Part shown: piece by piece, positions 1-64,000 of the stretch | How positions within the stretch are numbered: the first letter of the stretch is position 1 | Layout of the letters: each line of letters starts with the position of its first letter | Origin: Ensifer oleiphilus | GTDB taxonomy: Bacteria > Pseudomonadota > Alphaproteobacteria > Rhizobiales > Rhizobiaceae | DNA length: 64,000 bases | Assembly: GCF_013371465.1 (NCBI RefSeq) | Contig: NZ_JABWDU010000005.1 | Location: forward strand, 186,001 to 250,000 | Reading direction: 5' to 3' | The notes under the pieces: model-generated | What the model saw: only the letters and a program-made list of their open reading frames with translations | Database searches by the model: none | What the model was told of the DNA's origin: nothing | Translations under genes and position numbers: made by a program

Positions 1-24
1 CGGGAAAGGATCGGGCTGTCGTGA
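1..24 (+). CDS. 3' end of an upstream gene (partial)
   Basis: Only seven codons and a TGA are visible, in the frame starting at base 1. The stop overlaps the GTG start of scpA as GTGA, which points to translational coupling. In rhizobia the gene before scpA is usually nagZ (beta-N-acetylhexosaminidase), but seven residues cannot confirm this. Confidence 0.35.
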   Translation, partial: RERIGLS

Positions 25-887
25 GTAGTGCGGGCGAGAAACAGGGAAGATCCGGGCCGAAAGCGCCGATGGATCCCCTGTGGCAGGATGAGACCGCGGA
101 GCGGGGGCTGCACGAAGAGGCGCTTGTCATCGACATCGCCGGCTTTGAAGGCCCGCTCGATCTGCTTCTCCATCTTGCCCGCAGCCAGCGCGTTGACCTT
201 GCCCGTATCTCGGTGCTGGCGCTGGCCGAGCAATACATCGCCTTCGTCGAGCGTGCGCGCAGCATCCGCATCGAACTGGCTGCCGACTATCTCGTCATGG
301 CGGCCTGGCTTGCCTATCTCAAATCGCGGCTGCTGATCCCGCAGCAGGCGAAGGACGACGGCCCGTCGGGCGAGGAGATGGCCTCGGCGCTGGCGTTCCG
401 GCTGAAACGCCTCGAAGCGATGCGCGAGGCCGCGACCCGGCTGATCAATCGAAATCGTCTTGGTCGCGATGTCTTCGTCCGGGGCGCGCCGGAACATATC
501 GTCACCGAGCGGAAGTCGGACTACGACGCTTCGCTTTATGATCTGCTGACGGCTTATGCGGGCTTGCGGCAACGCACGGCGATTACGCAGGTAACGATCG
601 AAAAACGCCATGTCTGGTCGCTTGCCGATGCACGATTGATCTTGGCACGCATGATCGGTCACCTCGATGACTGGACCGCACTCGATCACTTTCTTCTGCG
701 ATACATGACGACGCCGAAAGAGCGAGCGACCGCGATCGCCAGCTCGTTTGCGGCCTCGCTCGAGATGGTGCGCGAGGGACGCCTGGAAATCCGCCAGGAG
801 GAAGCGTTCGCACCGATCTATCTGCGGCGCGGGCCCAACCCGATCGATGCCGCAACGCTCGCCGATATGGAGGCAGCCCGTGGCTGA
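21..887 (+). CDS. scpA: ScpA, segregation and condensation protein A (kleisin)
   Basis: This is the kleisin subunit of the bacterial SMC condensin; it bridges the SMC heads and binds ScpB during chromosome compaction and segregation. The 288-residue product has the family's N-terminal GPLDLLL motif (residues 44-50) followed by SMC-neck helices. Its C-terminal part ends in a winged-helix-like segment (about 215-275). About 38 residues precede the usual core, typical of rhizobial homologues. The GTG start overlaps the preceding stop, and the 3' end overlaps scpB by 8 bases, so the two are probably translated together in fixed ratio. Confidence 0.95.
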   Translation: MSSAGEKQGRSGPKAPMDPLWQDETAERGLHEEALVIDIAGFEGPLDLLLHLARSQRVDLARISVLALAEQYIAFVERARSIRIELAADYLVMAAWLAYLKSRLLIPQQAKDDGPSGEEMASALAFRLKRLEAMREAATRLINRNRLGRDVFVRGAPEHIVTERKSDYDASLYDLLTAYAGLRQRTAITQVTIEKRHVWSLADARLILARMIGHLDDWTALDHFLLRYMTTPKERATAIASSFAASLEMVREGRLEIRQEEAFAPIYLRRGPNPIDAATLADMEAARG

Positions 888-1608
888 GCCGCAGAAATAT
901 TTGCCCCGCCTGGACGAAGAAGAGGGTGAGAACGAGGGCACACTGCTTGATCCGCGCATGGAGCAGGAAGCCGAACGAGTTGCCGAAGCGCTGGTGTTTG
1001 CCTCTGCTCAGCCGGTGTCGGAGACATACATCGCCAGCCGCCTGCCGGGCGGCACCAATGTCCCGCGCATCATGGCGCGGCTGAAGTCGTTTTACGCCAG
1101 CCGCGGCGTCAATCTGGTGCAGGTGGCCGATCACTGGGCGTTTCGGACGGCCGCCGATCTGTCCTTCGTCGTGCAGACAGACGAGCAGGAGGGGCGCAAG
1201 CTGTCGCGTGCCGCGCTCGAAGTCCTGGCGATTATCGCCTACCATCAGCCGGTTACCCGTGCGGAGATCGAAGACATTCGTGGTGTGCAGACGTCCAAGG
1301 GCACGCTCGATGTGTTGATGGAGGCGGGGTGGGTCCGCTTCCGTGGCCGCCGGCGAACGCCTGGGCGTCCGGTTACCTTCGGAACGACGCGCGATTTTCT
1401 CGACCACTTCGGCCTGGAGGAACTGCGCGATCTGCCCGGCATCGAGGAGTTGAAGGGTGCGGGGCTTCTATCCGGCCGCGTCCCATCCAACCTGCATATT
1501 CCCGTGCCGATGGGCGATGATGACCTGGCGGAAAACGAGGATCCGATCACCCAGCTCGATCTGGAAGAACTGGGGCTCTTGACTCCGAAGGGCGAAGAGG
1601 CCGATTAA
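880..1608 (+). CDS. scpB: ScpB, segregation and condensation protein B
   Basis: ScpB dimers bind ScpA and regulate the SMC complex. I chose the GTG at 880, inside the end of scpA, because it gives a normal 242-residue ScpB; the same frame is open further upstream but overlaps scpA coding sequence. Tandem winged-helix domains are visible. The most conserved segment lies near residues 109-140, with the LAIIAYHQPVTRAEIEDIRG signature. The C-terminus is acidic, as in other alphaproteobacterial ScpB proteins. It forms an operon with scpA. Confidence 0.94.
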   Translation: MAEPQKYLPRLDEEEGENEGTLLDPRMEQEAERVAEALVFASAQPVSETYIASRLPGGTNVPRIMARLKSFYASRGVNLVQVADHWAFRTAADLSFVVQTDEQEGRKLSRAALEVLAIIAYHQPVTRAEIEDIRGVQTSKGTLDVLMEAGWVRFRGRRRTPGRPVTFGTTRDFLDHFGLEELRDLPGIEELKGAGLLSGRVPSNLHIPVPMGDDDLAENEDPITQLDLEELGLLTPKGEEAD

Positions 1609-1695
1609 AAACCTGATTGGAGATATCGGCTTTCTCCATCGAGCCTGCACCCGGCATGGTCGCTGCGGTGCCACCGGTGTCAAGGAATACGCAGC

Positions 1696-2808
1696 ATGGT
1701 TTCAGATACGCAGCACGTGCCCGTCATGGCAACGCGACGGACGGCGGGCGTATCTTTCGCGGCGAGCCTGACATTCGAGGATATCCACCACAGCTATCAT
1801 TCCAAGGAAACGATCAAGGGCGTCAGCTTGGCGGCAAAGGCCGGCGAGGTCCTATGCCTGCTCGGTCCCTCCGGTTCCGGCAAGACGACGCTGTTGCGGA
1901 TTGCTGCCGGGATCGAGATGCAAAGCGCCGGACGTCTCCTGCTCAACGGGCAGGAGATTTCCGGCCCATCAGTTTTCCTGCCACCGGAAAAGCGTGGTGT
2001 CGGACTGATGTTCCAGGACTTCGCGCTGTTTCCCCACATGACCATCCGCGACAACGTTCGCTTTGGGCTGACCGCTCTCCCCAAGAGAGAGGCGTTGATC
2101 CAGGCCGATGCGGCGCTGGAGCGGGTGGGCTTGTCGCATTATGCCGACCGTTATCCCCATGTGCTTTCAGGCGGCGAGCAGCAGCGCGTCGCCCTTGCCC
2201 GCGCGCTCGCACCACGGCCGGCCGTGCTGTTGATGGACGAACCGTTTTCTGGGCTCGACTCGCGGCTCAAGGATTCGATCCGCGCCGATACGCTTGCCAT
2301 CCTGCGCGAGACCCGAGCCACCGCGATCGTCGTCACGCATGATGCAGAGGAAGCGATGCGCATGGCCGACCGGATCGCTCTGCTCAAGGATGGACGCCTG
2401 GTCCAGGTCGGTACCGCCGACGAGCTTTATCGCAAGCCACGAGACCTTTTTGCCGCCGGTTTCTTCTCTGAAATCAATGTGTTCGACGCGCAAGTTCGCG
2501 ACGGTCGCGTCGACACGCCGCTTGGTGGCGTGGATGCCGGCAAGTATCGCGACGGGCAGGTTCTGTCCGTAGCGGTGCGACTTTCGGGCCTGCATGTCGG
2601 CGAGCACGAGGGCGATATACAGGCACGGATCGTGTCGCGTCGTTTCATCGGCGTCGTCGAGTTGCTGGAGTTGGCTGTGCCGGGCTGCGACGGGACAGTG
2701 CGCGCTCGCATCCGGGCGGACCAATTGCCGCAAGGATTGCGCGATGTAATGCTTTCAGTTAACGAGCGGGATATATTGCTGTTTGAAAAAGATGTTCCGA
2801 CATCTTAG
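1696..2808 (+). CDS. ABC transporter ATP-binding protein, Fe3+/spermidine-type
   Basis: This is the ATPase subunit of an importer of the FbpC/PotA class. The 370-residue protein has Walker A GPSGSGKTT (57-65), signature LSGGEQQ (157-163), Walker B LLMDE (178-182) and the switch histidine H215. A C-terminal TOBE-like regulatory region starts near residue 285. No permease or binding-protein gene lies beside it, so the substrate is unknown and it may serve transporters encoded elsewhere. The ATG at 1696 was kept; an in-frame ATG at 1726 is an alternative start. Confidence 0.85.
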   Translation: MVSDTQHVPVMATRRTAGVSFAASLTFEDIHHSYHSKETIKGVSLAAKAGEVLCLLGPSGSGKTTLLRIAAGIEMQSAGRLLLNGQEISGPSVFLPPEKRGVGLMFQDFALFPHMTIRDNVRFGLTALPKREALIQADAALERVGLSHYADRYPHVLSGGEQQRVALARALAPRPAVLLMDEPFSGLDSRLKDSIRADTLAILRETRATAIVVTHDAEEAMRMADRIALLKDGRLVQVGTADELYRKPRDLFAAGFFSEINVFDAQVRDGRVDTPLGGVDAGKYRDGQVLSVAVRLSGLHVGEHEGDIQARIVSRRFIGVVELLELAVPGCDGTVRARIRADQLPQGLRDVMLSVNERDILLFEKDVPTS

Positions 2809-2903
2809 GGTCTTTGACGAAATGAAGCTGCGCTGGTGGCGCGCCTGAAAATTGACACGCGAATAGGGCCTGAATTCGGGGAAGGCTCAGAGGGAGTAAA
2901 CGC

Positions 2904-3110
2904 ATGGGTTCCTTTAGTATCTGGCACTGGCTGATCGTTCTGGTCGTGGTGTTGTTGTTGTTCGGCCGCGGCAAGATTCCGGAACTGATGGGCGACGTTG
3001 CCAAGGGCATCAAGAGCTTCAAGAAGGGCATGAACGACGATGACGTCGCCTCTGCCGACAAGCCGCTCGACGGCAAGACTGTCGATCACAAGTCAGACGA
3101 AGTTCGCTAG
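2904..3110 (+). CDS. tatA: TatA, twin-arginine translocase pore subunit
   Basis: TatA oligomers form the conduit through which folded proteins cross the inner membrane. The 68-residue product has one N-terminal membrane helix. A conserved FGRGKIPEL hinge and a basic amphipathic helix follow, and the tail is polar. A purine-rich RBS (AGGGAG) precedes the ATG. It is the first gene of tatABC, 75 bases from tatB. Confidence 0.95.
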
Positions 3111-3184
3111 AGATCGAGCACCGATAGGGCCGGGCTGGGATTTCATCCCGGCCGGTCGAACCATGGGTTTGCAGGACATATCGA

Positions 3185-3868
3185 ATGCTTGATATCGGCT
3201 GGACCGAGCTAGTCGTCATTGCCATCGTACTGATCGTTGTTGTCGGACCGAAGGACTTGCCGCCGATGTTGCGAGCCTTTGGCCGCATGACGTCGAAGCT
3301 GCGCGGCATGGCGTCGGACTTCCGCCAGCAGTTCGATGAGGCGCTGCGTGAGGCGGACCTCGAAGATGTCCGCAAGACGATCAGCGACGCCCAAAGCCTC
3401 AATCCGGCAAATGCCCTGCGCGATGCCATGAACCCGCTGCGCCAGATCGGCAACGAGATCAAATCCGATCTCCAGAAGGCCGCATCGCCTGACAAGCCCG
3501 CCGTATCCTCTCCGGAGCCGACGGCCACGACGGTAGAGCCCGTGAGTGCTCCCGTAGTCGCTCCACTTGAGCCAAGGCCGGCAGATAGTGTTGCAGCCGC
3601 CGCGATCGGTTCTGCCAGCCGGCAGATGCAACGCGCCGAAGCGGCCGAGCCGTTAGCAAAGCCGAAGCGGACACCGAAGGCAAAGGCTGACACGGCATCC
3701 ACGCCAAAGAAGGCTCCCGCCACTAAGGTTGCAGCAGCGGAGGTGGCGCCCTCCAAGGCTGCCGCAAAGAAGCCGGCGGTCAAGAAGCCGAGCAAGGCCG
3801 CAGTCGAGGCGCCGAAAGAAAAGACACAAAAGACACGCGCGGCAACGCGCAAGAAAGGTGACGCATGA
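3185..3868 (+). CDS. tatB: TatB, twin-arginine translocase receptor subunit
   Basis: TatB and TatC form the receptor for twin-arginine signal peptides. Residues 1-20 form the membrane helix, followed by the characteristic VGPKDLPP segment and an amphipathic helix to about residue 85. The rest of the 227 residues is an unusually long alanine/lysine/proline-rich tail that resembles histone H1 tails. The stop overlaps the tatC start by four bases. Confidence 0.94.
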   Translation: MLDIGWTELVVIAIVLIVVVGPKDLPPMLRAFGRMTSKLRGMASDFRQQFDEALREADLEDVRKTISDAQSLNPANALRDAMNPLRQIGNEIKSDLQKAASPDKPAVSSPEPTATTVEPVSAPVVAPLEPRPADSVAAAAIGSASRQMQRAEAAEPLAKPKRTPKAKADTASTPKKAPATKVAAAEVAPSKAAAKKPAVKKPSKAAVEAPKEKTQKTRAATRKKGDA

Positions 3869-4707
3869 GCGGCGATATCGAGGATCGGCCGCAGCCGCTG
3901 ATCGAGCACTTAATCGAGCTCAGAAAGCGGCTGATGTGGGCCGTCGGCGCGTTTTTCATCGCCTTTCTCGTCTGCTTCTATTTTGCCAAGGGTCTGTTCA
4001 ACCTGCTGGTTCTGCCGTTCAAGTGGGCTGTTGCCTGGGCAGGGATGGATCAACGCAATGTCGAACTGATCTATACCGCGCCGCAGGAGTTCTTCTTCAC
4101 CCAGATCAAGGTGGCGATGTTCGGCGCCCTGGTGATCGCCTTTCCGGTCATCGCGTCGCAGATCTACAAGTTCGTTGCTCCTGGGCTCTACAAGAACGAG
4201 CGCGCGGCATTTCTTCCGTTCCTGATCGCTTCGCCGCTTCTGTTCCTGCTTGGCGGCGCGCTGGTCTATTTCTTCTTCACGCCGATGGTCATGTGGTTCT
4301 TCCTGGCGATGGAGCAGGGCGCTGACGAAGGCCATGTTGCCATTCAGCTTCTGCCCAAGGTTTCGGAATATCTGAGCCTGATCATGTCGCTGGTCTTTGC
4401 GTTCGGCCTCGTGTTCCAGCTGCCGGTCATCACCACGCTTCTGGCGCGTGTGGGATTTGTGACCGCGCAGGGGCTCGCCGAGAAACGCAAATACGCGATC
4501 GTGATCGCCTTCGTCGTCGCGGCTGTTCTGACGCCGCCGGACCCAGTCTCCCAGATCGGCCTTGCACTGCCGGCGATCCTTCTCTACGAAATTTCGATCC
4601 ATATGGCGCGACTCGTCGAAAGGCGACGGGCAGCGGATGCGCTCCAGCGCGAGGCCGCCCAGTCGCAGGAAGAAACTTCCGAAGAGGTTGGCCCCGCCCA
4701 GGGCTGA
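3865..4707 (+). CDS. tatC: TatC, twin-arginine translocase receptor
   Basis: TatC is the polytopic membrane protein that recognises the RR motif. The 280 residues include six predicted membrane segments. The N-terminal [17 protein letters not shown] and the periplasmic [10 protein letters not shown] region are family signatures. The ATGA overlap with tatB indicates coupled translation. Confidence 0.96.
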
Positions 4708-4754
4708 GCATTCGACGGTTCCGCGCCGTGACCTTAAAAACGCGTGGAACGACA

Positions 4755-6038
4755 ATGCTTGATATCAAATGGATCCGTGAGAATGCCGATGTGCTGGACG
4801 CCGCCCTGGCGAAGCGGGGCGCGGAACCATCGTCCGCATCGCTGATCGCCGTCGACGAACGTCGTCGCACAATCCTTCAGTCGCTGCAGGACATGCAGTC
4901 GCGCCGCAACACGGCGTCGAAGGATATCGGCGCGGCCATGGCACAGAAGAACAACGAGCTTGCCGAGAAGCTCAAAGCCGAAGTCGCCGAACTCAAGAGC
5001 TCCATGCCGGCGCTCGAGGAAGAGAGCCGACAGGTCGAAGCCGAACTGAACGACGCCCTGTCGCGCCTGCCCAACATTCCGCTCGATGATGTTCCAGTCG
5101 GTTCGGACGAGGCAGGAAACGTTGTCACGCGCGTCATCGGCGCCAAGCCGACCTGGAACCACCAGCCACGCGAACACTTCGAAGTCGGTGAGGCGCTGGG
5201 CCTGATGGATTTTGAAGGCGCTGCCCGCATTGCAGGCTCGCGCTTTACCATCCTGAAGGGGCAACTTGCCCGGCTCGAACGCGCGCTCGGCCAGTTCATG
5301 CTTGACCTGCACACACAGGAGCACGGTTACACGGAAGTGCAGCCGCCCCTCTTGGTCCGCGACGACGCGATGTATGGCACCGGACAGCTGCCGAAGTTCG
5401 CCGAAGACCTTTTCCGCACCACCGATGACCGCTGGCTGATCCCGACCGCCGAGGTGCCGCTGACCAACATCGTTCGGGAGCAGATTCTCGACGGCGAAAA
5501 ACTCCCGCTGCGCTTTACTGCGCTCACGCCGTCTTTCCGTTCTGAGGCCGGTTCTTCGGGCCGCGACACGCGTGGCATGCTGCGCCAGCATCAGTTCAAC
5601 AAGGTCGAACTCGTGTCGATCACCGATGCGGAGACATCCGTTGCCGAGCATGAGCGCATGACCGCCTGTGCCGAAGAGGTGTTGAAGCGCCTCGGGCTGC
5701 ACTATCGCGTCATGACGCTCTGCACTGGCGACATGGGGTTTGGCGCTCGCAAGACCTATGATCTCGAAGTCTGGCTGCCGGGACAGGATACCTATCGCGA
5801 GATCTCGTCCTGCTCGGTCTGCGGCGATTTCCAGGCGCGGCGCATGAACGCGCGCTACCGCAACAAGGAAGACAAGGGCACCAAATTCGTTCACTCGCTG
5901 AACGGTTCCGGCGTCGCCGTCGGCCGGGCCTTGATTGCCGTTATCGAAAATTATCTGAACGCCGATGGATCGGTTTCGGTGCCGGATGTCCTGCTTCCCT
6001 ATATGGGCGGGCTGACGCGCATCGAAAAAGCTGCCTGA
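4755..6038 (+). CDS. serS: Seryl-tRNA synthetase
   Basis: SerRS charges tRNA-Ser, recognising its long variable arm rather than the anticodon. I chose the ATG at 4755 ([10 protein letters not shown]), the family's standard N-terminus; the frame is open to 4728. The 427-residue class II enzyme has an N-terminal coiled-coil arm (about 30-100). Motif 2 contains [21 protein letters not shown]-like residues and motif 3 contains [11 protein letters not shown]. This synthetase matters for the prophage's serine-type tRNA with a GAA anticodon (34027-34116). Confidence 0.97.
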
Positions 6039-6054
6039 CGGGAAAGAAGTCGCA

Positions 6055-6825
6055 ATGCGGATACTGCTGACAAACGATGACGGCATCCACGCCGAGGGCC
6101 TCGCGGTCCTCGAGCGGATTGCGAGGACAATCTCCGATGATGTCTGGGTGGTGGCGCCCGAAGCGGATCAGAGTGGTCTTGCCCATTCGCTGACACTGTC
6201 GGAGCCGCTGCGCTTGCGCCAAATCTCCGAGAAGCGTTTTGCACTGAGAGGCACGCCGACGGATTGCGTCATCATGGCTGTGCGCAAGGTGCTGGACCGC
6301 AAGCCGGATCTCGTGCTGTCGGGTGTCAATATCGGCGCAAACATGGCTGACGACGTCACCTATTCCGGCACCGTCGCCGGTGCGATCGAGGGAACGCTGC
6401 AGGGGATTCGCTCCATGGCGCTCAGCCAGGCCTACAGCCACGTCGTCGGCGAGGCGGTTGCCTGGGACGTCGTCGAGCGCCATGCGCCTGCGTTGATCCG
6501 AAATCTGCTGGCGGTTGACCTGCCGGATGGAACGCTGCTCAACCTCAACTTCCCGAAATGTTCTGCCGACGCTGTCGCCGGCACCGAGGTGACCTCGCAA
6601 GGCAAGCTCGATTTCGGCTTGACGATCGACGAGCGTTCCGACGGTCGTGGCTTTCCGTACTTCTGGCTGCGCTTCGGCGAGCGCTTTGGCGATTTCCGCG
6701 CCGGTACCGATATTCACGCCCTTCGGGAAAACCGGATCTCGGTGACGCCGCTGAAGCTTGATCTGACCGATTACACTGTGCAGGATCGGTTAGCGCGAGC
6801 GTTGAGCGAAGGGGCCGTCGATTGA
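6055..6825 (+). CDS. surE: SurE, 5'/3'-nucleotidase
   Basis: SurE is a metal-dependent nucleoside monophosphatase linked to stationary-phase survival. The N-terminus [11 protein letters not shown] contains the metal-binding Asp pair (D8, D9), and SGVNIGAN and TVAGAIEG follow. At 256 residues the length is normal. The 3' end overlaps the pcm start, the classic surE-pcm pairing. Confidence 0.96.
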
Positions 6826-7475
6826 GCGGACGTGTTTCGGAACAGGAAGGCTTTGCGGCGATGGTCCTGCGGCTTCGCGGTGAGGGCATCAGCAACCAGA
6901 GCCTGCTGAACGCGGTCGAGCAGACGCAACGCGGCCATTTCACACCTCCGCAATTCCAGGCGGACGCTTACTCCCAGCGAACGATCCCGCTCGATTGCGG
7001 TTCGTTCATGGAAGGATATGACTTCGCCGTCCGGCTGTTGCACTGCCTCAATCTCAAGTCCGGCCAGCGTATTCTGGAAGTCGGCACCGGTAGCGGCTTT
7101 ACCGCCGCGGTGATGGGGCGCATTGCCGAGCGCGTGCTGACGATCGATCGCTATCAGACGCTCGTCGCCACCGCCCAGAAGAACCTGGAAAAATCAGGCG
7201 TTCGCAACGTCATCGTCCGCCAGGCCGATGGCAGCGCGGGGGTGCCGGGCGAAGGCACGTTCGACCGCATCCTGATTACCGCTGCTTTCAACAGCCTGCC
7301 GCGCATGTTCTCCGACCACCTTGTTTCCGGAGGAACGTTGGTGGTTCCCATCATGATGAGCGAAACGCATTGCCGGGTGGTTCGTGTCAGCCGCACAGGC
7401 AGCCGTTTCGACCGCGAGGATCTGTTCGACGCGCCTTACATTCCGATCGTGATGCAGCTGGCGTCTTACCTCTAA
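6822..7475 (+). CDS. pcm: Protein-L-isoaspartate O-methyltransferase
   Basis: Pcm uses S-adenosylmethionine to repair isoaspartyl residues in aged proteins. The TTG start at 6822 overlaps the surE stop by four bases; no closer ATG preserves the N-terminal region. The SAM-binding motif [13 protein letters not shown] lies near residue 80, preceded by [11 protein letters not shown]-type sequence. It has 217 residues and forms an operon with surE. Confidence 0.94.
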
Positions 7476-7861
7476 GCCGTTGACCGCGTGAGCGGATCGA
7501 TGCGGCAAATTGATCGATGCGGCCAAGGGGCTGCCGGCCTCAAAGACGTTCTGCGCGCGACCCTCATCGCATTCCTGCCGGGGGATTGGCTTGCTGTGCG
7601 GCGCGGCAAGGCCACGGATTGTGATGTATCGACGAGAGCTGCGCGTTAGAGCGCGGACCGGAGATGATCGCCCTGGCGGCCTGACGCTTGGGTAGGCGAT
7701 CGCTCAATCGGTCATTGGTTAACGAAATCCTAATCTCTCCAGTTTCGCGCAAGCTTCGCGCCATACGCCTGCGGCTGCACGAAAGGTTTGGCCTTGCGAG
7801 TCGCTGAATTTCTATGCGGTTCGGAAAGGTGATCTGGTCGTGCGGTTGACGGAGACGGCAC
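7476..7861 (+). other. Intergenic region without a convincing gene
   Basis: This 386-base gap follows pcm. A 61-codon open frame at 7510-7695 has no family features and the arginine-rich composition of a chance frame. I see no clear terminator or RNA. A GGAG-type RBS near 7849 serves the next gene. Confidence 0.5.
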
Positions 7862-8506
7862 ATGCAGATCGCGAACAGGCTGACGGCTGCCACATCAGGC
7901 GACGGATTGGGCAATCTTGCCGGTCGTGCGGCTGGACAATCCGGTGCGGGTGGCAAGGACGAAAGTGCCGCGCAGGCCATGCAGGCCACCTTCTTCGATC
8001 CGACGCCGCGCATTTCGCTTTCCGCCGATGCGCTGCTCTACCTCAGCCAGAACAGGAAGTCCTCCGATGGGCAGCCCGCACTGACGCGCGACGAATGGAA
8101 CAACCGCTTGTCGCCGCAACTTGCCTTGCGAGAGTACCAGGCCTTTGGAAAGTTTCTCGAGACTGGCGACCATCGCGGCTACTACAAGGGTTTTATCGAG
8201 TATTACGATGGCCTGCGATCGGAAGACCAGAACAGCCTGCGCTATTTCGGGACACGTGAGGCGGCTGTCGCCGGGCTACGCTCGCTCGAATACGAGCAGG
8301 CAAGTGGCCTTGAGGGCGAGACCACCTTCCAGACGCTGGTGAGTGTGCTTCTCGAGGAAGACAAGACCGCTCTGTCGGAAGTGCCGGCGGTACCGGCGGG
8401 GCGACAGATCTTTGCCTGGGATCTGACAAGCATCAGCTATGAGGACGAGCCAACCGAGCGGCGTGCCGTCTCGGAGATCGAGCGCCTTTATTCCGAACTG
8501 ATCTAG
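7862..8506 (+). CDS. Hypothetical protein, rhizobial type
   Basis: I do not recognise a domain in this 214-residue protein. There is no signal peptide or membrane segment. The N-terminal 40 residues are Gly/Ala/Ser-rich and probably disordered; the rest is charged and likely helical. Codon use matches neighbouring host genes, and a purine-rich RBS precedes the ATG. Confidence 0.7.
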   Translation: MQIANRLTAATSGDGLGNLAGRAAGQSGAGGKDESAAQAMQATFFDPTPRISLSADALLYLSQNRKSSDGQPALTRDEWNNRLSPQLALREYQAFGKFLETGDHRGYYKGFIEYYDGLRSEDQNSLRYFGTREAAVAGLRSLEYEQASGLEGETTFQTLVSVLLEEDKTALSEVPAVPAGRQIFAWDLTSISYEDEPTERRAVSEIERLYSELI

Positions 8507-8658
8507 GTTCACTGTGCGCTCGTTGGCGCGCCGTGCATCCGTTCTATGGTTAGCATTCTGTCAAACTAGGCCTTTGGTGGTGCCGACCTTAACCACGCGG
8601 TAACTCTAATACGCTTTAATAAACCCACATCGAGTTGCGTTCGGAGTGGGTAAGCGTC

Positions 8659-10212
8659 ATGCGTCAGTTTGTATCTCCCAAGGTTGGAAAGTCCACGATC
8701 CGCCTGTGTGCAGCGGTCCTGCTGGCAGGTGTTGCCACCGGCTGCAGCTCCGACGCCAGCCGTTTCGACGGTTTGTTCTCGCGGTCGGACGCCTTGACCA
8801 CCAACTCAATCCAGAGAAATACGACGCCGGTCCCGCGCGGCGATGTCGCGAACGGCCAGATGGCGGTCGTTTCACCGACTGACACGCGCAACTCGGCGCT
8901 CGGGCAGCCCTACCCATCGGCAAACGGCGCCTATGATCCGGTCAATACGTCATCGACGCCGATGTCAACCGCGCGTGCTGCCTCGACGCCGATGAACGTT
9001 CAGCGTTCGACGCTCGCTGATCCGACGGCAACCGCCAGCCGTGGTGTCGATCCGCAACCATTCCCGGCCGCCCGCCAGGTCGAGCAGGCGTCTGCAGCCA
9101 CACGGCAGGCGTTGCCGACCGCTGTCAACGACACGGCGAGCAAGAGTGGCTGGACGACGCAGAACGCGCCTTCGGTCATGGTTCGCCAGGGTGACAGCGT
9201 TGCCATTCTCTCCAAGCGTTTCGGCGTTCCCGAAAAGGAAATCCTGAAGGCCAACGGTTTGAAGACCGCCGGCCAGGTGGAACCGGGGCAGCGCCTCGTC
9301 ATCCCAACCTTCGGTGTCGCGAGCAGCGCGGCGAAGGCTGCCGCCTCCAATACGCTCACTGATGTTGACGGCAACAAGCGGCAGCCGTCGCCCTTGCCGA
9401 CCGACCAGCGCGACGTCGCGATCCTGCCTGGCCAGTCGCAGTCCCGCGACAAGAGCGAAGGCAAGACCGATGTGGCTGCAGGCAAGGTCGCGTCGACGGG
9501 CGAGGGAAGTGGCGATGGTTCCTACACCGTCAAGCCGGGCGACTCGCTCAACCGCATTGCCAAGGCAACGGGTGTTTCAGTCGGGGCGCTCAAGCAGGCC
9601 AACGGCCTTACGGCAGAATCGATCCGCGTCGGCCAGACTTTGAAAGTGCCGGGTGCCGCAGGCGCTGCCACCGATCAGGTCAAGACGGCTTCCGTTCCGA
9701 AGAAGGCCGAAGGCCAAGTGGCCTCACTCGACAAGAGCAAGCCGGCTGAGTACCAGCCGCCGGTGGCCAAGCAGAGCGTATCCGAAGTCGCCAGCAAGAA
9801 TCCCGACGTTGACGAGGAATCGCCGAAGTCGACGGGCATCAGCAAGTATCGCTGGCCGGTTCGCGGTGCAGTTGTTGCCGGCTATGGCGCCAATGTCGAT
9901 GGCAACCGCAACGACGGCATCAATATCTCCGTGCCCGAGGGCACGCCGATCAAGGCTGCCGAAAACGGTGTGGTCATCTACTCCGGCAGCAGCCTCAAGG
10001 AATTGGGCAACGCCGTCCTCATTCGTCACGACGATGGCACTGTCACCGTCTACGGCAACGCGTCCGAACTGAAGGTCCAGCGCGGCCAGAAGGTTCAGCG
10101 CGGCCAGACCCTTGCCGCTTCCGGCATGACCGGTCGTGCAAGCCAGCCGCAGGTGCACTTCGAAGTGCGCAAGAACGCCAGCGCCGTGAACCCGGCAACC
10201 TTCCTGGAATAG
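8659..10212 (+). CDS. NlpD-like lipoprotein: two LysM domains and a degenerate M23 (LytM) domain
   Basis: This is a probable envelope protein acting in cell separation by activating amidases. I chose the ATG at 8659, giving 517 residues with an N-terminal signal and a lipobox-like VATGC (cysteine about 31). LysM domains lie near residues 175-215 and 291-330, separated by disordered linkers, and a LytM/M23 domain covers the last 120 residues. The zinc ligands look lost: the usual HxGxD reads N-D-G-I-N and the final HxH reads Q-V-H. As in E. coli NlpD, this predicts a non-catalytic activator. Placement after surE-pcm matches the known surE-pcm-nlpD order. Confidence 0.88.
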   Translation: MRQFVSPKVGKSTIRLCAAVLLAGVATGCSSDASRFDGLFSRSDALTTNSIQRNTTPVPRGDVANGQMAVVSPTDTRNSALGQPYPSANGAYDPVNTSSTPMSTARAASTPMNVQRSTLADPTATASRGVDPQPFPAARQVEQASAATRQALPTAVNDTASKSGWTTQNAPSVMVRQGDSVAILSKRFGVPEKEILKANGLKTAGQVEPGQRLVIPTFGVASSAAKAAASNTLTDVDGNKRQPSPLPTDQRDVAILPGQSQSRDKSEGKTDVAAGKVASTGEGSGDGSYTVKPGDSLNRIAKATGVSVGALKQANGLTAESIRVGQTLKVPGAAGAATDQVKTASVPKKAEGQVASLDKSKPAEYQPPVAKQSVSEVASKNPDVDEESPKSTGISKYRWPVRGAVVAGYGANVDGNRNDGINISVPEGTPIKAAENGVVIYSGSSLKELGNAVLIRHDDGTVTVYGNASELKVQRGQKVQRGQTLAASGMTGRASQPQVHFEVRKNASAVNPATFLE

Positions 10213-10217
10213 GCGGC

Positions 10218-11087
10218 TCAGCCGTCCAACCGGTGGCGCAGGCGACCGGCCAGATCCTGAATGAACTGCCAGGCGACGCGGCCGGACCTTGCTCCCCGCG
10301 TCGTCGACCATTCCAGCGCATCGGCGTGCAAGACATCCTTCTCGACCGCAATGCCATAGTGGGCCGCATAGCCGTCGATCATCGCCAGGTAGTCGTCCTG
10401 GCTGCATTTGTGGAAACCGAGCCACAGGCCAAAACGATCCGAAAGCGACACTTTCTCCTCGACAGCCTCCGACGGGTTGATGGCGGTCGATTGTTCGTTT
10501 TCCATCATGTGTCGCGGCAGGAGATGGCGTCGGTTCGATGTTGCGTAGAGCAGCACGTTGGTGGGGCGCCCTTCGACACCGCCGTCGAGCACGGCTTTCA
10601 GCGACTTGTAGGACGTGTCGTCGTGGTCGAAGGAAAGATCGTCGCAGAAGACGATCACCGGCACCGGGGCCGTTTTCAGGATCTCCATCAATGCCGGCAG
10701 CGTGGCGATGTCCTCGCGATGAACTTCCACCAGCTTGACGGCAACGCCCGTATCGCGGGCGACCTGGGCATGCACGGATTTGACGAGCGAGGATTTTCCC
10801 ATGCCGCGCGCGCCCCAGAGGAGCACGTTGTTTGCCGGATAACCTTCGGCAAAGCGCAGTGTGTTGTCGACCAGGATGTCGCGCACATGGTCGACGCCGG
10901 TGATGAGCGACAATTCGATACGGTTCGGCCTCTTGACCGGCTGCAGATGATGGCTTGCCGGTGCCCAGACGAAGCATTCGGCCGCGTCCCAATCGTTGGC
11001 AGCAGCAGCGGGGCCGGCGATGCGCTCGATCGCCGCGGAAAGCTTCTGCATTTCCTTGATGAGCACGTCGATCTTTGTTTCACCCAT
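10218..11087 (-). CDS. AAA-type ATPase, DUF815 family
   Basis: This 289-residue P-loop protein has Walker A GARGMGKSSLVK near residue 95 and Walker B VIVFCDDLSFD near residue 150. It belongs to the DUF815 family found widely in alphaproteobacteria, whose role is not defined. The start at 11087 (MGETKID) has a GGAG RBS; the frame extends upstream to 11249 without a better signal. It is convergent with the NlpD-like gene, the stops being 6 bases apart. Confidence 0.88.
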   Translation of the reverse strand: MGETKIDVLIKEMQKLSAAIERIAGPAAAANDWDAAECFVWAPASHHLQPVKRPNRIELSLITGVDHVRDILVDNTLRFAEGYPANNVLLWGARGMGKSSLVKSVHAQVARDTGVAVKLVEVHREDIATLPALMEILKTAPVPVIVFCDDLSFDHDDTSYKSLKAVLDGGVEGRPTNVLLYATSNRRHLLPRHMMENEQSTAINPSEAVEEKVSLSDRFGLWLGFHKCSQDDYLAMIDGYAAHYGIAVEKDVLHADALEWSTTRGARSGRVAWQFIQDLAGRLRHRLDG

Positions 11088-11243
11088 CGGTCCATCTCCG
11101 CTTGCTGAATCAGTCACTTGGCTTCGGTTTAACCGGGTAGCACGCAGGTTTGCGCTGGAAAAGGCCGCACCGGGCCGGAGGGGGGGTTCTCCTCTTGCGG
11201 AATTTATGTCAGAGGCACTTGAACGGATACGGGTGCCGTCGCT

Positions 11244-11271
11244 TTGCATTGCGGCTGCGCGCCCTTATATT
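11244..11271 (+). promoter_or_regulatory. Sigma-70-type promoter for yajC-secDF
   Basis: TTGCAT (11244-11249) and TATATT (11266-11271) are separated by 16 bases, close to consensus. The predicted start near 11278 lies about 50 bases before yajC. Confidence 0.6.
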
Positions 11272-11326
11272 CCGGCCGATTTGGCGCGGAGGAACCGCCG
11301 CATATTTTGAACTCAAGGAGTGATCG

Positions 11327-11662
11327 ATGTTCATTACCGAAGCTTTTGCGCAGACAGCCGCCGCCCCAACGACCGGCGGTGCGGACATTCTCATGTCGAT
11401 TCTGCCTTTCCTGCTGATCTTTGTCGTCATGTATTTCCTCATCATTCGTCCGCAGCGCGCTCAGATGAAGCGCCGCGAAGAACTGCTGAAGAACATCCGT
11501 CGCGGTGATCAGGTCGTGACGGGCGGCGGCATCGTCGGCAAGGTAACGAAGGTTGTCGACGACAGCGAACTGGAAGTCGAAATCGCCGAAGGCGTCAAGA
11601 TCCGCGTCATTCGCGGCGGCGTATCGGAAGTTCGCGTCAAGGGCGAACCCGTAAAGGAATAA
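11327..11662 (+). CDS. yajC: YajC, Sec translocon accessory subunit
   Basis: YajC joins SecDF in the holo-translocon. The 111-residue protein has one membrane helix (about 18-42) ending in the conserved YFLIIRPQ signature. A cytoplasmic domain with GDQVVTGGGIVGKV follows. An AAGGAG RBS precedes the ATG, and secDF follows directly. Confidence 0.96.
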   Translation: MFITEAFAQTAAAPTTGGADILMSILPFLLIFVVMYFLIIRPQRAQMKRREELLKNIRRGDQVVTGGGIVGKVTKVVDDSELEVEIAEGVKIRVIRGGVSEVRVKGEPVKE

Positions 11663-11711
11663 TTGCAGTCCAGCCACATCCGGGAGCATCCGGGAACGGA
11701 GCGTTTGAGGC

Positions 11712-14282
11712 ATGTCCAATTTGAAGCCGTTGAAGAGCGCTCTTGTTTGGCTGGCAGTGCTTTTGGGCATCGCTTTTGCGATGCCGAACTTCCTGACGAA
11801 GGAACAGGCTGGTGTCCTGCCTTCGTGGCTCCCGCATCGCCAGGTGGCGTTGGGGCTCGATCTCCAGGGTGGCTCCCACTTCATGTTGCAGGCATCGCGC
11901 GAGGACATCCTCGCCGAGCGGCTTGAAGCGGCGACAAATGATGTCGGCAAAGCGCTACGCGATGCCGACATCGCCTATATCGGCCTGTCGGGCGAGGGGC
12001 AGTCGATCTCGCTGCGGGTCCGTGATCGGGCCAAATTGCCGGCCGCGCGTGCCGCACTTGCTCCGCTCATGGTTCCGGTGGAAACCGGTGGACTGGTCAA
12101 CGACGAAGTCACAGAACTTGCTTTCGACAGCGCCGAGGAAGACGATTTGATCCGCCTTCGCCTGAGCGACGAAGGCATCGACTACCGCATGTCGCAGGCG
12201 TTGGGACAGACGATGGATGTCGTTCGACGTCGGATCGCCGAAGTTGGCGTGGCAGAACCTCTGCTTCAGCGCCGAGGCGATGACCGGTTGATCGTTCAGG
12301 TGCCGGGTCTGGCGGATCCACAGCGCCTAAAGGATCTGCTCAGCCAGCGCGCCCGCATTTCCTTTCAGATGTTGAACGTGACCGTGCCCGTGCAGCAGGC
12401 CGTCGATGCGCAGCCGCCGGCCGGCCACGAAGTTCTGTATTCCTTCGACGATCCGCCGATCCCCTATCTCATCGAGAAAGCCCCGCTGCTGTCGGGTGAA
12501 GATTTCACCGGCGCGGAACCGCAGATCGACGCGACAAGCGCCGAGGCATCGGTTGCCATCAAGCTGACACCCGCGGCCACCGGTCGTGTCGCCGCCCTTC
12601 AGGCAAAGGGCGCCGACCAGAAGGTTGCGATCGTTCTCGACGATCAGGTCGTCGCGACACCAACGATTGGCAACGCCGTCAAGGGCGATACCGCAATCAT
12701 TGCCGCCGATCTGCCGGAGGAAGGCGCCGGCGATCTCGCAGCGCTCGTGAGGACCGGACCGCTGCCGGCGACCTTGACGGTCGTTGAAGAGAGGACTGTC
12801 GGTCCAGGCGTCGGCGATGATGCGATCGGCGACGGTCTTAAGGCCGGCTTCGTCGCCGCCGTTGCCGTCGCTGCATCGATGGTCTTTTTCTACGGTGTCT
12901 TCGGCATCTTCGCCGTTGCTGCCCTGGCGGTGAACCTCATCCTGATCATCGCAGTCCTTTCAATAACCGGCGCCACGCTGACATTGCCGGGCATAGCCGC
13001 AATCATTTTGACCATTGGCGTTGCCGTCGACTCCAACGTGTTGATCTACGAGCGGATTCGCGAAGAGGCGCGGGGTGGACAGCCTCTGGTCCAATCGGTC
13101 AACAAGGGCTTTGCGCGTGCCTTCAGCAGCCTTTTCGATGCCAATTTGACGATGCTGATCGCAGGGGCGATCCTCTTCTACCTCGGGTCTGGTCCAGTGC
13201 GCGGCTTTGCTGTCACGCTGGCGATCGGTAGCTTCACGACGCTGTTTACCGCCTACACGGTCACACGCCGGATCGCCAAGGCGTGGCTGCGCGGCTGGAA
13301 GGCGCAGCATCTGCCGAAGGGTATCCGCACCGGACGCTTCAGCGATCTCGACATCCGCTTCATGGCGATCCGCAACCCTGTCTTCATCGTCATGGCGGCG
13401 CTGTCGGTTGCTTCCGTCCTGCTTCTTGGCACTCTCGGTCTCAACCTGGGTGTCGACTTCAAGGGCGGCTCGATCATCGAGCTCGAAAGCAAGGGCGGAA
13501 ACGTCGATATAGCCGACCTGCGCGTGCGGCTTGACGAGTTGAACCTGGGCGAAGTGCAGGTGCAGCATCTGGGGTCGGGCAACGGCGTCCTGGTGCGCGT
13601 GCCGTCGCAGGAAGCCGGCGACAACGCCGAGCAGACGGCGATCGGCGTCATTCGGGCGGAACTCAGTGACGAGTATGCCTTCAAACGCGTCGAGGTTGTC
13701 GGACCGGTGGTGTCGGGCGAACTGACCCGTGCGGGAACGATCGGTCTTGCCGTCTCCTTCGCCGCGATCTTGCTCTATGTCTGGCTGCGTTTCGAGTGGC
13801 GCTTCGCGCTCGGCGCGATTGTCGCGACCCTGCACGATGTACTGCTGACGATCGGTTTCCTTGTGGTGACCGGCATCGAGTTCAATCTCGGCAGCATCGC
13901 CGCCGTCCTGACCATCATCGGCTATTCCCTGAACGATACCGTCGTCATCTATGACCGCATCCGCGAGAACCTCGGCCGCTACAGGAAGATGCCGCTCTCG
14001 GTGCTGATCGACGCTTCGATCAACCAGACACTGTCCCGCACGATCCTGACGGCGCTGACGACGCTGCTGGCGCTGACGGCGCTCTACCTCTTCGGTGGTG
14101 GTCTTATCCGCTCTTTCAGCGTCACCCTCTTGTTTGGCGTGATCGTCGGCACGATCTCTTCGATCTATATCGCTGGTCCGATCCTCATTCTCTTCCGAAA
14201 GCGGACGGACCATTTCCAGGGCGGGGAGAACGCCCCCGGCCCAGGCGCCGGGGCGGCGCAAACGGCAAAGGGTTCAGTCTGA
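11712..14282 (+). CDS. secDF: SecDF, fused protein-export membrane proteins SecD and SecF
   Basis: SecDF uses the proton-motive force to pull proteins through the Sec channel. The 856-residue chain combines SecD, with LGLDLQGGSHFML near residue 45 and a six-helix membrane domain (about 375-540), and SecF, with GVDFKGGS near 580 and a second six-helix domain. The conserved transmembrane sequences GVAVDSNVLIYERIREE and YSLNDTVVIYDRIREN are present. Single-chain SecDF is common in Rhizobiales and Bacillus. Confidence 0.97.
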   Translation: MSNLKPLKSALVWLAVLLGIAFAMPNFLTKEQAGVLPSWLPHRQVALGLDLQGGSHFMLQASREDILAERLEAATNDVGKALRDADIAYIGLSGEGQSISLRVRDRAKLPAARAALAPLMVPVETGGLVNDEVTELAFDSAEEDDLIRLRLSDEGIDYRMSQALGQTMDVVRRRIAEVGVAEPLLQRRGDDRLIVQVPGLADPQRLKDLLSQRARISFQMLNVTVPVQQAVDAQPPAGHEVLYSFDDPPIPYLIEKAPLLSGEDFTGAEPQIDATSAEASVAIKLTPAATGRVAALQAKGADQKVAIVLDDQVVATPTIGNAVKGDTAIIAADLPEEGAGDLAALVRTGPLPATLTVVEERTVGPGVGDDAIGDGLKAGFVAAVAVAASMVFFYGVFGIFAVAALAVNLILIIAVLSITGATLTLPGIAAIILTIGVAVDSNVLIYERIREEARGGQPLVQSVNKGFARAFSSLFDANLTMLIAGAILFYLGSGPVRGFAVTLAIGSFTTLFTAYTVTRRIAKAWLRGWKAQHLPKGIRTGRFSDLDIRFMAIRNPVFIVMAALSVASVLLLGTLGLNLGVDFKGGSIIELESKGGNVDIADLRVRLDELNLGEVQVQHLGSGNGVLVRVPSQEAGDNAEQTAIGVIRAELSDEYAFKRVEVVGPVVSGELTRAGTIGLAVSFAAILLYVWLRFEWRFALGAIVATLHDVLLTIGFLVVTGIEFNLGSIAAVLTIIGYSLNDTVVIYDRIRENLGRYRKMPLSVLIDASINQTLSRTILTALTTLLALTALYLFGGGLIRSFSVTLLFGVIVGTISSIYIAGPILILFRKRTDHFQGGENAPGPGAGAAQTAKGSV

Positions 14283-14283
14283 A

Positions 14284-14670
14284 ATGCCAAGGGGTATCGA
14301 GATCCGCGAAGCGCATTTTCCGGGGCGCGCCCCGATCGATGCCTATGGCAATGGCGGTTTCCGCTTTGCCGACATGTCGCACCGCGGTTCCGTGCTGATG
14401 CTGCCTTCGGGCGTCTATGCATGGGATGTTGCAGAGGGCGATCCGCTGGCGGTTGAAAAGTTCCAGCGCGTCCTGGACGAGGCGCGCGATATCGAAGTGC
14501 TGCTCGTCGGCACCGGCCGTGACATCCGCCCACTGCCGGGCGAGTTGAAGATCGCCCTGCGTGCGCTGAACATCTCGTCCGATCCGATGAGCACAGGGGC
14601 TGCCGTTAGAACCTACAATGTGATGCTGGCCGAAGCGCGCGCGGTTGCCGTCGCGCTGATTGCCGTCTGA
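14284..14670 (+). CDS. Mth938-like domain protein (NDUFAF3 homologue)
   Basis: The 128-residue protein belongs to the DUF498/Mth938 fold family. The mitochondrial member NDUFAF3 assembles complex I. The core LLVGTGRDIRPLP and the MSTGAAVRTYNVMLAEAR segment near the C-terminus are diagnostic. It starts one base after the secDF stop. The alphaproteobacterial sec-gene context of this family is well known. Confidence 0.85.
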   Translation: MPRGIEIREAHFPGRAPIDAYGNGGFRFADMSHRGSVLMLPSGVYAWDVAEGDPLAVEKFQRVLDEARDIEVLLVGTGRDIRPLPGELKIALRALNISSDPMSTGAAVRTYNVMLAEARAVAVALIAV

Positions 14671-14691
14671 TCGCGGCCAGGGAAGACTTGC

Positions 14692-15534
14692 GTGCAAGAA
14701 ATCGATACCCAGATCCTGAGCGACCTCAGGGACAATGACCGTGACCGCTACCTTGCCTGCCTGCTGGCGCCTGCAGCCAGTCAGTCGTCGCTTGCTGCCC
14801 TCTACGCGTTCAACGCCGAACTTGCCCGTATCCGTGAGCTGGTCCATGAGCCGATCCCGGGCGAGATTCGCATGCAATGGTGGCGGGAGTTGCTGGAAAA
14901 CGAAGATGCAACAGGTGAGGGGCACCCGCTCGCGCGTGCGCTGCTCGACTGCATTCGTAAGCACCGACTTCCCATCACGGTGTTTCAGAACATGATCGAC
15001 GCCCGGATCTTCGATCTCTACGATGATCCGATGGAAGACCGGGCGGCATTCGAAGGTTACGCCGGTGAGACTGCATCGGCGCTGATCCAGCTGTCCTGCC
15101 TTGTTCTTGATCCGCAAAATGCAGCGAAGTCCGCCGAGGCGGCCGGCCACGCCGGCGTCGCGCAGGCGGTGGCGGGTGTGCTGCTGCTGCTGCCGCAGCA
15201 TTGCCGCCGAGGGCAGGTCTACCTACCGGCCGAGCTTCTGCGGGCAACCGGCCTCGACAGGGAAACGCTGCTCGTCGGGGAGGATCAAGAGGCGATCGGA
15301 AGGGCGGTCAGGGCGTTTGCGGGCTACGGTCGGGACCACCTAACCAAGGCGCGTGCCCGGCTCGATACGATCGCGCCCGGCAATTTCGCCGGCTTTGTTC
15401 CCCTGGCACTCGCCGAGCCGATCTTCGACCGTGCCGAGACCGTCGGCGCGGGGGTGTTGCGCGATCCGATCAGGCCGGCGCAGTGGCGTCGGCAATGGTG
15501 GATGTGGTGGGCGAGCAGGCGTAGGCGGTTCTAA
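14692..15534 (+). CDS. Phytoene/squalene synthase-like protein (NDUFAF6-like)
   Basis: The 280-residue helical protein matches the phytoene/squalene synthase fold (LAALYAFNAELARIRELV; MQWWRELL). The two Asp-rich motifs that bind prenyl diphosphates in true synthases are not visible, so a catalytic role is doubtful. The mitochondrial homologue NDUFAF6 also lacks carotenoid function and assembles complex I. The start is the GTG at 14692. Confidence 0.8.
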   Translation: MQEIDTQILSDLRDNDRDRYLACLLAPAASQSSLAALYAFNAELARIRELVHEPIPGEIRMQWWRELLENEDATGEGHPLARALLDCIRKHRLPITVFQNMIDARIFDLYDDPMEDRAAFEGYAGETASALIQLSCLVLDPQNAAKSAEAAGHAGVAQAVAGVLLLLPQHCRRGQVYLPAELLRATGLDRETLLVGEDQEAIGRAVRAFAGYGRDHLTKARARLDTIAPGNFAGFVPLALAEPIFDRAETVGAGVLRDPIRPAQWRRQWWMWWASRRRRF

Positions 15535-15644
15535 GTGGCCCGAGCGGGCATCAGAGGGCGCAGCATATGGTCAAATTGGCACAAGGCTCGCACCGTATAG
15601 AGGCAGTTTATCGGCTTCTTGCCCACTGAAGGGGTGCCCGTCTG

Positions 15645-16112
15645 ATGCTCTGGCTGCTTTTGATCATCGTCGTCATTCTTGCCGGCTCGTTCTACATGTG
15701 GATGAACGCGCGGGCGGAACGGGATTGGAATGACCCGGATGCCGGCTCGGCGATGGTCGAGTTCGGGCGGGCCTTTCCGGACGAGGCGATTCGTGCCCTT
15801 CATTCGACCGCGGACCGCAAGGCGATCTTCCTGCGACTGCATGACGGCAAGGCCGGTTTCATCCAATCACATGGAACGCATTATGTTTGCCACGTCATTC
15901 AGCCGGGCAAGGTCCGGGTCAACAGTTCCGAAAGCGGCCATGGGTTGATCGTTCATTTCCCCGATTTCGCCTATCTCGACAATGCGTTCGAATTTCATAA
16001 CGCCGGTGAGGCGGCTGAAGTCTCGCTGTGGCTGCTTGGCAGCTTCAGCCCGAAATCGGAATTCGCCGTCGATGAGGCGGACGTCCCATCGCCAGCGAAA
16101 GCGGGCGAATAA
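15645..16112 (+). CDS. Hypothetical membrane-anchored protein
   Basis: The first 20 residues form a membrane helix followed by a positively charged stop-transfer region. The remaining 135 residues look like a compact, beta-rich soluble domain that I cannot assign. It is anchored to the inner membrane with the soluble part on either side. Confidence 0.65.
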   Translation: MLWLLLIIVVILAGSFYMWMNARAERDWNDPDAGSAMVEFGRAFPDEAIRALHSTADRKAIFLRLHDGKAGFIQSHGTHYVCHVIQPGKVRVNSSESGHGLIVHFPDFAYLDNAFEFHNAGEAAEVSLWLLGSFSPKSEFAVDEADVPSPAKAGE

Positions 16113-16228
16113 TGAACACCTGGCGGCAGCCATCGCTGCCGACGGTCCTGATCAGTGAAAGCCTGCGAAAGTAAGAGGCCCGCAAACCGGCGTTGATCCG
16201 GATTGCAGGCCAATTGCCTGGTGGCCGA

Positions 16229-17641
16229 TTACCTGTTCAACCAGGCGGCACAGTCGCTCAATGCGCGCGCAGCAGTCGCCTGCTTCTTTGCCGCAGCCTT
16301 TTCCTTGCCGCGGAAACGCTTTACGCCTTCGGGCTTGGTGATGGCGCCGGGATCCAGCGGTGGGAACAGCCCGAAATTGACATTCATCGGCTGGAACGAG
16401 CGTTTGCCGGGTTCGTCGTCGGAAACGATGTGGCCGCCAGTGATATGGTTGAGCAGTGCGCCGAAGGCGGTCGTTGCCGGTGGCGCGGCCAAAGCTTCAC
16501 CCTTGCGTTCCGCTGCAGCGAACCGACCGGCCAGCAGGCCGATGCTCGCACTTTCGACATAGCCTTCGCAGCCGGTGATCTGGCCGGCAAAGCGCAGACC
16601 GGGTCGCGACTTGAGCGTCAGTGTTCCGTCGAGCAATGTGGGCGAGTTGATATAGGTGTTGCGGTGCAGGCCGCCGAGGCGGGCGAATTCGGCGCTCTCG
16701 AGGCCCGGGATCATGCGGAAGACCTCCGCCTGCGCGGCGTACTTCAATTTGGTCTGAAAGCCGACCATGTTGTAGAGCGTGCCAAGCGCATTGTCCTGGC
16801 GCAGCTGGACGACGGCATAGGCCTTGACCGTCGGGTTGTGGGCGTTGGTGAGGCCCATCGGCTTCATCGGCCCGTAGCGCAGCGTCTCGCGCCCGCGCTC
16901 CGCCATCACCTCGATCGGCAGGCAGCCGTCGAAATAGGGCGTGCCTTCCCATTCCTTGAAGCCGGTCTTATCGCCGGCTACGAGCGCGTCGATGAAGGCG
17001 TTGTACTGCTCCTCGTTCATCGGGCAGTTGATATAGTCCTTGCCGGTGCCACCGGGACCCACCTTGTCGTAGCGCGATTGATACCAGCAGATGTCCATGT
17101 CGATCGTCTCGGTGTAGACGATTGGTGCGATGGCGTCGAAGAAGGCGAGCGCATCGGCGCCGGTTTCATGGCGGATCGATTCGGCAAGGTCAGGGGCAGT
17201 CAGCGGGCCGGTTGCGACGACTGCAAGGTCCCATTCTTTCGGCGGCAAGCCACGGATTTCTTCGCGCACCACGGTGATGAGCGGGTGTGCGGCAATTGCC
17301 GTGGTGACGGCATCGGAGAAGCCGTCGCGGTCAACGGCAAGCGCGCCGCCCGCCGGCACCTGGTTGGCATCGGCCGCCTTCATGATCAGCGAGCCGGCAA
17401 GACGCATTTCAGCATGCAGTACGCCGACTGCGTTGCTGGTCGCGTCGTCGGAGCGGAACGAATTCGAACAGACGAGTTCGGCAAGGCCGTCCGTCTTGTG
17501 CGCGTCGGTGCCGCGCACGCCGCGCATCTCGTGCAGCACGACCGGGACGCCAGCCTCGGCGATCTGCCAGGCGGCTTCAGACCCGGCAAGGCCGCCGCCG
17601 ATGACATGGATGGGAGAATGGGAAGAGGTGTCTTTGCTCAT
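16229..17641 (-). CDS. trmFO: TrmFO, folate/FAD-dependent tRNA m5U54 methyltransferase
   Basis: TrmFO methylates U54 in the T loop using methylenetetrahydrofolate and FADH2. The ATG at 17641 gives a 470-residue protein. The FAD-binding [15 protein letters not shown] near residue 12 and the CSNSFRSDD segment near 57 are present. The frame is open to 17677, but the shorter start places the Rossmann motif at the usual distance. Confidence 0.95.
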
Positions 17642-17704
17642 GGCCGGTTTCCTACCATGCTCGCCCCGTCGTTCCAACCGTCGTTGCTACCGCCACAAAC
17701 GAAA

Positions 17705-17724
17705 ACGGCGCCCGAAGGCGCCGT
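17705..17724 (-). terminator. Intrinsic terminator after the first DUF1127 gene
   Basis: An 8-bp perfect stem ACGGCGCC/GGCGCCGT with a four-base loop is followed, on the minus strand, by TTTTCGTTT. It ends the transcript of the gene at 17751-17894. Confidence 0.75.
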
Positions 17725-17750
17725 CTTGGAAGTCTGGTCGCTCGATCCGA

Positions 17751-17894
17751 TTAACGGAAAGAGCGCGAAGCAATGTTGCGGATATCGTAGCGGGTGATGC
17801 CGATATCATTGAGAGCGTGGTTCGACAGGTTGCCGAGCTCGCTGACGGTGCGGCGGTAGTTGATCCAGCTTTTTGCGATACGAATCGGGTTCAT
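17751..17894 (-). CDS. DUF1127 small protein (47 residues)
   Basis: The protein begins MNPIRIAKSWINYRRTVSEL and has the DUF1127 pattern of basic Trp/Tyr-rich helix, LxxLSxxxLxDIGI and R-x-DI. In alphaproteobacteria DUF1127 proteins are often stress-induced, and some (CcaF1 in Rhodobacter) bind RNA. The gene is below usual gene-finder length but has a stop, an intrinsic terminator and a near-identical-length paralogue 443 bases upstream. Confidence 0.85.
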   Translation of the reverse strand: MNPIRIAKSWINYRRTVSELGNLSNHALNDIGITRYDIRNIASRSFR

Positions 17895-18267
17895 GACTTT
17901 TTCCTCGAAGAGCGGTTTGTCGCGACAGCCATCTGTCTGCGTCGTTGAGGTTCTTATACGCTTGTCTAATTAGAAGGTGGAGTGCAAAGAAAATGCATCT
18001 GCTATGCATTTGTGCAGTGCATCGCCACATTGCTGGGCAGGAATTGGGGCCGCTCGAAAATACGCCACTGCTTAACGATTGATTAAAAAGTGGAGGGTGT
18101 CTCGTTAAAAATCTGGAATCGTGTGATTTTTGGACTGATATCAGGGTACGTCGCCGGCACTTTTTTCGGCAAACCGCGACAAGATTGCTGGTCCAGAGCA
18201 GCTCCTGGTCTATGTTTAACCTTCGCAGTTGCGAAGAGAACTCGTTAAGCAATTCGCCAACGAAAAA
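17895..18267 (-). other. AT-rich intergenic region between the DUF1127 genes
   Basis: This stretch is richer in A/T than its surroundings and has no convincing reading frame. It probably holds the promoter of the left DUF1127 gene, but I could not pick a confident -35/-10 pair. Confidence 0.45.
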
Positions 18268-18293
18268 CGCCCCCCGGAGTGAACCGGAGGGCG
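18268..18293 (-). terminator. Intrinsic terminator after the second DUF1127 gene
   Basis: A 10-bp stem (CGCCCTCCGG with CCGGGGGGCG on the minus strand, one G-U pair) with a six-base loop is followed by TTTTTCG. It lies 44 bases past the stop of the 18337-18480 gene. Confidence 0.8.
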
Positions 18294-18336
18294 TTGGTAA
18301 TGTCCGGCGCGCTGCGCGAAGCAGCGCTCCTGGAGA

Positions 18337-18480
18337 TTACTTGATGGCCTGGCGTGCAACGTATGCGATATCGCCGCGGCCGATGCCGAGGTCGCTCAGT
18401 TCACGGTCGCTCATGCGGCCGAGTTCGTTGCAGGTCTGACGATACTTGCGCCAATTGTTGAAAGAGCGTGCGAGGTTCAT
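18337..18480 (-). CDS. DUF1127 small protein, paralogue (47 residues)
   Basis: It begins MNLARSFNNWRKYRQTCNEL and ends in a short basic tail. The central LxRMSDRELSDLGIGRGDI matches DUF1127. An AGAAAGGA RBS precedes the ATG. A TATATT element about 70 bases upstream could be a -10 box. It lies downstream of the two anti-SD small RNAs on the same strand, an arrangement that recalls DUF1127-sRNA loci in other alphaproteobacteria. Confidence 0.87.
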   Translation of the reverse strand: MNLARSFNNWRKYRQTCNELGRMSDRELSDLGIGRGDIAYVARQAIK

Positions 18481-18705
18481 GATCCTATCCTTTCTAGGGT
18501 CGTTTGCCAGCGCTTATCTCTCGGCTGGCCGTCATCTGATGACCCGGAATATAATCGTTTTGAGCAGAAGTTACAGAGATAATGCTGCATCGCACCCATG
18601 CAGCACTTGCAAGCCTCGTTTCGGCCGATGCGCCGGCGTCGTGCTTCGATGGCAGCTCAGGATGCCATGCGTATGGCTGGAAACGGAGAGATGAGATGCT
18701 GGCTG

Positions 18706-18840
18706 AATCAAACAACGCCCGCTGGGGGAGGAGATCCAGCGAGCGTCGTTTTGTTCTGATCGGCAACTGGGAGGAGGAGTGCTGCCGATCCAAATCGAGG
18801 GGCGCTGGGAGGAGGAGTGCGCCGCCCCGATCGATGAGTT
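18706..18840 (-). ncRNA. Anti-SD small RNA, alpha-r14/cuckoo (NfeR1-like), copy 1
   Basis: Read leftwards, the sequence folds into three hairpins. The first two have the loop ACTCCTCCTCCCA. The third, with loop TCTCCTCCC, is closed by CGCTGG/CCAGCG and followed by a T-rich run at 18705-18714, so it doubles as a terminator. CU-rich loops of this type complement Shine-Dalgarno sequences. The three-hairpin form and size match the Sinorhizobium alpha-r14 RNAs (Smr14C/NfeR1) and the cuckoo RNA family. The 5' end is approximate. Confidence 0.85.
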
Positions 18841-18989
18841 GAAGATAGTTTAGTCTGCTGAAATTGTGTAGATCAAATGCCTCATGGCACCTATGCGCAG
18901 AATGCATATCTCTAGGCGGAATCGGCAAGGAAGTGCGTAAGCATTGTGCAAATGCCTCTGTTGACGCGACAAACCGATAAGGGGAGGCT

Positions 18990-19119
18990 GAAACGAATAA
19001 CGCCCGCTGGGGGAGGAGGTCCAGCGAGCGTCATTGAAAGTGATTGGCAACTGGGAGGAGGAGTGTTGCCAATCGTATCGGAGGGGCGCTGGGAGGAGGA
19101 GTGCGCCGCTCCGAATTCC
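18990..19119 (-). ncRNA. Anti-SD small RNA, alpha-r14/cuckoo (NfeR1-like), copy 2
   Basis: This is a second copy, about 150 bases upstream of copy 1 on the same strand. The middle hairpin is perfect over 10 bp (GATTGGCAAC/GTTGCCAATC) around the loop ACTCCTCCTCCCA. Base differences from copy 1 in the stems are compensatory, which supports structural conservation. The last hairpin ends in TTATTCGTTT. The two copies have different upstream regions and so may answer to different signals. Confidence 0.85.
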
Positions 19120-19417
19120 ATCGAACTTTCGTTCGGGTCTTTCCCGGTTTCCCAGGGGTGGCTGACCATCGCCGCTGGCGTCCGTTTGGCTGTTTGCCTT
19201 CGTTCGCCTCTGATGATTTGAATATAGGGTCTTTAAATCGATTTGTGCAGTGCAATATCCGCATGGAAGATATGCGCATCGTGCAAGCCATTGGATCTGG
19301 GCGGACTGAGTGTCGATCCCATCGATGGACTGGTTGTGTTTTTTCGCCATTGCGTGATTAGTTGAGCGCGATGATTTCTTGTCTTCAAGGGCAGGCGGTC
19401 GAAGGAAGTGGGGCAGC

Positions 19418-20527
19418 ATGTATCGCGGTCGTCTGGAAAAGGACTTCAAGCATTGGGTCGGCATGGGACTTCTGCCGGAGGCGTCGGCGCGACAGATGCT
19501 GGCGGAATATGATGGTCGCGAATCCACCTTTCGAGCTGGACGCGTTCTGTTGGTGCTTGCCGCCCTCTTGCTCTCGGCTTCGATCCTGCTGCTTGTCGCC
19601 GCCAACTGGGAGGCATTGCCACGTCTTGCCCGCCTTATCGGTATCGTCGCGTTGATATGGGGGTTTCATTTTGCTGGCGCATTCCTTCTGCGGCGGGGAA
19701 ATGGCGGCCTGGCTGCGGCGGCTCTGGTGCTGGCGGCGATGTCCTTTGGCGCCGGCATCGCGCTTGTCGGGCAGATGTATCATCTCTCCGGGGATGCCGC
19801 CGACGCGCTCCTGCTCTGGATCGCTGGGGCATGCGTAACTGCACTCGCCTTTCGCTCGGCCGCTGTCACGACCGTGTGCGGTGGGCTGGCCTGGGCCTAT
19901 TTCCTGACGGTGCTGTCCGAAAACGGACTTGGTGAAATCGTCGAGTGGCAAACCTGGATTGTCCCGGCACTTGCCATCCTCGTGGTCATCCTAGTGCGCC
20001 TGACGGACGCCGGTCGCGCCCGTCACCTGGCTTACCTGCTGGTGGTGGCGTGGCTCATCTGGCTCTATATCGAGAATTCGTCCCTCGGTTTTGCCGGCAC
20101 ATTGGCTGTCGGCGGCATTGTGGCCTTCCTCGCGGCAGCCATGCCCGGTTCACCGCTTCGTCCCATGGCGCTCGAGGCCGGTTCGGCGCCGGCATTCTAT
20201 TCCTTTGCCCTCGCGCTCATCGGTTTCTCTGTGTTGCAGTTTGAAGCGGTCGGGTTGTTCACGGAAGTTGCCGCCGGTGCGGCCGTGCTGATCGTCGCTC
20301 TGCTTGGGATAGCGCTCGCCGGCGCGCAGAACGGAGCCGTTCGCTATCTCGGTTATGCGGCCTTTGCCGGTGAGCTTCTCTATCTCGCTTTCGAGACGCT
20401 CGGCTCGATGCTTGGAACCTCCGGCTTCTTCCTGATTTCCGGCCTGCTGGTGGCAGTAATCGCCTGGCTGGTGATCCGGATCGAGGGCCGATTGATGCGA
20501 GCGGGACGCGAGGAGGTTTCGCCATGA
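19418..20527 (+). CDS. DUF2157 membrane protein
   Basis: The 369-residue protein has a cytoplasmic N-terminal segment of about 40 residues and then roughly ten membrane helices, the DUF2157 layout. I chose the ATG at 19418 (MYRGRLEKD), which has a GGAAG RBS, over the upstream in-frame start at 19379. It overlaps the next gene by four bases. Function unknown. Confidence 0.85.
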   Translation: MYRGRLEKDFKHWVGMGLLPEASARQMLAEYDGRESTFRAGRVLLVLAALLLSASILLLVAANWEALPRLARLIGIVALIWGFHFAGAFLLRRGNGGLAAAALVLAAMSFGAGIALVGQMYHLSGDAADALLLWIAGACVTALAFRSAAVTTVCGGLAWAYFLTVLSENGLGEIVEWQTWIVPALAILVVILVRLTDAGRARHLAYLLVVAWLIWLYIENSSLGFAGTLAVGGIVAFLAAAMPGSPLRPMALEAGSAPAFYSFALALIGFSVLQFEAVGLFTEVAAGAAVLIVALLGIALAGAQNGAVRYLGYAAFAGELLYLAFETLGSMLGTSGFFLISGLLVAVIAWLVIRIEGRLMRAGREEVSP

Positions 20528-21117
20528 ATGATCTCTCCACAAAGCGCCGCTGGCTGCCGCCGCTCGTCGCCGCGCTGATCGCGGCCGTTCTGCAGACGGC
20601 AGCGCTGGGCTACATGGTCGAAAGCCGGGCATCGATCCTGAGGAACGGCAAGGAAGTCCTGCTCAAGACAGTGCCGGTCGATCCGAGAGATCTGCTGCGC
20701 GGTGACTATGTCATCCTCAGCTATGACATTTCTTCACTGCCGCCTGAACTCTTCAAGGGCGGTTTGCCGAAGGCGCCGCAGGAGGTGACGGTTTTCGTGC
20801 GCCTTGCCAAGCAGCCGGACGGCTTCTGGAGCGCATCCGAAGCATCCTTCACGGAGCTTGCGCCAACGGACGACAGCGTCGTGCTTCAATCGCAGCCCTT
20901 CACTTACTACCCTTCGTCGAGCGAAATCCCGTCACCGATCAATGTCGCCTACGGTATCGAGCGATTCTATGTTCCTGAAGGTGAGGGACGGGTGCTGGAG
21001 CAGGCGCGCAATGCCGAAGCACTTTCGGTGAACGTACGCGTCAATGATGCCGGGCGAGCGCAGATCAGGCAGATCGCAGTAGAAGGTACGCCTGTCTACG
21101 AGGAGCCGCTCTATTAG
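20524..21117 (+). CDS. GDYXXLXY domain protein
   Basis: A 197-residue protein with one N-terminal membrane helix (about 9-30). The diagnostic LLRGDYVILSYDIS motif lies near residues 58-71, and the rest is periplasmic and beta-rich. This family is regularly encoded beside DUF2157 proteins, as here with an ATGA overlap, so the two probably form one membrane complex. Confidence 0.88.
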   Translation: MNDLSTKRRWLPPLVAALIAAVLQTAALGYMVESRASILRNGKEVLLKTVPVDPRDLLRGDYVILSYDISSLPPELFKGGLPKAPQEVTVFVRLAKQPDGFWSASEASFTELAPTDDSVVLQSQPFTYYPSSSEIPSPINVAYGIERFYVPEGEGRVLEQARNAEALSVNVRVNDAGRAQIRQIAVEGTPVYEEPLY

Positions 21118-21167
21118 CGGCTCTCAGCGGGACCAAATCGTTCTATGTGGGTAATCGTATTTTCCCT

Positions 21168-21195
21168 TTGATCCCGTCAAAACGAGTGATATAGA
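21168..21195 (+). promoter_or_regulatory. Candidate promoter for tRNA-Leu
   Basis: TTGATC (21168-21173) and TATAGA (21190-21195) are separated by 16 bases. The predicted start near 21202 would give a precursor with a 100-base leader before the tRNA. Confidence 0.5.
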
Positions 21196-21302
21196 GACGC
21201 CGCGCTCGGGAAAGCCCTGAACCTCAGCATGCCCTTTGTATCCGCGGTGTTTCCGTTGGTTGGTCTTGCGGGAATACGCTCAGTCGGTGCGATTGTCTGA
21301 AC

Positions 21303-21387
<85 letters not shown>

Positions 21388-21566
21388 GGACAGTGATCGC
21401 ACCAAAAGACCGGATTCTGCGTAGATGAAGGGGGCTGGAGTGCCATTTTGCTTGCAAAACGGTTACGGAACTGCGTAAAGCCACTCCCGGCAAATGGATC
21501 GGCTCACGTGCTCGCCAGACCTTTCTAAGGGGAAGAGCACAGTCAACGTGAAATGAAGGTTTGAAC

Positions 21567-23045
21567 ATGCAGGTTATCGAAACGCTCGCTCAAGGGCTGA
21601 AGCGCGAACTCAAGGTCGTTATCCCGGCCAAGGACATGGAAGCTCGGATGAACGAGCGCCTGGCCGAAGTGAAGGACCGTGTTAAGATCAACGGCTTCCG
21701 TCCGGGCAAGGTGCCGTTCGCGCATCTCAAGAAGGTCTATGGCAAGTCGATCATGGCTGATCTCGTCAACGAGATCGTCCGCGAAAAGCCGACTGAGATC
21801 CTTTCTGGCCGTGGCGAGAAGTCGGCGACCCAGCCGGAAATCGCGATGACCGAGGACGAGTCCGAAGCCGACAAGATCCTCAACGCCGAGGCTGACCTCG
21901 AGTTCACCGTCGCTTACGAAATCATCCCGGCGATCGAACTCAAGGACGTCAGCGGCATCAAGGTGACGCGCGAAGTCGTCGAGATCGCTGAAGACGAAGT
22001 CAACGAGCAGATCCTGCGTATCGCTGAAAGCGCCCGCACCTACGAGACGAAGAAGGGCAAGGCCGCCAACGGCGACCGCGTCACCATCGACTACCTCGGC
22101 AAGGTTGACGGCGAAGCCTTCGACGGCGGCAAGGACGAAGATGCTGAGCTCGTTCTCGGCTCCAACCGCTTCATCCCGGGCTTCGAAGAGCAGCTCGTCG
22201 GCGTCAAGGCTGGCGACGAAAAGACCATCACCGTGACGTTCCCGGCCGATTACCCAGCAGCGAACCTCGCTGGCAAGGAAGCCACCTTCGACATTACCGT
22301 CAAGGACGTCGCTTCGGCCCAGGACATCGAAATCAACGACGAACTGGCCACCAAGCTCGGTCTCGAATCGGCTGACAAGCTGAAGGAAATCGTTCGCGGC
22401 CAGATCGAGAGCCAGTATGGCTCGCTGACCCGCCAGAAGGTGAAGCGTCAGATCCTCGACCAGCTCGACGAACTCTACCAGTTCGACACACCGGAGCGCC
22501 TCGTCGAAGCCGAATTCGAAAACATCTGGCGCCAGATCAACACCGACCTGCAGCAGGCCGGCAAGACCTTCGCTGACGAAGAAACCACCGAAGAAGAAGC
22601 GCGCGGCGAATACCGCAAGCTCGCTGAGCGCCGCGTTCGTCTCGGCCTCGTTCTCTCGGAAATCGGCGAAAAGGCCGGCGTTCAGGTCAGCGACGACGAA
22701 CTGCAGCGTTCGCTGTTCGAACAGCTCCGCCAGTTCCCGGGCCAGGAAAAGCAGATCCTAGACTACTTCAAGAACACCCCCGGCGCCGCCGCTTCGCTGC
22801 GCGCTCCGCTGTTCGAAGAGAAGGTCGTCGATCACCTGCTCTCCGAGATCTCGGTAACCGACAAGACGGTTTCCAAGGAAGAGCTGACGGCTGACGACGA
22901 AGAGACCGAAGGCAAGTCTGCCAAGAAGGCTCCGGCCAAGAAGAAGGCCGCTGCCAAGGCTGACGCTGCTGAAGGCGAAGAAGCTGCAGCTCCGAAGAAG
23001 AAGGCCCCGGCCAAGAAGAAGGCTGCTGACGACAGCGCCGAGTAA
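21567..23045 (+). CDS. tig: Trigger factor, ribosome-associated chaperone
   Basis: Trigger factor binds the ribosomal tunnel exit and folds nascent chains. The ATG at 21567 ([15 protein letters not shown]) gives 492 residues. It has an N-terminal ribosome-binding domain with the GFRPGKVPF signature (residues 45-53), a PPIase domain (about 160-245) and a helical C-terminal chaperone domain. After about residue 440 a Lys/Ala-rich tail ([10 protein letters not shown] repeats) extends beyond the E. coli length; such tails are common in rhizobia. Confidence 0.97.
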
Positions 23046-23072
23046 TCGTTTCTTCGATTGCCTGAAAATCAG

Positions 23073-23104
23073 AGGCCCTGCCGTTCTACGGCAGGGCCTT
23101 TTCA
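23073..23104 (+). terminator. Intrinsic terminator of tig
   Basis: The 11-bp stem AGGCCCTGCCG/CGGCAGGGCCT with a five-base loop is followed by TTTT. It starts 28 bases after the tig stop. Confidence 0.85.
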
Positions 23105-23148
23105 ATTCTGCAGATGGTTGGGCGCGGGCGGCAGAAACGCGATTTTGC

Positions 23149-23958
23149 CTACCGGAGATCCAGCAGCAGGGCGCGGTGATCCGAGACTTCAGGCTGTGCC
23201 ACGACGTCGAAACCAACGACCTCGACATCGGGTGTCGCCAGCATGTAGTCGGCGAAGCGCCCCGGCTTTCCATAGTACGATGTACGTGTGTCGGTATGGC
23301 CGCGACCCGTCACGAGATCGGCGAGGCCGAGATTGCCAAGGATCGTGAAGGTGTCGCTATCGGGCAGAAGATTGAAATCGCCGCAGACAACCAGCCTTTC
23401 GTTGCCGGGCCACACACGACCTATCAATTGCACCAGGGCATCCGCCTGGGCCTGCCGTTCAGGCGTGTCGCCCTTGCCGTTCTCCGCCCGCAGGCCGTGC
23501 ATTTGCGCGATGGTGATGGAAGAGCCGCCCTCATAGTCGAAGATCCGGAGGCAATGGGCATTCCGCGCACGCGGATGTTCGCCCCAGCCATCAGGTGAAA
23601 ATTCTCCGTGGACGAAGGTGAGCGCCTGGCTAATGACCGGAAGGGATTTGCGCACGAACGTGGCCAAGCCGAACTCGGCATGAACCATGCGGTTGCCATC
23701 GTGAAGCTCGCCTCTCGACGTCGGGCAGAAATAGCCGTCGTGATCAGGCAGGGCTGCCCGTATCTCGTCAAAAAGGTTGGCACGCTGCGGCAGTTCGACG
23801 TCGCGGTCGCGGTAAAGCAACCAGTCGGACGTCGTTTCGGGTGAACGGACGACCTCCTGAAGGCACAGAACGTCGGCATTCGCCTCGACGAGATACGGGA
23901 TCAGCGGTGCATGCAGCTTGCCGCCCCAGACATTGAGGGAAAGGATACGCAGTGCCAT
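23149..23958 (-). CDS. Endonuclease/exonuclease/phosphatase family protein
   Basis: The 269-residue protein has the EEP-fold motifs: LSLNVWGG at the N-terminus, CLQEV (metal-binding Glu) near residue 36, VVCGDFNLLPDS near 195 and SDHRALLLDLR at the C-terminus. Such enzymes hydrolyse phosphodiester bonds in nucleic acids or phospholipids; the substrate here is not evident. No signal peptide is seen. The ATG at 23958 was chosen over the upstream TTG. Confidence 0.87.
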   Translation of the reverse strand: MALRILSLNVWGGKLHAPLIPYLVEANADVLCLQEVVRSPETTSDWLLYRDRDVELPQRANLFDEIRAALPDHDGYFCPTSRGELHDGNRMVHAEFGLATFVRKSLPVISQALTFVHGEFSPDGWGEHPRARNAHCLRIFDYEGGSSITIAQMHGLRAENGKGDTPERQAQADALVQLIGRVWPGNERLVVCGDFNLLPDSDTFTILGNLGLADLVTGRGHTDTRTSYYGKPGRFADYMLATPDVEVVGFDVVAQPEVSDHRALLLDLR

Positions 23959-24145
23959 GGTCAAACACTCGCCGGAATAAGCCGCCGTGAGATGCGCTGT
24001 GCTCTCCGGCGGGGCATGAAAACCAGGATCTGGGGCCGATGTCTTGATGATGCGACCAAGCCTGCGGCCCTGAGAAGGTCAGGACTGCAAGGCTAGCTGA
24101 TTCGTGGTGTTTTGTTCGAGACCGGTTGGCTGACCGCGTGGATTT

Positions 24146-25552
24146 TCACGCCGTCGTCTTGATCTCGCCCATGCGGTTCCAAGCGTCCAGCCCGGCGATC
24201 TTGTAGGCCTCGGCCAGCGTCGGGTAGTTGAAGGTATTCTCGACGAAGTATTCGACGGTGCCCTTGAGATTGAGCACGGCCTGGCCGATGTGAACCAGCT
24301 CTGTCGCGCCTTCGCCGATGATGTGTACGCCGAGCAGGCGGCGCGTCTTCAACGAAAATATCATCTTCAACAGCCCGGAATCGAGACCCATGATGTGACC
24401 GCGCGACGTCTCGCGGAAGCGCGCCATGCCGCATTCGTAGGGAATGCCGCGATCCTTGACCTCTTCTTCGGAAAGGCCGCAGGTGGAGATTTCCGGCACG
24501 GCGTAGATGCCGTAAGGGAAGTACTTCTGCGGCTCCATGGCGATCGCGCCAACGGCAACGCGAGCCGCGATGCGGCCCTGTTCCATTGACGTCGAGGCAA
24601 GGCTTGGAAAGCCGACCACGTCGCCGGCGGCATAGATGTTAGGCACGGAGGTCTGGAAGGTTTCCGGATTGACCTTGAGGCGCCCGCGGCTGTCGGCTTC
24701 GAGGCCCGCAGCGGAAAGATTGAGCGTGTCGGTGGCACCCATGCGGCCGGCGGCAAAGAGCACCATATCGCTCGTGATCCGGCGGCCGTTGTCGAGCGTC
24801 AGCAACACCTTGCCGTTGTCGAGCCGCTCGACGGTGTCGGCCTTCTGCCCGAGATGCAGCTTCATGTTGCGGTCGCGCAGCTGGTAGATGAAATCCTCGA
24901 CGATCTCCTTGTCGATGAAGTCGAGCATTGTCGTTTTCGGGTCGATTACCGTCACTTGCGTGTCGAGCGCGCTGAAGATCGTCGCATATTCGATGCCGAC
25001 GACGCCGGCGCCGATGACCACGAGCGAGCGCGGTAGCTCCGAGATGTCGAGCAGTTCGTCGCTGTCGAGCACGGTCTTGCCGTCGAAGGGCATGTAGTCC
25101 GGGCGAAACGGCTTGGTGCCGACGGCCAGCATGATGCTGGTTCCGGAAACGAGCTGGGTCTCGCCGTCATCCTTGACGACCTCGAGCGTGGTCGGGTTGA
25201 CGAAGCTTGCTTTGCCGCGCATCTGCTGCACCCGGTTGCGGGCAAACTGATGTTCGAGAACTTCGACTTCGTGATTGAGCGTGATGATCAGCCGCTGGCG
25301 CAGGTCGTCCGCGCTGATCTCTTCCTTGACGCGGTAGGACCGCCCGTAAAAGCCGCGCTCGCGCCAGCCAGACAGATTAAGCGCAGTCTCGCGCAGTGTC
25401 TTCGAAGGGATCGTGCCCGTGTGGACGGAAACGCCGCCGACGCGTTTGCCCTGTTCGATGACGAGAACCTTCTTGCCGAGCTTGGCGGCCTGGATGGCGC
25501 CGCGGCGGCCTGCAGGTCCGCTTCCGACGACGATGAGATCGAACTGGTTCAT
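24146..25552 (-). CDS. sthA: Soluble pyridine nucleotide transhydrogenase
   Basis: SthA exchanges reducing equivalents between NADPH and NAD+. The ATG at 25552 gives 468 residues. It begins with the FAD-binding VVGSGPAGRRGAIQAAKLGK, and a second Rossmann motif GAGVVGIEYA lies near residue 180. The redox-active cysteine pair of lipoamide dehydrogenases is replaced (GGVSVHTGTIPSK), as in known SthA proteins. This separates it from disulfide reductases of the same fold. Confidence 0.93.
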   Translation of the reverse strand: MNQFDLIVVGSGPAGRRGAIQAAKLGKKVLVIEQGKRVGGVSVHTGTIPSKTLRETALNLSGWRERGFYGRSYRVKEEISADDLRQRLIITLNHEVEVLEHQFARNRVQQMRGKASFVNPTTLEVVKDDGETQLVSGTSIMLAVGTKPFRPDYMPFDGKTVLDSDELLDISELPRSLVVIGAGVVGIEYATIFSALDTQVTVIDPKTTMLDFIDKEIVEDFIYQLRDRNMKLHLGQKADTVERLDNGKVLLTLDNGRRITSDMVLFAAGRMGATDTLNLSAAGLEADSRGRLKVNPETFQTSVPNIYAAGDVVGFPSLASTSMEQGRIAARVAVGAIAMEPQKYFPYGIYAVPEISTCGLSEEEVKDRGIPYECGMARFRETSRGHIMGLDSGLLKMIFSLKTRRLLGVHIIGEGATELVHIGQAVLNLKGTVEYFVENTFNYPTLAEAYKIAGLDAWNRMGEIKTTA

Positions 25553-25754
25553 GGGCATTTCCGTCAAAAAGGGAGAATCGTTGTGCGCTGCGAAAAGTGT
25601 CGCTCGCATGCGTCTATACCGTCAATCGCACAGTTTGATGAAGTGGTTTTCGACTTTGAAACCTGTTGGGTGCGAATATCAGCAAATACGCGTATGCTCG
25701 ACGGTCCAATGGCATACCGGTCCATGAAATTCTTGCGAGCATGGGAGGTTTTCT

Positions 25755-26795
25755 ATGGCGCTGGACCTGACGAACGAAAGATCGGCCAATTCGCAGACGG
25801 CGGACGCGCCGCATGCTGAAGTGCGGCAGGGGGTGATCGCCGCGGCAGTTTACGAAAACGGCGTGCGTATCCAGGACATTCACGTGGAAGACGCCGGCAA
25901 ATGGCGAAGCCGCCCCGGCACCGTCATCTGGATCGGTCTCCACGAACCGGATGCGGTGTTGCTAAAGCAGGTGCAGCGAGAGTTCGATCTGCATGATCTT
26001 GCGATCGAGGATGCCTGCAAGGCGCATCAGCGTCCGAAGCTGGAGATCTACGGCGAATCGGTTTTCATCGTCGCCCGCACCGCCCATATGGTCGGAGATG
26101 AAATCGCCTTCGGCGAAACGCACCTCTTTGTTGGCCGGGGCTACGTCGTTTCCGTTCGCCACGGGCCCTCGACCTCCTACATGGCCGTGCGCCAACGGTG
26201 CGAGGCATCACCGGCAGCTCTAGCCCATGGCGAAAACTACATCCTCTACTCGATCCTCGATTTTATCGTCGACAACTACATGCCGGTCATCGAGGCGATT
26301 CACGAGGAGGTCGAACGACTCGAGGACCGCTTGCTTCGTCGGCGGCTGGAAAAGGAGGATATCGAACGGCTCTACCTGCTCCGGCGCAATTTGCTCAGGC
26401 TCCGAAATGCGGCCGTACCCTTGGTCGACGTCTGCCGACGACACGAACATATCGATTTGCCCGGCATGGAGGCGGCACTGCAGCCTCTGTTTCGCGATGT
26501 GACCGACCATGTCCGCCGTGTGCAGGAAGATATCGATGCCTTGCGTGAGGTTCTGGCCTTTACCTTTGAAGCGAGCCTGATGATGGGGCAGTCGGAGCAG
26601 ACGGAGATTTCGCGCAAGCTGGCCTCCTGGGCGGCCATTCTGGCGGTGCCGACGGCAATAGCCGGCATTTACGGGATGAACTTCGACGATATGCCCGAGC
26701 TGAAATTCCGCTACGGCTACTTCGTCGTACTTGCGGTGATCATCGGGCTCTGCCTGACGCTCTTTCGCTTCTTCCGACGCGCCAGATGGCTTTGA
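25755..26795 (+). CDS. corA: CorA-family Mg2+/Co2+ transporter
   Basis: A 346-residue CorA-type channel. A large cytoplasmic domain (1-285) with a long helical stalk is followed by two membrane helices. The hallmark YGMNF motif lies just after the first helix (near 310), and a basic RRARWL tail follows. It is divergent from sthA. Confidence 0.94.
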   Translation: MALDLTNERSANSQTADAPHAEVRQGVIAAAVYENGVRIQDIHVEDAGKWRSRPGTVIWIGLHEPDAVLLKQVQREFDLHDLAIEDACKAHQRPKLEIYGESVFIVARTAHMVGDEIAFGETHLFVGRGYVVSVRHGPSTSYMAVRQRCEASPAALAHGENYILYSILDFIVDNYMPVIEAIHEEVERLEDRLLRRRLEKEDIERLYLLRRNLLRLRNAAVPLVDVCRRHEHIDLPGMEAALQPLFRDVTDHVRRVQEDIDALREVLAFTFEASLMMGQSEQTEISRKLASWAAILAVPTAIAGIYGMNFDDMPELKFRYGYFVVLAVIIGLCLTLFRFFRRARWL

Positions 26796-26810
26796 AGGCC
26801 GGTTGCGCGG

Positions 26811-27122
26811 CTAGAACAGGCGCAGCCCTTTCAGGCTGACATGGCCATCCTTGCCGATGATGATGTGATCATGCACCGCGATGCCGAGCGGTTTGGCCGT
26901 CTCGACGATCAGCTTGGTCATGTCGATGTCCGCCCGCGACGGTGTCGGATCACCCGAGGGATGGTTATGCGCTAGGATAAGCGCTGTCGCCGATAGTTCG
27001 AGCGCACGCTTGACGACCTCGCGCGGATAGACCGGCGTGTGGTCGATCGTGCCGGTCTGCTGAACCTCGTCGGCGATCAGCGCATTGCGCTTGTCGAGAA
27101 ACAGGATGCGAAACTGTCGCAA
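26811..27122 (-). pseudogene. radC: radC remnant: C-terminal JAB/MPN domain
   Basis: The 103 codons correspond to the C-terminal part of RadC, starting at the conserved [11 protein letters not shown] strand. The JAMM motif HxHx7SxxD is intact (H52, H54, S62, D65). The usual 275-residue protein should have a helix-hairpin-helix domain and about 170 more N-terminal residues. These are missing because phage sequence begins at about 27123. The open frame starts with a TTG without a clear RBS. Expression of the remnant is possible but unproven. Confidence 0.85.
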
Positions 27123-27145
27123 CGCTTTGATTTGATTTGCTGGCG
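27105..27145. other. Left prophage junction (approximate attL)
   Basis: RadC similarity stops around base 27120, and the following sequence is AT-richer without coding signal. The crossover core should lie within or next to this stretch. The exact core cannot be set because the right junction is outside the window. Confidence 0.5.
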
Positions 27146-27190
27146 TCCCTGACGCTCCAAAAACCCAAGCGGCAACAACTACATATAGAG

Positions 27191-27220
27191 AGTATTTGGC
27201 CTTTGTCGGGTCAAAATACT
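27191..27220. repeat. Inverted repeat AGTATTT/AAATACT near the left end
   Basis: Two 7-base arms are separated by 16 bases in the AT-rich gap before the first phage gene. It could be an operator or an integrase arm site; neither is shown by the sequence alone. Confidence 0.4.
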
Positions 27221-27338
27221 ATATTTAGTGCTGCGCCTTGACGCTCTCGAGCGCTTCACGGTTAATGTGTTTACGAACTTCACAATTCACCATCACCAGC
27301 CGACCGGCGTCTTCGCCGGCGAGAGGAGACCTGCGCCT

Positions 27339-27521
27339 ATGGATCTGCATGCTCTGAAATTCGAGAAGGCCAGCGACAATTGGAAGCTTTTATCCGTCGA
27401 CCGAGTGACCGCAGCCGAAATCCAACCAGACGACGCTCGCATTTTTGTTGCGCGTGAATGCGACATCGATTGGGTCTCGGCTGCCGTGGAAGCCTCGCTG
27501 AACAAGGAGGGCGGCCGATGA
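27339..27521 (+). CDS. Small phage protein of unknown function
   Basis: Sixty residues from the ATG at 27339, which follows a GAGAGGAG RBS. The open frame extends upstream to 27228 without a better start. No domain recognised. It overlaps the next gene by four bases, so it is the first gene of an early operon. Confidence 0.65.
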   Translation: MDLHALKFEKASDNWKLLSVDRVTAAEIQPDDARIFVARECDIDWVSAAVEASLNKEGGR

Positions 27522-28063
27522 GCAAGGCTGAAACACGTCCTGTTCGCGGATACGGCTTGATGCTTTACAGCGACGGCAATCGAGAAGTCTGCGGGTTCCT
27601 CGACGGCTCTCCGGTTCTTGTTCCTGCCCGCGTCGAACGTGATGGGAATAGGCGCCGCTTTCGCTTCTCCGAGGGCGCCCATCTGCTTCGCAATCTGGGC
27701 GATGTTTTCTGCCCAGACATGGCAATTGCAGGGTTCGTTCGCGAGGCGATTAACGAGAAGCTGGAACGTGACTGCGAAGCTGCGAACGCTTTCCGCATCA
27801 CCGGCACAAAGGTTTCGAGGCGAAATCGATATCTCTTCGTGCGTGTCGACGTGTTCATTCTTAAGACGGGTGAATCCAACGACTTCACCTTCGTCCTAGA
27901 GGCGCCCAGCCTTGACGTGCAGGAGGACGGCCAGCGCGAGTTCGGTCAATTAGTGAAGGCGGTCGGACTGACAGAAGTCGAAGATAGCGACGAGCTCGTA
28001 GGCCGAACGGCGACGTTTGAGCGCCACGGCGAAGTTGTCGCCTTCAAGACCTGGGCCGCCTGA
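27518..28063 (+). CDS. Early phage protein, possibly replication-associated
   Basis: A 181-residue soluble protein. Its C-terminal third (FGQLVKAVGLTEVEDSDELV then GRTATF) resembles the end of DUF669-type phage proteins found with recombination and replication genes, but the match is by eye only. The start at 27518 overlaps the previous stop as ATGA. Confidence 0.65.
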   Translation: MSKAETRPVRGYGLMLYSDGNREVCGFLDGSPVLVPARVERDGNRRRFRFSEGAHLLRNLGDVFCPDMAIAGFVREAINEKLERDCEAANAFRITGTKVSRRNRYLFVRVDVFILKTGESNDFTFVLEAPSLDVQEDGQREFGQLVKAVGLTEVEDSDELVGRTATFERHGEVVAFKTWAA

Positions 28064-28064
28064 G

Positions 28065-28340
28065 ATGCAGGTGCTTAACCTGAAACCCGCTGCCAATCCT
28101 GGCGGCGGCGCGATGAAGCTCATCGCGCAGTTCGATCTCGCGCTCTCGGGTGATGTTCGTATCTACGGCCTGAAACTCATGCAAACGCCAAGTGGTCAGC
28201 ACATCGTGTACGCGCCGAATGGCAACGGAGGCAGACGCCTCGCCACATTCTCGCCGACGCTGGCGACAGCGATCACCCAAGCCGCAATTTGCGAAATCAA
28301 GGGGCATGATACCGCCGATGGCACCACTTCCAAAAACTGA
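28065..28340 (+). CDS. Small early phage protein
   Basis: Ninety-one residues from the ATG at 28065, one base after the previous stop. The centre (LSGDVRIYGLKL ... SGQHIVYAPNGNGGRRLATF) is typical of small proteins encoded just upstream of phage primases, some of which may bind DNA. The 3' end overlaps the primase gene by 35 bases. Confidence 0.6.
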   Translation: MQVLNLKPAANPGGGAMKLIAQFDLALSGDVRIYGLKLMQTPSGQHIVYAPNGNGGRRLATFSPTLATAITQAAICEIKGHDTADGTTSKN

Positions 28341-30831
28341 ACCGACAGCCACCCCGTCTTTCGACGAGGCCGCGATCCGCGCGCACGTCGAGATGCTGCA
28401 CCGCTTGGCTCATGGAATGAATGGCAAGTTCGTGGTTTCGACCTTCTTCGCCAATCCGACAGGCGAAGATAAGGCCGGAGGCATCATCAGCCACCACCCC
28501 GTCAGTGACGTGGAAGGCATGGTAGACGCCATCATGGCGCACGCTTCTACACCCAATGCCAACTGCTACGTATGCCCGAACCTTATGCGGACGTCGCTCG
28601 AGCGCGGCAAAAAGGGCGCAGAGGCGGACGTCCTTGCTGTGTTGGCGCTGGTTGCCGACCTTGACGATGATACCGGCCGATCAGGTACCATGCCGATCGA
28701 GCCCAGCTGCGTCGTTGAGAGCTCGCCCGGCAATTACCAGTGCTTTCTGCTGTTGGATCGACCACTGACATCCGACGAGGCGAAGCCGCTTGCGAAGGCC
28801 CTGAAACACGCTGCCAATGCAGATCACTGCACCGTCGACCTGTCGCACGTCTGGCGGGTGCCTGGTGGCTTGAATTGGCCAAACGCGAAGAAGCTCGCAC
28901 GCGGTCGTCCGCCTGAACCGGCCGCGGTCGCAATCGCCGAGGCGTGGGATGGTTCGCTAATTGACGTTGATGAACTTCGGACCACGCTGGCCCCCTGGTC
29001 CGGCAAGGAAAGCGGTTCTGGACAGTTGGTGACACTCGGTGAGTTGCCGTCGGTCAGTGACATCGAGATCTCCGAAACAGCGGCTGCGATGCTTGCAGCC
29101 GACGACGTTGGCGACAGGAGCGAGCACGCCGCGCGCATCGTCGAACAGTTGGCGTTCGATGGCTTGACCGCTGAGCAAGCTTGTTCGGCCTTCTTGGCGG
29201 CCCCTGGTAACTGGTTCCGGCGTTACGACACCAAGGATCCGGTCAAGGACTTTGAACGTATGTGGCCGAAATTCGGAGCTCCGCATGCCGAGGAGCGCGA
29301 AGCGGCAAGTCGGGTTTCTTCTAGCCTGATGGCTAAGTTCGCCACAAAGAACCAGTTTCCCGCGGCTGCCAACGACAACGTGCCGGCTGCTGTGGAATCT
29401 CCGCGTCCTGTTGATCCATGGGCACAGCGGAAGCACCCTTCGTTACCGACCGGCCTGCTACCGAAGATCATCGAGGAGTACGCCGCTTCGCAGGCGGAGA
29501 TTATGGGGGTAGACGCTGGCGGGATCGCTGCTGCTGCCCTGGCGGTGTGTGCGGCGGCTATTCCGGACACGATCACCCTGCGCGTCAAGCGACACGACGA
29601 TTGGGAGGAATCTGCGCGACTATGGGTGGCGTTGATCGGCAATCCGAGTGCTAAGAAGTCTCCCATCATCAGCGCTGCGACAAGGCCGCTGCGAGCAATC
29701 GACGACGACATGGTGCGCAAGTACCTCGATGAAAAGAGGGCGTACGACGCGCTCGACAAGGCCGGCAAGAGCGATAAGTCGGCACCAAGGCAGATACGCG
29801 TCCGCATAGAGGATGTGACCGTGGAGGCGGCGCAGGAGGTTTTGCGGGATAGCCGCAACGGCGTGCTTTTGATCCGCGACGAGCTGTCAGGCTGGTTTGG
29901 CTCGATGGAGAAGTATGGATCTAGCAAGGGCGCGGCTGCAGATCGGAGCTTCTGGCTGCAAGCGTTCAACGGCGGAAGTTATAGCGTCAATCGTGTCGGG
30001 CGGGGCGTCGTTGCTATCGACAATCTTTCGGTATCCATGCTGGGAGGCATTCAGCCCGAGCCTATTAGGCGCATTGCTGCGGATGCGGCTGACGATGGCT
30101 TATTGCAGCGACTTTTCCCGATTTGTCTCGGTCAGTCTTCCGTCGGGCTCGACGTCCCGCCGTCAGCAGCTGTTGGGCAATATTCTGGTCTCGTGCGTCG
30201 GCTTCATGAGCTGCAGCGCCCGTTTCAGGGGTCGCTAAAGGAAGTGCCGTTGAAGTTCGACGGTGCGGCCCAAGACCTTCGCCAGGAACTATCAGAGCGT
30301 CATCACGAGATGCAGGGAACTTGGGAAATTCTCAATAAGAAACTTGCTGCGCACATTGGCAAGTTTGACGGCCTGTTCGCCCGTCTCTGTGTTGTGTTCC
30401 ACTGTATAGAATCGTCGTCGCCGCGTCCGTCGTCCGTCATCACACATGACACCGCAAAACGTGCCGCTGACTTTTTACACGATTTCTTGTTTCCGCATTC
30501 GCTCGCCTTCTACCAGAACATTCTCGGCTTGTCGGATCGCCACGACGCCGTGTTGGCAACGGCAGGATGGATTCTCGCCCATCAGCCCCAGAAGATTACC
30601 GTACGCGACGTTCGCCGCGGCGATCGGACAATGCGGGAAATGGACGTTGACCAGGCCGAAGAGGTGCTTCGCAAACTTGACGCTATGTCATGGGTCGAGC
30701 CCTTGCAGTCCCTACGTCGAGACTCGGTGACGTACGCTGTTAATCCGGCAGTGTTTGAGGACTTCGCGCAGCGAGCCGAAAAGGAGAAGGCTCGGCGGGA
30801 GCGAGTGCGGGACCTGATCGCGTCTTCATAG
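28306..30831 (+). CDS. Phage replication protein: RepB-like primase and DUF3987 helicase
   Basis: This protein (about 841 residues) probably primes and unwinds phage DNA. The N-terminal part has a primase-like VLALVADLDDD metal site and the DLSHVWRVPGGLNWPNAKK segment. From residue 380 on it matches DUF3987, with an atypical P-loop GNPSAKKSP and acidic LLIRDELSGWFGSM. The ATG at 28306 is preferred because a purine-rich stretch precedes it; an ATG at 28318 is possible. Confidence 0.85.
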   Translation: MIPPMAPLPKTEPTATPSFDEAAIRAHVEMLHRLAHGMNGKFVVSTFFANPTGEDKAGGIISHHPVSDVEGMVDAIMAHASTPNANCYVCPNLMRTSLERGKKGAEADVLAVLALVADLDDDTGRSGTMPIEPSCVVESSPGNYQCFLLLDRPLTSDEAKPLAKALKHAANADHCTVDLSHVWRVPGGLNWPNAKKLARGRPPEPAAVAIAEAWDGSLIDVDELRTTLAPWSGKESGSGQLVTLGELPSVSDIEISETAAAMLAADDVGDRSEHAARIVEQLAFDGLTAEQACSAFLAAPGNWFRRYDTKDPVKDFERMWPKFGAPHAEEREAASRVSSSLMAKFATKNQFPAAANDNVPAAVESPRPVDPWAQRKHPSLPTGLLPKIIEEYAASQAEIMGVDAGGIAAAALAVCAAAIPDTITLRVKRHDDWEESARLWVALIGNPSAKKSPIISAATRPLRAIDDDMVRKYLDEKRAYDALDKAGKSDKSAPRQIRVRIEDVTVEAAQEVLRDSRNGVLLIRDELSGWFGSMEKYGSSKGAAADRSFWLQAFNGGSYSVNRVGRGVVAIDNLSVSMLGGIQPEPIRRIAADAADDGLLQRLFPICLGQSSVGLDVPPSAAVGQYSGLVRRLHELQRPFQGSLKEVPLKFDGAAQDLRQELSERHHEMQGTWEILNKKLAAHIGKFDGLFARLCVVFHCIESSSPRPSSVITHDTAKRAADFLHDFLFPHSLAFYQNILGLSDRHDAVLATAGWILAHQPQKITVRDVRRGDRTMREMDVDQAEEVLRKLDAMSWVEPLQSLRRDSVTYAVNPAVFEDFAQRAEKEKARRERVRDLIASS

Positions 30832-31010
30832 CGCGCCAGTGGCACCAAGCGTCCCTTGCGCGCGCAGCAACACGACAGAAATCAATCTCTTTTTCATATC
30901 CCACCGCCCTGTTGGTACCGCGCGTACACAAGGGCCAGTTGGGGACACTTTAAAACTCGGAAGGAGGAACAATTGCTATTCCCAACAGCAGCAACCCAGG
31001 AAGCGAACTC

Positions 31011-31472
31011 GTGAACGTCGCTTCGTTCTTAATGCGGAACCCGCGCCAAAAACGCGAGGATCTCGGCGACTACGTTCTCCGCGTAGTTCTTGAATCTCTT
31101 CAGGAGAAAGACGCGAGGGTGAGGGCAGAGCTGGTCGATGAAGCTCTATCGTTCTACCGGGGCCGGATCGTCGACAGCGTTGAGGAGGCCGCCGAAGAGA
31201 GAGCTGGCTCTGAAAAGCGCAGATTGGAAGCGCAACTGGCTGAGCTGAAGGCCAAACATCAGACGCTCGAAGCCACGCATCAGCGCCTCGTCACTTCCTA
31301 TCCCACGTCGGTGCCCGTGCGTGAGGCAGAGGAGGCCAGGCTGGGTGCCTACCGGTTGGCTCGGGAGAGGGCGGCCCTTCTGGCGGAATATCCACCAGGC
31401 ACACCAACCATGATGTCTGAGGATATCCGCGAGAAAGTCAAAGATCCAAAACCCAAGTGGGCAAAGTCATGA
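31011..31472 (+). CDS. Coiled-coil phage protein
   Basis: The 153-residue product from the GTG at 31011 (AGGAAG RBS) is highly charged. Heptad-like helix runs from about residue 55 to 100. No catalytic motif. It overlaps the next gene by four bases. Confidence 0.6.
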   Translation: MNVASFLMRNPRQKREDLGDYVLRVVLESLQEKDARVRAELVDEALSFYRGRIVDSVEEAAEERAGSEKRRLEAQLAELKAKHQTLEATHQRLVTSYPTSVPVREAEEARLGAYRLARERAALLAEYPPGTPTMMSEDIREKVKDPKPKWAKS

Positions 31473-32509
31473 GCGCCAGCCAGAATAAAGGAGATTGCGA
31501 CTTGAACAAAGCAGCACAAAAGCCGGTGATTCACCGAGACCTGTCGAAATTATCCGAGCTCTTGGCCGCAGGTCGCCAGGTCGCCGCAAACGACAACGAA
31601 CCACAGCGAAAGAAGAGGCCCTACCGCCATCGCGGCACGCTTCCAGCGCTGCGTTGGCTTTTCGACAATCATCCGGACCTCGCCCCTGCGCTGGCGTCTG
31701 CGCTGCCAAAACCGGATACGAACTGGTCACCAGACGCCATCGACAACGATCAAAAGATCCGACCGACCATCGGCGAGTTGATGAAGGCGGCCAGTGACGC
31801 ATTTCGCGTCTATGTCCGAGACGGCGCTCGCCACGTCGGAGCCGGGCTGGCGATGGAGATGGACGATGACATCGAGCACATAACCTTCGGCTCGATGAAG
31901 TTCCGCGACGGCCGATTGGTCGAATGGGCGCGAACAAAAAAAGGCCACAAGCTGAGGCCGGTGGATCGCATCGCGGTCGGGGAAAGCGAAAATACGCATG
32001 GGAATCCCGAGCGCTACCTCAAGACAAAAGCGACCGCTCAATCTCCGATGCACGCTTCGTCGTTGCCGCGTAACGTGTCTGACCGGCCAGTGCTGCCGCC
32101 CATGTTCGACCCGCAAGCGGGTGTCGAAGCAAATCGGGAGCTTCTCCGTAGCCTTGGTGTCGATGGATCCGTTAAGTTCGACGATCTTCCGATTACGGCG
32201 ACCAAATGCGAGACAGCAGTCGCCAAAGGTGCCGCATTTTTAGGAGGAGTGTCGCGCCCTAGCGGAAATTCTTCTGCTGGCGCGCAGGCATGGGAAGCGC
32301 CAGAGGAGGCGAAAGGCGAAGTCGTCGAGGTTATCGAAGAAGTGGCGGCCCGAGGCACGTTGAAATCGATCGGTCTGCGGCTTGGCTATTCGGAGAACTA
32401 CGCCGACAGGGCGGGGAAGGCGGCGCTGGTCGAGGCGGCTCGAGTGCTTGCCGCCGCAAACGACAATAAAAAATATGAGGCAAATGTGCCAAATCGTGCA
32501 GGGTTGTGA
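31469..32509 (+). CDS. Phage protein of unknown function
   Basis: The 346-residue protein starts at the ATGA overlap at 31469. The N-terminal 60 residues are basic and probably disordered. A central globular part (100-190) contains VGAGLAMEMDDDIEHITFG. Near the C-terminus (GTLKSIGLRLGYSENYADRA) a helix-turn-helix-like segment suggests DNA binding. It could regulate late genes, but this is inference. An intrinsic terminator follows. Confidence 0.6.
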   Translation: MSASQNKGDCDLNKAAQKPVIHRDLSKLSELLAAGRQVAANDNEPQRKKRPYRHRGTLPALRWLFDNHPDLAPALASALPKPDTNWSPDAIDNDQKIRPTIGELMKAASDAFRVYVRDGARHVGAGLAMEMDDDIEHITFGSMKFRDGRLVEWARTKKGHKLRPVDRIAVGESENTHGNPERYLKTKATAQSPMHASSLPRNVSDRPVLPPMFDPQAGVEANRELLRSLGVDGSVKFDDLPITATKCETAVAKGAAFLGGVSRPSGNSSAGAQAWEAPEEAKGEVVEVIEEVAARGTLKSIGLRLGYSENYADRAGKAALVEAARVLAAANDNKKYEANVPNRAGL

Positions 32510-32531
32510 GGTATATATACAGAAGACATTG

Positions 32532-32556
32532 AAGGCCGCCTCGCGCGGCCTTCTTT
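32532..32556 (+). terminator. Intrinsic terminator of the early operon
   Basis: An 8-bp stem AAGGCCGC/GCGGCCTT with a five-base loop is followed by CTTTCATT. It ends the 27339-32509 gene group. Confidence 0.75.
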
Positions 32557-32621
32557 CATTGTGGCGCCGAATTTGAGCGGACGGTTCACCTCGCTATCAA
32601 TGCCGGGACTGCCACATACTC

Positions 32622-32777
32622 TTACGCCGCAATCCGCCGAGCCGCCTTGTCGGCGTTCTTTCGGTCGTCTCCGTATTGGTCGAGGATCGTCTGCGCGTCC
32701 TCGATTTCAATTCGGTGCTTCTTTGCAAAAGCCTTGACGTCGTTAAGAGGCGTTGCCGCCGTTGTTTTTTCGCTCAA
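32622..32777 (-). CDS. Small phage protein (51 residues)
   Basis: The TTG at 32777 has a good AGGAG RBS seven bases upstream. It gives a charged helical protein (SEKTTAATPLNDVKAFAKKH onward, ending in AARRIAA). The frame stays open upstream, but those residues lack an RBS. No function recognised. It is read against the early operon. Confidence 0.6.
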   Translation of the reverse strand: MSEKTTAATPLNDVKAFAKKHRIEIEDAQTILDQYGDDRKNADKAARRIAA

Positions 32778-33091
32778 ATCAATCTCCTGGAAAAGGTCGC
32801 GCGCATTACAAGCCCATTGAGGGTGCGCTGCCGACTGGATCCATATGTGGGGATTGGATGACCGGATGTCCAGAGCACAGCGGCTCGTCAATCGTTACCC
32901 CATCTCCTGGCGCTCTCCTCCTCTGGCGACGGGTGATCGTGCGCCGGGCTCCCTTAAGTAGTCGGGCCTTTCCTTGTTGTTCAAAAATACAAGCCAGCCA
33001 ACGATAACTACTTGATTGAGAAGAGGAAATTGGCCTGACCGCCGCTAACGCGCATTCAAGTCCCCTATAACGGGGAAGCTGTTTTACACTC

Positions 33092-33116
33092 AGGCCCACT
33101 TCGGTGGGCCTTTTTC
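33092..33116 (+). terminator. Strong intrinsic terminator without an obvious gene
   Basis: The stem AGGCCCAC/GTGGGCCT with a TTCG loop is followed by TTTTTCTT. No credible rightward protein gene precedes it, so it may end a small RNA starting somewhere in 32890-33060, where a CCCC/GGGG hairpin is also seen. Confidence 0.75.
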
Positions 33117-33234
33117 TTGAGACCTATGTGTCTCCCCGGTTTCATTGCCGGGTAACTATTGCTATGGCGCGCCTCCTCTCGCGACATGGCGATCGTGCGG
33201 CTACCTCCCTTCGGGTTGAGGTAGCCGCTCTTTG

Positions 33235-33567
33235 TTATTGCGCCGGCGTTGTTGTCGACGGCTGCGTTGTGGAGGGTTGGGTCGTCGACGGCTGAGTAGT
33301 TGATGGCTGGGTAGACGGCGCCGTCGTCGTCGGCTCGGTGGTCGACGGGGTCGTAGTCGACGGTGCAGTTGTGGTGGTCGACGGTGCGGTTGTAGTCGGC
33401 TCTGTCGTCGACGGCTGCGTCGTTGTAGACGGAGTTGTTGCCGGCTCAGTAGTGGTCGCCGGCGGGGTTGCCGTTTCTGTTGTCGCTTCCTTCTTTGGCA
33501 TTAGAAGGACAACCAGGACAATGACCGCCGCGGCAGCAACGATTGCGATTATGGCGTTTCGACTCAT
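33235..33567 (-). CDS. Membrane-anchored Thr/Pro/Ser-rich protein
   Basis: The 110-residue protein starts with a membrane helix (residues 5-22, Ile/Ala/Val-rich), followed by MPKKE and then an almost pure Thr, Pro, Ser, Glu and Gln tail. The tail has TTEPTTTAPS units, then perfect TTQPS pentamer repeats. An AGGAG RBS precedes the ATG. The layout suggests an extended, mucin-like surface stalk that may be O-glycosylated. I know no function. The repeat tract can shrink or grow by slippage. Confidence 0.75.
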   Translation of the reverse strand: MSRNAIIAIVAAAAVIVLVVLLMPKKEATTETATPPATTTEPATTPSTTTQPSTTEPTTTAPSTTTTAPSTTTPSTTEPTTTAPSTQPSTTQPSTTQPSTTQPSTTTPAQ

Positions 33568-33805
33568 GATTCACTCCTCTTGGATGCATCCGACTCGCGA
33601 ATTGTACCACTGCAACCAGAACCGGAGATGAACAGGCTATCGGCGCTTGAGCCACGGCTCTCGTGTGCGCCGGGCTCCCTTCGGGTCGAGGTAGCCGCTT
33701 TTCGTTTTCATGATACAAGATTTGTAGCCGACGCTGCGTCGTAAAATCTATTTGACGACTCCGTCATTTCAACCCATATATGTGACTAGTCGGCTGATGG
33801 ACGCG

Positions 33806-33928
33806 ACTTGGCCTCTATGGGGCCTTGCCTGACGCTGGCTTGAGGCGAAAGCCTCTCTTGGCGAAAGCCAGGTGGCGGTGAGAAATACACCAATCAAAAG
33901 AGGTCGTGCGAAAGCGCGGCCTTTTTTG
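33806..33928 (+). ncRNA. Candidate structured RNA with three GAAA-capped hairpins
   Basis: Four consecutive stems are visible: GGCC/GGCC near 33810-33824; GAGGC-GAAA-GCCTC (33842-33855); CTTGGC-GAAA-GCCAGG (33857-33872); and AGGTCGTGC-GAAA-GCGCGGCCT (33901-33922), which runs into TTTTTTG and is a terminator. Three identical tetraloops in 90 bases is unusual. No reading frame explains the region. It lies just upstream of the tRNA but on the other strand. Confidence 0.5.
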
Positions 33929-34026
33929 TTGTTCTGTTTCGAAATGAATCGGGCGGGGCAATGTCGCGAACCCCGCCCGATGTCCAACCCACTCCTCTTC
34001 AGCGTAAGATACGCTTAATTTCGTGG

Positions 34027-34116
34027 TGGCGGTGAGTGTGGGATTTGAACCCACGGGACCCGCGAAAGTCCGCCGATTTTTCAGGTCGGTGCAATAGACC
34101 GCTCTGCCAACCCACC
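34027..34116 (-). tRNA. Class II, serine-type tRNA with GAA (Phe) anticodon
   Basis: The cloverleaf is complete: acceptor GGTGGGT/ACTCACC (one G-U), D-arm with A14, GG and A21, T-arm GTGGG-TTCAAAT-CCCAC, an 18-base variable arm with a GGAC/GTCC stem, discriminator G and encoded CCA. Long variable arm, G73 and D-arm are those of tRNA-Ser. The anticodon loop is CTGAAAA, so U33 is followed by GAA (34080-34082), which reads Phe codons. The closing pair 31-39 is a C-A mismatch. SerRS ignores the anticodon, so the RNA could put Ser at UUY codons; it may instead be decayed or a decoy. Confidence 0.85.
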
Positions 34117-34311
34117 GTTGCGAATATAAATGGCAGCTTGATTACGGTTTTGCAATGGTGCCGCGCACGACTTGTCTGAGTTGTCCCTAGTCATTTCATG
34201 CAGGCAATCAAATCACGCACATGACCAAGCTATCAACGCTTAAGCCTCGCCTCTCATCCGCATCGCATACCATCTCCAAGGCAGAGATGGTCACGTGCGA
34301 TGTAGTCGCCT

Positions 34312-34680
34312 ATGCCGCGTAAGCCACCATCATTCAAGCCAACCACACAGCGCACCAAGGTCGAGCGCAAACGCGAAGCTGACCGCAGGCGCCACAGTGA
34401 GCCATGGCGAGCATGGTATGGCACGGCTAGATGGCAGGCGTTGCGCGAGGCCCAGCTATCTGCCCATCCTATCTGCGTGATGTGTCTGGACAACGATGAG
34501 ACCATCACCTCAGCCGAAGTATGTGACCACCTCACGCCACATCGAGGAGATGAGGTGCTGTTCTGGTCTGGACCGTTCCAGTCCCTTTGCTCTGCTTGTC
34601 ACAACGGCAGGAAGCAACGCGAAGAGCGCATGCATTCAATACGAATAGACATCAATGATATCAATGCCTTGCTCGAGTGA
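34312..34680 (+). CDS. Phage HNH endonuclease
   Basis: The 122-residue protein has the HNH layout: CxxC (CVMCLDNDET), the core CDHLTPHRGDEVLFW near residue 70, CSACHNGRK near 93. Small HNH proteins next to terminase in HK97-type phages help cut cos sites. It directly precedes the terminase genes, which supports that role. The basic N-terminus should bind DNA. Confidence 0.88.
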   Translation: MPRKPPSFKPTTQRTKVERKREADRRRHSEPWRAWYGTARWQALREAQLSAHPICVMCLDNDETITSAEVCDHLTPHRGDEVLFWSGPFQSLCSACHNGRKQREERMHSIRIDINDINALLE

Positions 34681-34778
34681 TGGGAGGGGCGACCCGCATC
34701 GCCCCCTCGGTCGGCTGCCTTACCGGCGGCCTAAGCAATTTTTCCCGTCCGCAAAATTTGAAATTTGGAGATGGCACC

Positions 34779-35162
34779 ATGGCAAGGCCGAGGAAGCCGA
34801 CGGCTGCCCTCGAGTTGAAGGGTGCCTACAAGAAGGATCCGCAGCGAAAAGCCGAGCGGAAGGACGAGCCTAAGCCGTCCGGTGCTGTCGGGCTTGCGCC
34901 TGATTTCTTCGACGCTGATGAGCGGCTGATTTGGGATGATCTGGCGGGGTTTGGCTTTTGGCTGACTGACGCGGATCGGCTCATGCTCGAGATCGCCGTC
35001 AAGCTCATGTCCATGTTCCGGAAAGGAACGTTGGACGGCGGGGGTATATCCAAGCTGATCACCGCGCTTTCGAAATTGGGTTTCAGCCCGACCGATCGCA
35101 GCAAGGTCCAGGCGCCAGGCGCCAAGGAGCCTGAAGCGGATCCATTCGCAGACTTTAAGTGA
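34779..35162 (+). CDS. Terminase small subunit, P27-like
   Basis: The 127-residue protein starts at the ATG at 34779, which has a GGAG RBS; the frame extends upstream to 34677. The N-terminus MARPRKPTAALELKGAYKKD followed by a basic linker and an IWDDL helix pattern is typical of P27-family small terminases, which recognise phage DNA for packaging. Confidence 0.82.
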   Translation: MARPRKPTAALELKGAYKKDPQRKAERKDEPKPSGAVGLAPDFFDADERLIWDDLAGFGFWLTDADRLMLEIAVKLMSMFRKGTLDGGGISKLITALSKLGFSPTDRSKVQAPGAKEPEADPFADFK

Positions 35163-35166
35163 GATC

Positions 35167-36873
35167 ATGGAAATCGATGTCGAGAAGCATCCGCACGTCG
35201 CGGCAGGATATTCCTATGCCTTAGACGTGGTTGCTGGCCGCATATCGGCTTGCGAGTACGTCAAGCAGGCTTGCCAGAGACAGTTGGATGACTTGGCAAG
35301 GGCCGCTGAAGGGTGGGCCTACTATTTCGATCACGATGCCGCGCAGAAGGTCTGCACGTTCACATGCTTTCTGCCGCACATCAAAGGCCCGCTGGCCGGC
35401 CAGAACCTGACGCTCGAGCCGTGGCAGTCTTTCATCCTCACTACCGCATTCGGCTGGCTGCGCCACGATAATGGCAAGCGCCGCTATCGGCGAGCATACA
35501 CCGAGGTGCCGAGGGGCAACGGCAAGACGACCCTTTCGGACGGCCCCGCGCTCTATTGCGGCTTCGGCGAGAAGGAAGGCGGCGCGGAAGTCTATTCCGC
35601 GGCACGAACGCGTGACCAGGCGAAGGTAGCCTTTGCGGCAGCGCAGGCAATGCTACGGCGCGCCACCGGACTGCGGAACGCCCTTGGCATAGACGTTGAG
35701 GCGCACCGCATCATTCAGATGCGATCGAATAGTTATTTCGAAGCCCTATCGGCCGACGCTGACTCGCTCGACGGTAAGAACGTCCACTTTGCACTTATCG
35801 ACGAGTTGCACGCCCACCGCGATCGTAGCGTTTATGACGCTATCGAGACCGGCGCAGGCAAGCGCAACCAGTCGATGGTCTGGGCCATTACGACGGCCGG
35901 CGCTGACAAGACGGGCATTTGCTACGAGCATCGTGCCTACACGATCAATCTGCTGAAGAAGACCGCCGAAGACGACACGTACTTTGGCATCATCTACACG
36001 ATCGACAAGGACGACGACTGGACGGAAGAGTCGACGTGGCGGAAGGCCAATCCGAATTATGGTATTTCGGTCGAGCCGGAGCACGTAGCCGCCCTGTGCC
36101 GCAAGGCGATGTCGTCGCCAGCTTCGCAGGCGAACTTTCTGACCAAGCATTTGAACGTCTGGATCCAGACGAACGAAGCGCTTTACGACATGCGAGCATG
36201 GGATAGATGCTTCGACGAGGATCTCGATATCGAGGACTTCGCTGGTCATCCGTGCCGCGTGGCTGTGGACTTGGCGTCAAAGGTAGATATCGCGGCCGTC
36301 GTTGCTTTGTTTGAGCGCGATGGCAAGATCTACCCGTTCGCCAAGTTTTACGTCCCGGAACAAGCAATTCTTGAGAGCCGGAATGACTCCTACAAAGGGT
36401 GGGAGGCGGAAGGCAAGTTGATCGCGACGCCAGGTGACGTGATCGACATCGACCGCATTGAGGCCGACATCATCGACTTATCAACGCGGTTCGAGGTTCT
36501 CGAGATCGCGTATGACCCATGGCAGGCGCAACAGATGGCCAACCATCTTGTTGAGCAGGGAGCGAACGCTGTCGAGTACCGACAGACGGTCCAGAACTTC
36601 TCGGAGCCAACCAAGGAATTGGACGCGCTTATGCGCTCCAACAAATTGGCACACAACTCCGGCCCGCGGGACCCGCTGTCGTGGATGATCGGCAACGTTG
36701 TCGGCCATTACGACGCGAAAGAGAACGTCTACCCGCGCAAAGAACGGCCAGAGAACAAGATCGACGGCGCGATTGCCCTCATCATGGTTCTCGGGTTGCA
36801 CCTGCGTGCGTCCGGCGGAGTGCAAGCTCCATCTCCATGGGAAAATCCCGAATTCAGAATTGCCGTCGTGTGA
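35167..36873 (+). CDS. Terminase large subunit
   Basis: This is the packaging ATPase and nuclease. The 568 residues include a Walker A-like VPRGNGKTTL near 117 and Walker B VHFALIDELHAH near 210. The C-terminal RNase H-like nuclease domain has its first acidic residue at VAVDLASKVD near 365. It starts four bases after the small subunit stop. Confidence 0.95.
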   Translation: MEIDVEKHPHVAAGYSYALDVVAGRISACEYVKQACQRQLDDLARAAEGWAYYFDHDAAQKVCTFTCFLPHIKGPLAGQNLTLEPWQSFILTTAFGWLRHDNGKRRYRRAYTEVPRGNGKTTLSDGPALYCGFGEKEGGAEVYSAARTRDQAKVAFAAAQAMLRRATGLRNALGIDVEAHRIIQMRSNSYFEALSADADSLDGKNVHFALIDELHAHRDRSVYDAIETGAGKRNQSMVWAITTAGADKTGICYEHRAYTINLLKKTAEDDTYFGIIYTIDKDDDWTEESTWRKANPNYGISVEPEHVAALCRKAMSSPASQANFLTKHLNVWIQTNEALYDMRAWDRCFDEDLDIEDFAGHPCRVAVDLASKVDIAAVVALFERDGKIYPFAKFYVPEQAILESRNDSYKGWEAEGKLIATPGDVIDIDRIEADIIDLSTRFEVLEIAYDPWQAQQMANHLVEQGANAVEYRQTVQNFSEPTKELDALMRSNKLAHNSGPRDPLSWMIGNVVGHYDAKENVYPRKERPENKIDGAIALIMVLGLHLRASGGVQAPSPWENPEFRIAVV

Positions 36874-36891
36874 CGGCGGCAAGGTGGTTTG

Positions 36892-38190
36892 ATGTTTGGA
36901 TTTACGACGACCCGCTCCGCTGAAAAGCGGGTCGCGGAGGCGGTTGCGGAAACGCGAGCCAGCCTAGAGAGCCCAAGCGTTCCGTTGTCTGACGTCGGCG
37001 CATGGCGCGCGCTGATGGACGACTGGCACGGAGTTGCCGGCGTTACCGTCACTCACGAAACGGCGCTCGAGGTGCCGGCCGTGTGGTGCGCCATCAACTT
37101 CATCGCGAACACGATCGCCAGCCTTCCGTTGCAGGTCTACAAAAAGAGCGGGGATGGGCGGGATACAGCCGAATCTGATCCGCTATACGGCATCCTGCAC
37201 GACGCTCCGAATGACGAATTGACGTCGTTCATGTGGCGCAAGGGCATGATGATCAGCGTTCTGCTGCGTGGCCGCGGCGTTTCGTTCATTGAACGGAATA
37301 AGGCTGGCCGGGTGATGAACATCTGGCCGCTGGACGCCGACAATCTGACGATCGAACGCAAGAACGGCCGCAAGCTTTACCACTACAAGGACGGCGCGCG
37401 GGAAGTCACCTACACCGCAAGCGAAGTGATCGACCTGACCTTCATGCTGAAGCCAGACGGCGTGTCTCACGTTGACCCGGTATCAAAGCTGAAAGGGGCG
37501 GTTGGCCTTGCGCTAGCGCTTGACGAGTACGCTCGCAAGTTCTTTACCAACGGTGGCGTGCCGCCTCTGGCGTTGTATGGCCCTATGCCATCGCCTGCAG
37601 CCGCGACGAGGGCGTCACAAGACGTCGAGAAAGCGGTGCGAGACGCCAACGCCGAGCGCCGAAACGTCATGATCATGCCGACAGGGCATGAACTGAAGCC
37701 TGTAGGCGTCGATCCCGACAAATCCCAGATGGAAGAGGCTCGCCGATTCCAAGTAGAGGAAATTGCCCGCATTTACGGGATTCCTCCAGTCTTCTTGCAG
37801 GATCTTACCCACGGCACGTTTTCAAACACGGAGCAGCAGGACCTTAATCTGGTCAAGCACCTGATCTCGCAGTGGGTGAAGGCTTGGGAGCAGGAACTGA
37901 ACCTGAAACTGTTCAGCGCGCGTAATCGCACGAAGTTTTGCGAATTCAACCTCGATGGCCTCCAACGGGGAGATTTCAAGACCCGCATGGATGGATATGC
38001 CAAGGGGATCCAGAACGCGATCTACACACCAGATGAGGTGCGTGGGATGGAGAACTGGCCGAAGCACGGCGGCGAGGCTGAGAAGCTGCATATCCAGGGC
38101 GCTACCGTGCCTCTCGGCATGCAATCGACGACTGCTGCGCAACCGGCGCCTGCGAACTACAACAACGAAGATGAGGCACAGGCCGCATGA
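36892..38190 (+). CDS. Portal protein, HK97 family
   Basis: The portal forms the dodecameric ring at one capsid vertex. The 432-residue protein has family motifs: AVWCAINFIANTIASLPLQVYK near 65, RIYGIPPVFLQDLTHGTFSN near 295 and EQQDLNLVKHLI. The ATG at 36892 was preferred to a TTG one codon earlier. The end overlaps the protease gene. Confidence 0.95.
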   Translation: MFGFTTTRSAEKRVAEAVAETRASLESPSVPLSDVGAWRALMDDWHGVAGVTVTHETALEVPAVWCAINFIANTIASLPLQVYKKSGDGRDTAESDPLYGILHDAPNDELTSFMWRKGMMISVLLRGRGVSFIERNKAGRVMNIWPLDADNLTIERKNGRKLYHYKDGAREVTYTASEVIDLTFMLKPDGVSHVDPVSKLKGAVGLALALDEYARKFFTNGGVPPLALYGPMPSPAAATRASQDVEKAVRDANAERRNVMIMPTGHELKPVGVDPDKSQMEEARRFQVEEIARIYGIPPVFLQDLTHGTFSNTEQQDLNLVKHLISQWVKAWEQELNLKLFSARNRTKFCEFNLDGLQRGDFKTRMDGYAKGIQNAIYTPDEVRGMENWPKHGGEAEKLHIQGATVPLGMQSTTAAQPAPANYNNEDEAQAA

Positions 38191-38813
38191 GCAAGATTGA
38201 AAAGCGTGGCGGCACGCTTGGCGTAGAGACGCGTGCCGCAGATGAAAAGCGAACGCTTGTCGGATATGCGGCCGTCTTCGATTCGCCGACTGATATTTCC
38301 GGGTGGTGGACGGAGCGAATTGCTCCTGGCGCCTTCGCCGCTGCGATCGGCGGTGATGTCCGAGCCCTTGTCGACCACGATATGGGCCGCGTGATCGGTC
38401 GCACTAAGAGCGGAACGCTGCGGCTAGCGGAAGACTCCAAGGGGCTCGCCGTCGAAATCGACATTCCGAACACCACCGACGGCAACGACCTTTGGGAGCT
38501 TGTCGAGCGAGGTGATTTGTCAGGGATGAGCTTCGGATTCTCTGTGACGAAGCAGTCGTGGGATGAGACCGTCGACCCGCCGCTGCGCACCATTGAGGCC
38601 GTCGATCTTTTCGAGGTATCGGCGGTCGCATGGCCGGCCTACGACGACACCGAAATCGGCAAGCGAGCACTGGCTGAATGGCGGTCGGCAAATCCTGCCA
38701 CGCCGGCACCAGAAGAAATTACAGATCCGGCGGCAGCGCCGGTAACGAAGGCGAACCTTACCAGGGCACGCCTCAAAATGGATCTTGAACTCAAGGTCCG
38801 CAGCACGCGCTGA
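38187..38813 (+). CDS. Prohead protease, HK97 (U35) family
   Basis: The 208-residue maturation protease degrades the scaffold and trims the capsid protein. The catalytic His lies in LVDHDMGRVIGRT and the Ser in GDLSGMSFGF. The N-terminal LVGYAAVFDSPTDISGWWTE is standard. The C-terminal tail is probably self-cleaved. Confidence 0.93.
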   Translation: MSKIEKRGGTLGVETRAADEKRTLVGYAAVFDSPTDISGWWTERIAPGAFAAAIGGDVRALVDHDMGRVIGRTKSGTLRLAEDSKGLAVEIDIPNTTDGNDLWELVERGDLSGMSFGFSVTKQSWDETVDPPLRTIEAVDLFEVSAVAWPAYDDTEIGKRALAEWRSANPATPAPEEITDPAAAPVTKANLTRARLKMDLELKVRSTR

Positions 38814-38848
38814 CCAGCGCTGTCACCCACCAAAACCACCACCACACT

Positions 38849-38876
38849 GAGCTCGCTTTCGCGGGCTCTCTTCGTT
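38849..38876 (+). terminator. Hairpin before the capsid gene (weak terminator)
   Basis: An 8-bp stem GAGCTCGC/GCGGGCTC with a four-base TTTC loop is followed by TCTTCGTTT. It may adjust read-through from protease to capsid or protect the capsid mRNA 5' end. Confidence 0.55.
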
Positions 38877-38886
38877 TGGAGACGAC

Positions 38887-40128
38887 ATGTCCAAGATTAC
38901 CGAATTGCGCGAAAAGCAGCAGAAGCTTGTAGCCGATGCCCGCGCACTGCTTGCCGACATCAAAGACGACACTGCCGAAGCGCGCGTTGCTGAGCTTGAA
39001 ACCCAGCACGATGCCGCAATGGCGGAATATGACCGACTCGAGGCTCGCATCAAGCGCGAAGAAGGCCTGGAAGAGCGCGAGCGTGAGCTCAATGCAGCCG
39101 ACGAACGTCGGCCGATCGGCGAAGACCGGTCTGTGCAGGGCGGTCGACAGGAAAACCTCGACGAAGCGCGCGCCACAGCGTTCCGCAGCTATCTGCGGCA
39201 TGGTCTTGAGGACATGCCCGCGGAACAGCGGAAGATAGTGCGGGAGATGCGTGCTCAGGGCGTTGGAACTGATTCCAAGGGCGGGTACCTGGTCCCTGAA
39301 GGCTTTATGGCCGAGTTGGTCAAGTCGCTGAAGGCATGGGGCCCGATGCTTGATCCGGGCGTTACACGCGTGCTCACGACCACCTCCGGCAATTCGATCC
39401 CTTGGCCGACGATGGACGACACCTCTAACGAGGGCTCACTCATCGGGGAAAACACGCAGGTTTCGGAGAGCGAAGTCGCTTTTGGCACCAAAACCCTCGA
39501 AGCGTACAAGTACACCTCCGGCGTCGTCCTGGTCTCTGCCGAACTGCTGCAGGATTCGGCTATCGATGTGGAGCAGACAGTACGTTCGACCATGGGCGAG
39601 CGCATTGGCCGTATTGGCAATCGCCACCTAACCGTAGGCGACGGCTCAGCGAAGCCGACCGGCATTGTCACGGCAGCAACGGCGCTGACCGGTGTCGCTG
39701 CTGCCGCGGCCATCACGTTTGACAATCTGATCGACCTTTTCCACGCCGTCGATCCAGCTTACCGTGACGATCCGTCCGTCCGATGGATGTTCAACGACGG
39801 CACGCTGAAGTCGCTGCGCAAGCTCCGTGACGCCGAGGATCGGTACGTCTGGCAGCCTGCAGACATGAGAACGGGCGCGCCGGCCACTATTCTCGACAAG
39901 CCGTACAGCATCAACCAGGCGATGGCTGGTGTTGGCGCCTCGAACAAGTCCGTCGCATTCGGTGCATTCAACCGCTACGTCGTTCGCATGGTTCGCGAGT
40001 TCGCGATCCGGCGCCTTGTTGAGCGCTATGCCGACTTCGATCAGACCGGCTTCATCGGGTTCACTCGTCTTGATGGTGAGCTGCTAGACGTCGCTGCGGT
40101 GAAAACGCTGCAGCACGCCGCATCCTAA
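38887..40128 (+). CDS. Major capsid protein, HK97 fold
   Basis: The 413-residue precursor has a charged coiled-coil delta domain (1-90) and then the HK97 fold from about residue 115. Visible family sequences are GTDSKGGYLVPEGF (N-arm), SEVAFGTKTLEAYKYTSGVVLVS and FGAFNRYVVRMVREFAIRRL. The delta domain is presumably removed by the adjacent protease. Confidence 0.95.
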   Translation: MSKITELREKQQKLVADARALLADIKDDTAEARVAELETQHDAAMAEYDRLEARIKREEGLEERERELNAADERRPIGEDRSVQGGRQENLDEARATAFRSYLRHGLEDMPAEQRKIVREMRAQGVGTDSKGGYLVPEGFMAELVKSLKAWGPMLDPGVTRVLTTTSGNSIPWPTMDDTSNEGSLIGENTQVSESEVAFGTKTLEAYKYTSGVVLVSAELLQDSAIDVEQTVRSTMGERIGRIGNRHLTVGDGSAKPTGIVTAATALTGVAAAAAITFDNLIDLFHAVDPAYRDDPSVRWMFNDGTLKSLRKLRDAEDRYVWQPADMRTGAPATILDKPYSINQAMAGVGASNKSVAFGAFNRYVVRMVREFAIRRLVERYADFDQTGFIGFTRLDGELLDVAAVKTLQHAAS

Positions 40129-40135
40129 TTAACAG

Positions 40136-40157
40136 GAGGGGAGGCTTCGGCCTCCCT
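40136..40157 (+). promoter_or_regulatory. Stable intergenic hairpin after the capsid gene
   Basis: GGGAGGC-TTCG-GCCTCCC, with a UUCG loop, lies between the capsid stop and the next ATG. No T-run follows, so it more likely stabilises the capsid mRNA 3' end than terminates. Confidence 0.5.
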
Positions 40158-40163
40158 ACGCCC

Positions 40164-40340
40164 ATGAAAATCAAAGTTTTGTCGAGCCTGGCTGGCGAGG
40201 CCTTCTCGTATCGCCGTGGCGACGTCGTGGAGCTCAATATCTTTAAAGAGCAGGTTGGCACCGGTTGGGAAGTTCTTGTCGAACTCGTCGAAGACGATGC
40301 GCCGCCGGCCGTTACCCCATCTAAGGCTCGCAAGAAATGA
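40164..40340 (+). CDS. Small head-region phage protein (58 residues)
   Basis: The frame from the ATG at 40164 encodes an acidic protein with a basic tail (SKARKK). The YRRGDVVEL pattern resembles small proteins between capsid and connector genes. The stop overlaps the next start as ATGA, which argues that it is real. Confidence 0.75.
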   Translation: MKIKVLSSLAGEAFSYRRGDVVELNIFKEQVGTGWEVLVELVEDDAPPAVTPSKARKK

Positions 40341-40909
40341 ACGAGTGGACACGGCTGGTTAGAACGGTTGCGCCGGCAGGACCGGCCGTGACCCTTGCAG
40401 AGGCCAAGCGCCATCTGCGCGTTTTCCATGACGATGATGACGCCGACATAACGTCTATTGTCGCCGCCGCGGAGGCGGTGATCGAAGGTCCAAACGGCAT
40501 CGGCATAGCATTGCTGCAGCAGACGTGGCGGCTGTCGCTGGATCGTTTCCCCTGCGAGATCATCGTGCCGCTTGGACCGGTGATCGGCGTCACGTCAGTG
40601 ACGTATCGCGACAGCGATGGCGTCGAGCAAACGGTGGGCGGCCTTCGTTACGATCTTGACCAGCAGCCGTTCCGAATTTGGCCTGCCCGAAACACTTCGT
40701 GGCCGTCGGTCATTTGCGAGCCAGGCGGAGTGAAGGTCACGTTTGAATGTGGCCACGAGTTGCTGCCGCAGGATCTTCGTTGGGCGCTCCTACTCTTGGT
40801 GGGCCATTTCTACGAAAACCGCGAAGCCGTGGCAGACGGCGGCTCTTCTGAGTTGCCGCTGGGTGTCGCATCAATTCTTGAACGCTACAGAGTCGGCCGG
40901 GTCGCATAA
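40337..40909 (+). CDS. Head-tail connector (gp6-like adaptor)
   Basis: The 190-residue protein has the adaptor signature VTLAEAKRHLRVFHDDDDAD near residue 16, followed by helical ring-forming elements. This is the gp6/phiE125 gp8 family that binds under the portal. Confidence 0.87.
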   Translation: MNEWTRLVRTVAPAGPAVTLAEAKRHLRVFHDDDDADITSIVAAAEAVIEGPNGIGIALLQQTWRLSLDRFPCEIIVPLGPVIGVTSVTYRDSDGVEQTVGGLRYDLDQQPFRIWPARNTSWPSVICEPGGVKVTFECGHELLPQDLRWALLLLVGHFYENREAVADGGSSELPLGVASILERYRVGRVA

Positions 40910-40924
40910 ACCTAAGGAATTCCA

Positions 40925-41326
40925 ATGGATATCTCTATTACATCCAGTGCTGTAGTCGCCGGAAGCAACGCAACGCGCGACATCGGAACAGCCGGCGAGA
41001 CGATCGTGGCCGGCAAGGCCATTTACCTCGACGCAGCCACCAGCAAGTGGATGCTGTCGGACAACAACGGCACCGGCACTCGCCAGGTGCACGGCATCGC
41101 CCTCAACGGCGCGTCGCTGAACCAACCTGTTTCGATGATCAAGTCTGGCGACCTCACGGTCGGCTCGGTTTTGACCGCCGGCACGGATTACTGGTTGTCG
41201 GCAACCGCAGGCGGCATTTGCCCCCGCGCCGATCTCGCCACCGGCATGGACACGATTCAGATCGGCGTTGCGAAGAGCGCTACCGTGCTGACCGTCGCTG
41301 TCGTTGATCCGGGTGTGACTCTCTGA
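40925..41326 (+). CDS. Capsid decoration-like protein (DUF2190 type)
   Basis: The 133 residues are beta-rich with DUF2190-like sequence (AGETIVAGKAIYLD; VHGIALNGASLNQPVSMIKS). Such proteins coat or stabilise phage capsids. It follows an AAGGAATT RBS and overlaps the next ATG by one base. Confidence 0.7.
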   Translation: MDISITSSAVVAGSNATRDIGTAGETIVAGKAIYLDAATSKWMLSDNNGTGTRQVHGIALNGASLNQPVSMIKSGDLTVGSVLTAGTDYWLSATAGGICPRADLATGMDTIQIGVAKSATVLTVAVVDPGVTL

Positions 41327-41502
41327 TGCCGTGGGTGAAGTTCACGGCTGACCATAACTGGGTACAGCCTGCCTTCACCGTGGCCTATAAGTCGGGCATG
41401 CACCTGAACGTCACCCGCGCTTGCGCTGATGAAGCTATCGAGCGCGGTGTCGCTGTGAGAACGGCGGCGCCGAAGCGGGAGAAGGCGGATGGCAAAACGT
41501 AG
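41326..41502 (+). CDS. Small connector-region phage protein (58 residues)
   Basis: The ATG at 41326 shares a base with the previous stop, and the end overlaps the next gene by 14 bases. The MPWVKFTADHNW start and the THxxxxxAIERGVAV-like C-terminal pattern occur in small proteins of rhizobial phages at this position. Function unknown. Confidence 0.7.
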   Translation: MPWVKFTADHNWVQPAFTVAYKSGMHLNVTRACADEAIERGVAVRTAAPKREKADGKT

Positions 41503-41869
41503 CGGCGCCGGTAGCCTCAACAGCGTTGTCGTCTTCCGAAAGCGGGTCGACGTCGAGGATGAATATGGCAATCCCGTAGGCGGTGGATGGCAAGACCAGT
41601 TTGAGACTGCGGCGCGCTTGGCGCCAAGGTTTGGCGGATCCGAAGGTGTAACGGCCGCGCGTTTGGAGGCGAAGCAGCCTTACAATCTCACGGTACGGTC
41701 CGAACTTAGAACACGCGGTGTCGAAACCACGTGGCAGGTCTACGATAAGCGTGGCGGAACGAACCCTGCTGGCGAGCCAAGGCGAACCTTCAACATCAAG
41801 ACGATTACAAATCCGGACGAGCGGAATGCATATCTGGAAATGTTGGTCGTTGAGGGCGAGGCGAGTTGA
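41489..41869 (+). CDS. Head closure / head-tail joining protein
   Basis: The 126-residue protein matches head-tail adaptors (lambda gpFII/SPP1 gp16 type). It has VVFRKRVDVEDEYGNPVGGW-like N-terminal sequence and a conserved FNIKTITNPDERNAYLEMLV end. It closes the filled head and receives the tail. Confidence 0.85.
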   Translation: MAKRSGAGSLNSVVVFRKRVDVEDEYGNPVGGGWQDQFETAARLAPRFGGSEGVTAARLEAKQPYNLTVRSELRTRGVETTWQVYDKRGGTNPAGEPRRTFNIKTITNPDERNAYLEMLVVEGEAS

Positions 41870-42363
41870 TGGCGCTGAAGGCGAAGATTTTGGGGCGCGA
41901 GGCGCTTACCAAGAAGCTGAATGCACTCGCGCCGAAAGTCGAAGCCGAAGTTGCCGTCGTGAAATTGCAAGTCATGCAAGACGCCGCCGAGAGGATTTCA
42001 GCGAACGCGCCAACAGGCGCCACGCTCAATTACATGGAAAGCATTGAGGCGGACTACATCAAAAATCGTCCGCACCAAGAGCTGATCGGCATTGAAGAGA
42101 CCAAAGACCCGTCTGCTGCGGCTGTTTTCGCGCCGTTTATTTGGCGTTTCTTGGAGTGGGGCACTGCTCCACACAGCACTGCAAAAGGCGGCGGCACTGT
42201 GGCCGGCAAGAAAGCCGCTCTGTCGAGTGGCGTGGCAATGCACCCCGGAACTGCGGCGCAACCCCACATTTTTCATGTGTGGCGAGCAATGCGGAAGAAG
42301 GCAAAGGAGCGGGTTAACCGCGCCGTAAGCAAGGCTGTCAGGCTTTCGATGGGGAAGAAATAA
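41869..42363 (+). CDS. HK97 gp10-like tail-connector protein
   Basis: The 164-residue protein has an N-terminal helix, then the family pattern APTGATLNYMESI, FLEWGTAPHSTAKGG and HPGTAAQPHIFHVWRAM. The ATG at 41869 overlaps the previous TGA by one base; a TTG one codon upstream is possible. Confidence 0.85.
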   Translation: MALKAKILGREALTKKLNALAPKVEAEVAVVKLQVMQDAAERISANAPTGATLNYMESIEADYIKNRPHQELIGIEETKDPSAAAVFAPFIWRFLEWGTAPHSTAKGGGTVAGKKAALSSGVAMHPGTAAQPHIFHVWRAMRKKAKERVNRAVSKAVRLSMGKK

Positions 42364-42364
42364 A

Positions 42365-42778
42365 ATGTCTGCACCTGACCATGAGCTTGTCGGCCTAATT
42401 GCCGCCAAGCTCCGTATCACGCCCTCTGTGACTGCACTTGTCGGAAATCGTACCCTCTACAAAGCCGACGAGAACACGATCGTTCCGTACATCACCATGG
42501 GTGACGCGACGGTACGGCGCGATGATGCAACCTGTATTCGAAGCTCCGAAATCGACATCACCATCCATGTTTGGACGGGTGGCGGCAATCCGCTGCAGGA
42601 TGCGCGAGCGGTCGCTTATGCGGTATCCGAGGCGCTGCACGATGCACCAATCGCCCTCACCAACCACCTGCTTGTCAATCTCCGCCACACCGCGACGCGC
42701 GCATTTTACGACGTCGACGATGTGACGGGTCACGCTGTCATCGAATTTGTCGCCAGCGTCGAGCGAACCGCAGCCTAA
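42365..42778 (+). CDS. Tail completion protein, DUF3168
   Basis: A 137-residue DUF3168 protein (tail-to-head joining, HK97 gp11 class). PYITMGDATVRRDDATC, IHVWTGGGNPLQDARAVAY and the C-terminal FYDVDDVTGHAVIEF are characteristic. Confidence 0.85.
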   Translation: MSAPDHELVGLIAAKLRITPSVTALVGNRTLYKADENTIVPYITMGDATVRRDDATCIRSSEIDITIHVWTGGGNPLQDARAVAYAVSEALHDAPIALTNHLLVNLRHTATRAFYDVDDVTGHAVIEFVASVERTAA

Positions 42779-42810
42779 GCGGATCCACAAACACCACCAG
42801 AACCAACACG

Positions 42811-42833
42811 CCTGGCCATGTGCCGGGTTTTTT
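42811..42833 (+). terminator. Intrinsic terminator before the tail tube gene
   Basis: A CCTGGC/GCCGGG stem with a five-base loop is followed by TTTTTTGTCTTT. Confidence 0.65.
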
Positions 42834-42853
42834 GTCTTTAAAGGAACCTACAC

Positions 42854-43282
42854 ATGTCCCAGCAACTCGGTCGTCTGCTTCTCATCCAGATCGGCGACGG
42901 CGCTGATCCAGGCCCGGAAACTTTCAACAACCTTTGCGGCCTGAAGACGCGCAGCTTCAATCTGTCGGCCAGCGAAATCGACACCACGATCCCGTCGTGC
43001 ACTAATCCCGGCGATGAGGTGCAGAAGACTTCGCGCCCCGGCATGGTCAACCGCACCTTTACCGGCTCCGGCGCGTTCGTCTCGTCTGTTGCGATGACGG
43101 CATTCATGGACAAGGTCATCAACGCGACCGTGTTCAATGCCAAGGTCATCGTTCCCGGTCTCGGCACGTTCACCGGCCCATTCTTCGTCACCGACTTCGA
43201 GGCGAGCGGCGACATGGAGAACAACATGGAGTTCAGCGCCACGTTCGTTCCTGGCGACTCGCTCACCTTCGTTGCGGCGTAA
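42854..43282 (+). CDS. Major tail tube protein
   Basis: The 142-residue protein is the likely tail tube subunit of a siphovirus. SEIDTTIPSC, FTGSGAFVSS and FEASGDMENNMEFSATFVPG match the TP901-1-like tube family. An AAAGGAACC RBS precedes the ATG. Position after the completion proteins and before the chaperones is diagnostic. Confidence 0.87.
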   Translation: MSQQLGRLLLIQIGDGADPGPETFNNLCGLKTRSFNLSASEIDTTIPSCTNPGDEVQKTSRPGMVNRTFTGSGAFVSSVAMTAFMDKVINATVFNAKVIVPGLGTFTGPFFVTDFEASGDMENNMEFSATFVPGDSLTFVAA

Positions 43283-43285
43283 TCC

Positions 43286-43636
43286 ATGGCTGAACCTGTA
43301 AACGGTGCACGCGGCGAAGTTTCGCTGATTATCGATGGAGTCGAGCTAGTCATCGCCGCCACGATGGGCGGCCTTGCTGCTGTGTCGACGCGGCTCAACT
43401 GCAAATCGATGTCGGATCTGTTTCTTCGGCTTTCATCGGTTGAAATAGCTGCGACCATCGCGGCGATCGAACTACTGACCGTCCGCGGCGACGTCAGAGC
43501 GGCTCTGTCGCGGCTGAACCTCAAGCACTTCGGTGATTGCGCGGCAGCCTTTGAGGCTGCGCTGTCGGCTCATCTTGGTGATGACGAGGGAAACGCCGAA
43601 GCCGTCGGAGCGGAGACGGCGAGCCCGACGACCTAA
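43286..43636 (+). CDS. Tail assembly chaperone, short form (GTA gp10-like)
   Basis: The 116-residue protein resembles the GTA gp10/phage TAC family (GEVSLIIDGVELVIAATMGG; TVRGDVRAALSRLN). It coats the tape measure during tail assembly. A G-GGA-AAC slippery site near its end lets some ribosomes enter the -1 frame and produce a longer protein, as in lambda G/GT. Confidence 0.85.
   Translation: MAEPVNGARGEVSLIIDGVELVIAATMGGLAAVSTRLNCKSMSDLFLRLSSVEIAATIAAIELLTVRGDVRAALSRLNLKHFGDCAAAFEAALSAHLGDDEGNAEAVGAETASPTT
43588..43594 (+). promoter_or_regulatory. -1 ribosomal frameshift site GGGAAAC
   Basis: The heptamer is in phase as G GGA AAC, the canonical X-XXY-YYZ form. The -1 frame is closed by TGA at 43582 just before the site and then stays open to 43827, so the overlap fits a programmed shift. 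Confidence 0.8.
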
Positions 43637-43827
43637 ACGTCGTTCTCCGGCGGTGGATGAAGACGTCTCACAAGATCGGTTGGCGGGTCTCCGAGTTCTG
43701 GCAATCGACGATGGTCGAGTTCTTTGACTGCATCGAGGCTCAAAACGAGATGGCCGACGAGGGTAGTGATACCGGCGCGCCATCTGGCTCAGAGATGAAC
43801 CGACTGATCGCCGAGTACGGCCGATAA
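43594..43827 (+). CDS. Tail assembly chaperone, frameshift extension
   Basis: After a -1 shift this frame adds 77 residues to the first 103 residues of the short form, giving a 180-residue fusion. It includes DDLNVVLRRWMKTSHKIGWR and ends in RLIAEYGR. As in lambda GT, the extension should contact the tail tube protein. An ATG at 43657 could also start a separate 56-residue protein. Confidence 0.78.
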   Translation, partial: RRSRRSGDGEPDDLNVVLRRWMKTSHKIGWRVSEFWQSTMVEFFDCIEAQNEMADEGSDTGAPSGSEMNRLIAEYGR

Positions 43828-43837
43828 TGATCAACAG

Positions 43838-43862
43838 AAGCCCGCCTCGAGCGGGCTTTTTC
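43838..43862 (+). terminator. Intrinsic terminator before the tape measure gene
   Basis: The stem AAGCCCGC/GCGGGCTT with a five-base loop is followed by TTTC. The tape measure gene starts 23 bases later. Confidence 0.7.
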
Positions 43863-43884
43863 ATGCCCACAGGATGGCTGGCTG

Positions 43885-46800
43885 ATGGTAGACAAAACAG
43901 ACGATCTGGTTATTTCCATTAGCACAGACGTCGCCACCCTGCGGCGAAGCCTCAAGAAGATTGAGGCCGCCGTCGGAGAGACGAGCAACGTCGCGGTCAA
44001 AAGGTTCGATCGGCTCGGCAAGGATATCGACCGCTCAACGACCAAGGCGCTTGCCAAGGTCGAAAGCGCGTATTCCAGCCTCGGTCGCAAGATCGCAGGC
44101 GTGTTTGCGGTCATCGGTTCAGCGCGCGGAACGCAGCAGCTAATCGATTCCGCCATCAGCATTCAGAACGCCTTGAAGGTGGCTGGCGTCGAGGGCGAGA
44201 ACCTCAAGAAGGTCTATGACTCGCTCTTTGCGTCGGCGCAGAAGAACGCCGCGCCCATCGAGTCGCTCGTCTCGCTTTACAGCCGGCTGGCACTTTCGCA
44301 GAAAGAACTCGGCGTTTCCCAGCAAGAACTGCTGAACTTTACCGACAAGATTTCTCTTGCATTGCGCGTTGGCGGCACGACCGCGGCGCAGGCCAGTGGC
44401 GCTCTCCTGCAGTTGAGCCAGGCGCTCGGTGGCGGAACGGTTCGCGCCGAAGAATTCAACTCTATTCTTGAGGGCGCGCCTACCATTGTGCAGGCCGTTG
44501 CCGTCGGCTTGAAAGAGGCGGGCGGTTCGGTTTCTCAGCTTCGCAAGCTGATGATCGACGGCAAGGTTTCCAGCCAGGCATTCTTCCGTGCTTTTGAAGC
44601 CGGGTCCGGCACGCTGGAAGACAGGGTCTCCGGAGCAGAGTCGACCATTTCACAGCGCCTTGTCAGGCTGCAGAACGTTCTGGTCGATGCCGCCGGCAAG
44701 TTCAACGAATCTACGAAAGCCGGCGAGGTCTTCGGAACGGCTATTGATGATCTTGCCAAAGACATCAACGACATCAATTTCGACAGCCTGATTGAGCAGA
44801 TTCAGGGCGTCGTCAAGGCATTGAACGACGGCTACACCGACCTGCAGGATTGGTCGAAAGCTTTCGGCGAGGCCACAGGACTGAATAATATCGGTCGGTA
44901 TCTCGCTGGACCGACTGGCACGAACGACGTTTTCGCTGGCACTCCACTTGCGGGCTCGTTCGTCATCAAGTCGCTCGACACTCCGGAACAGCGCGCTCTT
45001 GCGCTGACCGAGAAGCGGCTCGAGATCGAAAAGAAGATCGAGGAGTTGCGTGGTCAGATTGACCCTGCCAACCAGCTCGGTGCACCGCTTGTTCAGGTTC
45101 TCAAAGGTCAGATTGCTGACCTGCAAGCAGAACTGGCTGCCCTTCCGAAAATGGAAGAGGTGGCGGCTAAGCCTGCCTTCAAGTATCCGCGGCGCCCGGT
45201 ATCGCTGACGCCTCGCACGATTAAGCCAATCTCCATCGACAACTACAAGGTGGAGAGCGACAAGGAAGACAAGAAGGCTGAAACGGCGGCAAAGCGTGCG
45301 AAGGCAGCATACGACTCGCTGATTAAGTCGGCAGACGATCGCATTGGGCAGCTAAAGCTCGAGACCGACCTTCTTGGTCAGTTTGGCGTCGCCACAGACG
45401 CGGCCCGCTTCCGCTTGGAGTTGCTACAGCAGTCTGAGGACAAGGGCCGCTCACTCAACGCCGCCCAACGGCAAGAAATAGAGCAGAAGGTTGCCGCCTA
45501 CGAGAAGTACTCGCAGGCTCTTGCCGAAGCGAAACTGCAGCAGGACATGCTCGACGCCAACCGCATGGCTGGCTTGTCGAAGATCGACCAAAACATCATC
45601 GAGACGCAGCGCGGGCGCGGCCTTCCGGAAGACGTTAATAGCGCGTCCGGTCGTGCGCTCAGGCAGCAGATCAACAGAGAAGCGCTGGCCGGTGATGTTA
45701 GCTCATTCCTGTCGGAATTCAGCGGCGGCCTTCTGGAGGGCGGAAAGTCTCTCGGCGAGGCGTTCGCTGACGCTGTGAAAAATGCAGCCGCTGACGCAAT
45801 GCAGAAGTCTCTGGACTCGCTGTTTTCGCAGATCGGCAATGCACTGGCCTCGGCTGTGTTCGGCCCCGTAGCAGGCGGCACGACGGGGAGTATTGCCAGT
45901 TCGGCGCTATCTGCCTTCCCGGCTGCTCCATCGTCGCTTGCTTCCGCTTTCGTCGCGCCCGTTGGTGCAGTAACGCGCGGAGCACTACCAGCGGCCGGAA
46001 CTTCTAAGACGGGCATCGGCCTATCGACGATCAGCACGGCAGGCGGCCTGACGGCGGATGTGAACGCCAAGTTCGCTTCGCAGTTCCAGTCACTTGTCAA
46101 CGACCTCGAGGCCACAGGATACCAGATCAAGTCGATCGGCGGCTACAATCACCGCAATATCGCCGGGACGAATAAGCTCTCGAACCACGCCTATGGCAAT
46201 GCGATCGATATCAACCCGCAAGCCAATCCGATGGGGCGGAACCTTGTCACCGACATGCCGACTGGTGTCAGCGCCATCGCGGCACGCAACGGCTTCAATT
46301 GGGGCGGTGATTGGAAGTCGAAGAAGGACGCCATGCATTTCGAGATCTCGCAGGCCAAGTCGGCAGGCGAGGCGCTCGAGAAGTTGGCAGGGGCCTCTAC
46401 CGAAACGACCAAGGGGCTTAGCAGCCTTGCAACTAACCTGACTTCGGCCGGCGGTGGTGGCGGCTCGTCCTGGCTGTCGTTCCTATCAGGGACGGCATTC
46501 TCTGGTTCCAAGCAGCTAGCGGCAAGCGGCGGCATCGGCCTGTTCGACAAGGGCGGCTATACCGGCGCGGGCGGCAAGTACACACCGGCAGGCATCGTCC
46601 ACAAGGGTGAATACGTCTTCGACGCTGCCGCAACCAGCCGCATTGGAGTTCCGACGCTGGAGCGGCTTCGTGGCTATGCCAACGGCGGTCTTGTCGGAGC
46701 ACCTCGCGCACCAAGGCTGAACGGTCGGCCTTCCCCAGCAAACAGCAACGCACAGCCCGGCATTCTGCAGGTGCACGTAAGTGGCGCCAGCGGTGACGAC

Positions 46801-46917
46801 CACGTGCGCACGCTTGTGAAGCAGGGCGTGGGCGAGGCTTTGGCTGCGCAGAACAAGAACATGGAGCGCGGCGGCTTTGGCACGATGCAAGCGCGCTACG
46901 GCAACCAGAAGGGCTGA
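43885..46917 (+). CDS. Tape measure protein with embedded M15 peptidase
   Basis: The 1010-residue protein sets tail length. The N-terminal 300 residues have the tape measure domain (GALLQLSQALGGGTVRAEEF). Coiled coils follow (370-570), then Gly/Ala-rich membrane-like stretches (630-710). At about 735-825 is a VanY/M15-type peptidase with the zinc ligands in SNHAYGNAIDI (His, Asp) and MHFE (His). This domain could cut peptidoglycan cross-links when DNA enters. At 1010 codons the gene predicts a tail of about 150 nm by the usual 1.5 A per residue rule. Confidence 0.93.
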   Translation: MVDKTDDLVISISTDVATLRRSLKKIEAAVGETSNVAVKRFDRLGKDIDRSTTKALAKVESAYSSLGRKIAGVFAVIGSARGTQQLIDSAISIQNALKVAGVEGENLKKVYDSLFASAQKNAAPIESLVSLYSRLALSQKELGVSQQELLNFTDKISLALRVGGTTAAQASGALLQLSQALGGGTVRAEEFNSILEGAPTIVQAVAVGLKEAGGSVSQLRKLMIDGKVSSQAFFRAFEAGSGTLEDRVSGAESTISQRLVRLQNVLVDAAGKFNESTKAGEVFGTAIDDLAKDINDINFDSLIEQIQGVVKALNDGYTDLQDWSKAFGEATGLNNIGRYLAGPTGTNDVFAGTPLAGSFVIKSLDTPEQRALALTEKRLEIEKKIEELRGQIDPANQLGAPLVQVLKGQIADLQAELAALPKMEEVAAKPAFKYPRRPVSLTPRTIKPISIDNYKVESDKEDKKAETAAKRAKAAYDSLIKSADDRIGQLKLETDLLGQFGVATDAARFRLELLQQSEDKGRSLNAAQRQEIEQKVAAYEKYSQALAEAKLQQDMLDANRMAGLSKIDQNIIETQRGRGLPEDVNSASGRALRQQINREALAGDVSSFLSEFSGGLLEGGKSLGEAFADAVKNAAADAMQKSLDSLFSQIGNALASAVFGPVAGGTTGSIASSALSAFPAAPSSLASAFVAPVGAVTRGALPAAGTSKTGIGLSTISTAGGLTADVNAKFASQFQSLVNDLEATGYQIKSIGGYNHRNIAGTNKLSNHAYGNAIDINPQANPMGRNLVTDMPTGVSAIAARNGFNWGGDWKSKKDAMHFEISQAKSAGEALEKLAGASTETTKGLSSLATNLTSAGGGGGSSWLSFLSGTAFSGSKQLAASGGIGLFDKGGYTGAGGKYTPAGIVHKGEYVFDAAATSRIGVPTLERLRGYANGGLVGAPRAPRLNGRPSPANSNAQPGILQVHVSGASGDDHVRTLVKQGVGEALAAQNKNMERGGFGTMQARYGNQKG

Positions 46918-46919
46918 CA

Positions 46920-47663
46920 ATGGCTGTTTACATCAATCAGCCCACACTGGCGGCCAACTTCCTGGCCCCGGCGCGGACCTCCTATGACGTGACTGGGTCG
47001 TCGATCGACGGTGGCCGCAATGGCGTAGGCGAGGGGCAGACAATCGAGATGAGCGGTGGCGGTATCGTCACCGCCGTCTACGAAGACTGCAAAATCAAAG
47101 ACCCTGAGCACTATGAGTACGTAAACTGGCTAGGAGCTCGCCTTAACGGCGGGTTCCGGTTCATCAACGTGCCGATTATCACAGACTGGTTTGGGCCGTT
47201 TCCGAAGATCGGGCGCTTGCCGACTCCGATCGTCAGCGGCATTCCGCATTCGGATGGTTCTTACTTCGACGACGGCTCTGGTTATAGCCAGGCCACCGTC
47301 TGGGGTGAGATCACCGAGGCGGCGTCACTGAATGCCGGCGTCATTCGCCTGAAGGTCTACGGGCTTTCTCGGCCGCTTCGTTGGTCGGATTGGTTTTCGA
47401 TCTACCATCCGACGAAAGGCTGGCGAGCCTACCGCTATTGGGAGGTTCTCGACGCGACGGGTGGCTCAGACGGCGCGGGCGCCTTCACCGAGTACCAACT
47501 GGCCATCGCGCCACCGTTGCGGGAAGCCGTGACGGTCGGAACGCGTGTCGAGTTCGCTCGGCCAATGTTCGTGGCGAAGTTCAAGTCGGAATTCACGCTG
47601 CCGTCGGTCGTCGAGGCGTTCTTTGTGACGCAACAGGCCATTCAGTTTGTCGAGGCGTTCTGA
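46920..47663 (+). CDS. Distal tail-region protein
   Basis: The 247-residue, aromatic-rich beta protein begins two bases after the tape measure stop. I recognise no named family. The position after the tape measure points to a distal tail or baseplate role. Confidence 0.75.
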   Translation: MAVYINQPTLAANFLAPARTSYDVTGSSIDGGRNGVGEGQTIEMSGGGIVTAVYEDCKIKDPEHYEYVNWLGARLNGGFRFINVPIITDWFGPFPKIGRLPTPIVSGIPHSDGSYFDDGSGYSQATVWGEITEAASLNAGVIRLKVYGLSRPLRWSDWFSIYHPTKGWRAYRYWEVLDATGGSDGAGAFTEYQLAIAPPLREAVTVGTRVEFARPMFVAKFKSEFTLPSVVEAFFVTQQAIQFVEAF

Positions 47664-48265
47664 TGGGCTGGGTTCCGGACAACGTCATCGACGAACTGCG
47701 TGGTAGCCACCAGCTAGGCATCTTCCTGCGCATCGCCACTGATCCTGCGCTGCATATGTGGTTCGGAATCAACGATATACCGGCGAATTTTGACAGCATA
47801 GATCCAGATGGCACCGTCTACCTTGGCGGCGGCAAGCTGGTCGGCGTTCCTACGCTCGAGGTGCTGGTCAACGGCACGGCCGATAGCGTGGAATTCACGC
47901 TGTCAGGAATCGACGCGACGACGGCCACCAAGACGATCGACAGCCTGCCGGTTGTTCGGGGCGCAGCGGTGCAGATGGGCATCACGACGCTGGACCAATA
48001 CTTCCAGCCGATGAGCGACATCATCCCGATCTGGACCGGCACGGCGTCTCACGTCGGCGAGCAATCGCCGGCAACGCCTAGCGGCCAGTCGGTGACGTTG
48101 ACGCTTTCTCTGGCTGTTGTGGCCGGAGAGGCGACACGGTCGAGACCGGCCCGCACGCTTTGGTCGTCCGCTCACCAGAAGGCGATTTCGTCGAGCGACA
48201 AGTTCTGTGACGAGACAGCCCGATTGGCGCGTGGCGTCCAGCCGACGTGGACGCTCGGCTACTAG
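47663..48265 (+). CDS. Tail-tip protein
   Basis: The 200-residue protein starts at the ATG at 47663, sharing a base with the previous stop. Beta-rich (LEVLVNGTADSVEFTLSGID) with a helical end (SAHQKAISSSDKFCDETARL). Proteins like this precede the DUF6950 gene in many rhizobial siphoviruses and probably form the tip ring. Confidence 0.72.
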   Translation: MGWVPDNVIDELRGSHQLGIFLRIATDPALHMWFGINDIPANFDSIDPDGTVYLGGGKLVGVPTLEVLVNGTADSVEFTLSGIDATTATKTIDSLPVVRGAAVQMGITTLDQYFQPMSDIIPIWTGTASHVGEQSPATPSGQSVTLTLSLAVVAGEATRSRPARTLWSSAHQKAISSSDKFCDETARLARGVQPTWTLGY

Positions 48266-48291
48266 CCCGCACTCGGCGGCAAGGAAACAAG

Positions 48292-48699
48292 ATGACACTG
48301 CAGGAATTTGCGGCCCTGCCTCACCGTTTCAGGTGGGGCGGGATGGGTGGTGACGACTGCACGACGTTCTGCGCCACCTGGCTGCAGGAGAGCATCGGCA
48401 TCGATCCGGCCGCCAGCTACCGCGGCACCTATTCCACGGCAAAGGGCGCTCACGACATCCTGACACGCGCTGGAGGCGTTGTCGCCTTCGCAGCCAAGAC
48501 ACTGGAGCCGATCGGCTTCAAGCGCATCCAACACCCGCAAGACGGCGACGTCGGCGTGGTCAAGGCGATTGCCGGCATGGACGGCACCATCAGCGAGATC
48601 TGCGCAATCAAGTTCGGCCCGCTTTGGATGATGCTTGGGCCGTCCGGCGTCATTGCGAAACAGATGAATCACGTTGCAGCATGGAGGTTTACGGGGTGA
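48292..48699 (+). CDS. Tail-tip DUF6950 protein (NlpC/P60-like)
   Basis: The 135-residue protein has the DUF6950 core WGGMGGDDCTTFCATWL. Cys near 23 and the later HPQDGDVGVVK resemble the Cys/His arrangement of NlpC/P60 peptidases. It takes the place of lambda gpK and may locally cut cell wall. The ATG at 48292 follows an AAGGAAAC RBS. Confidence 0.77.
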   Translation: MTLQEFAALPHRFRWGGMGGDDCTTFCATWLQESIGIDPAASYRGTYSTAKGAHDILTRAGGVVAFAAKTLEPIGFKRIQHPQDGDVGVVKAIAGMDGTISEICAIKFGPLWMMLGPSGVIAKQMNHVAAWRFTG

Positions 48700-50873
48700 G
48701 TTTACACCATCGCATGATGCTGCAGCGGTACGGCCTTGGTCACTCGACCTCGCTTTACAGCACAGTTCTCTTTGACCCAATTTTCACGCCATTGTTTACC
48801 GCGGTGCTCGGCACTGGCGGCATCACCATTGGCGCTTCGACTATCACATACGCGTCTATCGCCTCGGCTATCGCCACCACGGCATTGTCGATCGGCATTC
48901 AGATGCTCATGGCGCCAAAGCCGCCTAAGCCTGAAGCCGCCAAGCTGCCTCTGACACAGGCCATTCCTTACCGGATCTGGGGCGTAGGCAGGACTCGGAT
49001 GGCCGGTGCTTACATGCTCTGGGAGTCCAGCGGCCCGAACCTCCATGCAGTGCAGGCGATCGCTGGTCACCGCATCAAATCGTTCAACCGCTACTGGCTG
49101 CATGACGATGAGGTGACTCTGTCAGGCGGAACCGCTTATTCGCCAACCGGTCGCTACGGCGTCAATGTTGGCATCCAGACACGGCTGGGGCTGCCCACCG
49201 AAACTGCATACGCCCCGGCCGTAGCTGCATTTTCCGGGTCTGGCTTGTGGACTGTCGACCATCGAGGAGACGGTCAGGCCTCGACTTACATGTACGCCAG
49301 CGCAACGCGCCAGAAGGATCAGCAAAAGCTCTTCCCATACGGCGTGCCGTCGCTCTCTGTCGAAGCCGACTTGGCGCTGTGCTGGGATTTCCGCGATCCT
49401 GCGCAAAGCCCGACCAACCCAAGCACATGGCAGTGGACGCGCAATGCCGCGGTGATTATCGCCTGGCATCTATGCTTCAACGAATTTGGTTTTGGCCTCG
49501 ACTATACCAAGGCGCTTTTGCCGGTTCTCGATCTCTGGATCGAGGAAGCCAACATCTGCGACGAAGACGTCGCAAGGGCGGGTGGCGGCACAGAGAAGCG
49601 CTACGAGTGCAACGGCTATGACACCACCGAGAACGGGCCGAAGTCGGGCCTGAACGCCATGCTGGCGGCCTGTGATGGGCATCTGGTGGCGAGGGGCGAC
49701 GGAGCTCGCATCCTGACCGTTGGCAAGTTCCGCGAAAGCCGCTGCGTCACGTTGTCAGATCGCGATATCGTCGGCCACAACATTCAATACGACGTGCTTT
49801 TCGAGGATGAGTGCAATCGCCTCATTCCGAAGTTCACGTATCCGGCCACCGCCTACACCACGTCAGACACCGACTATTTCGAGGATGTCGACGCCCAACT
49901 TGAGGCTGGACGCATTCTTGCGGAGGAGGCCGAGTATCAATGGGTCCACCAATGGCGGCAGGCCCGCCGGCTCGGCAAGCGCGACTGGTTGCGGCTTCGT
50001 CAGAAGGTGAAGGGCAGCATCGACGTTCGCCTGTCCGGGATCAACGCGGTTTATTCGCGCTGGGTCAGGCTTGATACGCCGCTACGGCTGTCGCGACTCA
50101 ACGGCAAGGTAATTGAAAACCGTCGGTCTATCCTCGCGCTCACGCGCGGTGGGTTCTCGATGGACATCGTTCAGCATCCAGACAACATCGACGCGTGGAA
50201 CCCTGCGGTTGATGAGGGCGTGCAGCCTCCAGTGCCGAATGAGCCGGATCCTACCGGCATCGTCACGCCGGTCATCAATCTGGTGCAGGCAAAGGCGAAC
50301 GGCGGCTCGGTTTATATCCGTGTCGTGATTATCGACCCTAGTGACGCCAGCCTGACGCCGGTTGTCCAATACCGCGTTGCAGATATCGGTGCTGGCGTGC
50401 CGGGTGCGTGGGTTCAGCAGAGCTTTCCGGATGCGGCTCCAGAGATTGGCTACATCAACTTGAACACCAACACTGTTCCGGTGAACCAAGATCTCGAAGT
50501 GCAGGTCGCGTTCACCAGCGCAGGCGGCGCTTACTCGGCGTGGTCCACGACGGAAGACGTTACCTCGACGGCAGATCCGACGCCTCCGGCCGCTGTTACT
50601 GGGGTGTCTGTCACGCCTGGCTCTGGCACTGCGACGTTCAATTGGACGGCCCCAAATAGCGCCAACTATGCCGGCGCCAAGATCTATTGGAACACGGTCA
50701 ACACCTTCGGCACGGCAACGTACCTCAGCCCACCGGAGTACGGCGCGCCGAGCTCCACAGACAGTGCCTCGCGCACGATATCGTCCGGCACACGCTACGC
50801 CTGGATCGTTTCAATCAACAGTTCCGGCATCGAGGGCACGCCCGTAGCAACGGGCAGTTTCATCGTCACCTGA
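48696..50873 (+). CDS. Tail-tip attachment protein (gpJ-like) with fibronectin III domain
   Basis: The GTG at 48696 (GTGA overlap, GGAGG RBS) gives 725 residues. A hydrophobic segment (about 35-70) is followed by a hub domain with AIPYRIWGVGRTRMAGAYML. A central beta region resembles gpJ-type hubs, and a fibronectin III domain lies near 628-720 (PPAAVTGVSVTPGSGTATFN). It forms the tail hub and should carry the fibre that binds the host. Confidence 0.87.
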   Translation: MSLHHRMMLQRYGLGHSTSLYSTVLFDPIFTPLFTAVLGTGGITIGASTITYASIASAIATTALSIGIQMLMAPKPPKPEAAKLPLTQAIPYRIWGVGRTRMAGAYMLWESSGPNLHAVQAIAGHRIKSFNRYWLHDDEVTLSGGTAYSPTGRYGVNVGIQTRLGLPTETAYAPAVAAFSGSGLWTVDHRGDGQASTYMYASATRQKDQQKLFPYGVPSLSVEADLALCWDFRDPAQSPTNPSTWQWTRNAAVIIAWHLCFNEFGFGLDYTKALLPVLDLWIEEANICDEDVARAGGGTEKRYECNGYDTTENGPKSGLNAMLAACDGHLVARGDGARILTVGKFRESRCVTLSDRDIVGHNIQYDVLFEDECNRLIPKFTYPATAYTTSDTDYFEDVDAQLEAGRILAEEAEYQWVHQWRQARRLGKRDWLRLRQKVKGSIDVRLSGINAVYSRWVRLDTPLRLSRLNGKVIENRRSILALTRGGFSMDIVQHPDNIDAWNPAVDEGVQPPVPNEPDPTGIVTPVINLVQAKANGGSVYIRVVIIDPSDASLTPVVQYRVADIGAGVPGAWVQQSFPDAAPEIGYINLNTNTVPVNQDLEVQVAFTSAGGAYSAWSTTEDVTSTADPTPPAAVTGVSVTPGSGTATFNWTAPNSANYAGAKIYWNTVNTFGTATYLSPPEYGAPSSTDSASRTISSGTRYAWIVSINSSGIEGTPVATGSFIVT

Positions 50874-50908
50874 CGCGCGCCGAATGCCGACCACCAAACA
50901 CCTCTAAG

Positions 50909-50936
50909 CCCTGCCGTTCGGCGGGGTTTTTCTTTT
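50909..50936 (+). terminator. Intrinsic terminator before the tail fibre gene
   Basis: A 7-bp stem CCCTGCC/GGCGGGG with a GTTC loop runs into TTTTTCTTTT. The fibre RBS (AGGAGAG) follows at once. Confidence 0.75.
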
Positions 50937-50948
50937 CAGGAGAGCCAC

Positions 50949-53339
50949 GTGGCATTTTCCCCGAACGCACAGACCGTCTATGCGGATGGCCCCGCTGGGT
51001 CTCCGCAGCAGCCGGCAAAGTCCGAAATCCGCAAGCTGCTGAAGCAGTATGAGAATGTCATTGAAGCCTTCCTCTCCAACGGCGGGCTAATTTTTGCTTC
51101 TCTGTCTGCCCTCAGCGCCGACCTTGCCCACGGCGCCAACTCTATGGCGTGGGTGCTGGGCGACGCGACCGTTGCCAACAACGGCATTTACCGCAAGATT
51201 GGCGCGAGCGGCACTGGTTCGTGGACTCGCGTTGCTGACCTGCCGTTCTCGTTCATCATCGCATCGGACGTTGGTGCGGGCACGGCGAACGCGATTCAGG
51301 CCACGACGTCTATCCCCGTCTCGAGTTCGGCGCTCGTCTGGACGAACGTTTTTGAGGCTAACACTTCTTCGCCTGTCACCATCAGCTTCAACGGTGGCTC
51401 GGCGCTGACGATGAAGACCAATAGCGGCAATAACGTTGCTGCGGGTGGCCTTGTCGCCGGCATGATCGTCATGGGCATCGTGTCGGATTCGACGTTCCGG
51501 CTCGTCAGCGACCAGGCAAGTGCCGCGATTGTTGCGGCGGCGGAAGGTTTCGCCAATGCGGCGGCGGCCTCGGCTACTGCGGCAGCGGCTTCCGCAGCGG
51601 GAGTCAACCTTCCAACTGCTGTTGCCGGCACCTATCTGCGACAGAAGCTGGACACGACAGGGTATGAGACGCGCACTGCGGCGCAAGTCGCGTCGGACAT
51701 CAACGTCCAGCAACGCAACATTGATGGCGGCTTTACGATGGCAGCCACATCCACGACGCAGGCATGGGACAACGGTCTCTACGGAGGTGGGTTTTTCGCT
51801 GCTCATCGCCTCTCTAGTACGGATCCGGCGGCCAATGGCGGATCGCGCGGGACCCTAGCAATAGATCGGAAAGTTCAGGGCAGTGGGTCCAATGGCCCGG
51901 CATTCGCAGACGTTGCTTTCTATGCGTCGGTGTCGAAAACGGGCTACTACACGAACTCAAACCAGGGCGAAATTGACGGCGGAATGATCTTCGTCGGCCA
52001 AGGCGCGCTTGGAGACGCGGGCGGGCTTCTGATCGATCTTGAGAAGGTTGGCGGTTCCACGGGGGCCGGCGTAGGGCTTGAAACTGCCGTCAAGAAAATC
52101 GATACCGCTGGCGCTACCGTTCAGCGCGTTCAGTCCATTGTCAATTTTGGTGTAGAAAGCCCCGGCGGCCCGTCTATTAGCACTGGGTACGGATATTGGA
52201 CGGAGGTGCAGGTCGGTGGCGTTTACTCGGCCTTCCACGCTGACCAGTCAAAGGCCTCCACAGGTGCTCTCTGGCAGAACCTAATGACGTTCTGTGAGGA
52301 CCGGGACGCCGCCAAAATGATCTACCGGATCGATGGGTCCGGCCACGTCCTGACAAAGCCAGGAACGCAAGGTTCGCCAGCCTACAGTTTCCTGCTCGAC
52401 CCTGACACCGGCATATACAACCTTGGCGCAAACATGCTTGCGTTTTCGACGCAAGGTGCGGTTAGGGGGTATTTCTCAAACAGCGGGCTGGTGCCTGGGG
52501 CGGACAACGCATATTCGCTGGGAGCGGCGTCAACCGGACGCTGGGCCAACATTTACTCCGTCAACGCTGTGACCGTAGGCTCTGACAAAAGGCTGAAGGA
52601 CAACATTATTGACAGCCCGCTTGGGTTGGAGTTCATCGAAGCTCTTCGAGCCGTCGCTTACAACTTGAAGGTCGGCGGGACCGAGATCGAATACGTTGAT
52701 GACTTCGAGGAGATCGAAGAGCAAGAAACGGTCGAAGGCGAAATCATTCGTGAAGAGCGGTACTTCGACGGGGACAAGGAAGTCATCATCCAGCACAACG
52801 AACGTGGGCCAGTTCTTGTTTGGCTGGATCCGGTGCAGGCGACAGACCCTCAGACGGGAGAACTTTTATTCCGTGATGTGCAAGTTCCTCGCCTGGATGA
52901 CGATGGCCTGCCGATCGTCAAAGTTGTTCCGCGTGAGCCGTCGCGGGTACGGTCTGAGACTGGCGAGATTGTCGAAATTTCGGGGCAGCCAGAAGTTATC
53001 CCCGTTACGGACACTGTCCGCGAGCCGGTGATGCGCGCCGTTCCCAAGATGAAGACCGTTCGCAAGCCGGTCACGAAGCCTGTCGAGGTGTCGCGGACCG
53101 GTCGTCGGCAGCATTTCGGGTTGATCGCCCAGGAGGTGCAAGAGGCTCTGCAAGGCGTCGACTTTGGCGGCCATGTGATAGACGACATGTCCGACCCCGA
53201 CAGCCTTCAGTCTCTGCGCTATGAGCAGTTCGTGCCCATCCTTATAAAGGCGGTGCAGGAGCTAAGCGCTCGAGTGAAGGAGCTGGAATCGATGTCTACT
53301 CAGCCGCCACCCGCAACGCTGGATCAGCAATGGAGGTAA
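50949..53339 (+). CDS. Tail fibre with C-terminal S74 chaperone domain
   Basis: The 796-residue protein, from the GTG at 50949, is the receptor-binding fibre. An Ala-rich N-terminal stalk reaches about 230. A beta-rich trimeric region follows, and from about 545 there is an S74 intramolecular chaperone (SDKRLKDNI ... FGLIAQEV) that trimerises and then cleaves itself off. The S74 part is long because an acidic, repetitive insert (about 580-690) separates its halves. The gene's end overlaps the oppositely read acetyltransferase gene by 44 bases. Confidence 0.9.
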   Translation: MAFSPNAQTVYADGPAGSPQQPAKSEIRKLLKQYENVIEAFLSNGGLIFASLSALSADLAHGANSMAWVLGDATVANNGIYRKIGASGTGSWTRVADLPFSFIIASDVGAGTANAIQATTSIPVSSSALVWTNVFEANTSSPVTISFNGGSALTMKTNSGNNVAAGGLVAGMIVMGIVSDSTFRLVSDQASAAIVAAAEGFANAAAASATAAAASAAGVNLPTAVAGTYLRQKLDTTGYETRTAAQVASDINVQQRNIDGGFTMAATSTTQAWDNGLYGGGFFAAHRLSSTDPAANGGSRGTLAIDRKVQGSGSNGPAFADVAFYASVSKTGYYTNSNQGEIDGGMIFVGQGALGDAGGLLIDLEKVGGSTGAGVGLETAVKKIDTAGATVQRVQSIVNFGVESPGGPSISTGYGYWTEVQVGGVYSAFHADQSKASTGALWQNLMTFCEDRDAAKMIYRIDGSGHVLTKPGTQGSPAYSFLLDPDTGIYNLGANMLAFSTQGAVRGYFSNSGLVPGADNAYSLGAASTGRWANIYSVNAVTVGSDKRLKDNIIDSPLGLEFIEALRAVAYNLKVGGTEIEYVDDFEEIEEQETVEGEIIREERYFDGDKEVIIQHNERGPVLVWLDPVQATDPQTGELLFRDVQVPRLDDDGLPIVKVVPREPSRVRSETGEIVEISGQPEVIPVTDTVREPVMRAVPKMKTVRKPVTKPVEVSRTGRRQHFGLIAQEVQEALQGVDFGGHVIDDMSDPDSLQSLRYEQFVPILIKAVQELSARVKELESMSTQPPPATLDQQWR

Positions 53340-54225
53340 TGTAGGCGCGCGAGTTGCTGCAATCCGCCTGCTTGCGCTTCTCAACGTCACAAAGCCATTC
53401 GTCAGTCGATGGCCTCTCTACCGGGATGTAGGGGAAAAAGCGCTCTGCTTGCAGCTTGATCACAACGTCCGGTCGGTACTGCTCTTCAAGGTCGAGCAGG
53501 AAATCAGGGCAATGTACTGCGAGAGTCTCTGAAAATATCTCGGTCAGGAATGGGAGGGGCTCCATAAGAAAGCTGTCGTGCAAAATCAATGCGCGACCGC
53601 TTCCTCTGCAGCAGGTGAAGTGCTGAATGAAGCCTTCGTTCGCGACGTCCCCATGAAAGTGCAAGACTGACTGTCGGTTGCGCACCTCAACTCTTGGCAG
53701 GCGCCGTGGTGGCAAATTCACAAGCGAAGCAAGATCACCTTGAGAGGGCGCAACCGCGATCCTCCGATCAATTGATTTCAGTGCCTCTAGCTCTTCATCC
53801 CACCCGAAATAGCAGAATGCCTCTTCTAGGTAGATCAAGGCTCCCGTCACGCTCCAGTGGCTCTCGTCGACATCGTAGTGGCGGTACTGACATGTGTGGT
53901 CGCACAGGATGTTGTGGTTGAAGTACGTCGATGCCGACCATTGAGTGTTTGCCATAAATAGATTTGCGGGCGTCTTGCCGTGCATCTCGTAGATTTCAGG
54001 CGATGGCAGATAGTCTCGGCACCCCGTCTCTTTGTTAGGCGCGATCAAGTGGATGTAACGGCCAGCGCGGGCTTTTGCTCGTTCATCAGCGGATTTGTGT
54101 GACGAGGCGATCGATTCAAACCGTTCGTGAGTCATGAACGGTATCCCGGCTGTCTGAAGCTGCACGTTGTTCGTGTCGTTGTCGAGAAAGAGATGTCCCT
54201 TTCTGCCCCGCAGTACCTTCGTCAT
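53296..54225 (-). CDS. AlgX/AlgJ-like SGNH acetyltransferase
   Basis: The 309-residue protein fits the AlgX/AlgJ family, which O-acetylates exopolysaccharides. GRKGHLFLDND at the N-terminus, LIAPNKETGCRDYLP near 62 and the catalytic-type LILHDSFLMEPL near 215 match. No signal peptide is apparent, so it acts in the cytosol or uses an unusual export route. It is read against the late operon and sits right after the fibre, a common place for host-surface-changing cargo. Confidence 0.78.
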   Translation of the reverse strand: MTKVLRGRKGHLFLDNDTNNVQLQTAGIPFMTHERFESIASSHKSADERAKARAGRYIHLIAPNKETGCRDYLPSPEIYEMHGKTPANLFMANTQWSASTYFNHNILCDHTCQYRHYDVDESHWSVTGALIYLEEAFCYFGWDEELEALKSIDRRIAVAPSQGDLASLVNLPPRRLPRVEVRNRQSVLHFHGDVANEGFIQHFTCCRGSGRALILHDSFLMEPLPFLTEIFSETLAVHCPDFLLDLEEQYRPDVVIKLQAERFFPYIPVERPSTDEWLCDVEKRKQADCSNSRAYITSIADPALRVAAE

Positions 54226-54233
54226 CACCCACT

Positions 54234-54250
54234 CCCGTCTCCTAGACGGG
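54234..54250 (-). promoter_or_regulatory. Leader hairpin overlapping the acetyltransferase RBS
   Basis: CCCGTCT/AGACGGG forms a perfect 7-bp stem with a three-base loop. Its 3' arm on the minus strand is the GGG of the GGGAG Shine-Dalgarno sequence, so folding would hide the RBS. Confidence 0.5.
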
Positions 54251-54539
54251 ATGTAACCCTAAGTCGTATTTTGAGTCCATACACCGGGTGAGGCGGTAAT
54301 GCCCTCGCAAGGCTAGCGGCGAGCTAGTGCCCGGCGCCTATTTTCTACAACAAGGTGAACGACATGGCTCGGCAAACCCTTCCGGTCGCTCTCGAACTCG
54401 TATTCGGGGATGAAGGCACTTATCATGGCGTGGAGTGTTGGAAATGTTGAATGAGCTGGTATAGGTGTCGCGTCTGTGAATTCGAACGCTCAGACAAGGC
54501 CTCTTCACCTGATTATAAGGAGAAGGGGCCTTTTGCGTC
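54251..54539. other. Intergenic region with a bidirectional hairpin
   Basis: I see no convincing gene here. It lies between the divergent promoter region of the acetyltransferase and the next two leftward genes, and includes the 54496-54536 hairpin. Confidence 0.45.
54496..54536. terminator. Bidirectional terminator-like hairpin
   Basis: The arms AAGGCCTCTTCACC and GGAGAAGGGGCCTT flank a 13-base AT-rich loop, with TTTTG to the right and T-poor sequence to the left. It can end the leftward gene pair at 54540-54936. Confidence 0.5.
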
Positions 54540-54674
54540 TCAGAGCGCCCCTGTGACGACCTGCGTCGCGACCGCGACCAGGAGACCCGCCAAGGCGACA
54601 GCGGTTCCAAATCTCGCCACCCTCATCCGGCGCCGGCGCGCGCCATCCCAATCATATCTCATCGATCTGCGCAT
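54540..54674 (-). CDS. Small membrane protein (44 residues)
   Basis: From the ATG at 54674, eight bases after the stop of the upstream leftward gene, this encodes a very basic N-terminal half and one membrane helix (FGTAVALAGLLVAVATQVV). It resembles a small holin-like or regulatory peptide. The open frame extends upstream but overlaps the neighbour. Confidence 0.5.
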   Translation of the reverse strand: MRRSMRYDWDGARRRRMRVARFGTAVALAGLLVAVATQVVTGAL

Positions 54675-54681
54675 CTGCACC

Positions 54682-54936
54682 TCATTGAACCAGTCGCAGA
54701 CCGACGCACTCGATGAGCTGAACGGCGTCGTCTTCCATCCCCTGGCACAGCTCATCGTACTGGGAGATCAGATCTCGCCGGACTCTCCGCGCACGCAACT
54801 CGTCACGTTTCACGACTGCACGACCATAGTTTTCCAGGAGATCGCGTAAAAGGGCAAGTTTAAGGTGGGCCAGATACCGCCGATGATTTGGCAGTCGGAC
54901 CATCATTCGAGCGCGGCCGATCCTCTCGTAATCCAT
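54682..54936 (-). CDS. Small charged protein of unknown function
   Basis: The 84-residue helical, Arg-rich product starts at the ATG at 54936 (MDYERIGRARMM). No domain recognised. A rightward frame (54451-54849) on the other strand competes with it. I prefer the leftward one because of its coupling with the small membrane protein. Confidence 0.5.
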   Translation of the reverse strand: MDYERIGRARMMVRLPNHRRYLAHLKLALLRDLLENYGRAVVKRDELRARRVRRDLISQYDELCQGMEDDAVQLIECVGLRLVQ

Positions 54937-55025
54937 GTTCCACCTATGACCCCAGTCGCCGCGACGTGATCGCCGCGACGAAAGATTGGCGTTTCCAACC
55001 CTAATTTAGCAAAAAGGTTCCAACC

Positions 55026-55556
55026 ATGAATGAACGACGCATCAACGCGGCGGGCCTTTCGCTCGTCAAGCAGTGGGAGGGCCTGAAAACGAAGGCCTAC
55101 CAGGACGTCGCCGGCGTCTGGACCATCGGCTACGGCCATACCAGCGCCGCCGGCGAGCCAGTAGTTAAGCCTGGCATGGCTATCACCGAATCCAAGGCCG
55201 AAGAGATCCTGCGCGCCGACCTCGCTGTTTTTGAGGAACGCGTCGCGCGCCTCGTCAAGGTGCCGCTGAACGATAACCAGCACGCTGCACTTGTCTCTTT
55301 CGACTTCAACACCGGCAAACTTCACTCATCGACCCTGCTCAAGAAGCTGAACGCTGGCAACTATGACGCAGTGCCGGCCGAACTGATGAAGTGGGTCCAT
55401 GCTGGCGGCAAGCGAGTGAAGGGCCTCGTCAACCGGCGAACTGCCGAAGGCGCGCTCTGGGGCAAGGGCGTCGCGGCGCCAACGCCAACCGCACCCGGCT
55501 TCTGGGCCGCACTCGGCCGCTTCCTGCTCGCGCTGATCAAGGGGGGCAAGAAATGA
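55026..55556 (+). CDS. Endolysin, GH24 lysozyme
   Basis: The 176-residue muramidase has the catalytic triad E18-x8-D27-x5-T33 in the usual VKQWEGLKTKAYQDVAG and WTIGYGHT context. No signal-anchor precedes the domain, so release should need a holin. A hydrophobic, basic C-terminal segment (GFWAALGRFLLALIKGGKK) is added to the core and may touch the membrane. It overlaps the holin-like gene by four bases. Confidence 0.94.
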   Translation: MNERRINAAGLSLVKQWEGLKTKAYQDVAGVWTIGYGHTSAAGEPVVKPGMAITESKAEEILRADLAVFEERVARLVKVPLNDNQHAALVSFDFNTGKLHSSTLLKKLNAGNYDAVPAELMKWVHAGGKRVKGLVNRRTAEGALWGKGVAAPTPTAPGFWAALGRFLLALIKGGKK

Positions 55557-55768
55557 CCACAGGACAAATGTCACCCTTCATACGCATCGCCCTCTACATG
55601 ATTGCAGGCTGGCTATACGGCTCCGGCTACATCGGCGAGGAAGTCAGGTCGCTGATCACCGAAGATCCTGCCGTTGCCGCCTCTATCGAGGCAGGCATTG
55701 CTGCCGCTATCGGCGCCATTCCTGTGGCGTGGTGGCAGTGGGCGAGGAAGGCGGGGCATCCGACATGA
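55553..55768 (+). CDS. Holin-like membrane protein
   Basis: Seventy-one residues with two membrane segments (about 9-25 and 42-60) joined by a charged turn. The location after the endolysin and the ATGA overlap support a holin role. Identity as holin is inferred from position and topology. Confidence 0.7.
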   Translation: MTTGQMSPFIRIALYMIAGWLYGSGYIGEEVRSLITEDPAVAASIEAGIAAAIGAIPVAWWQWARKAGHPT

Positions 55769-56022
55769 TGCTTACCGCGTTCTTCGGAGGGCTCTGGTCC
55801 CGCATCACGGGTTGGCTGGCTCCGGTCGGCGTAGCGCTCGCGATCGTCGCGGGTGCTTTTCTCTATGGACGCTCCAGCGGCAAGGCTGACGCCAAGGCGG
55901 AGCAAGCTAAAGCAAACGCGAAAGCCATAAAAAGGGCGAGGGGCGTCGAAGATGAAGTTCAAAACATGGGGGGCGGCGATATTGATCGCGCTCTCGGTAA
56001 GTGGCTGCGTGACGGCCGGTAG
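55765..56022 (+). CDS. Rz-like inner-membrane spanin
   Basis: The 85-residue protein has an N-terminal membrane helix (17-36) and an Ala/Lys-rich coiled coil. This is the Rz (i-spanin) layout, although shorter than lambda Rz. The start lies in the previous gene's end. Its 3' half overlaps a lipoprotein gene in another frame, as in Rz/Rz1. Confidence 0.77.
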   Translation: MMLTAFFGGLWSRITGWLAPVGVALAIVAGAFLYGRSSGKADAKAEQAKANAKAIKRARGVEDEVQNMGGGDIDRALGKWLRDGR

Positions 56023-56143
56023 CTATTGCGACATTGCGCGCGCCGTTCGGCCATCCGTCGAAGACAAGATGACGGAAGGCACCAAGAGGCAGATCCTGGC
56101 GGAGAACTTCAAGTTGGAGAAGCTTTGCGGGGTGAGGGCGTGA
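55952..56143 (+). CDS. Rz1-like outer-membrane spanin lipoprotein
   Basis: The 63-residue product has a signal peptide with lipobox LSVSGC (Cys19). It begins inside the Rz-like gene in a different frame, the classical nested spanin arrangement. The mature chain is short and charged. Rz and Rz1 together fuse inner and outer membranes in the last lysis step. Confidence 0.77.
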   Translation: MKFKTWGAAILIALSVSGCVTAGSYCDIARAVRPSVEDKMTEGTKRQILAENFKLEKLCGVRA

Positions 56144-56445
56144 CCATAACCGCTGAACTGGTAGGATTCATGGTGATGGTCTTCGGAGCTGTTTCCGGCG
56201 TTTGGTGGCGGATTGAAAGTAAGGTCAAGGTCGCCGAGGACAAGGCAGACAAGGTAGCCGCCGACCTCGCCGCAGAGAAACTGCACACGGCCCAGACGTA
56301 CATCACCAAGCAGGGCATGCGGGAGGCCACGGAAAGCATCATGGAGGCGATCAGCGGCGTTAAGACCGCGGTGGACCATATGACGCTGCGCGTTGACCGT
56401 ATCGTCGAGAATCAGGCGAAGCCGCGGACAACGCGGACAGGGTGA
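56140..56445 (+). CDS. Membrane protein with coiled coil, lysis region
   Basis: From the GTG at 56140 (GTGA overlap) the gene encodes 101 residues. There is one membrane helix (4-23), then a coiled coil (27-85) and a basic tail. The layout recalls XhlA-type or pinholin-associated proteins. The role is inferred from the lysis cassette. Confidence 0.65.
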   Translation: MTITAELVGFMVMVFGAVSGVWWRIESKVKVAEDKADKVAADLAAEKLHTAQTYITKQGMREATESIMEAISGVKTAVDHMTLRVDRIVENQAKPRTTRTG

Positions 56446-56530
56446 GTATTCGCCGCCACGCCATTTGTAGTGGAGATTAGAAGCATAGAATCAGGTACGC
56501 TCCTCTCAGGTTGTCACTGGGAGGAGCATT

Positions 56531-57373
56531 TTGACGATCTGCATTGGAGTCAAGGCGAACGAGTGCATCGTCTTTGTCGCTGATAGCGCGACGACACTTG
56601 CATCCGTTGACGGCGCTGGTTCGCCAGCTGTCACCCGAGTGTACAATCACGCCGACAAAGTTTTCAATCTATTCCGAGGTCAACCTGTTTGCGCAATGAC
56701 TTGCGGTTTAGGTAACTTCGGCACGGAGTCGATCGCCACAATTGCTAAAGGAATTCGCCAGCGACTAATGTCGGGCGAGACGACAATCAGCGCTGAAAAC
56801 TATACGATTGAGAGTGTCATTAGGTTCTCCTTCGAGGTCTTTCTGGCGAAGTTTAATGCACTCGACGAAAAGATCGCGAAAGCGTCGAGTTTTGAATTCT
56901 TCGTTGGAGGGTATTCCCACAACAATGGTGGGAACGAGATCTGGAAGTTCGCGTTCATTCAGGGCAATGTCGTCGAACCCCAGTGCATCTCAGGTGTTGA
57001 TGACTGCGGCATTATATGGGCTGGCCAGCCGGAAGCATGCGTGCGACTGGTCCTGGGGATCTCGTCTCAGACTTACGAGGTCCTGAAAAGTGCCGGTTTG
57101 GATGACGCGCAAGCTTCACAACTGGTTCATAACTTAAGGCAGGCGTCAGAGGCGCCTTTACTGGAGCCGTCAATGCCAGTTATCGATGCCATCCGATTGG
57201 GAGAGTTCTTGGCCCAGACGACATCATCGTTTGTCAGGTTCCTTCCAGGCGCGGATACAGTCGGCGGTGATCTGGATATTGCGACGGTTACGAAATATGA
57301 GGGCTTCCGTTGGATAAAGAGGAAGCACTTTTACCCACGGGATCTGAATGGAGAGACAGATCATGTCAGCTGA
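56531..57373 (+). CDS. Proteasome-like Ntn-hydrolase
   Basis: The 280-residue protein begins M-TICIGVKANECIVFVADS. If Met is removed, Thr1 would be the nucleophile, with Asp17 and a Lys (K42, in ADKVFNL) at the places of T1/D17/K33 of proteasome beta subunits and HslV. A loop of about nine extra residues separates D17 from the Lys. The GLGNFG segment follows. It is longer than HslV (about 175) by a C-terminal helical region. A GGGAGGAG RBS precedes the ATG. Activity and substrate are unknown; no ATPase partner is nearby. Confidence 0.68.
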   Translation: MTICIGVKANECIVFVADSATTLASVDGAGSPAVTRVYNHADKVFNLFRGQPVCAMTCGLGNFGTESIATIAKGIRQRLMSGETTISAENYTIESVIRFSFEVFLAKFNALDEKIAKASSFEFFVGGYSHNNGGNEIWKFAFIQGNVVEPQCISGVDDCGIIWAGQPEACVRLVLGISSQTYEVLKSAGLDDAQASQLVHNLRQASEAPLLEPSMPVIDAIRLGEFLAQTTSSFVRFLPGADTVGGDLDIATVTKYEGFRWIKRKHFYPRDLNGETDHVS

Positions 57374-57545
57374 TACGAAGAAGTCCGTGAAACTGGAGTC
57401 GCAGCCCGTCAAGGCCATCTCCATGCCGGAGTATCGTTTTCAGGACTATGTCACGACTGAGCACTTTTCGTCGATTGACCGCTCGCGCAACGATGATCGA
57501 GATGGGGCGATTGACCTGAGAGGCGTAACGCTCAACCTCTCTTAA
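57363..57545 (+). CDS. Small partner of the proteasome-like protein (60 residues)
   Basis: The ATG at 57363 lies inside the end of the Ntn-hydrolase gene (11-base overlap), so the two are co-translated. The product is polar and probably disordered in its first half, with RFQDYVTTEHFSSIDRS central and VTLNLS at the C-terminus. It could be a substrate, cap or inhibitor. An intrinsic terminator follows. Confidence 0.65.
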   Translation: MSADTKKSVKLESQPVKAISMPEYRFQDYVTTEHFSSIDRSRNDDRDGAIDLRGVTLNLS

Positions 57546-57566
57546 AAACAACCAGCCACCCACACC

Positions 57567-57607
57567 AAGGCCCGCTACCCTAATCGGTGGCGGGCCTTTT
57601 TTTGTTT
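57567..57607 (+). terminator. Strong intrinsic terminator ending the late operon
   Basis: AGGCCCGC with TACC pairs with GGT and GGCGGGCCT around a short loop, followed by TTTTTTTG. It marks the boundary between the rightward late genes and the leftward accessory arm. Confidence 0.85.
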
Positions 57608-57649
57608 TATTGGAGCCCGTTGCGGCGCGGCAGTGCGGATGCGGAGTGT

Positions 57650-58630
57650 TTACACACTCTGGATTTTGGCGAGCCATAGGCTATCGGGATTAAAAGGCAT
57701 CCTGGATCCCTTGTTCACCAGCACGGTTCCGTCGTTTGAGCATGCAAATGCGACCCAGCCCCCAGGTCCACCATTAGACCATTCATCTGTCTCCCACGCG
57801 ACCTTGCCCATACCGTCCATCATTCCAAAACGGAACCATATATCGGGGCCAAGCTTCGTCTGAGCATGCATCTCCAGCACGATCTGGCTGTCGAGTAGCG
57901 AGACTGGGTGTATGGTGTAGTAATTTCGAGCCTTGCCGATTTTTTCAGACTCGTTCCAGAAAATCTCGTGAGATTGGGAGTCAATCCGCCCGGACCGGCA
58001 ATACCAGCGGTCGGAGAATAGAAAATCAGTCGCGTGGATCTGAACAAGATAATCGAGGTTATTCAGGCCAAGAGTGGGAAAGCCACCGCCTTCAACTTTG
58101 TTCGCGCTGCTCCATTTGATCGTCAGGTTGCTACGGTCTAGATCTCCGACTTGCGCGTTGATGTTTGACATGGCTGTCATGTGTTCTGACCAAACCGCGA
58201 CGGTTCGTGGAGATCGACGCGCACTGCGGATCTGCCCCGCCATGCTGTAGTCGTTGAATAGAAGCGGCTTATTCCAATGAATTCGCCGGTTTACTTCAAC
58301 CATCCCGACTATGTAGTGGGATTTTTGGCTGTCAGAATTTTCACTGTAGAAAACAATCACTGTGCCGAAGTTGTCGATCGAGACAGAATGTACGGAGGTT
58401 TTTTTTAGCCCTTCCACTACCACTCCATGCGATAGCATCGTGATCGAGTTCTTTTCCGGAACCACCTTGCCGAGCACCCACAAGATTTTACCTTCTTCCA
58501 CCCGGACAAAAATGGCCGTGTGGTCGTCATTCATGTCGAGAATATTGCCGTATGGAAAGGGATCCGCTAGGGGCTGATCTGCCCAAACAAGGAAATTCAC
58601 AGCTACCGCTCCGTTCGCTTGTAGTTGCAT
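57650..58630 (-). CDS. Propeller-like protein of unknown function
   Basis: The 326-residue protein contains about six repeats of the pattern hydrophobic strand, G-x-V/I, then I-x-W. Examples are GRIDSQSHEIFWNESEKIG and GMMDGMGKVAWETDEWS. This suggests a beta-propeller or lectin-like fold. No signal peptide. Lower GC than neighbouring phage genes hints at recent transfer. It may be secreted, bind carbohydrate or be a toxin component; nothing settles this. Confidence 0.6.
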   Translation of the reverse strand: MQLQANGAVAVNFLVWADQPLADPFPYGNILDMNDDHTAIFVRVEEGKILWVLGKVVPEKNSITMLSHGVVVEGLKKTSVHSVSIDNFGTVIVFYSENSDSQKSHYIVGMVEVNRRIHWNKPLLFNDYSMAGQIRSARRSPRTVAVWSEHMTAMSNINAQVGDLDRSNLTIKWSSANKVEGGGFPTLGLNNLDYLVQIHATDFLFSDRWYCRSGRIDSQSHEIFWNESEKIGKARNYYTIHPVSLLDSQIVLEMHAQTKLGPDIWFRFGMMDGMGKVAWETDEWSNGGPGGWVAFACSNDGTVLVNKGSRMPFNPDSLWLAKIQSV

Positions 58631-58729
58631 TCAGCGGTAGCGTTAGCCAGCCTGAAGATCAACTGTGGGTCGACAGTGCGGTTAATTTAGTTCAGGCGCA
58701 GGGGGACTCTTGTTCAAACATGGGAACCT

Positions 58730-59020
58730 TCACTCCTTCCCATCCAGCAAGATGCGCAGCGTCCGGATCATGTCTGCCGCATCGAGCAACGCCGCCTTGA
58801 TTTGCTCGTCGGTCCGCTTGTCGATCGCAGCGGCAGTCGTCTGAAGGTCTATCACGGCATCGGCTTCCGTGTTGCTGCTGGGTATGCCGGCCTGGTCACG
58901 CATTTCACGGATGGTGACGACCGCACGCTCGAGCAGCCGGCGCTTTTCAAATGTCGTTAGGTGTTGGGACTGGTTCGCGGCCCAGATTAGTTCGGCGACG
59001 AAGGATGTGACGGCGGACAT
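58730..59020 (-). CDS. Accessory phage protein (96 residues)
   Basis: From the ATG at 59020 (MSAVTSFVAELIW) the product is mostly helical, with REMRDQAGIPSS and a C-terminal LLDAADMIRTLRILL segment. No domain recognised. The frame stays open upstream to 59095. Confidence 0.6.
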   Translation of the reverse strand: MSAVTSFVAELIWAANQSQHLTTFEKRRLLERAVVTIREMRDQAGIPSSNTEADAVIDLQTTAAAIDKRTDEQIKAALLDAADMIRTLRILLDGKE

Positions 59021-59051
59021 GACTGGGAGCGTACAACGCTGCTGTGCAGCG

Positions 59052-59330
59052 TCAATGTGGGGCAGACGGCTTGTGCCACGTGGCCTCAGATGCAAGCTCT
59101 ATGTATCGCCCGATCGACCAGAGGTAATCCGTAATCTCCTGCCTGAGGGCGTCTTCGTCGCCGTACTTTTCACTGATGCGGGCAACCTCGTTGAGGTCCG
59201 CGTTGCTGGGTTGCATGTCGCCGGCGACATAGGTGTAGCGGCCGACGGCGCAGATATCGCAACCGGCTGCTATCATCTCATCGACGAAATCCTTCACCTC
59301 ACTTGCCTTCATTTTCTTGCGTTGGGGCAT
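59052..59330 (-). CDS. Accessory phage protein (92 residues)
   Basis: The ATG at 59330 gives MPQRKKMKASEVKDF. The protein is acidic and helical, with a single CDIC that could bind a metal only in a dimer. Function unknown. Confidence 0.6.
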   Translation of the reverse strand: MPQRKKMKASEVKDFVDEMIAAGCDICAVGRYTYVAGDMQPSNADLNEVARISEKYGDEDALRQEITDYLWSIGRYIELASEATWHKPSAPH

Positions 59331-59496
59331 TCCTGTGTTCCTCCGTGGCGAGATCAAGCAGGTGTAAAGCACCGCGCCAAGTTGCGATATTGTAGGATTC
59401 GCCTAGGAAGATTTCGGGGTACGGCGGGAGACCAGTGTATGCCTCAGCGAGGGCGGGACTACTATACGCGGCCGAGCCAGCATTGGCGGCTTTCCG

Positions 59497-59730
59497 TCAG
59501 AACTCTCCGACGTCGACGTTCGGAAGTTTCCCAGGGATGTTGGCGGCCACATTCACCAGCATGAGCGGCTCGACGCTGTAGCTGGCGTAGCAGGGCACTT
59601 GAGAGACATCTACCTCGAGCCCCATTTTCGCGGCGAACTTCACCGCCGCGTTGAACTCGCGCATGGCGTCACGCAAACGCTCCTGCGCCTCGCGTTGGTC
59701 TCGGGTGTGGGGGAATTCTAGAATATCCAT
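59497..59730 (-). CDS. Accessory phage protein (77 residues)
   Basis: From the ATG at 59730 (MDILEFPHTRDQREAQ). A charged helix comes first, then a beta-like CYASYSVEPLMLVNVAAN region. No domain recognised. An AAGGAATC RBS precedes it. Confidence 0.6.
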   Translation of the reverse strand: MDILEFPHTRDQREAQERLRDAMREFNAAVKFAAKMGLEVDVSQVPCYASYSVEPLMLVNVAANIPGKLPNVDVGEF

Positions 59731-59811
59731 GTCCGATTCCTTCAGAGCATTCGGCAGCGACGGCCGGATGGCAGCACACGAAAGCGGCCGTAAAGCCTGC
59801 AATCCATCTCT

Positions 59812-60561
59812 TCACAATAGCAGCGCCTCTTGGGTGGTGGCCGGCGCTGCTACCTGAACGATCTTCAGCTTGTCGTCGGGCAGGGGGCGCTGCAGGGCAT
59901 AGGCTTCTGACCACGGAGCGGTCAGCCACGTCTGTACCTCGTCCCGTGTGGTCAGGAGCACAGGCATCGCTTTCTGGTGGATCGGCGCAACGACGCCATT
60001 CGGTTCCGTCGTTAGAAACGCGAAGAGGTCTATCGTGACGAGCCCATCCTTGATCTTTCGAACGCTGGTCCAGTCCTTCACCCAAATGCCGGCGAAGAAC
60101 ATCAGCGGCTCGTCACCTGTGCTCGCGAACCATGCGTTGGGCGTGCGGCCGCCTTCGACCTTGCTTGCCGGATCCGGTTCGGCGAAACGGGTTACCGGAA
60201 CGACACAGCGGTTCCCGACTTCCAGCCAACGCTTCCAGTGCTTGCTGGAGGTGTTGCGAACGTTTGTGGTGCCGCCGTCGGGCTCCATTTTCAGGAGTTC
60301 GTCGAAGTTGACTTCTTTGCCCTTGGCGCGAAGTTTATCGGCACGCTTCGTGGCTGCGTCGAGCTGCGCTTTGCTCGATGAAGGCATACCCCAACGCACC
60401 ATGGCGAGTTCGCGCCGGTCCTCGTTGTTGCGGATGATGGGCGCGAAGCGATCGGGGTAAATGTCGACTGACGGCTCGAGGTTGCCGACCAGGTCGTGGG
60501 TGATCGAAATGAAATCACGGATGGCTTGCTGGTTGGTGGTCAAATTATAGAGATTGCACAT
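59812..60561 (-). CDS. SRAP-domain protein (YedK/HMCES family)
   Basis: SRAP proteins bind abasic sites in single-stranded DNA through their N-terminal Cys. The 249-residue protein begins MCNLYN, so Cys2 would be exposed after Met removal. Candidate active-site residues N103, E128 (TRFAEPD) and H195 (PIHQKAMPVLL) are in order. It may protect phage DNA during replication. Confidence 0.88.
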   Translation of the reverse strand: MCNLYNLTTNQQAIRDFISITHDLVGNLEPSVDIYPDRFAPIIRNNEDRRELAMVRWGMPSSSKAQLDAATKRADKLRAKGKEVNFDELLKMEPDGGTTNVRNTSSKHWKRWLEVGNRCVVPVTRFAEPDPASKVEGGRTPNAWFASTGDEPLMFFAGIWVKDWTSVRKIKDGLVTIDLFAFLTTEPNGVVAPIHQKAMPVLLTTRDEVQTWLTAPWSEAYALQRPLPDDKLKIVQVAAPATTQEALLL

Positions 60562-60576
60562 CGCCTTTGCTCACCT

Positions 60577-60900
60577 TCAGTAGAAGTCGTCTTTCCACAC
60601 TGGTCTAGGCACCATCTTGATCCTCACCAGCTTACGGATCTGGAGCTTTCCAGTGTCGGCGCCCCATGGCAACTCAAATTGCGCCCGCAGATAGTCCTTG
60701 TGTTTGCATACATCGCACCGAAAGTGGCGCGCGATTTCGTCGATCGGCACGTCGCCGCAGAGCTTCAGCAGGTCGCTGCAGCGGTATCGGCGTGTGATAC
60801 GACAATACATGCAGTCAATTCTGACGATTTGGCGGGTCTCCTCGGCCTTGCTCAGGGTGTGCATGCGTTGACGACGGGTTAGACCATTCTGTTCCGGCAT
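60577..60900 (-). CDS. Cys-pair (zinc-ribbon-like) accessory protein
   Basis: The 107-residue basic protein has CMYC near residue 30 and CDVC near 62, a pattern that could bind one zinc. In between is RCSDLLKLCGDVPIDEIARH. Such proteins often bind nucleic acid. The gene is 16 bases upstream of the SRAP gene on the same strand, and they may be co-transcribed. Confidence 0.65.
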   Translation of the reverse strand: MPEQNGLTRRQRMHTLSKAEETRQIVRIDCMYCRITRRYRCSDLLKLCGDVPIDEIARHFRCDVCKHKDYLRAQFELPWGADTGKLQIRKLVRIKMVPRPVWKDDFY

Positions 60901-60904
60901 GGCG

Positions 60905-61114
60905 TCACGCGGTGGGTTGGGCGCTCTCGTCGACGGATGGCCGCCAGCCGCGCGTAAAGCCCAAGCTCATCGAAATTTCGGCTAGGGCAAGCTGTTCGCG
61001 GAGACGTCGGCAATCGTTAAGAAGCGTCTGGATAGTCGCGATCGCATCACCGTCGTGCCAGGCGAGGGCGGCTGCTAGTTCATCGGTTTCGGGTAGGGAC
61101 TGAACGGCGGACAT
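60905..61114 (-). CDS. Small accessory protein (69 residues)
   Basis: The acidic, helical product from the ATG at 61114 (MSAVQSLPETDELA) has no recognised domain. It lies 4 bases before the Cys-pair gene, so the two and the SRAP gene probably form one operon. Confidence 0.6.
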   Translation of the reverse strand: MSAVQSLPETDELAAALAWHDGDAIATIQTLLNDCRRLREQLALAEISMSLGFTRGWRPSVDESAQPTA

Positions 61115-61233
61115 GGCTTCTCCTTCTCCGCTGGGGCGGAGTGTATCGCTATTGTGCTGGGAGGCGGCCGCAACGCCGTGAATGTTCTTATTATGTTCTG
61201 GTTTGGTGGGGAGTCAAGCCTTTCGAACCAACG

Positions 61234-61869
61234 TCACGCAGGCAGTAGTCCTTCAGCCGTCAACCTCTCCTCAATTTTTGAAACAAGGCGAGTGGTCATG
61301 TCTTCGGCCCTATCAACTTGCGCTTTCGTGACACCCCTGGCCAACACTTCACCATGCGCGATCGCGCCCCGAAGCGTAACAAACTCATCTAGCCTTGTGA
61401 TCACCTGCTCGTTTGAGCAGCGATGCCATAACCAGTTTCTCTCGACAGAGGCGATCCCCAGAATATCTTGAAACAGAGATCTCACTTGGTTCGATTTCGG
61501 CGTGTTGAGCTCAGCGGCTCTCGCTTCAGCCAACGAGCGTGCCACCTCCTTCCATCCATTTCCGGTCACATTCTCCCAAGTTCGCTCGTCGTCAGCTTTC
61601 CGGATGTGTTTGTGGACCATCCGCCTTATCGGCGCGAGAAGTGCCTGGGGTGTTTCCGCTGCAGTGATATTTCTGTCCGCGCACTCAAGCGCGACTACTT
61701 CGACGTACGTTTCCCACGACGCACAAAGCAGGACGATTGCAGATTTGTTGAGCGACGCCAATGAGGCCGCCCGTCGACCCCGTGCAACTCCTCCCGCATC
61801 CGCGTGAAACTGCCGGAGGTTGTCGACGTCTTGGAGAGCTCTGAGATAGGCGGAGAATGCTAAGGACAT
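61234..61869 (-). CDS. HEPN-domain protein (RiboL-PSP-HEPN-like)
   Basis: The 211-residue, all-helical protein has SAIVLLCASWETYVEVVALE (43-62) and the HEPN ribonuclease motif R-x4-H at R167-H172 (RGAIAH). HEPN proteins act as RNases in toxin-antitoxin and abortive-infection systems. No antitoxin-like gene is obvious next door. The catalytic motif is intact, so a protective or exclusion function for the lysogen is plausible. Confidence 0.77.
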   Translation of the reverse strand: MSLAFSAYLRALQDVDNLRQFHADAGGVARGRRAASLASLNKSAIVLLCASWETYVEVVALECADRNITAAETPQALLAPIRRMVHKHIRKADDERTWENVTGNGWKEVARSLAEARAAELNTPKSNQVRSLFQDILGIASVERNWLWHRCSNEQVITRLDEFVTLRGAIAHGEVLARGVTKAQVDRAEDMTTRLVSKIEERLTAEGLLPA

Positions 61870-61947
61870 AGTGGATGTTCATCAGTCTGGGAGGCTAAGG
61901 GCCGATGAAAAAAGTGGGTGGACTGGCGAAATCTGGGCGCCTTACTG

Positions 61948-62280
61948 CTACTTACACCCCTTCGCCTTCAGCGAAGACTCGATAGCCGTCACCTTGCCCT
62001 TCGACACAGCAACCTGACCTTCCTTGTCGCCGCCGAACGTGCTGGACATGGGCACACCAATCAGAAAGACGCCCATGGCGTCGCCAGTTGCTGCGTCGTG
62101 CTGCTGCTTGGACAGGCTTGAGAGAACTGCGCGCTCTTTAATCAGTTCCTGTGCGAGGCCTTGGCAGCTCTGGTTCGAATAGGCAGCCATCGGAATATCG
62201 ACAGGCACGATCGCATCCGGACGCTTGGCGCACGAAGAAGCAGCCAGCACAGTGACCAGCGCGAAATAACGGACTTTCAT
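61948..62280 (-). CDS. Small lipoprotein
   Basis: The 110-residue protein has a signal peptide and lipobox AASSC (Cys17). The mature region has a CQGLAQELIKERAVLSSL helix, a Gly/hydrophobic stretch (MGVFLIGVPMSS) and a C-terminal KGC. Similar short lipoproteins are common in rhizobia and their phages. It might serve in superinfection exclusion, but that is inference. Confidence 0.75.
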   Translation of the reverse strand: MKVRYFALVTVLAASSCAKRPDAIVPVDIPMAAYSNQSCQGLAQELIKERAVLSSLSKQQHDAATGDAMGVFLIGVPMSSTFGGDKEGQVAVSKGKVTAIESSLKAKGCK

Positions 62281-62411
62281 GAATTCCCCTCAGCTTTTAC
62301 TAAAATACCCCGCACAGACGTAAGCACGCGGTTTTGCGCGCGGGAAGGGGACGATATCCAGAGTTGCTGTTTTTGGGGTTCAATCCACGGTTTTGTGACG
62401 ATCGATGGTGC

Positions 62412-62675
62412 CTATAAAATATCCCAGCCGCTCTCCCACCAACGCGCCTGATCGCCGACAGCCTGTGCACACTTCCTAGCGTCGGCACGTGCCTCTTTTT
62501 TTGTTTTGTAGAAGCGCTTGCGGCCACTCTCAAGATGCTCGACTAGCCAACGTTCCTTGCGGCCGTACGCACGCGGTAAGCCAGTGGCCTGACCATCCCA
62601 GACAACGAACTTACCATTCGGCTGCTCGTCGACGAGTTCAACAAACCCGGGGTCACGAAGTGATGGAGCGAACAT
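62412..62675 (-). CDS. Accessory protein of unknown function (87 residues)
   Basis: From the ATG at 62675 (MFAPSLRDPGFVELV). Beta-rich first half, then an RKERWLVEHLESGRKRFYKT segment and a charged helix. Shape and size recall AP2/integrase-type DNA-binding folds, but this is not secure. Confidence 0.55.
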   Translation of the reverse strand: MFAPSLRDPGFVELVDEQPNGKFVVWDGQATGLPRAYGRKERWLVEHLESGRKRFYKTKKEARADARKCAQAVGDQARWWESGWDIL

Positions 62676-62772
62676 TCCGATTCCGCTTGTCGCGTGAACG
62701 TGGCGGCAAGCTGCCCCACGGTCGAGAAAGGCGCAACCGCGACTTTGGAGGGGTAATATCGGTAGCCGCACA

Positions 62773-62922
62773 TCATCTTAACAGCGGCACAAACGTCGGC
62801 GCTGTCCACGCGCCGATCGCAACCAACCCCAACACAAACGCGAGCACGACAGCAAGCCGGCCGGACGCGGATGCCTCGAACAGCCTCCCGAGCTTGAACA
62901 TCAGTTTGTCAGGGTGGTTCAT
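62773..62922 (-). CDS. Small membrane protein (49 residues)
   Basis: The frame from the ATG at 62922 encodes MNHPDKLMFKLGRLFEASAS, then a membrane helix (about 24-40) and a short tail. An AAAGGA RBS lies eight bases upstream. It could alter the host membrane, for example in exclusion. Confidence 0.6.
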   Translation of the reverse strand: MNHPDKLMFKLGRLFEASASGRLAVVLAFVLGLVAIGAWTAPTFVPLLR

Positions 62923-63032
62923 CGACGGTCCTTTCACCAATGGAATTGATGTGGAATCGCCCTGCGGTATGCGCCTCTGCGGGTCAAGTGCTGCTAAGGG
63001 GGATCAGCGCCGGAGCTGAGCCCCTCGGCACA

Positions 63033-63554
63033 TCACCGCTTTTTCTCTAACTCCTCCATCGCTCTCATCCTCGCCAGTCGAGCCTCACGCTTCTTGCGCA
63101 TCGTCTCTTTCCGCTCAGGTGTCCAATACGCAGGATCCTTCATCTTGTGGCTGATGCGCTTGGATTTCGGGAGATCGGGCGGCGGGACGGGTTCATACTG
63201 AGGCGGTGCAGCGGGGATCACGGCACCTTTCCATGTTCTGTGGAAATCCTCGCGATAAATCGCGCGGACCGTAAGGTCCAATTCACAGAAGTGATCTTCA
63301 TGAAACTGATCAACGACCAAGACCCAGAAGCACCCGTCGTCTCCTCCATTGTCGACGAGGCGCAGGTCTGCCAGGTAGCGTTGCTCGACTTGATAAACGC
63401 CGAGTCCTTCATCGTCTAAATGGAGTGTGAGGCGGTCCCCGATCGACGGAACGACGTTCTTGAGGTGCCGAAGCGACAGACGGTCGTGGTCGAAGTACCC
63501 ATCTCCGCTTCTCATCAGAACGACAATTTCATCACGCACTGTTTCGTCGACCAT
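63033..63554 (-). CDS. Accessory protein next to integrase
   Basis: From the ATG at 63554, two bases after the integrase stop, the gene encodes 173 residues. The first 110 form a mixed alpha/beta domain. The end is a Pro-rich linker and a very basic helix (RKETMRKKREARLARM) that probably binds nucleic acid. Co-transcription with the integrase suggests a role in recombination or its control, such as an excision factor; this is inferred. Confidence 0.6.
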   Translation of the reverse strand: MVDETVRDEIVVLMRSGDGYFDHDRLSLRHLKNVVPSIGDRLTLHLDDEGLGVYQVEQRYLADLRLVDNGGDDGCFWVLVVDQFHEDHFCELDLTVRAIYREDFHRTWKGAVIPAAPPQYEPVPPPDLPKSKRISHKMKDPAYWTPERKETMRKKREARLARMRAMEELEKKR

Positions 63555-63556
63555 CC

Positions 63557-64000
63557 TTAAGCCGCCATCCAAACCTGGTTCAGAATCCGCGCCGCCAGGG
63601 CGGCCTTATCCTCCGGCAGGAACCTGCCGTAATGGCTGCGGATCATCTCTGGAGTGTCTTGGATCGCGTAGCTCGCCTGCTCGTAGGAACCGGTCTTCTT
63701 CAAGATGTGGGTGGCCAGGACGTCGCGCACGTTATGGGGCCCATGAGGCAGCAAGCCCTTGATTGCTCCACGGCCGGTATATGGATTGTAGATGCCGTAA
63801 CGCTGAATGGTGAGACGCCAGACTTCGTAAAACGATGAACTGTCATATGCCGCGTCTTTGGTGTTCGACTTCGTCGTCTTGACGAAGAAGGTTCCCGAAT
63901 CTTTGATCTCACCAATGAGCGCTGCTCTGTGTCGGCTCACGTAGGCGTCGATGTAATGGTAGAGGTCCAGGAGGTCGGGCAACACCAGGCGGAATGGCTT
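63557..64000 (-). CDS. Tyrosine recombinase (integrase), C-terminal part
   Basis: The frame is open through the right window edge, so the N-terminal part is missing. The visible 147 residues include LLPHGPHNVRDVLATHILKK (catalytic HxxR) and the final MIRSHYGRFL motif carrying the Tyr nucleophile. The last seven residues end in VWMAA. It is oriented leftwards and should drive integration into radC. Confidence 0.92.
   Translation of the reverse strand, partial: KPFRLVLPDLLDLYHYIDAYVSRHRAALIGEIKDSGTFFVKTTKSNTKDAAYDSSSFYEVWRLTIQRYGIYNPYTGRGAIKGLLPHGPHNVRDVLATHILKKTGSYEQASYAIQDTPEMIRSHYGRFLPEDKAALAARILNQVWMAA

What the first reader, a model, noticed from the sequence alone, without database searches (positions are those of the whole stretch)
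34027..34116. Serine-type tRNA with a phenylalanine anticodon in a prophage
The sequence folds as a full class II tRNA with an 18-base variable arm, G73 and Ser-like D-arm, but the loop reads CTGAAAA, giving GAA. Counting bases from E. coli tRNA-Ser(TGA) leaves no ambiguity about the anticodon. SerRS is known to use the variable arm and G73, not the anticodon. So the tRNA could decode UUY with serine, mistranslating host or phage proteins, or act as a decoy for anticodon nucleases. The C31-A39 mismatch might lower efficiency.
Basis: partly seen in the sequence, partly recalled or inferred. Interest (0 to 1): 0.85.

Follow-up and report, generated by a model that had tools for sequence, protein, structure and literature searches.

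The report
Serine-type tRNA with matching small RNA
A bacterial prophage carries a serine-type tRNA that would read phenylalanine codons, next to what looks like a small RNA gene whose sequence matches the end of that tRNA; the same pair, with other wrong anticodons, recurs in other phages, which suggests a two-RNA device that meddles with translation.

Summary
In detail: window 34116..34027 (-) is a class II tRNA gene with G73, encoded CCA and anticodon GAA. It scores as Ser, not Phe; the host keeps its own tRNA-Phe and four tRNA-Ser genes. On the other strand (33803-33927, +), ending 99 nt beyond the tRNA, lies a predicted terminator-ended RNA with the exact complement of the tRNA's 3' end (GGUGGCGGUGAG). 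Eight distinct pairs were found (anticodons GAA x5, GTA, CAA, TAG; none Ser). The complement follows each phage's own acceptor stem (55 of 56 positions); in L346 the small RNA is flipped relative to the tRNA yet still complementary. The pair sits in different places (terminase, tail genes, repressor). 0 of 90 other viral stretches with the same 5' scaffold have the small RNA. Best reading: a serine-charged, wrong-anticodon tRNA restrained by a dedicated complementary RNA, perhaps an addiction or infection-abort device. Expression, charging and toxicity are untested here. The wider set of Ser-type GAA tRNAs (67 distinct) is mostly imperfect copies and proves little.

The parts
34027..34116 (-). 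Ser-type class II tRNA, anticodon GAA, G73, CCA encoded
33803..33927 (+). predicted small RNA core (no Rfam family), conserved at eight distinct phage loci
   Evidence: alignment A1; Rfam negative at gathering score and only sub-threshold matches
33871..33882 (+). GGTGGCGGTGAG, exact complement of the tRNA 3' end (CTCACC, G73, CCA and two trailer bases)
33857..33872 (+). hairpin CTTGGC-GAAA-GCCAGG, which shares its last two bases with the complement
33895..33928 (+). terminator-like hairpin of the small RNA, 15 pairs, then T run
33752..33780 (+). possible promoter of the small RNA (TTGACG, 17 nt, CATATA); inferred by eye, not found by the strict scan
   Evidence: negative
34127..34155 (-). possible promoter of the tRNA (TTGCAA, 17 nt, CATTTA); inferred by eye, not found by the strict scan
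   Evidence: negative
34312..34680 (+). HNH endonuclease (flanking phage gene, not part of the pair)
34677..36873 (+). terminase small and large subunits (flanking late genes, not part of the pair)

Best explanation
A two-RNA phage cassette. RNA 1 is a tRNA that the host's SerRS is predicted to charge with serine and whose anticodon reads a non-serine codon (UUY here; UAY, UUG or CUA in relatives), so that it would put serine at Phe, Tyr or Leu positions. RNA 2 is a small terminator-ended RNA whose complement of the tRNA's 3' end (acceptor strand, G73, CCA and, at most loci, two trailer bases) pairs with that tRNA and blocks its maturation, charging or use. Shown by sequence: the tRNA, its Ser features, the conserved second element, the complementarity that follows each tRNA, the two always together in what was searched, the changing genomic site. 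Inferred: transcription of both, serine charging, restraint of RNA 1 by RNA 2. Most speculative: the benefit, either addiction of the lysogen or abortive infection if the small RNA decays faster than the tRNA.
For: Eight distinct pairs; 55 of 56 acceptor positions of the small RNA are Watson-Crick complements of the own tRNA's 3' strand, with joint changes at pairs 3-70, 4-69, 5-68 and 7-66; own-pair match sum 98 reached by 4 of 40,320 permutations. In the window the tRNA has G5-U68 and the small RNA has A facing U68. In L346 the small RNA is on the same strand as the tRNA and still complementary over 13 nt. In a scan blind to the anticodon, 8 of 13 non-Ser tRNAs (7 distinct pairs) and 0 of 82 Ser tRNAs with the scaffold have it (Fisher 1e-8, not corrected for relatedness). 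All eight tRNAs score best as Ser; none has a Ser anticodon. Sites differ. The small RNA matches host tRNA ends over at most 7 nt, its own over 10 (mature) or 12 (with trailer). Ser-type tRNA with GAA is harmful in yeast (PMC6827378).
Against: No expression, charging or toxicity data here. The window pair is the weakest of the eight: 10 nt to the mature tRNA, and the computed duplex energy with its own tRNA end (-20.0) is no better than with several host tRNAs (Cys -27.1, Val -22.7, Gly -21.6). For L368 the own tRNA is not the best match (11 nt against 13 for L244). The UGGC that would meet CCA is predicted free over all four bases only in L168. The promoter scan finds no site at the expected place for either RNA. 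tRNA and small RNA are inherited together, so the permutation figure is not a clean probability. GAA could also attract PheRS.
Confidence: 0.42

Rival explanations
1. T-box-like attenuator: the small RNA is a leader with a terminator that senses this phage tRNA and controls the co-directional phage genes behind it; the tRNA is a dedicated signal.
For: The small RNA would pair with the tRNA's GCCA end, carries a terminator, and runs in the direction of the late genes at the seven distinct late-region sites.
Against: No T-box match in Rfam. The pairing extends through the acceptor strand. L168 (GAA) and L410 (TAG) share similar hairpins, so no codon-like part that follows the anticodon was seen, and no alternative antiterminator fold was seen; both judged by eye only.
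Confidence: 0.13
2. Sponge: the tRNA or its precursor soaks up a small RNA whose real targets are elsewhere.
For: Pairing includes trailer bases at most loci; tRNA-precursor spacers as sponges are a known idea (recalled; one search is a listing only).
Against: Does not explain the kept acceptor and T stems, G73, CCA and non-Ser anticodon in all eight.
Confidence: 0.1
3. tRNA-dependent lysogeny: the phage tRNA replaces a host tRNA of the same isotype broken by integration.
For: Described for actinobacteriophages (PMC10865867, abstract and one results section).
Against: The host keeps an intact canonical tRNA-Phe(GAA) and four tRNA-Ser genes; a truncated radC, not a tRNA, stands at the left side of the prophage (the exact prophage ends were not determined). 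Not checked for the hosts of the other phages.
Confidence: 0.04
4. Direct-repeat artefact: the second copy of the tRNA end is an attachment-site or duplication scar, and the small RNA is not real.
For: At seven of eight distinct loci the copy is a direct repeat, 105-158 nt on. No transcript has been seen.
Against: In L346 it is inverted; the hairpin and terminator beside it are conserved, with changes on both sides at 7 of 19 predicted pairs.
Confidence: 0.08
5. Ordinary phage tRNA: supplements Phe decoding or is a decoy for anticodon nucleases.
For: Phage tRNAs are widely seen so (PMC10264068, abstract start and one passage); the anticodon loop differs from that of the host tRNA-Phe in one base only.
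Against: Phe codons are not enriched: 3.36% in 16 chosen prophage reading frames, 3.64% in 9 chosen host frames. G73 and class II form disagree with Phe. The small RNA is unexplained.
Confidence: 0.12

Closest known systems
Allo-tRNAs (Mukai 2017, as told in PMC7609411, passages)
   Same: Bacterial tRNAs with SerRS identity and mostly non-serine anticodons; said there to insert Ser in E. coli; [quoted passage not shown]
   Different: Allo-tRNAs have 8/4 or 9/3 acceptor/T arms; this one is 7/5. No partner small RNA appears in the passages I saw
Engineered serine tRNAs with foreign anticodons in yeast (PMC6827378, section 14)
   Same: tRNA-Ser with anticodon GAA; slows growth and raises a heat-shock response
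   Different: Man-made, yeast, no antisense partner
RNA-RNA toxin-antitoxin pairs (SdsR/RyeA; CreTA)
   Same: Both partners are RNA and one restrains the other (abstract starts in listings; the label type VIII for them is recalled)
   Different: There the toxic RNA is not a charged tRNA; CreA works through CRISPR proteins
T-box riboswitches (recalled)
   Same: An RNA that pairs with a tRNA's NCCA end and carries a terminator
   Different: No Rfam match, no specifier seen by eye, pairing covers the acceptor strand
tRNA-dependent lysogeny tRNAs (PMC10865867)
   Same: Temperate-phage tRNAs
   Different: They replace a disrupted host tRNA of the same isotype; here the host tRNA-Phe is intact

Membership tests
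tRNA-Phe | anticodon GAA | tested here: met
tRNA-Phe | A73 and short variable loop | tested here: not met
   G73, 18-nt variable region
tRNA-Ser-like (SerRS substrate) | long variable arm, G73, G1-C72, G2-C71, C11-G24 | tested here: met
   sequence; rules from PMC9976931 passages, C11-G24 recalled
tRNA-Ser-like (SerRS substrate) | actual charging with serine | not testable with these tools
   needs RNA chemistry
allo-tRNA | 8/4 or 9/3 acceptor/T arm | tested here: not met
   7/5
allo-tRNA | Ser identity with non-Ser anticodon | tested here: met
   by sequence only
tRNA-dependent lysogeny | host tRNA of same isotype disrupted by the prophage | tested here: not met
   intact host tRNA-Phe L517
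T-box riboswitch | match to the Rfam family | tested here: not met
T-box riboswitch | specifier codon that follows the anticodon | tested here: inconclusive
   read by eye only
RNA-RNA toxin-antitoxin | two RNAs with extended complementarity, found together | tested here: met
   by sequence only; transcription not shown
RNA-RNA toxin-antitoxin | toxicity of one RNA, relieved by the other | not testable with these tools
   bench test needed

The most novel reading that the evidence does not exclude
A toxin-antitoxin module made only of RNA in which the toxin is a mischarging tRNA: a stable serine tRNA with an exchangeable wrong anticodon poisons the proteome at Phe, Tyr or Leu codons unless a dedicated, shorter-lived antisense RNA holds its 3' end; phages swap the anticodon while keeping the lock and key at the acceptor stem.
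Probability: 0.28. Interest if true: 0.92.

Novelty: new variant of a known kind. Interest (0 to 1): 0.74.

Why it matters
If true, it is a natural case where mistranslation itself is the weapon, with its own RNA antidote, and it gives a testable role to phage tRNAs whose anticodon and body disagree, which a common tool names by anticodon alone (here tRNA-Phe). It also offers a compact pair of RNAs for studying mistranslation under antisense control.

Tried and rejected
The control over position-35 anticodons on the same Ser-type scaffold gave GTA 10, GCA 7, GAA 7, TAA 5, TCA 4, CCA 3, ACA 1, CTA 1, CAA 1 of 39 stretches (some GTA and TCA hits may be genuine Tyr or Sec tRNAs), so GAA is not unique; a narrower control with G-N-C anticodons gave 1 stretch, not a tRNA, against 8 with GAA in the matching scan. 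The wide GAA set (75 rows, 67 distinct) is mostly imperfect: 18 of 67 have 7 of 7 acceptor pairs, 41 have G73, 10 encode CCA; many may be attachment-site or decayed copies, so I do not build on it. Of the 66 genome stretches, 55 are in these rows: 49 that ARAGORN calls tRNA-Phe(GAA), two with a doubtful loop (L273, L291) and four that it does not call (L253, L255, L269, L308); left out were eight Ser(TGA), L254, L275 and L262. Of the viral hits only those that ARAGORN calls class II GAA were kept (L146, L197, L210, L246 and L202, among others, were dropped).

A shared neighbour gene: in the gene comparison around the 75 loci the widest shared cluster is terminase-like and reaches 7 loci, but the pair also sits among tail genes and beside a repressor, so no protein partner was found. 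Relatives of the neighbouring HNH gene: 33 of 199 family genomes have one at E 1e-15; of the 19 non-own loci fetched, 0 carry the small RNA, and four carry other tRNAs. Model R1 in whole genomes: of 397 in the order only G000 (99 bits) and G366 (61.7 bits, an L346-type copy with the GTA tRNA) are strong; 106 further genomes have matches at E 0.01 or better, those listed at 35 bits or less, many covering only the terminator end; 1 of 240 in the class at E 1e-6, the own genome. A sampled genome search with position-35 variation was swamped by GTA (Tyr-like) tRNAs and gave no usable control. My first Fisher table undercounted; one search is the corrected one. Duplex energies, toehold accessibility and the promoter scan did not support the picture and are told above.

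Full report
What is there. Window 34116..34027 (-) is a complete tRNA gene with CCA. ARAGORN names it tRNA-Phe because of GAA. The rest is serine-like: class II arm, G73, G1-C72, G2-C71, D arm GCAGAG..TTGC. Aligned with the anticodon loop masked to the tRNAs of its own genome, it scores 102 with Ser(CGA), 90 with Ser(TGA), 62 with Tyr; Phe is not among the best seven. The C31-A39 mismatch is real; position 31-39 is also unpaired in L199, L244, L368 and L410, 5 of 8 with the window (read from the sequences).

Where it lies. The window is G000:C28:186001-250000 of a 6.76-Mb genome. The tRNA sits in a prophage, antisense to the late genes HNH, terminase small and large, portal. The host keeps a canonical tRNA-Phe(GAA) and Ser CGA, GCT, GGA, TGA (47 places, read). 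The exact 5' scaffold occurs in 1 of 297 genomes of the family, the own one. In the genus, 7 of 16 genomes have a blastn match, but only the own copy is full length; the others are at 77% over bases 8-90, and the one in the own genome is tRNA-Ser(CGA). So the gene is phage-borne rather than a standard host tRNA.

The partner. On the strand opposite to the tRNA, ending 99 nt beyond it, lies a conserved element: hairpins, several with GAAA loops, then GGUGGCGGUGAG, then a terminator-like hairpin of 15 pairs. Those twelve bases are the exact complement of CUCACC-G-CCA-CC, the tRNA's 3' end plus two trailer bases (33871-33882 and 34025-34036). Among 464 ARAGORN tRNAs of 82 nt or more in the loci then held (L369-L398 left out), a repeat of 12-16 nt within 105-165 nt downstream occurs in the 14 rows of this group, four of which repeat the window copy or its twin L183; four other rows reach 12-14 nt at other distances or on the other side.

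Family. Eight distinct pairs: window (= L183), L168, L199, L213 (= L258, Mesorhizobium sp. WSM3862) and L244 with GAA; L346 with GTA; L368 with CAA; L410 (and the near-identical L487) with TAG. None has a Ser anticodon. In the scan for the 5' scaffold with the anticodon left open, 98 stretches gave 95 ARAGORN tRNAs, 82 Ser and 13 not Ser; 8 of the 13 (L183, L199, L213, L244, L346, L368, L410, L487) have the small RNA, 0 of the 82. L168 has a slightly different D loop and is not in that scan. Model R1 was built from the eight, so its 61-123 bits on them are by construction; its use is the negative: 0 of the 90 other stretches at E 0.01. In the 67 sources the one further match above 20 bits, 36.7 in L177, lies over 5 kb from that contig's tRNA and looks like the end of a coding stretch with a terminator.

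Tracking. At the seven acceptor pairs of eight loci, 55 of 56 small-RNA bases are Watson-Crick complements of the own tRNA's 3' strand; the exception is position 7 in the window. Pairs 3-70 (L199), 4-69 (L213, L410), 5-68 (window) and 7-66 (L346) change together with the small RNA. The window case follows the 3' strand: tRNA G5-U68, small RNA A. The longest perfect complement to the own tRNA is the best or tied in 7 of 8 rows; L368 fits L244 and L168 better. 4 of 40,320 permutations reach the own-pair sum, with the caveat of shared inheritance. A direct repeat would explain seven loci, but in L346 the small RNA is on the tRNA's own strand.

Results against a simple picture. Duplex energies do not single out the phage tRNA in the window (own -20.0; of 40 host tRNAs Cys -27.1, Val -22.7 and five more at or below -20.1). 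The UGGC stretch is predicted open over all four bases only in L168, and is mostly paired in the window, L244 and L368. The promoter scan finds no site at the expected place for either RNA, although TTGAC stands upstream of the small RNA in 5 of 8 loci and TAGACA or TTGCAA with a 17-nt spacer upstream of the tRNA in 5 of 8 (by eye). Consensus folding supports one hairpin and the terminator only: 19 pairs, 7 with changes on both sides.

Mobility. The pair lies before the large terminase (window, L244, L368, L410 and, by gene size, L487), among tail genes (L168, L199, L213: tape measure, tail tube, distal tail) and 231 nt behind a CI-like repressor (L346). Nineteen fetched HNH relatives lack it. 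So tRNA and small RNA seem to travel as a unit without a common protein gene.

How it most likely works. Shown: the sequence facts above. From published rules (PMC9976931 passages): Ser identity does not depend on the anticodon, G73 repels LeuRS and TyrRS in E. coli, Phe identity includes A73. In yeast, a made tRNA-Ser with GAA, weakened on purpose, lengthens doubling time by 50%, more than those with Arg, Pro or Gln anticodons (PMC6827378, section 14). Inferred: serine goes in at UUY here too. The small RNA, complementary to the part of the tRNA that carries the amino acid, most simply restrains it. A stable effector with a separate regulator is the logic of addiction or abortive infection. 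The antisense position at seven sites, and the place behind a repressor gene in L346, would suit expression in the lysogen rather than in late growth; this is speculation.

What is known. Allo-tRNAs are serine acceptors whose anticodons span 35 of 64 codons in the account of PMC7609411 (passages), with an 8/4 or 9/3 body; the window tRNA is 7/5. RNA-RNA toxin-antitoxin pairs exist (abstract starts). I searched for a phage Ser-type tRNA with GAA, for mistranslating or chimeric bacterial tRNAs, and for a tRNA toxin with RNA antidote; from titles and abstract starts I saw no natural tRNA with a dedicated complementary small RNA. One search listed two tRNA papers with the string SerGAA; one is the yeast work, the other uses an unrelated substrate name. 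The library holds open PMC papers only. led to the lysogeny paper and to a S. meliloti survey that lists a prophage tRNA-Leu(UAG) (PMC11476347, passages), possibly of this kind; I did not see its sequence.

The wider GAA set. Of 66 stretches from a collection of 84,980 species genomes, ARAGORN tRNA-Phe(GAA) on a class II scaffold, besides the viral ones; most have broken acceptor ends, and in the 67 sources searched only the eight pairs and their copies gave a strong R1 match (not all of the 75 rows were searched with R1, though all held then were in the repeat test if ARAGORN called them). I treat them as background, not as members.

Noticed in passing
window 18710-18835 and 18995-19119 (-): Two alphaproteobacterial ar14 small RNAs side by side (104 and 120 bits).
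   Followed up: no
window 33989-34026 (-), tRNA trailer: The trailer of several cassette tRNAs holds a small hairpin followed by (A/G)AAGAGGAGTGG; the GAGGAG could pair with the CUCCUCC loops of ar14 RNAs.
   Followed up: no
window 26811-27122: The genome's only RadC-domain match is a truncated C-terminal part at the left side of the prophage; the prophage may have split radC.
   Followed up: partly
L414 and L473: Two viral contigs share one Ser-type scaffold with anticodons CTT and CAT, another case of a swapped anticodon, without the small RNA.
   Followed up: partly
L168 8267-8539 and L199 6561-6875: Related small genes end 22 and 44 nt before the tRNA; the L199 copy matches a PHROG repressor family (E 1.7e-6), neither has a Pfam match.
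   Followed up: partly
L267/L330, L295, L321, L185, L272: Ser-type GAA tRNAs that share an odd acceptor end (..ATT at 70-72, mispaired at 3-70), maybe attachment-site derived.
   Followed up: no
L176, L177, L230: Ser-type GAA tRNA antisense between a terminase-like gene and a gene of about 390 aa in another phage group, with a poor acceptor end.
   Followed up: no
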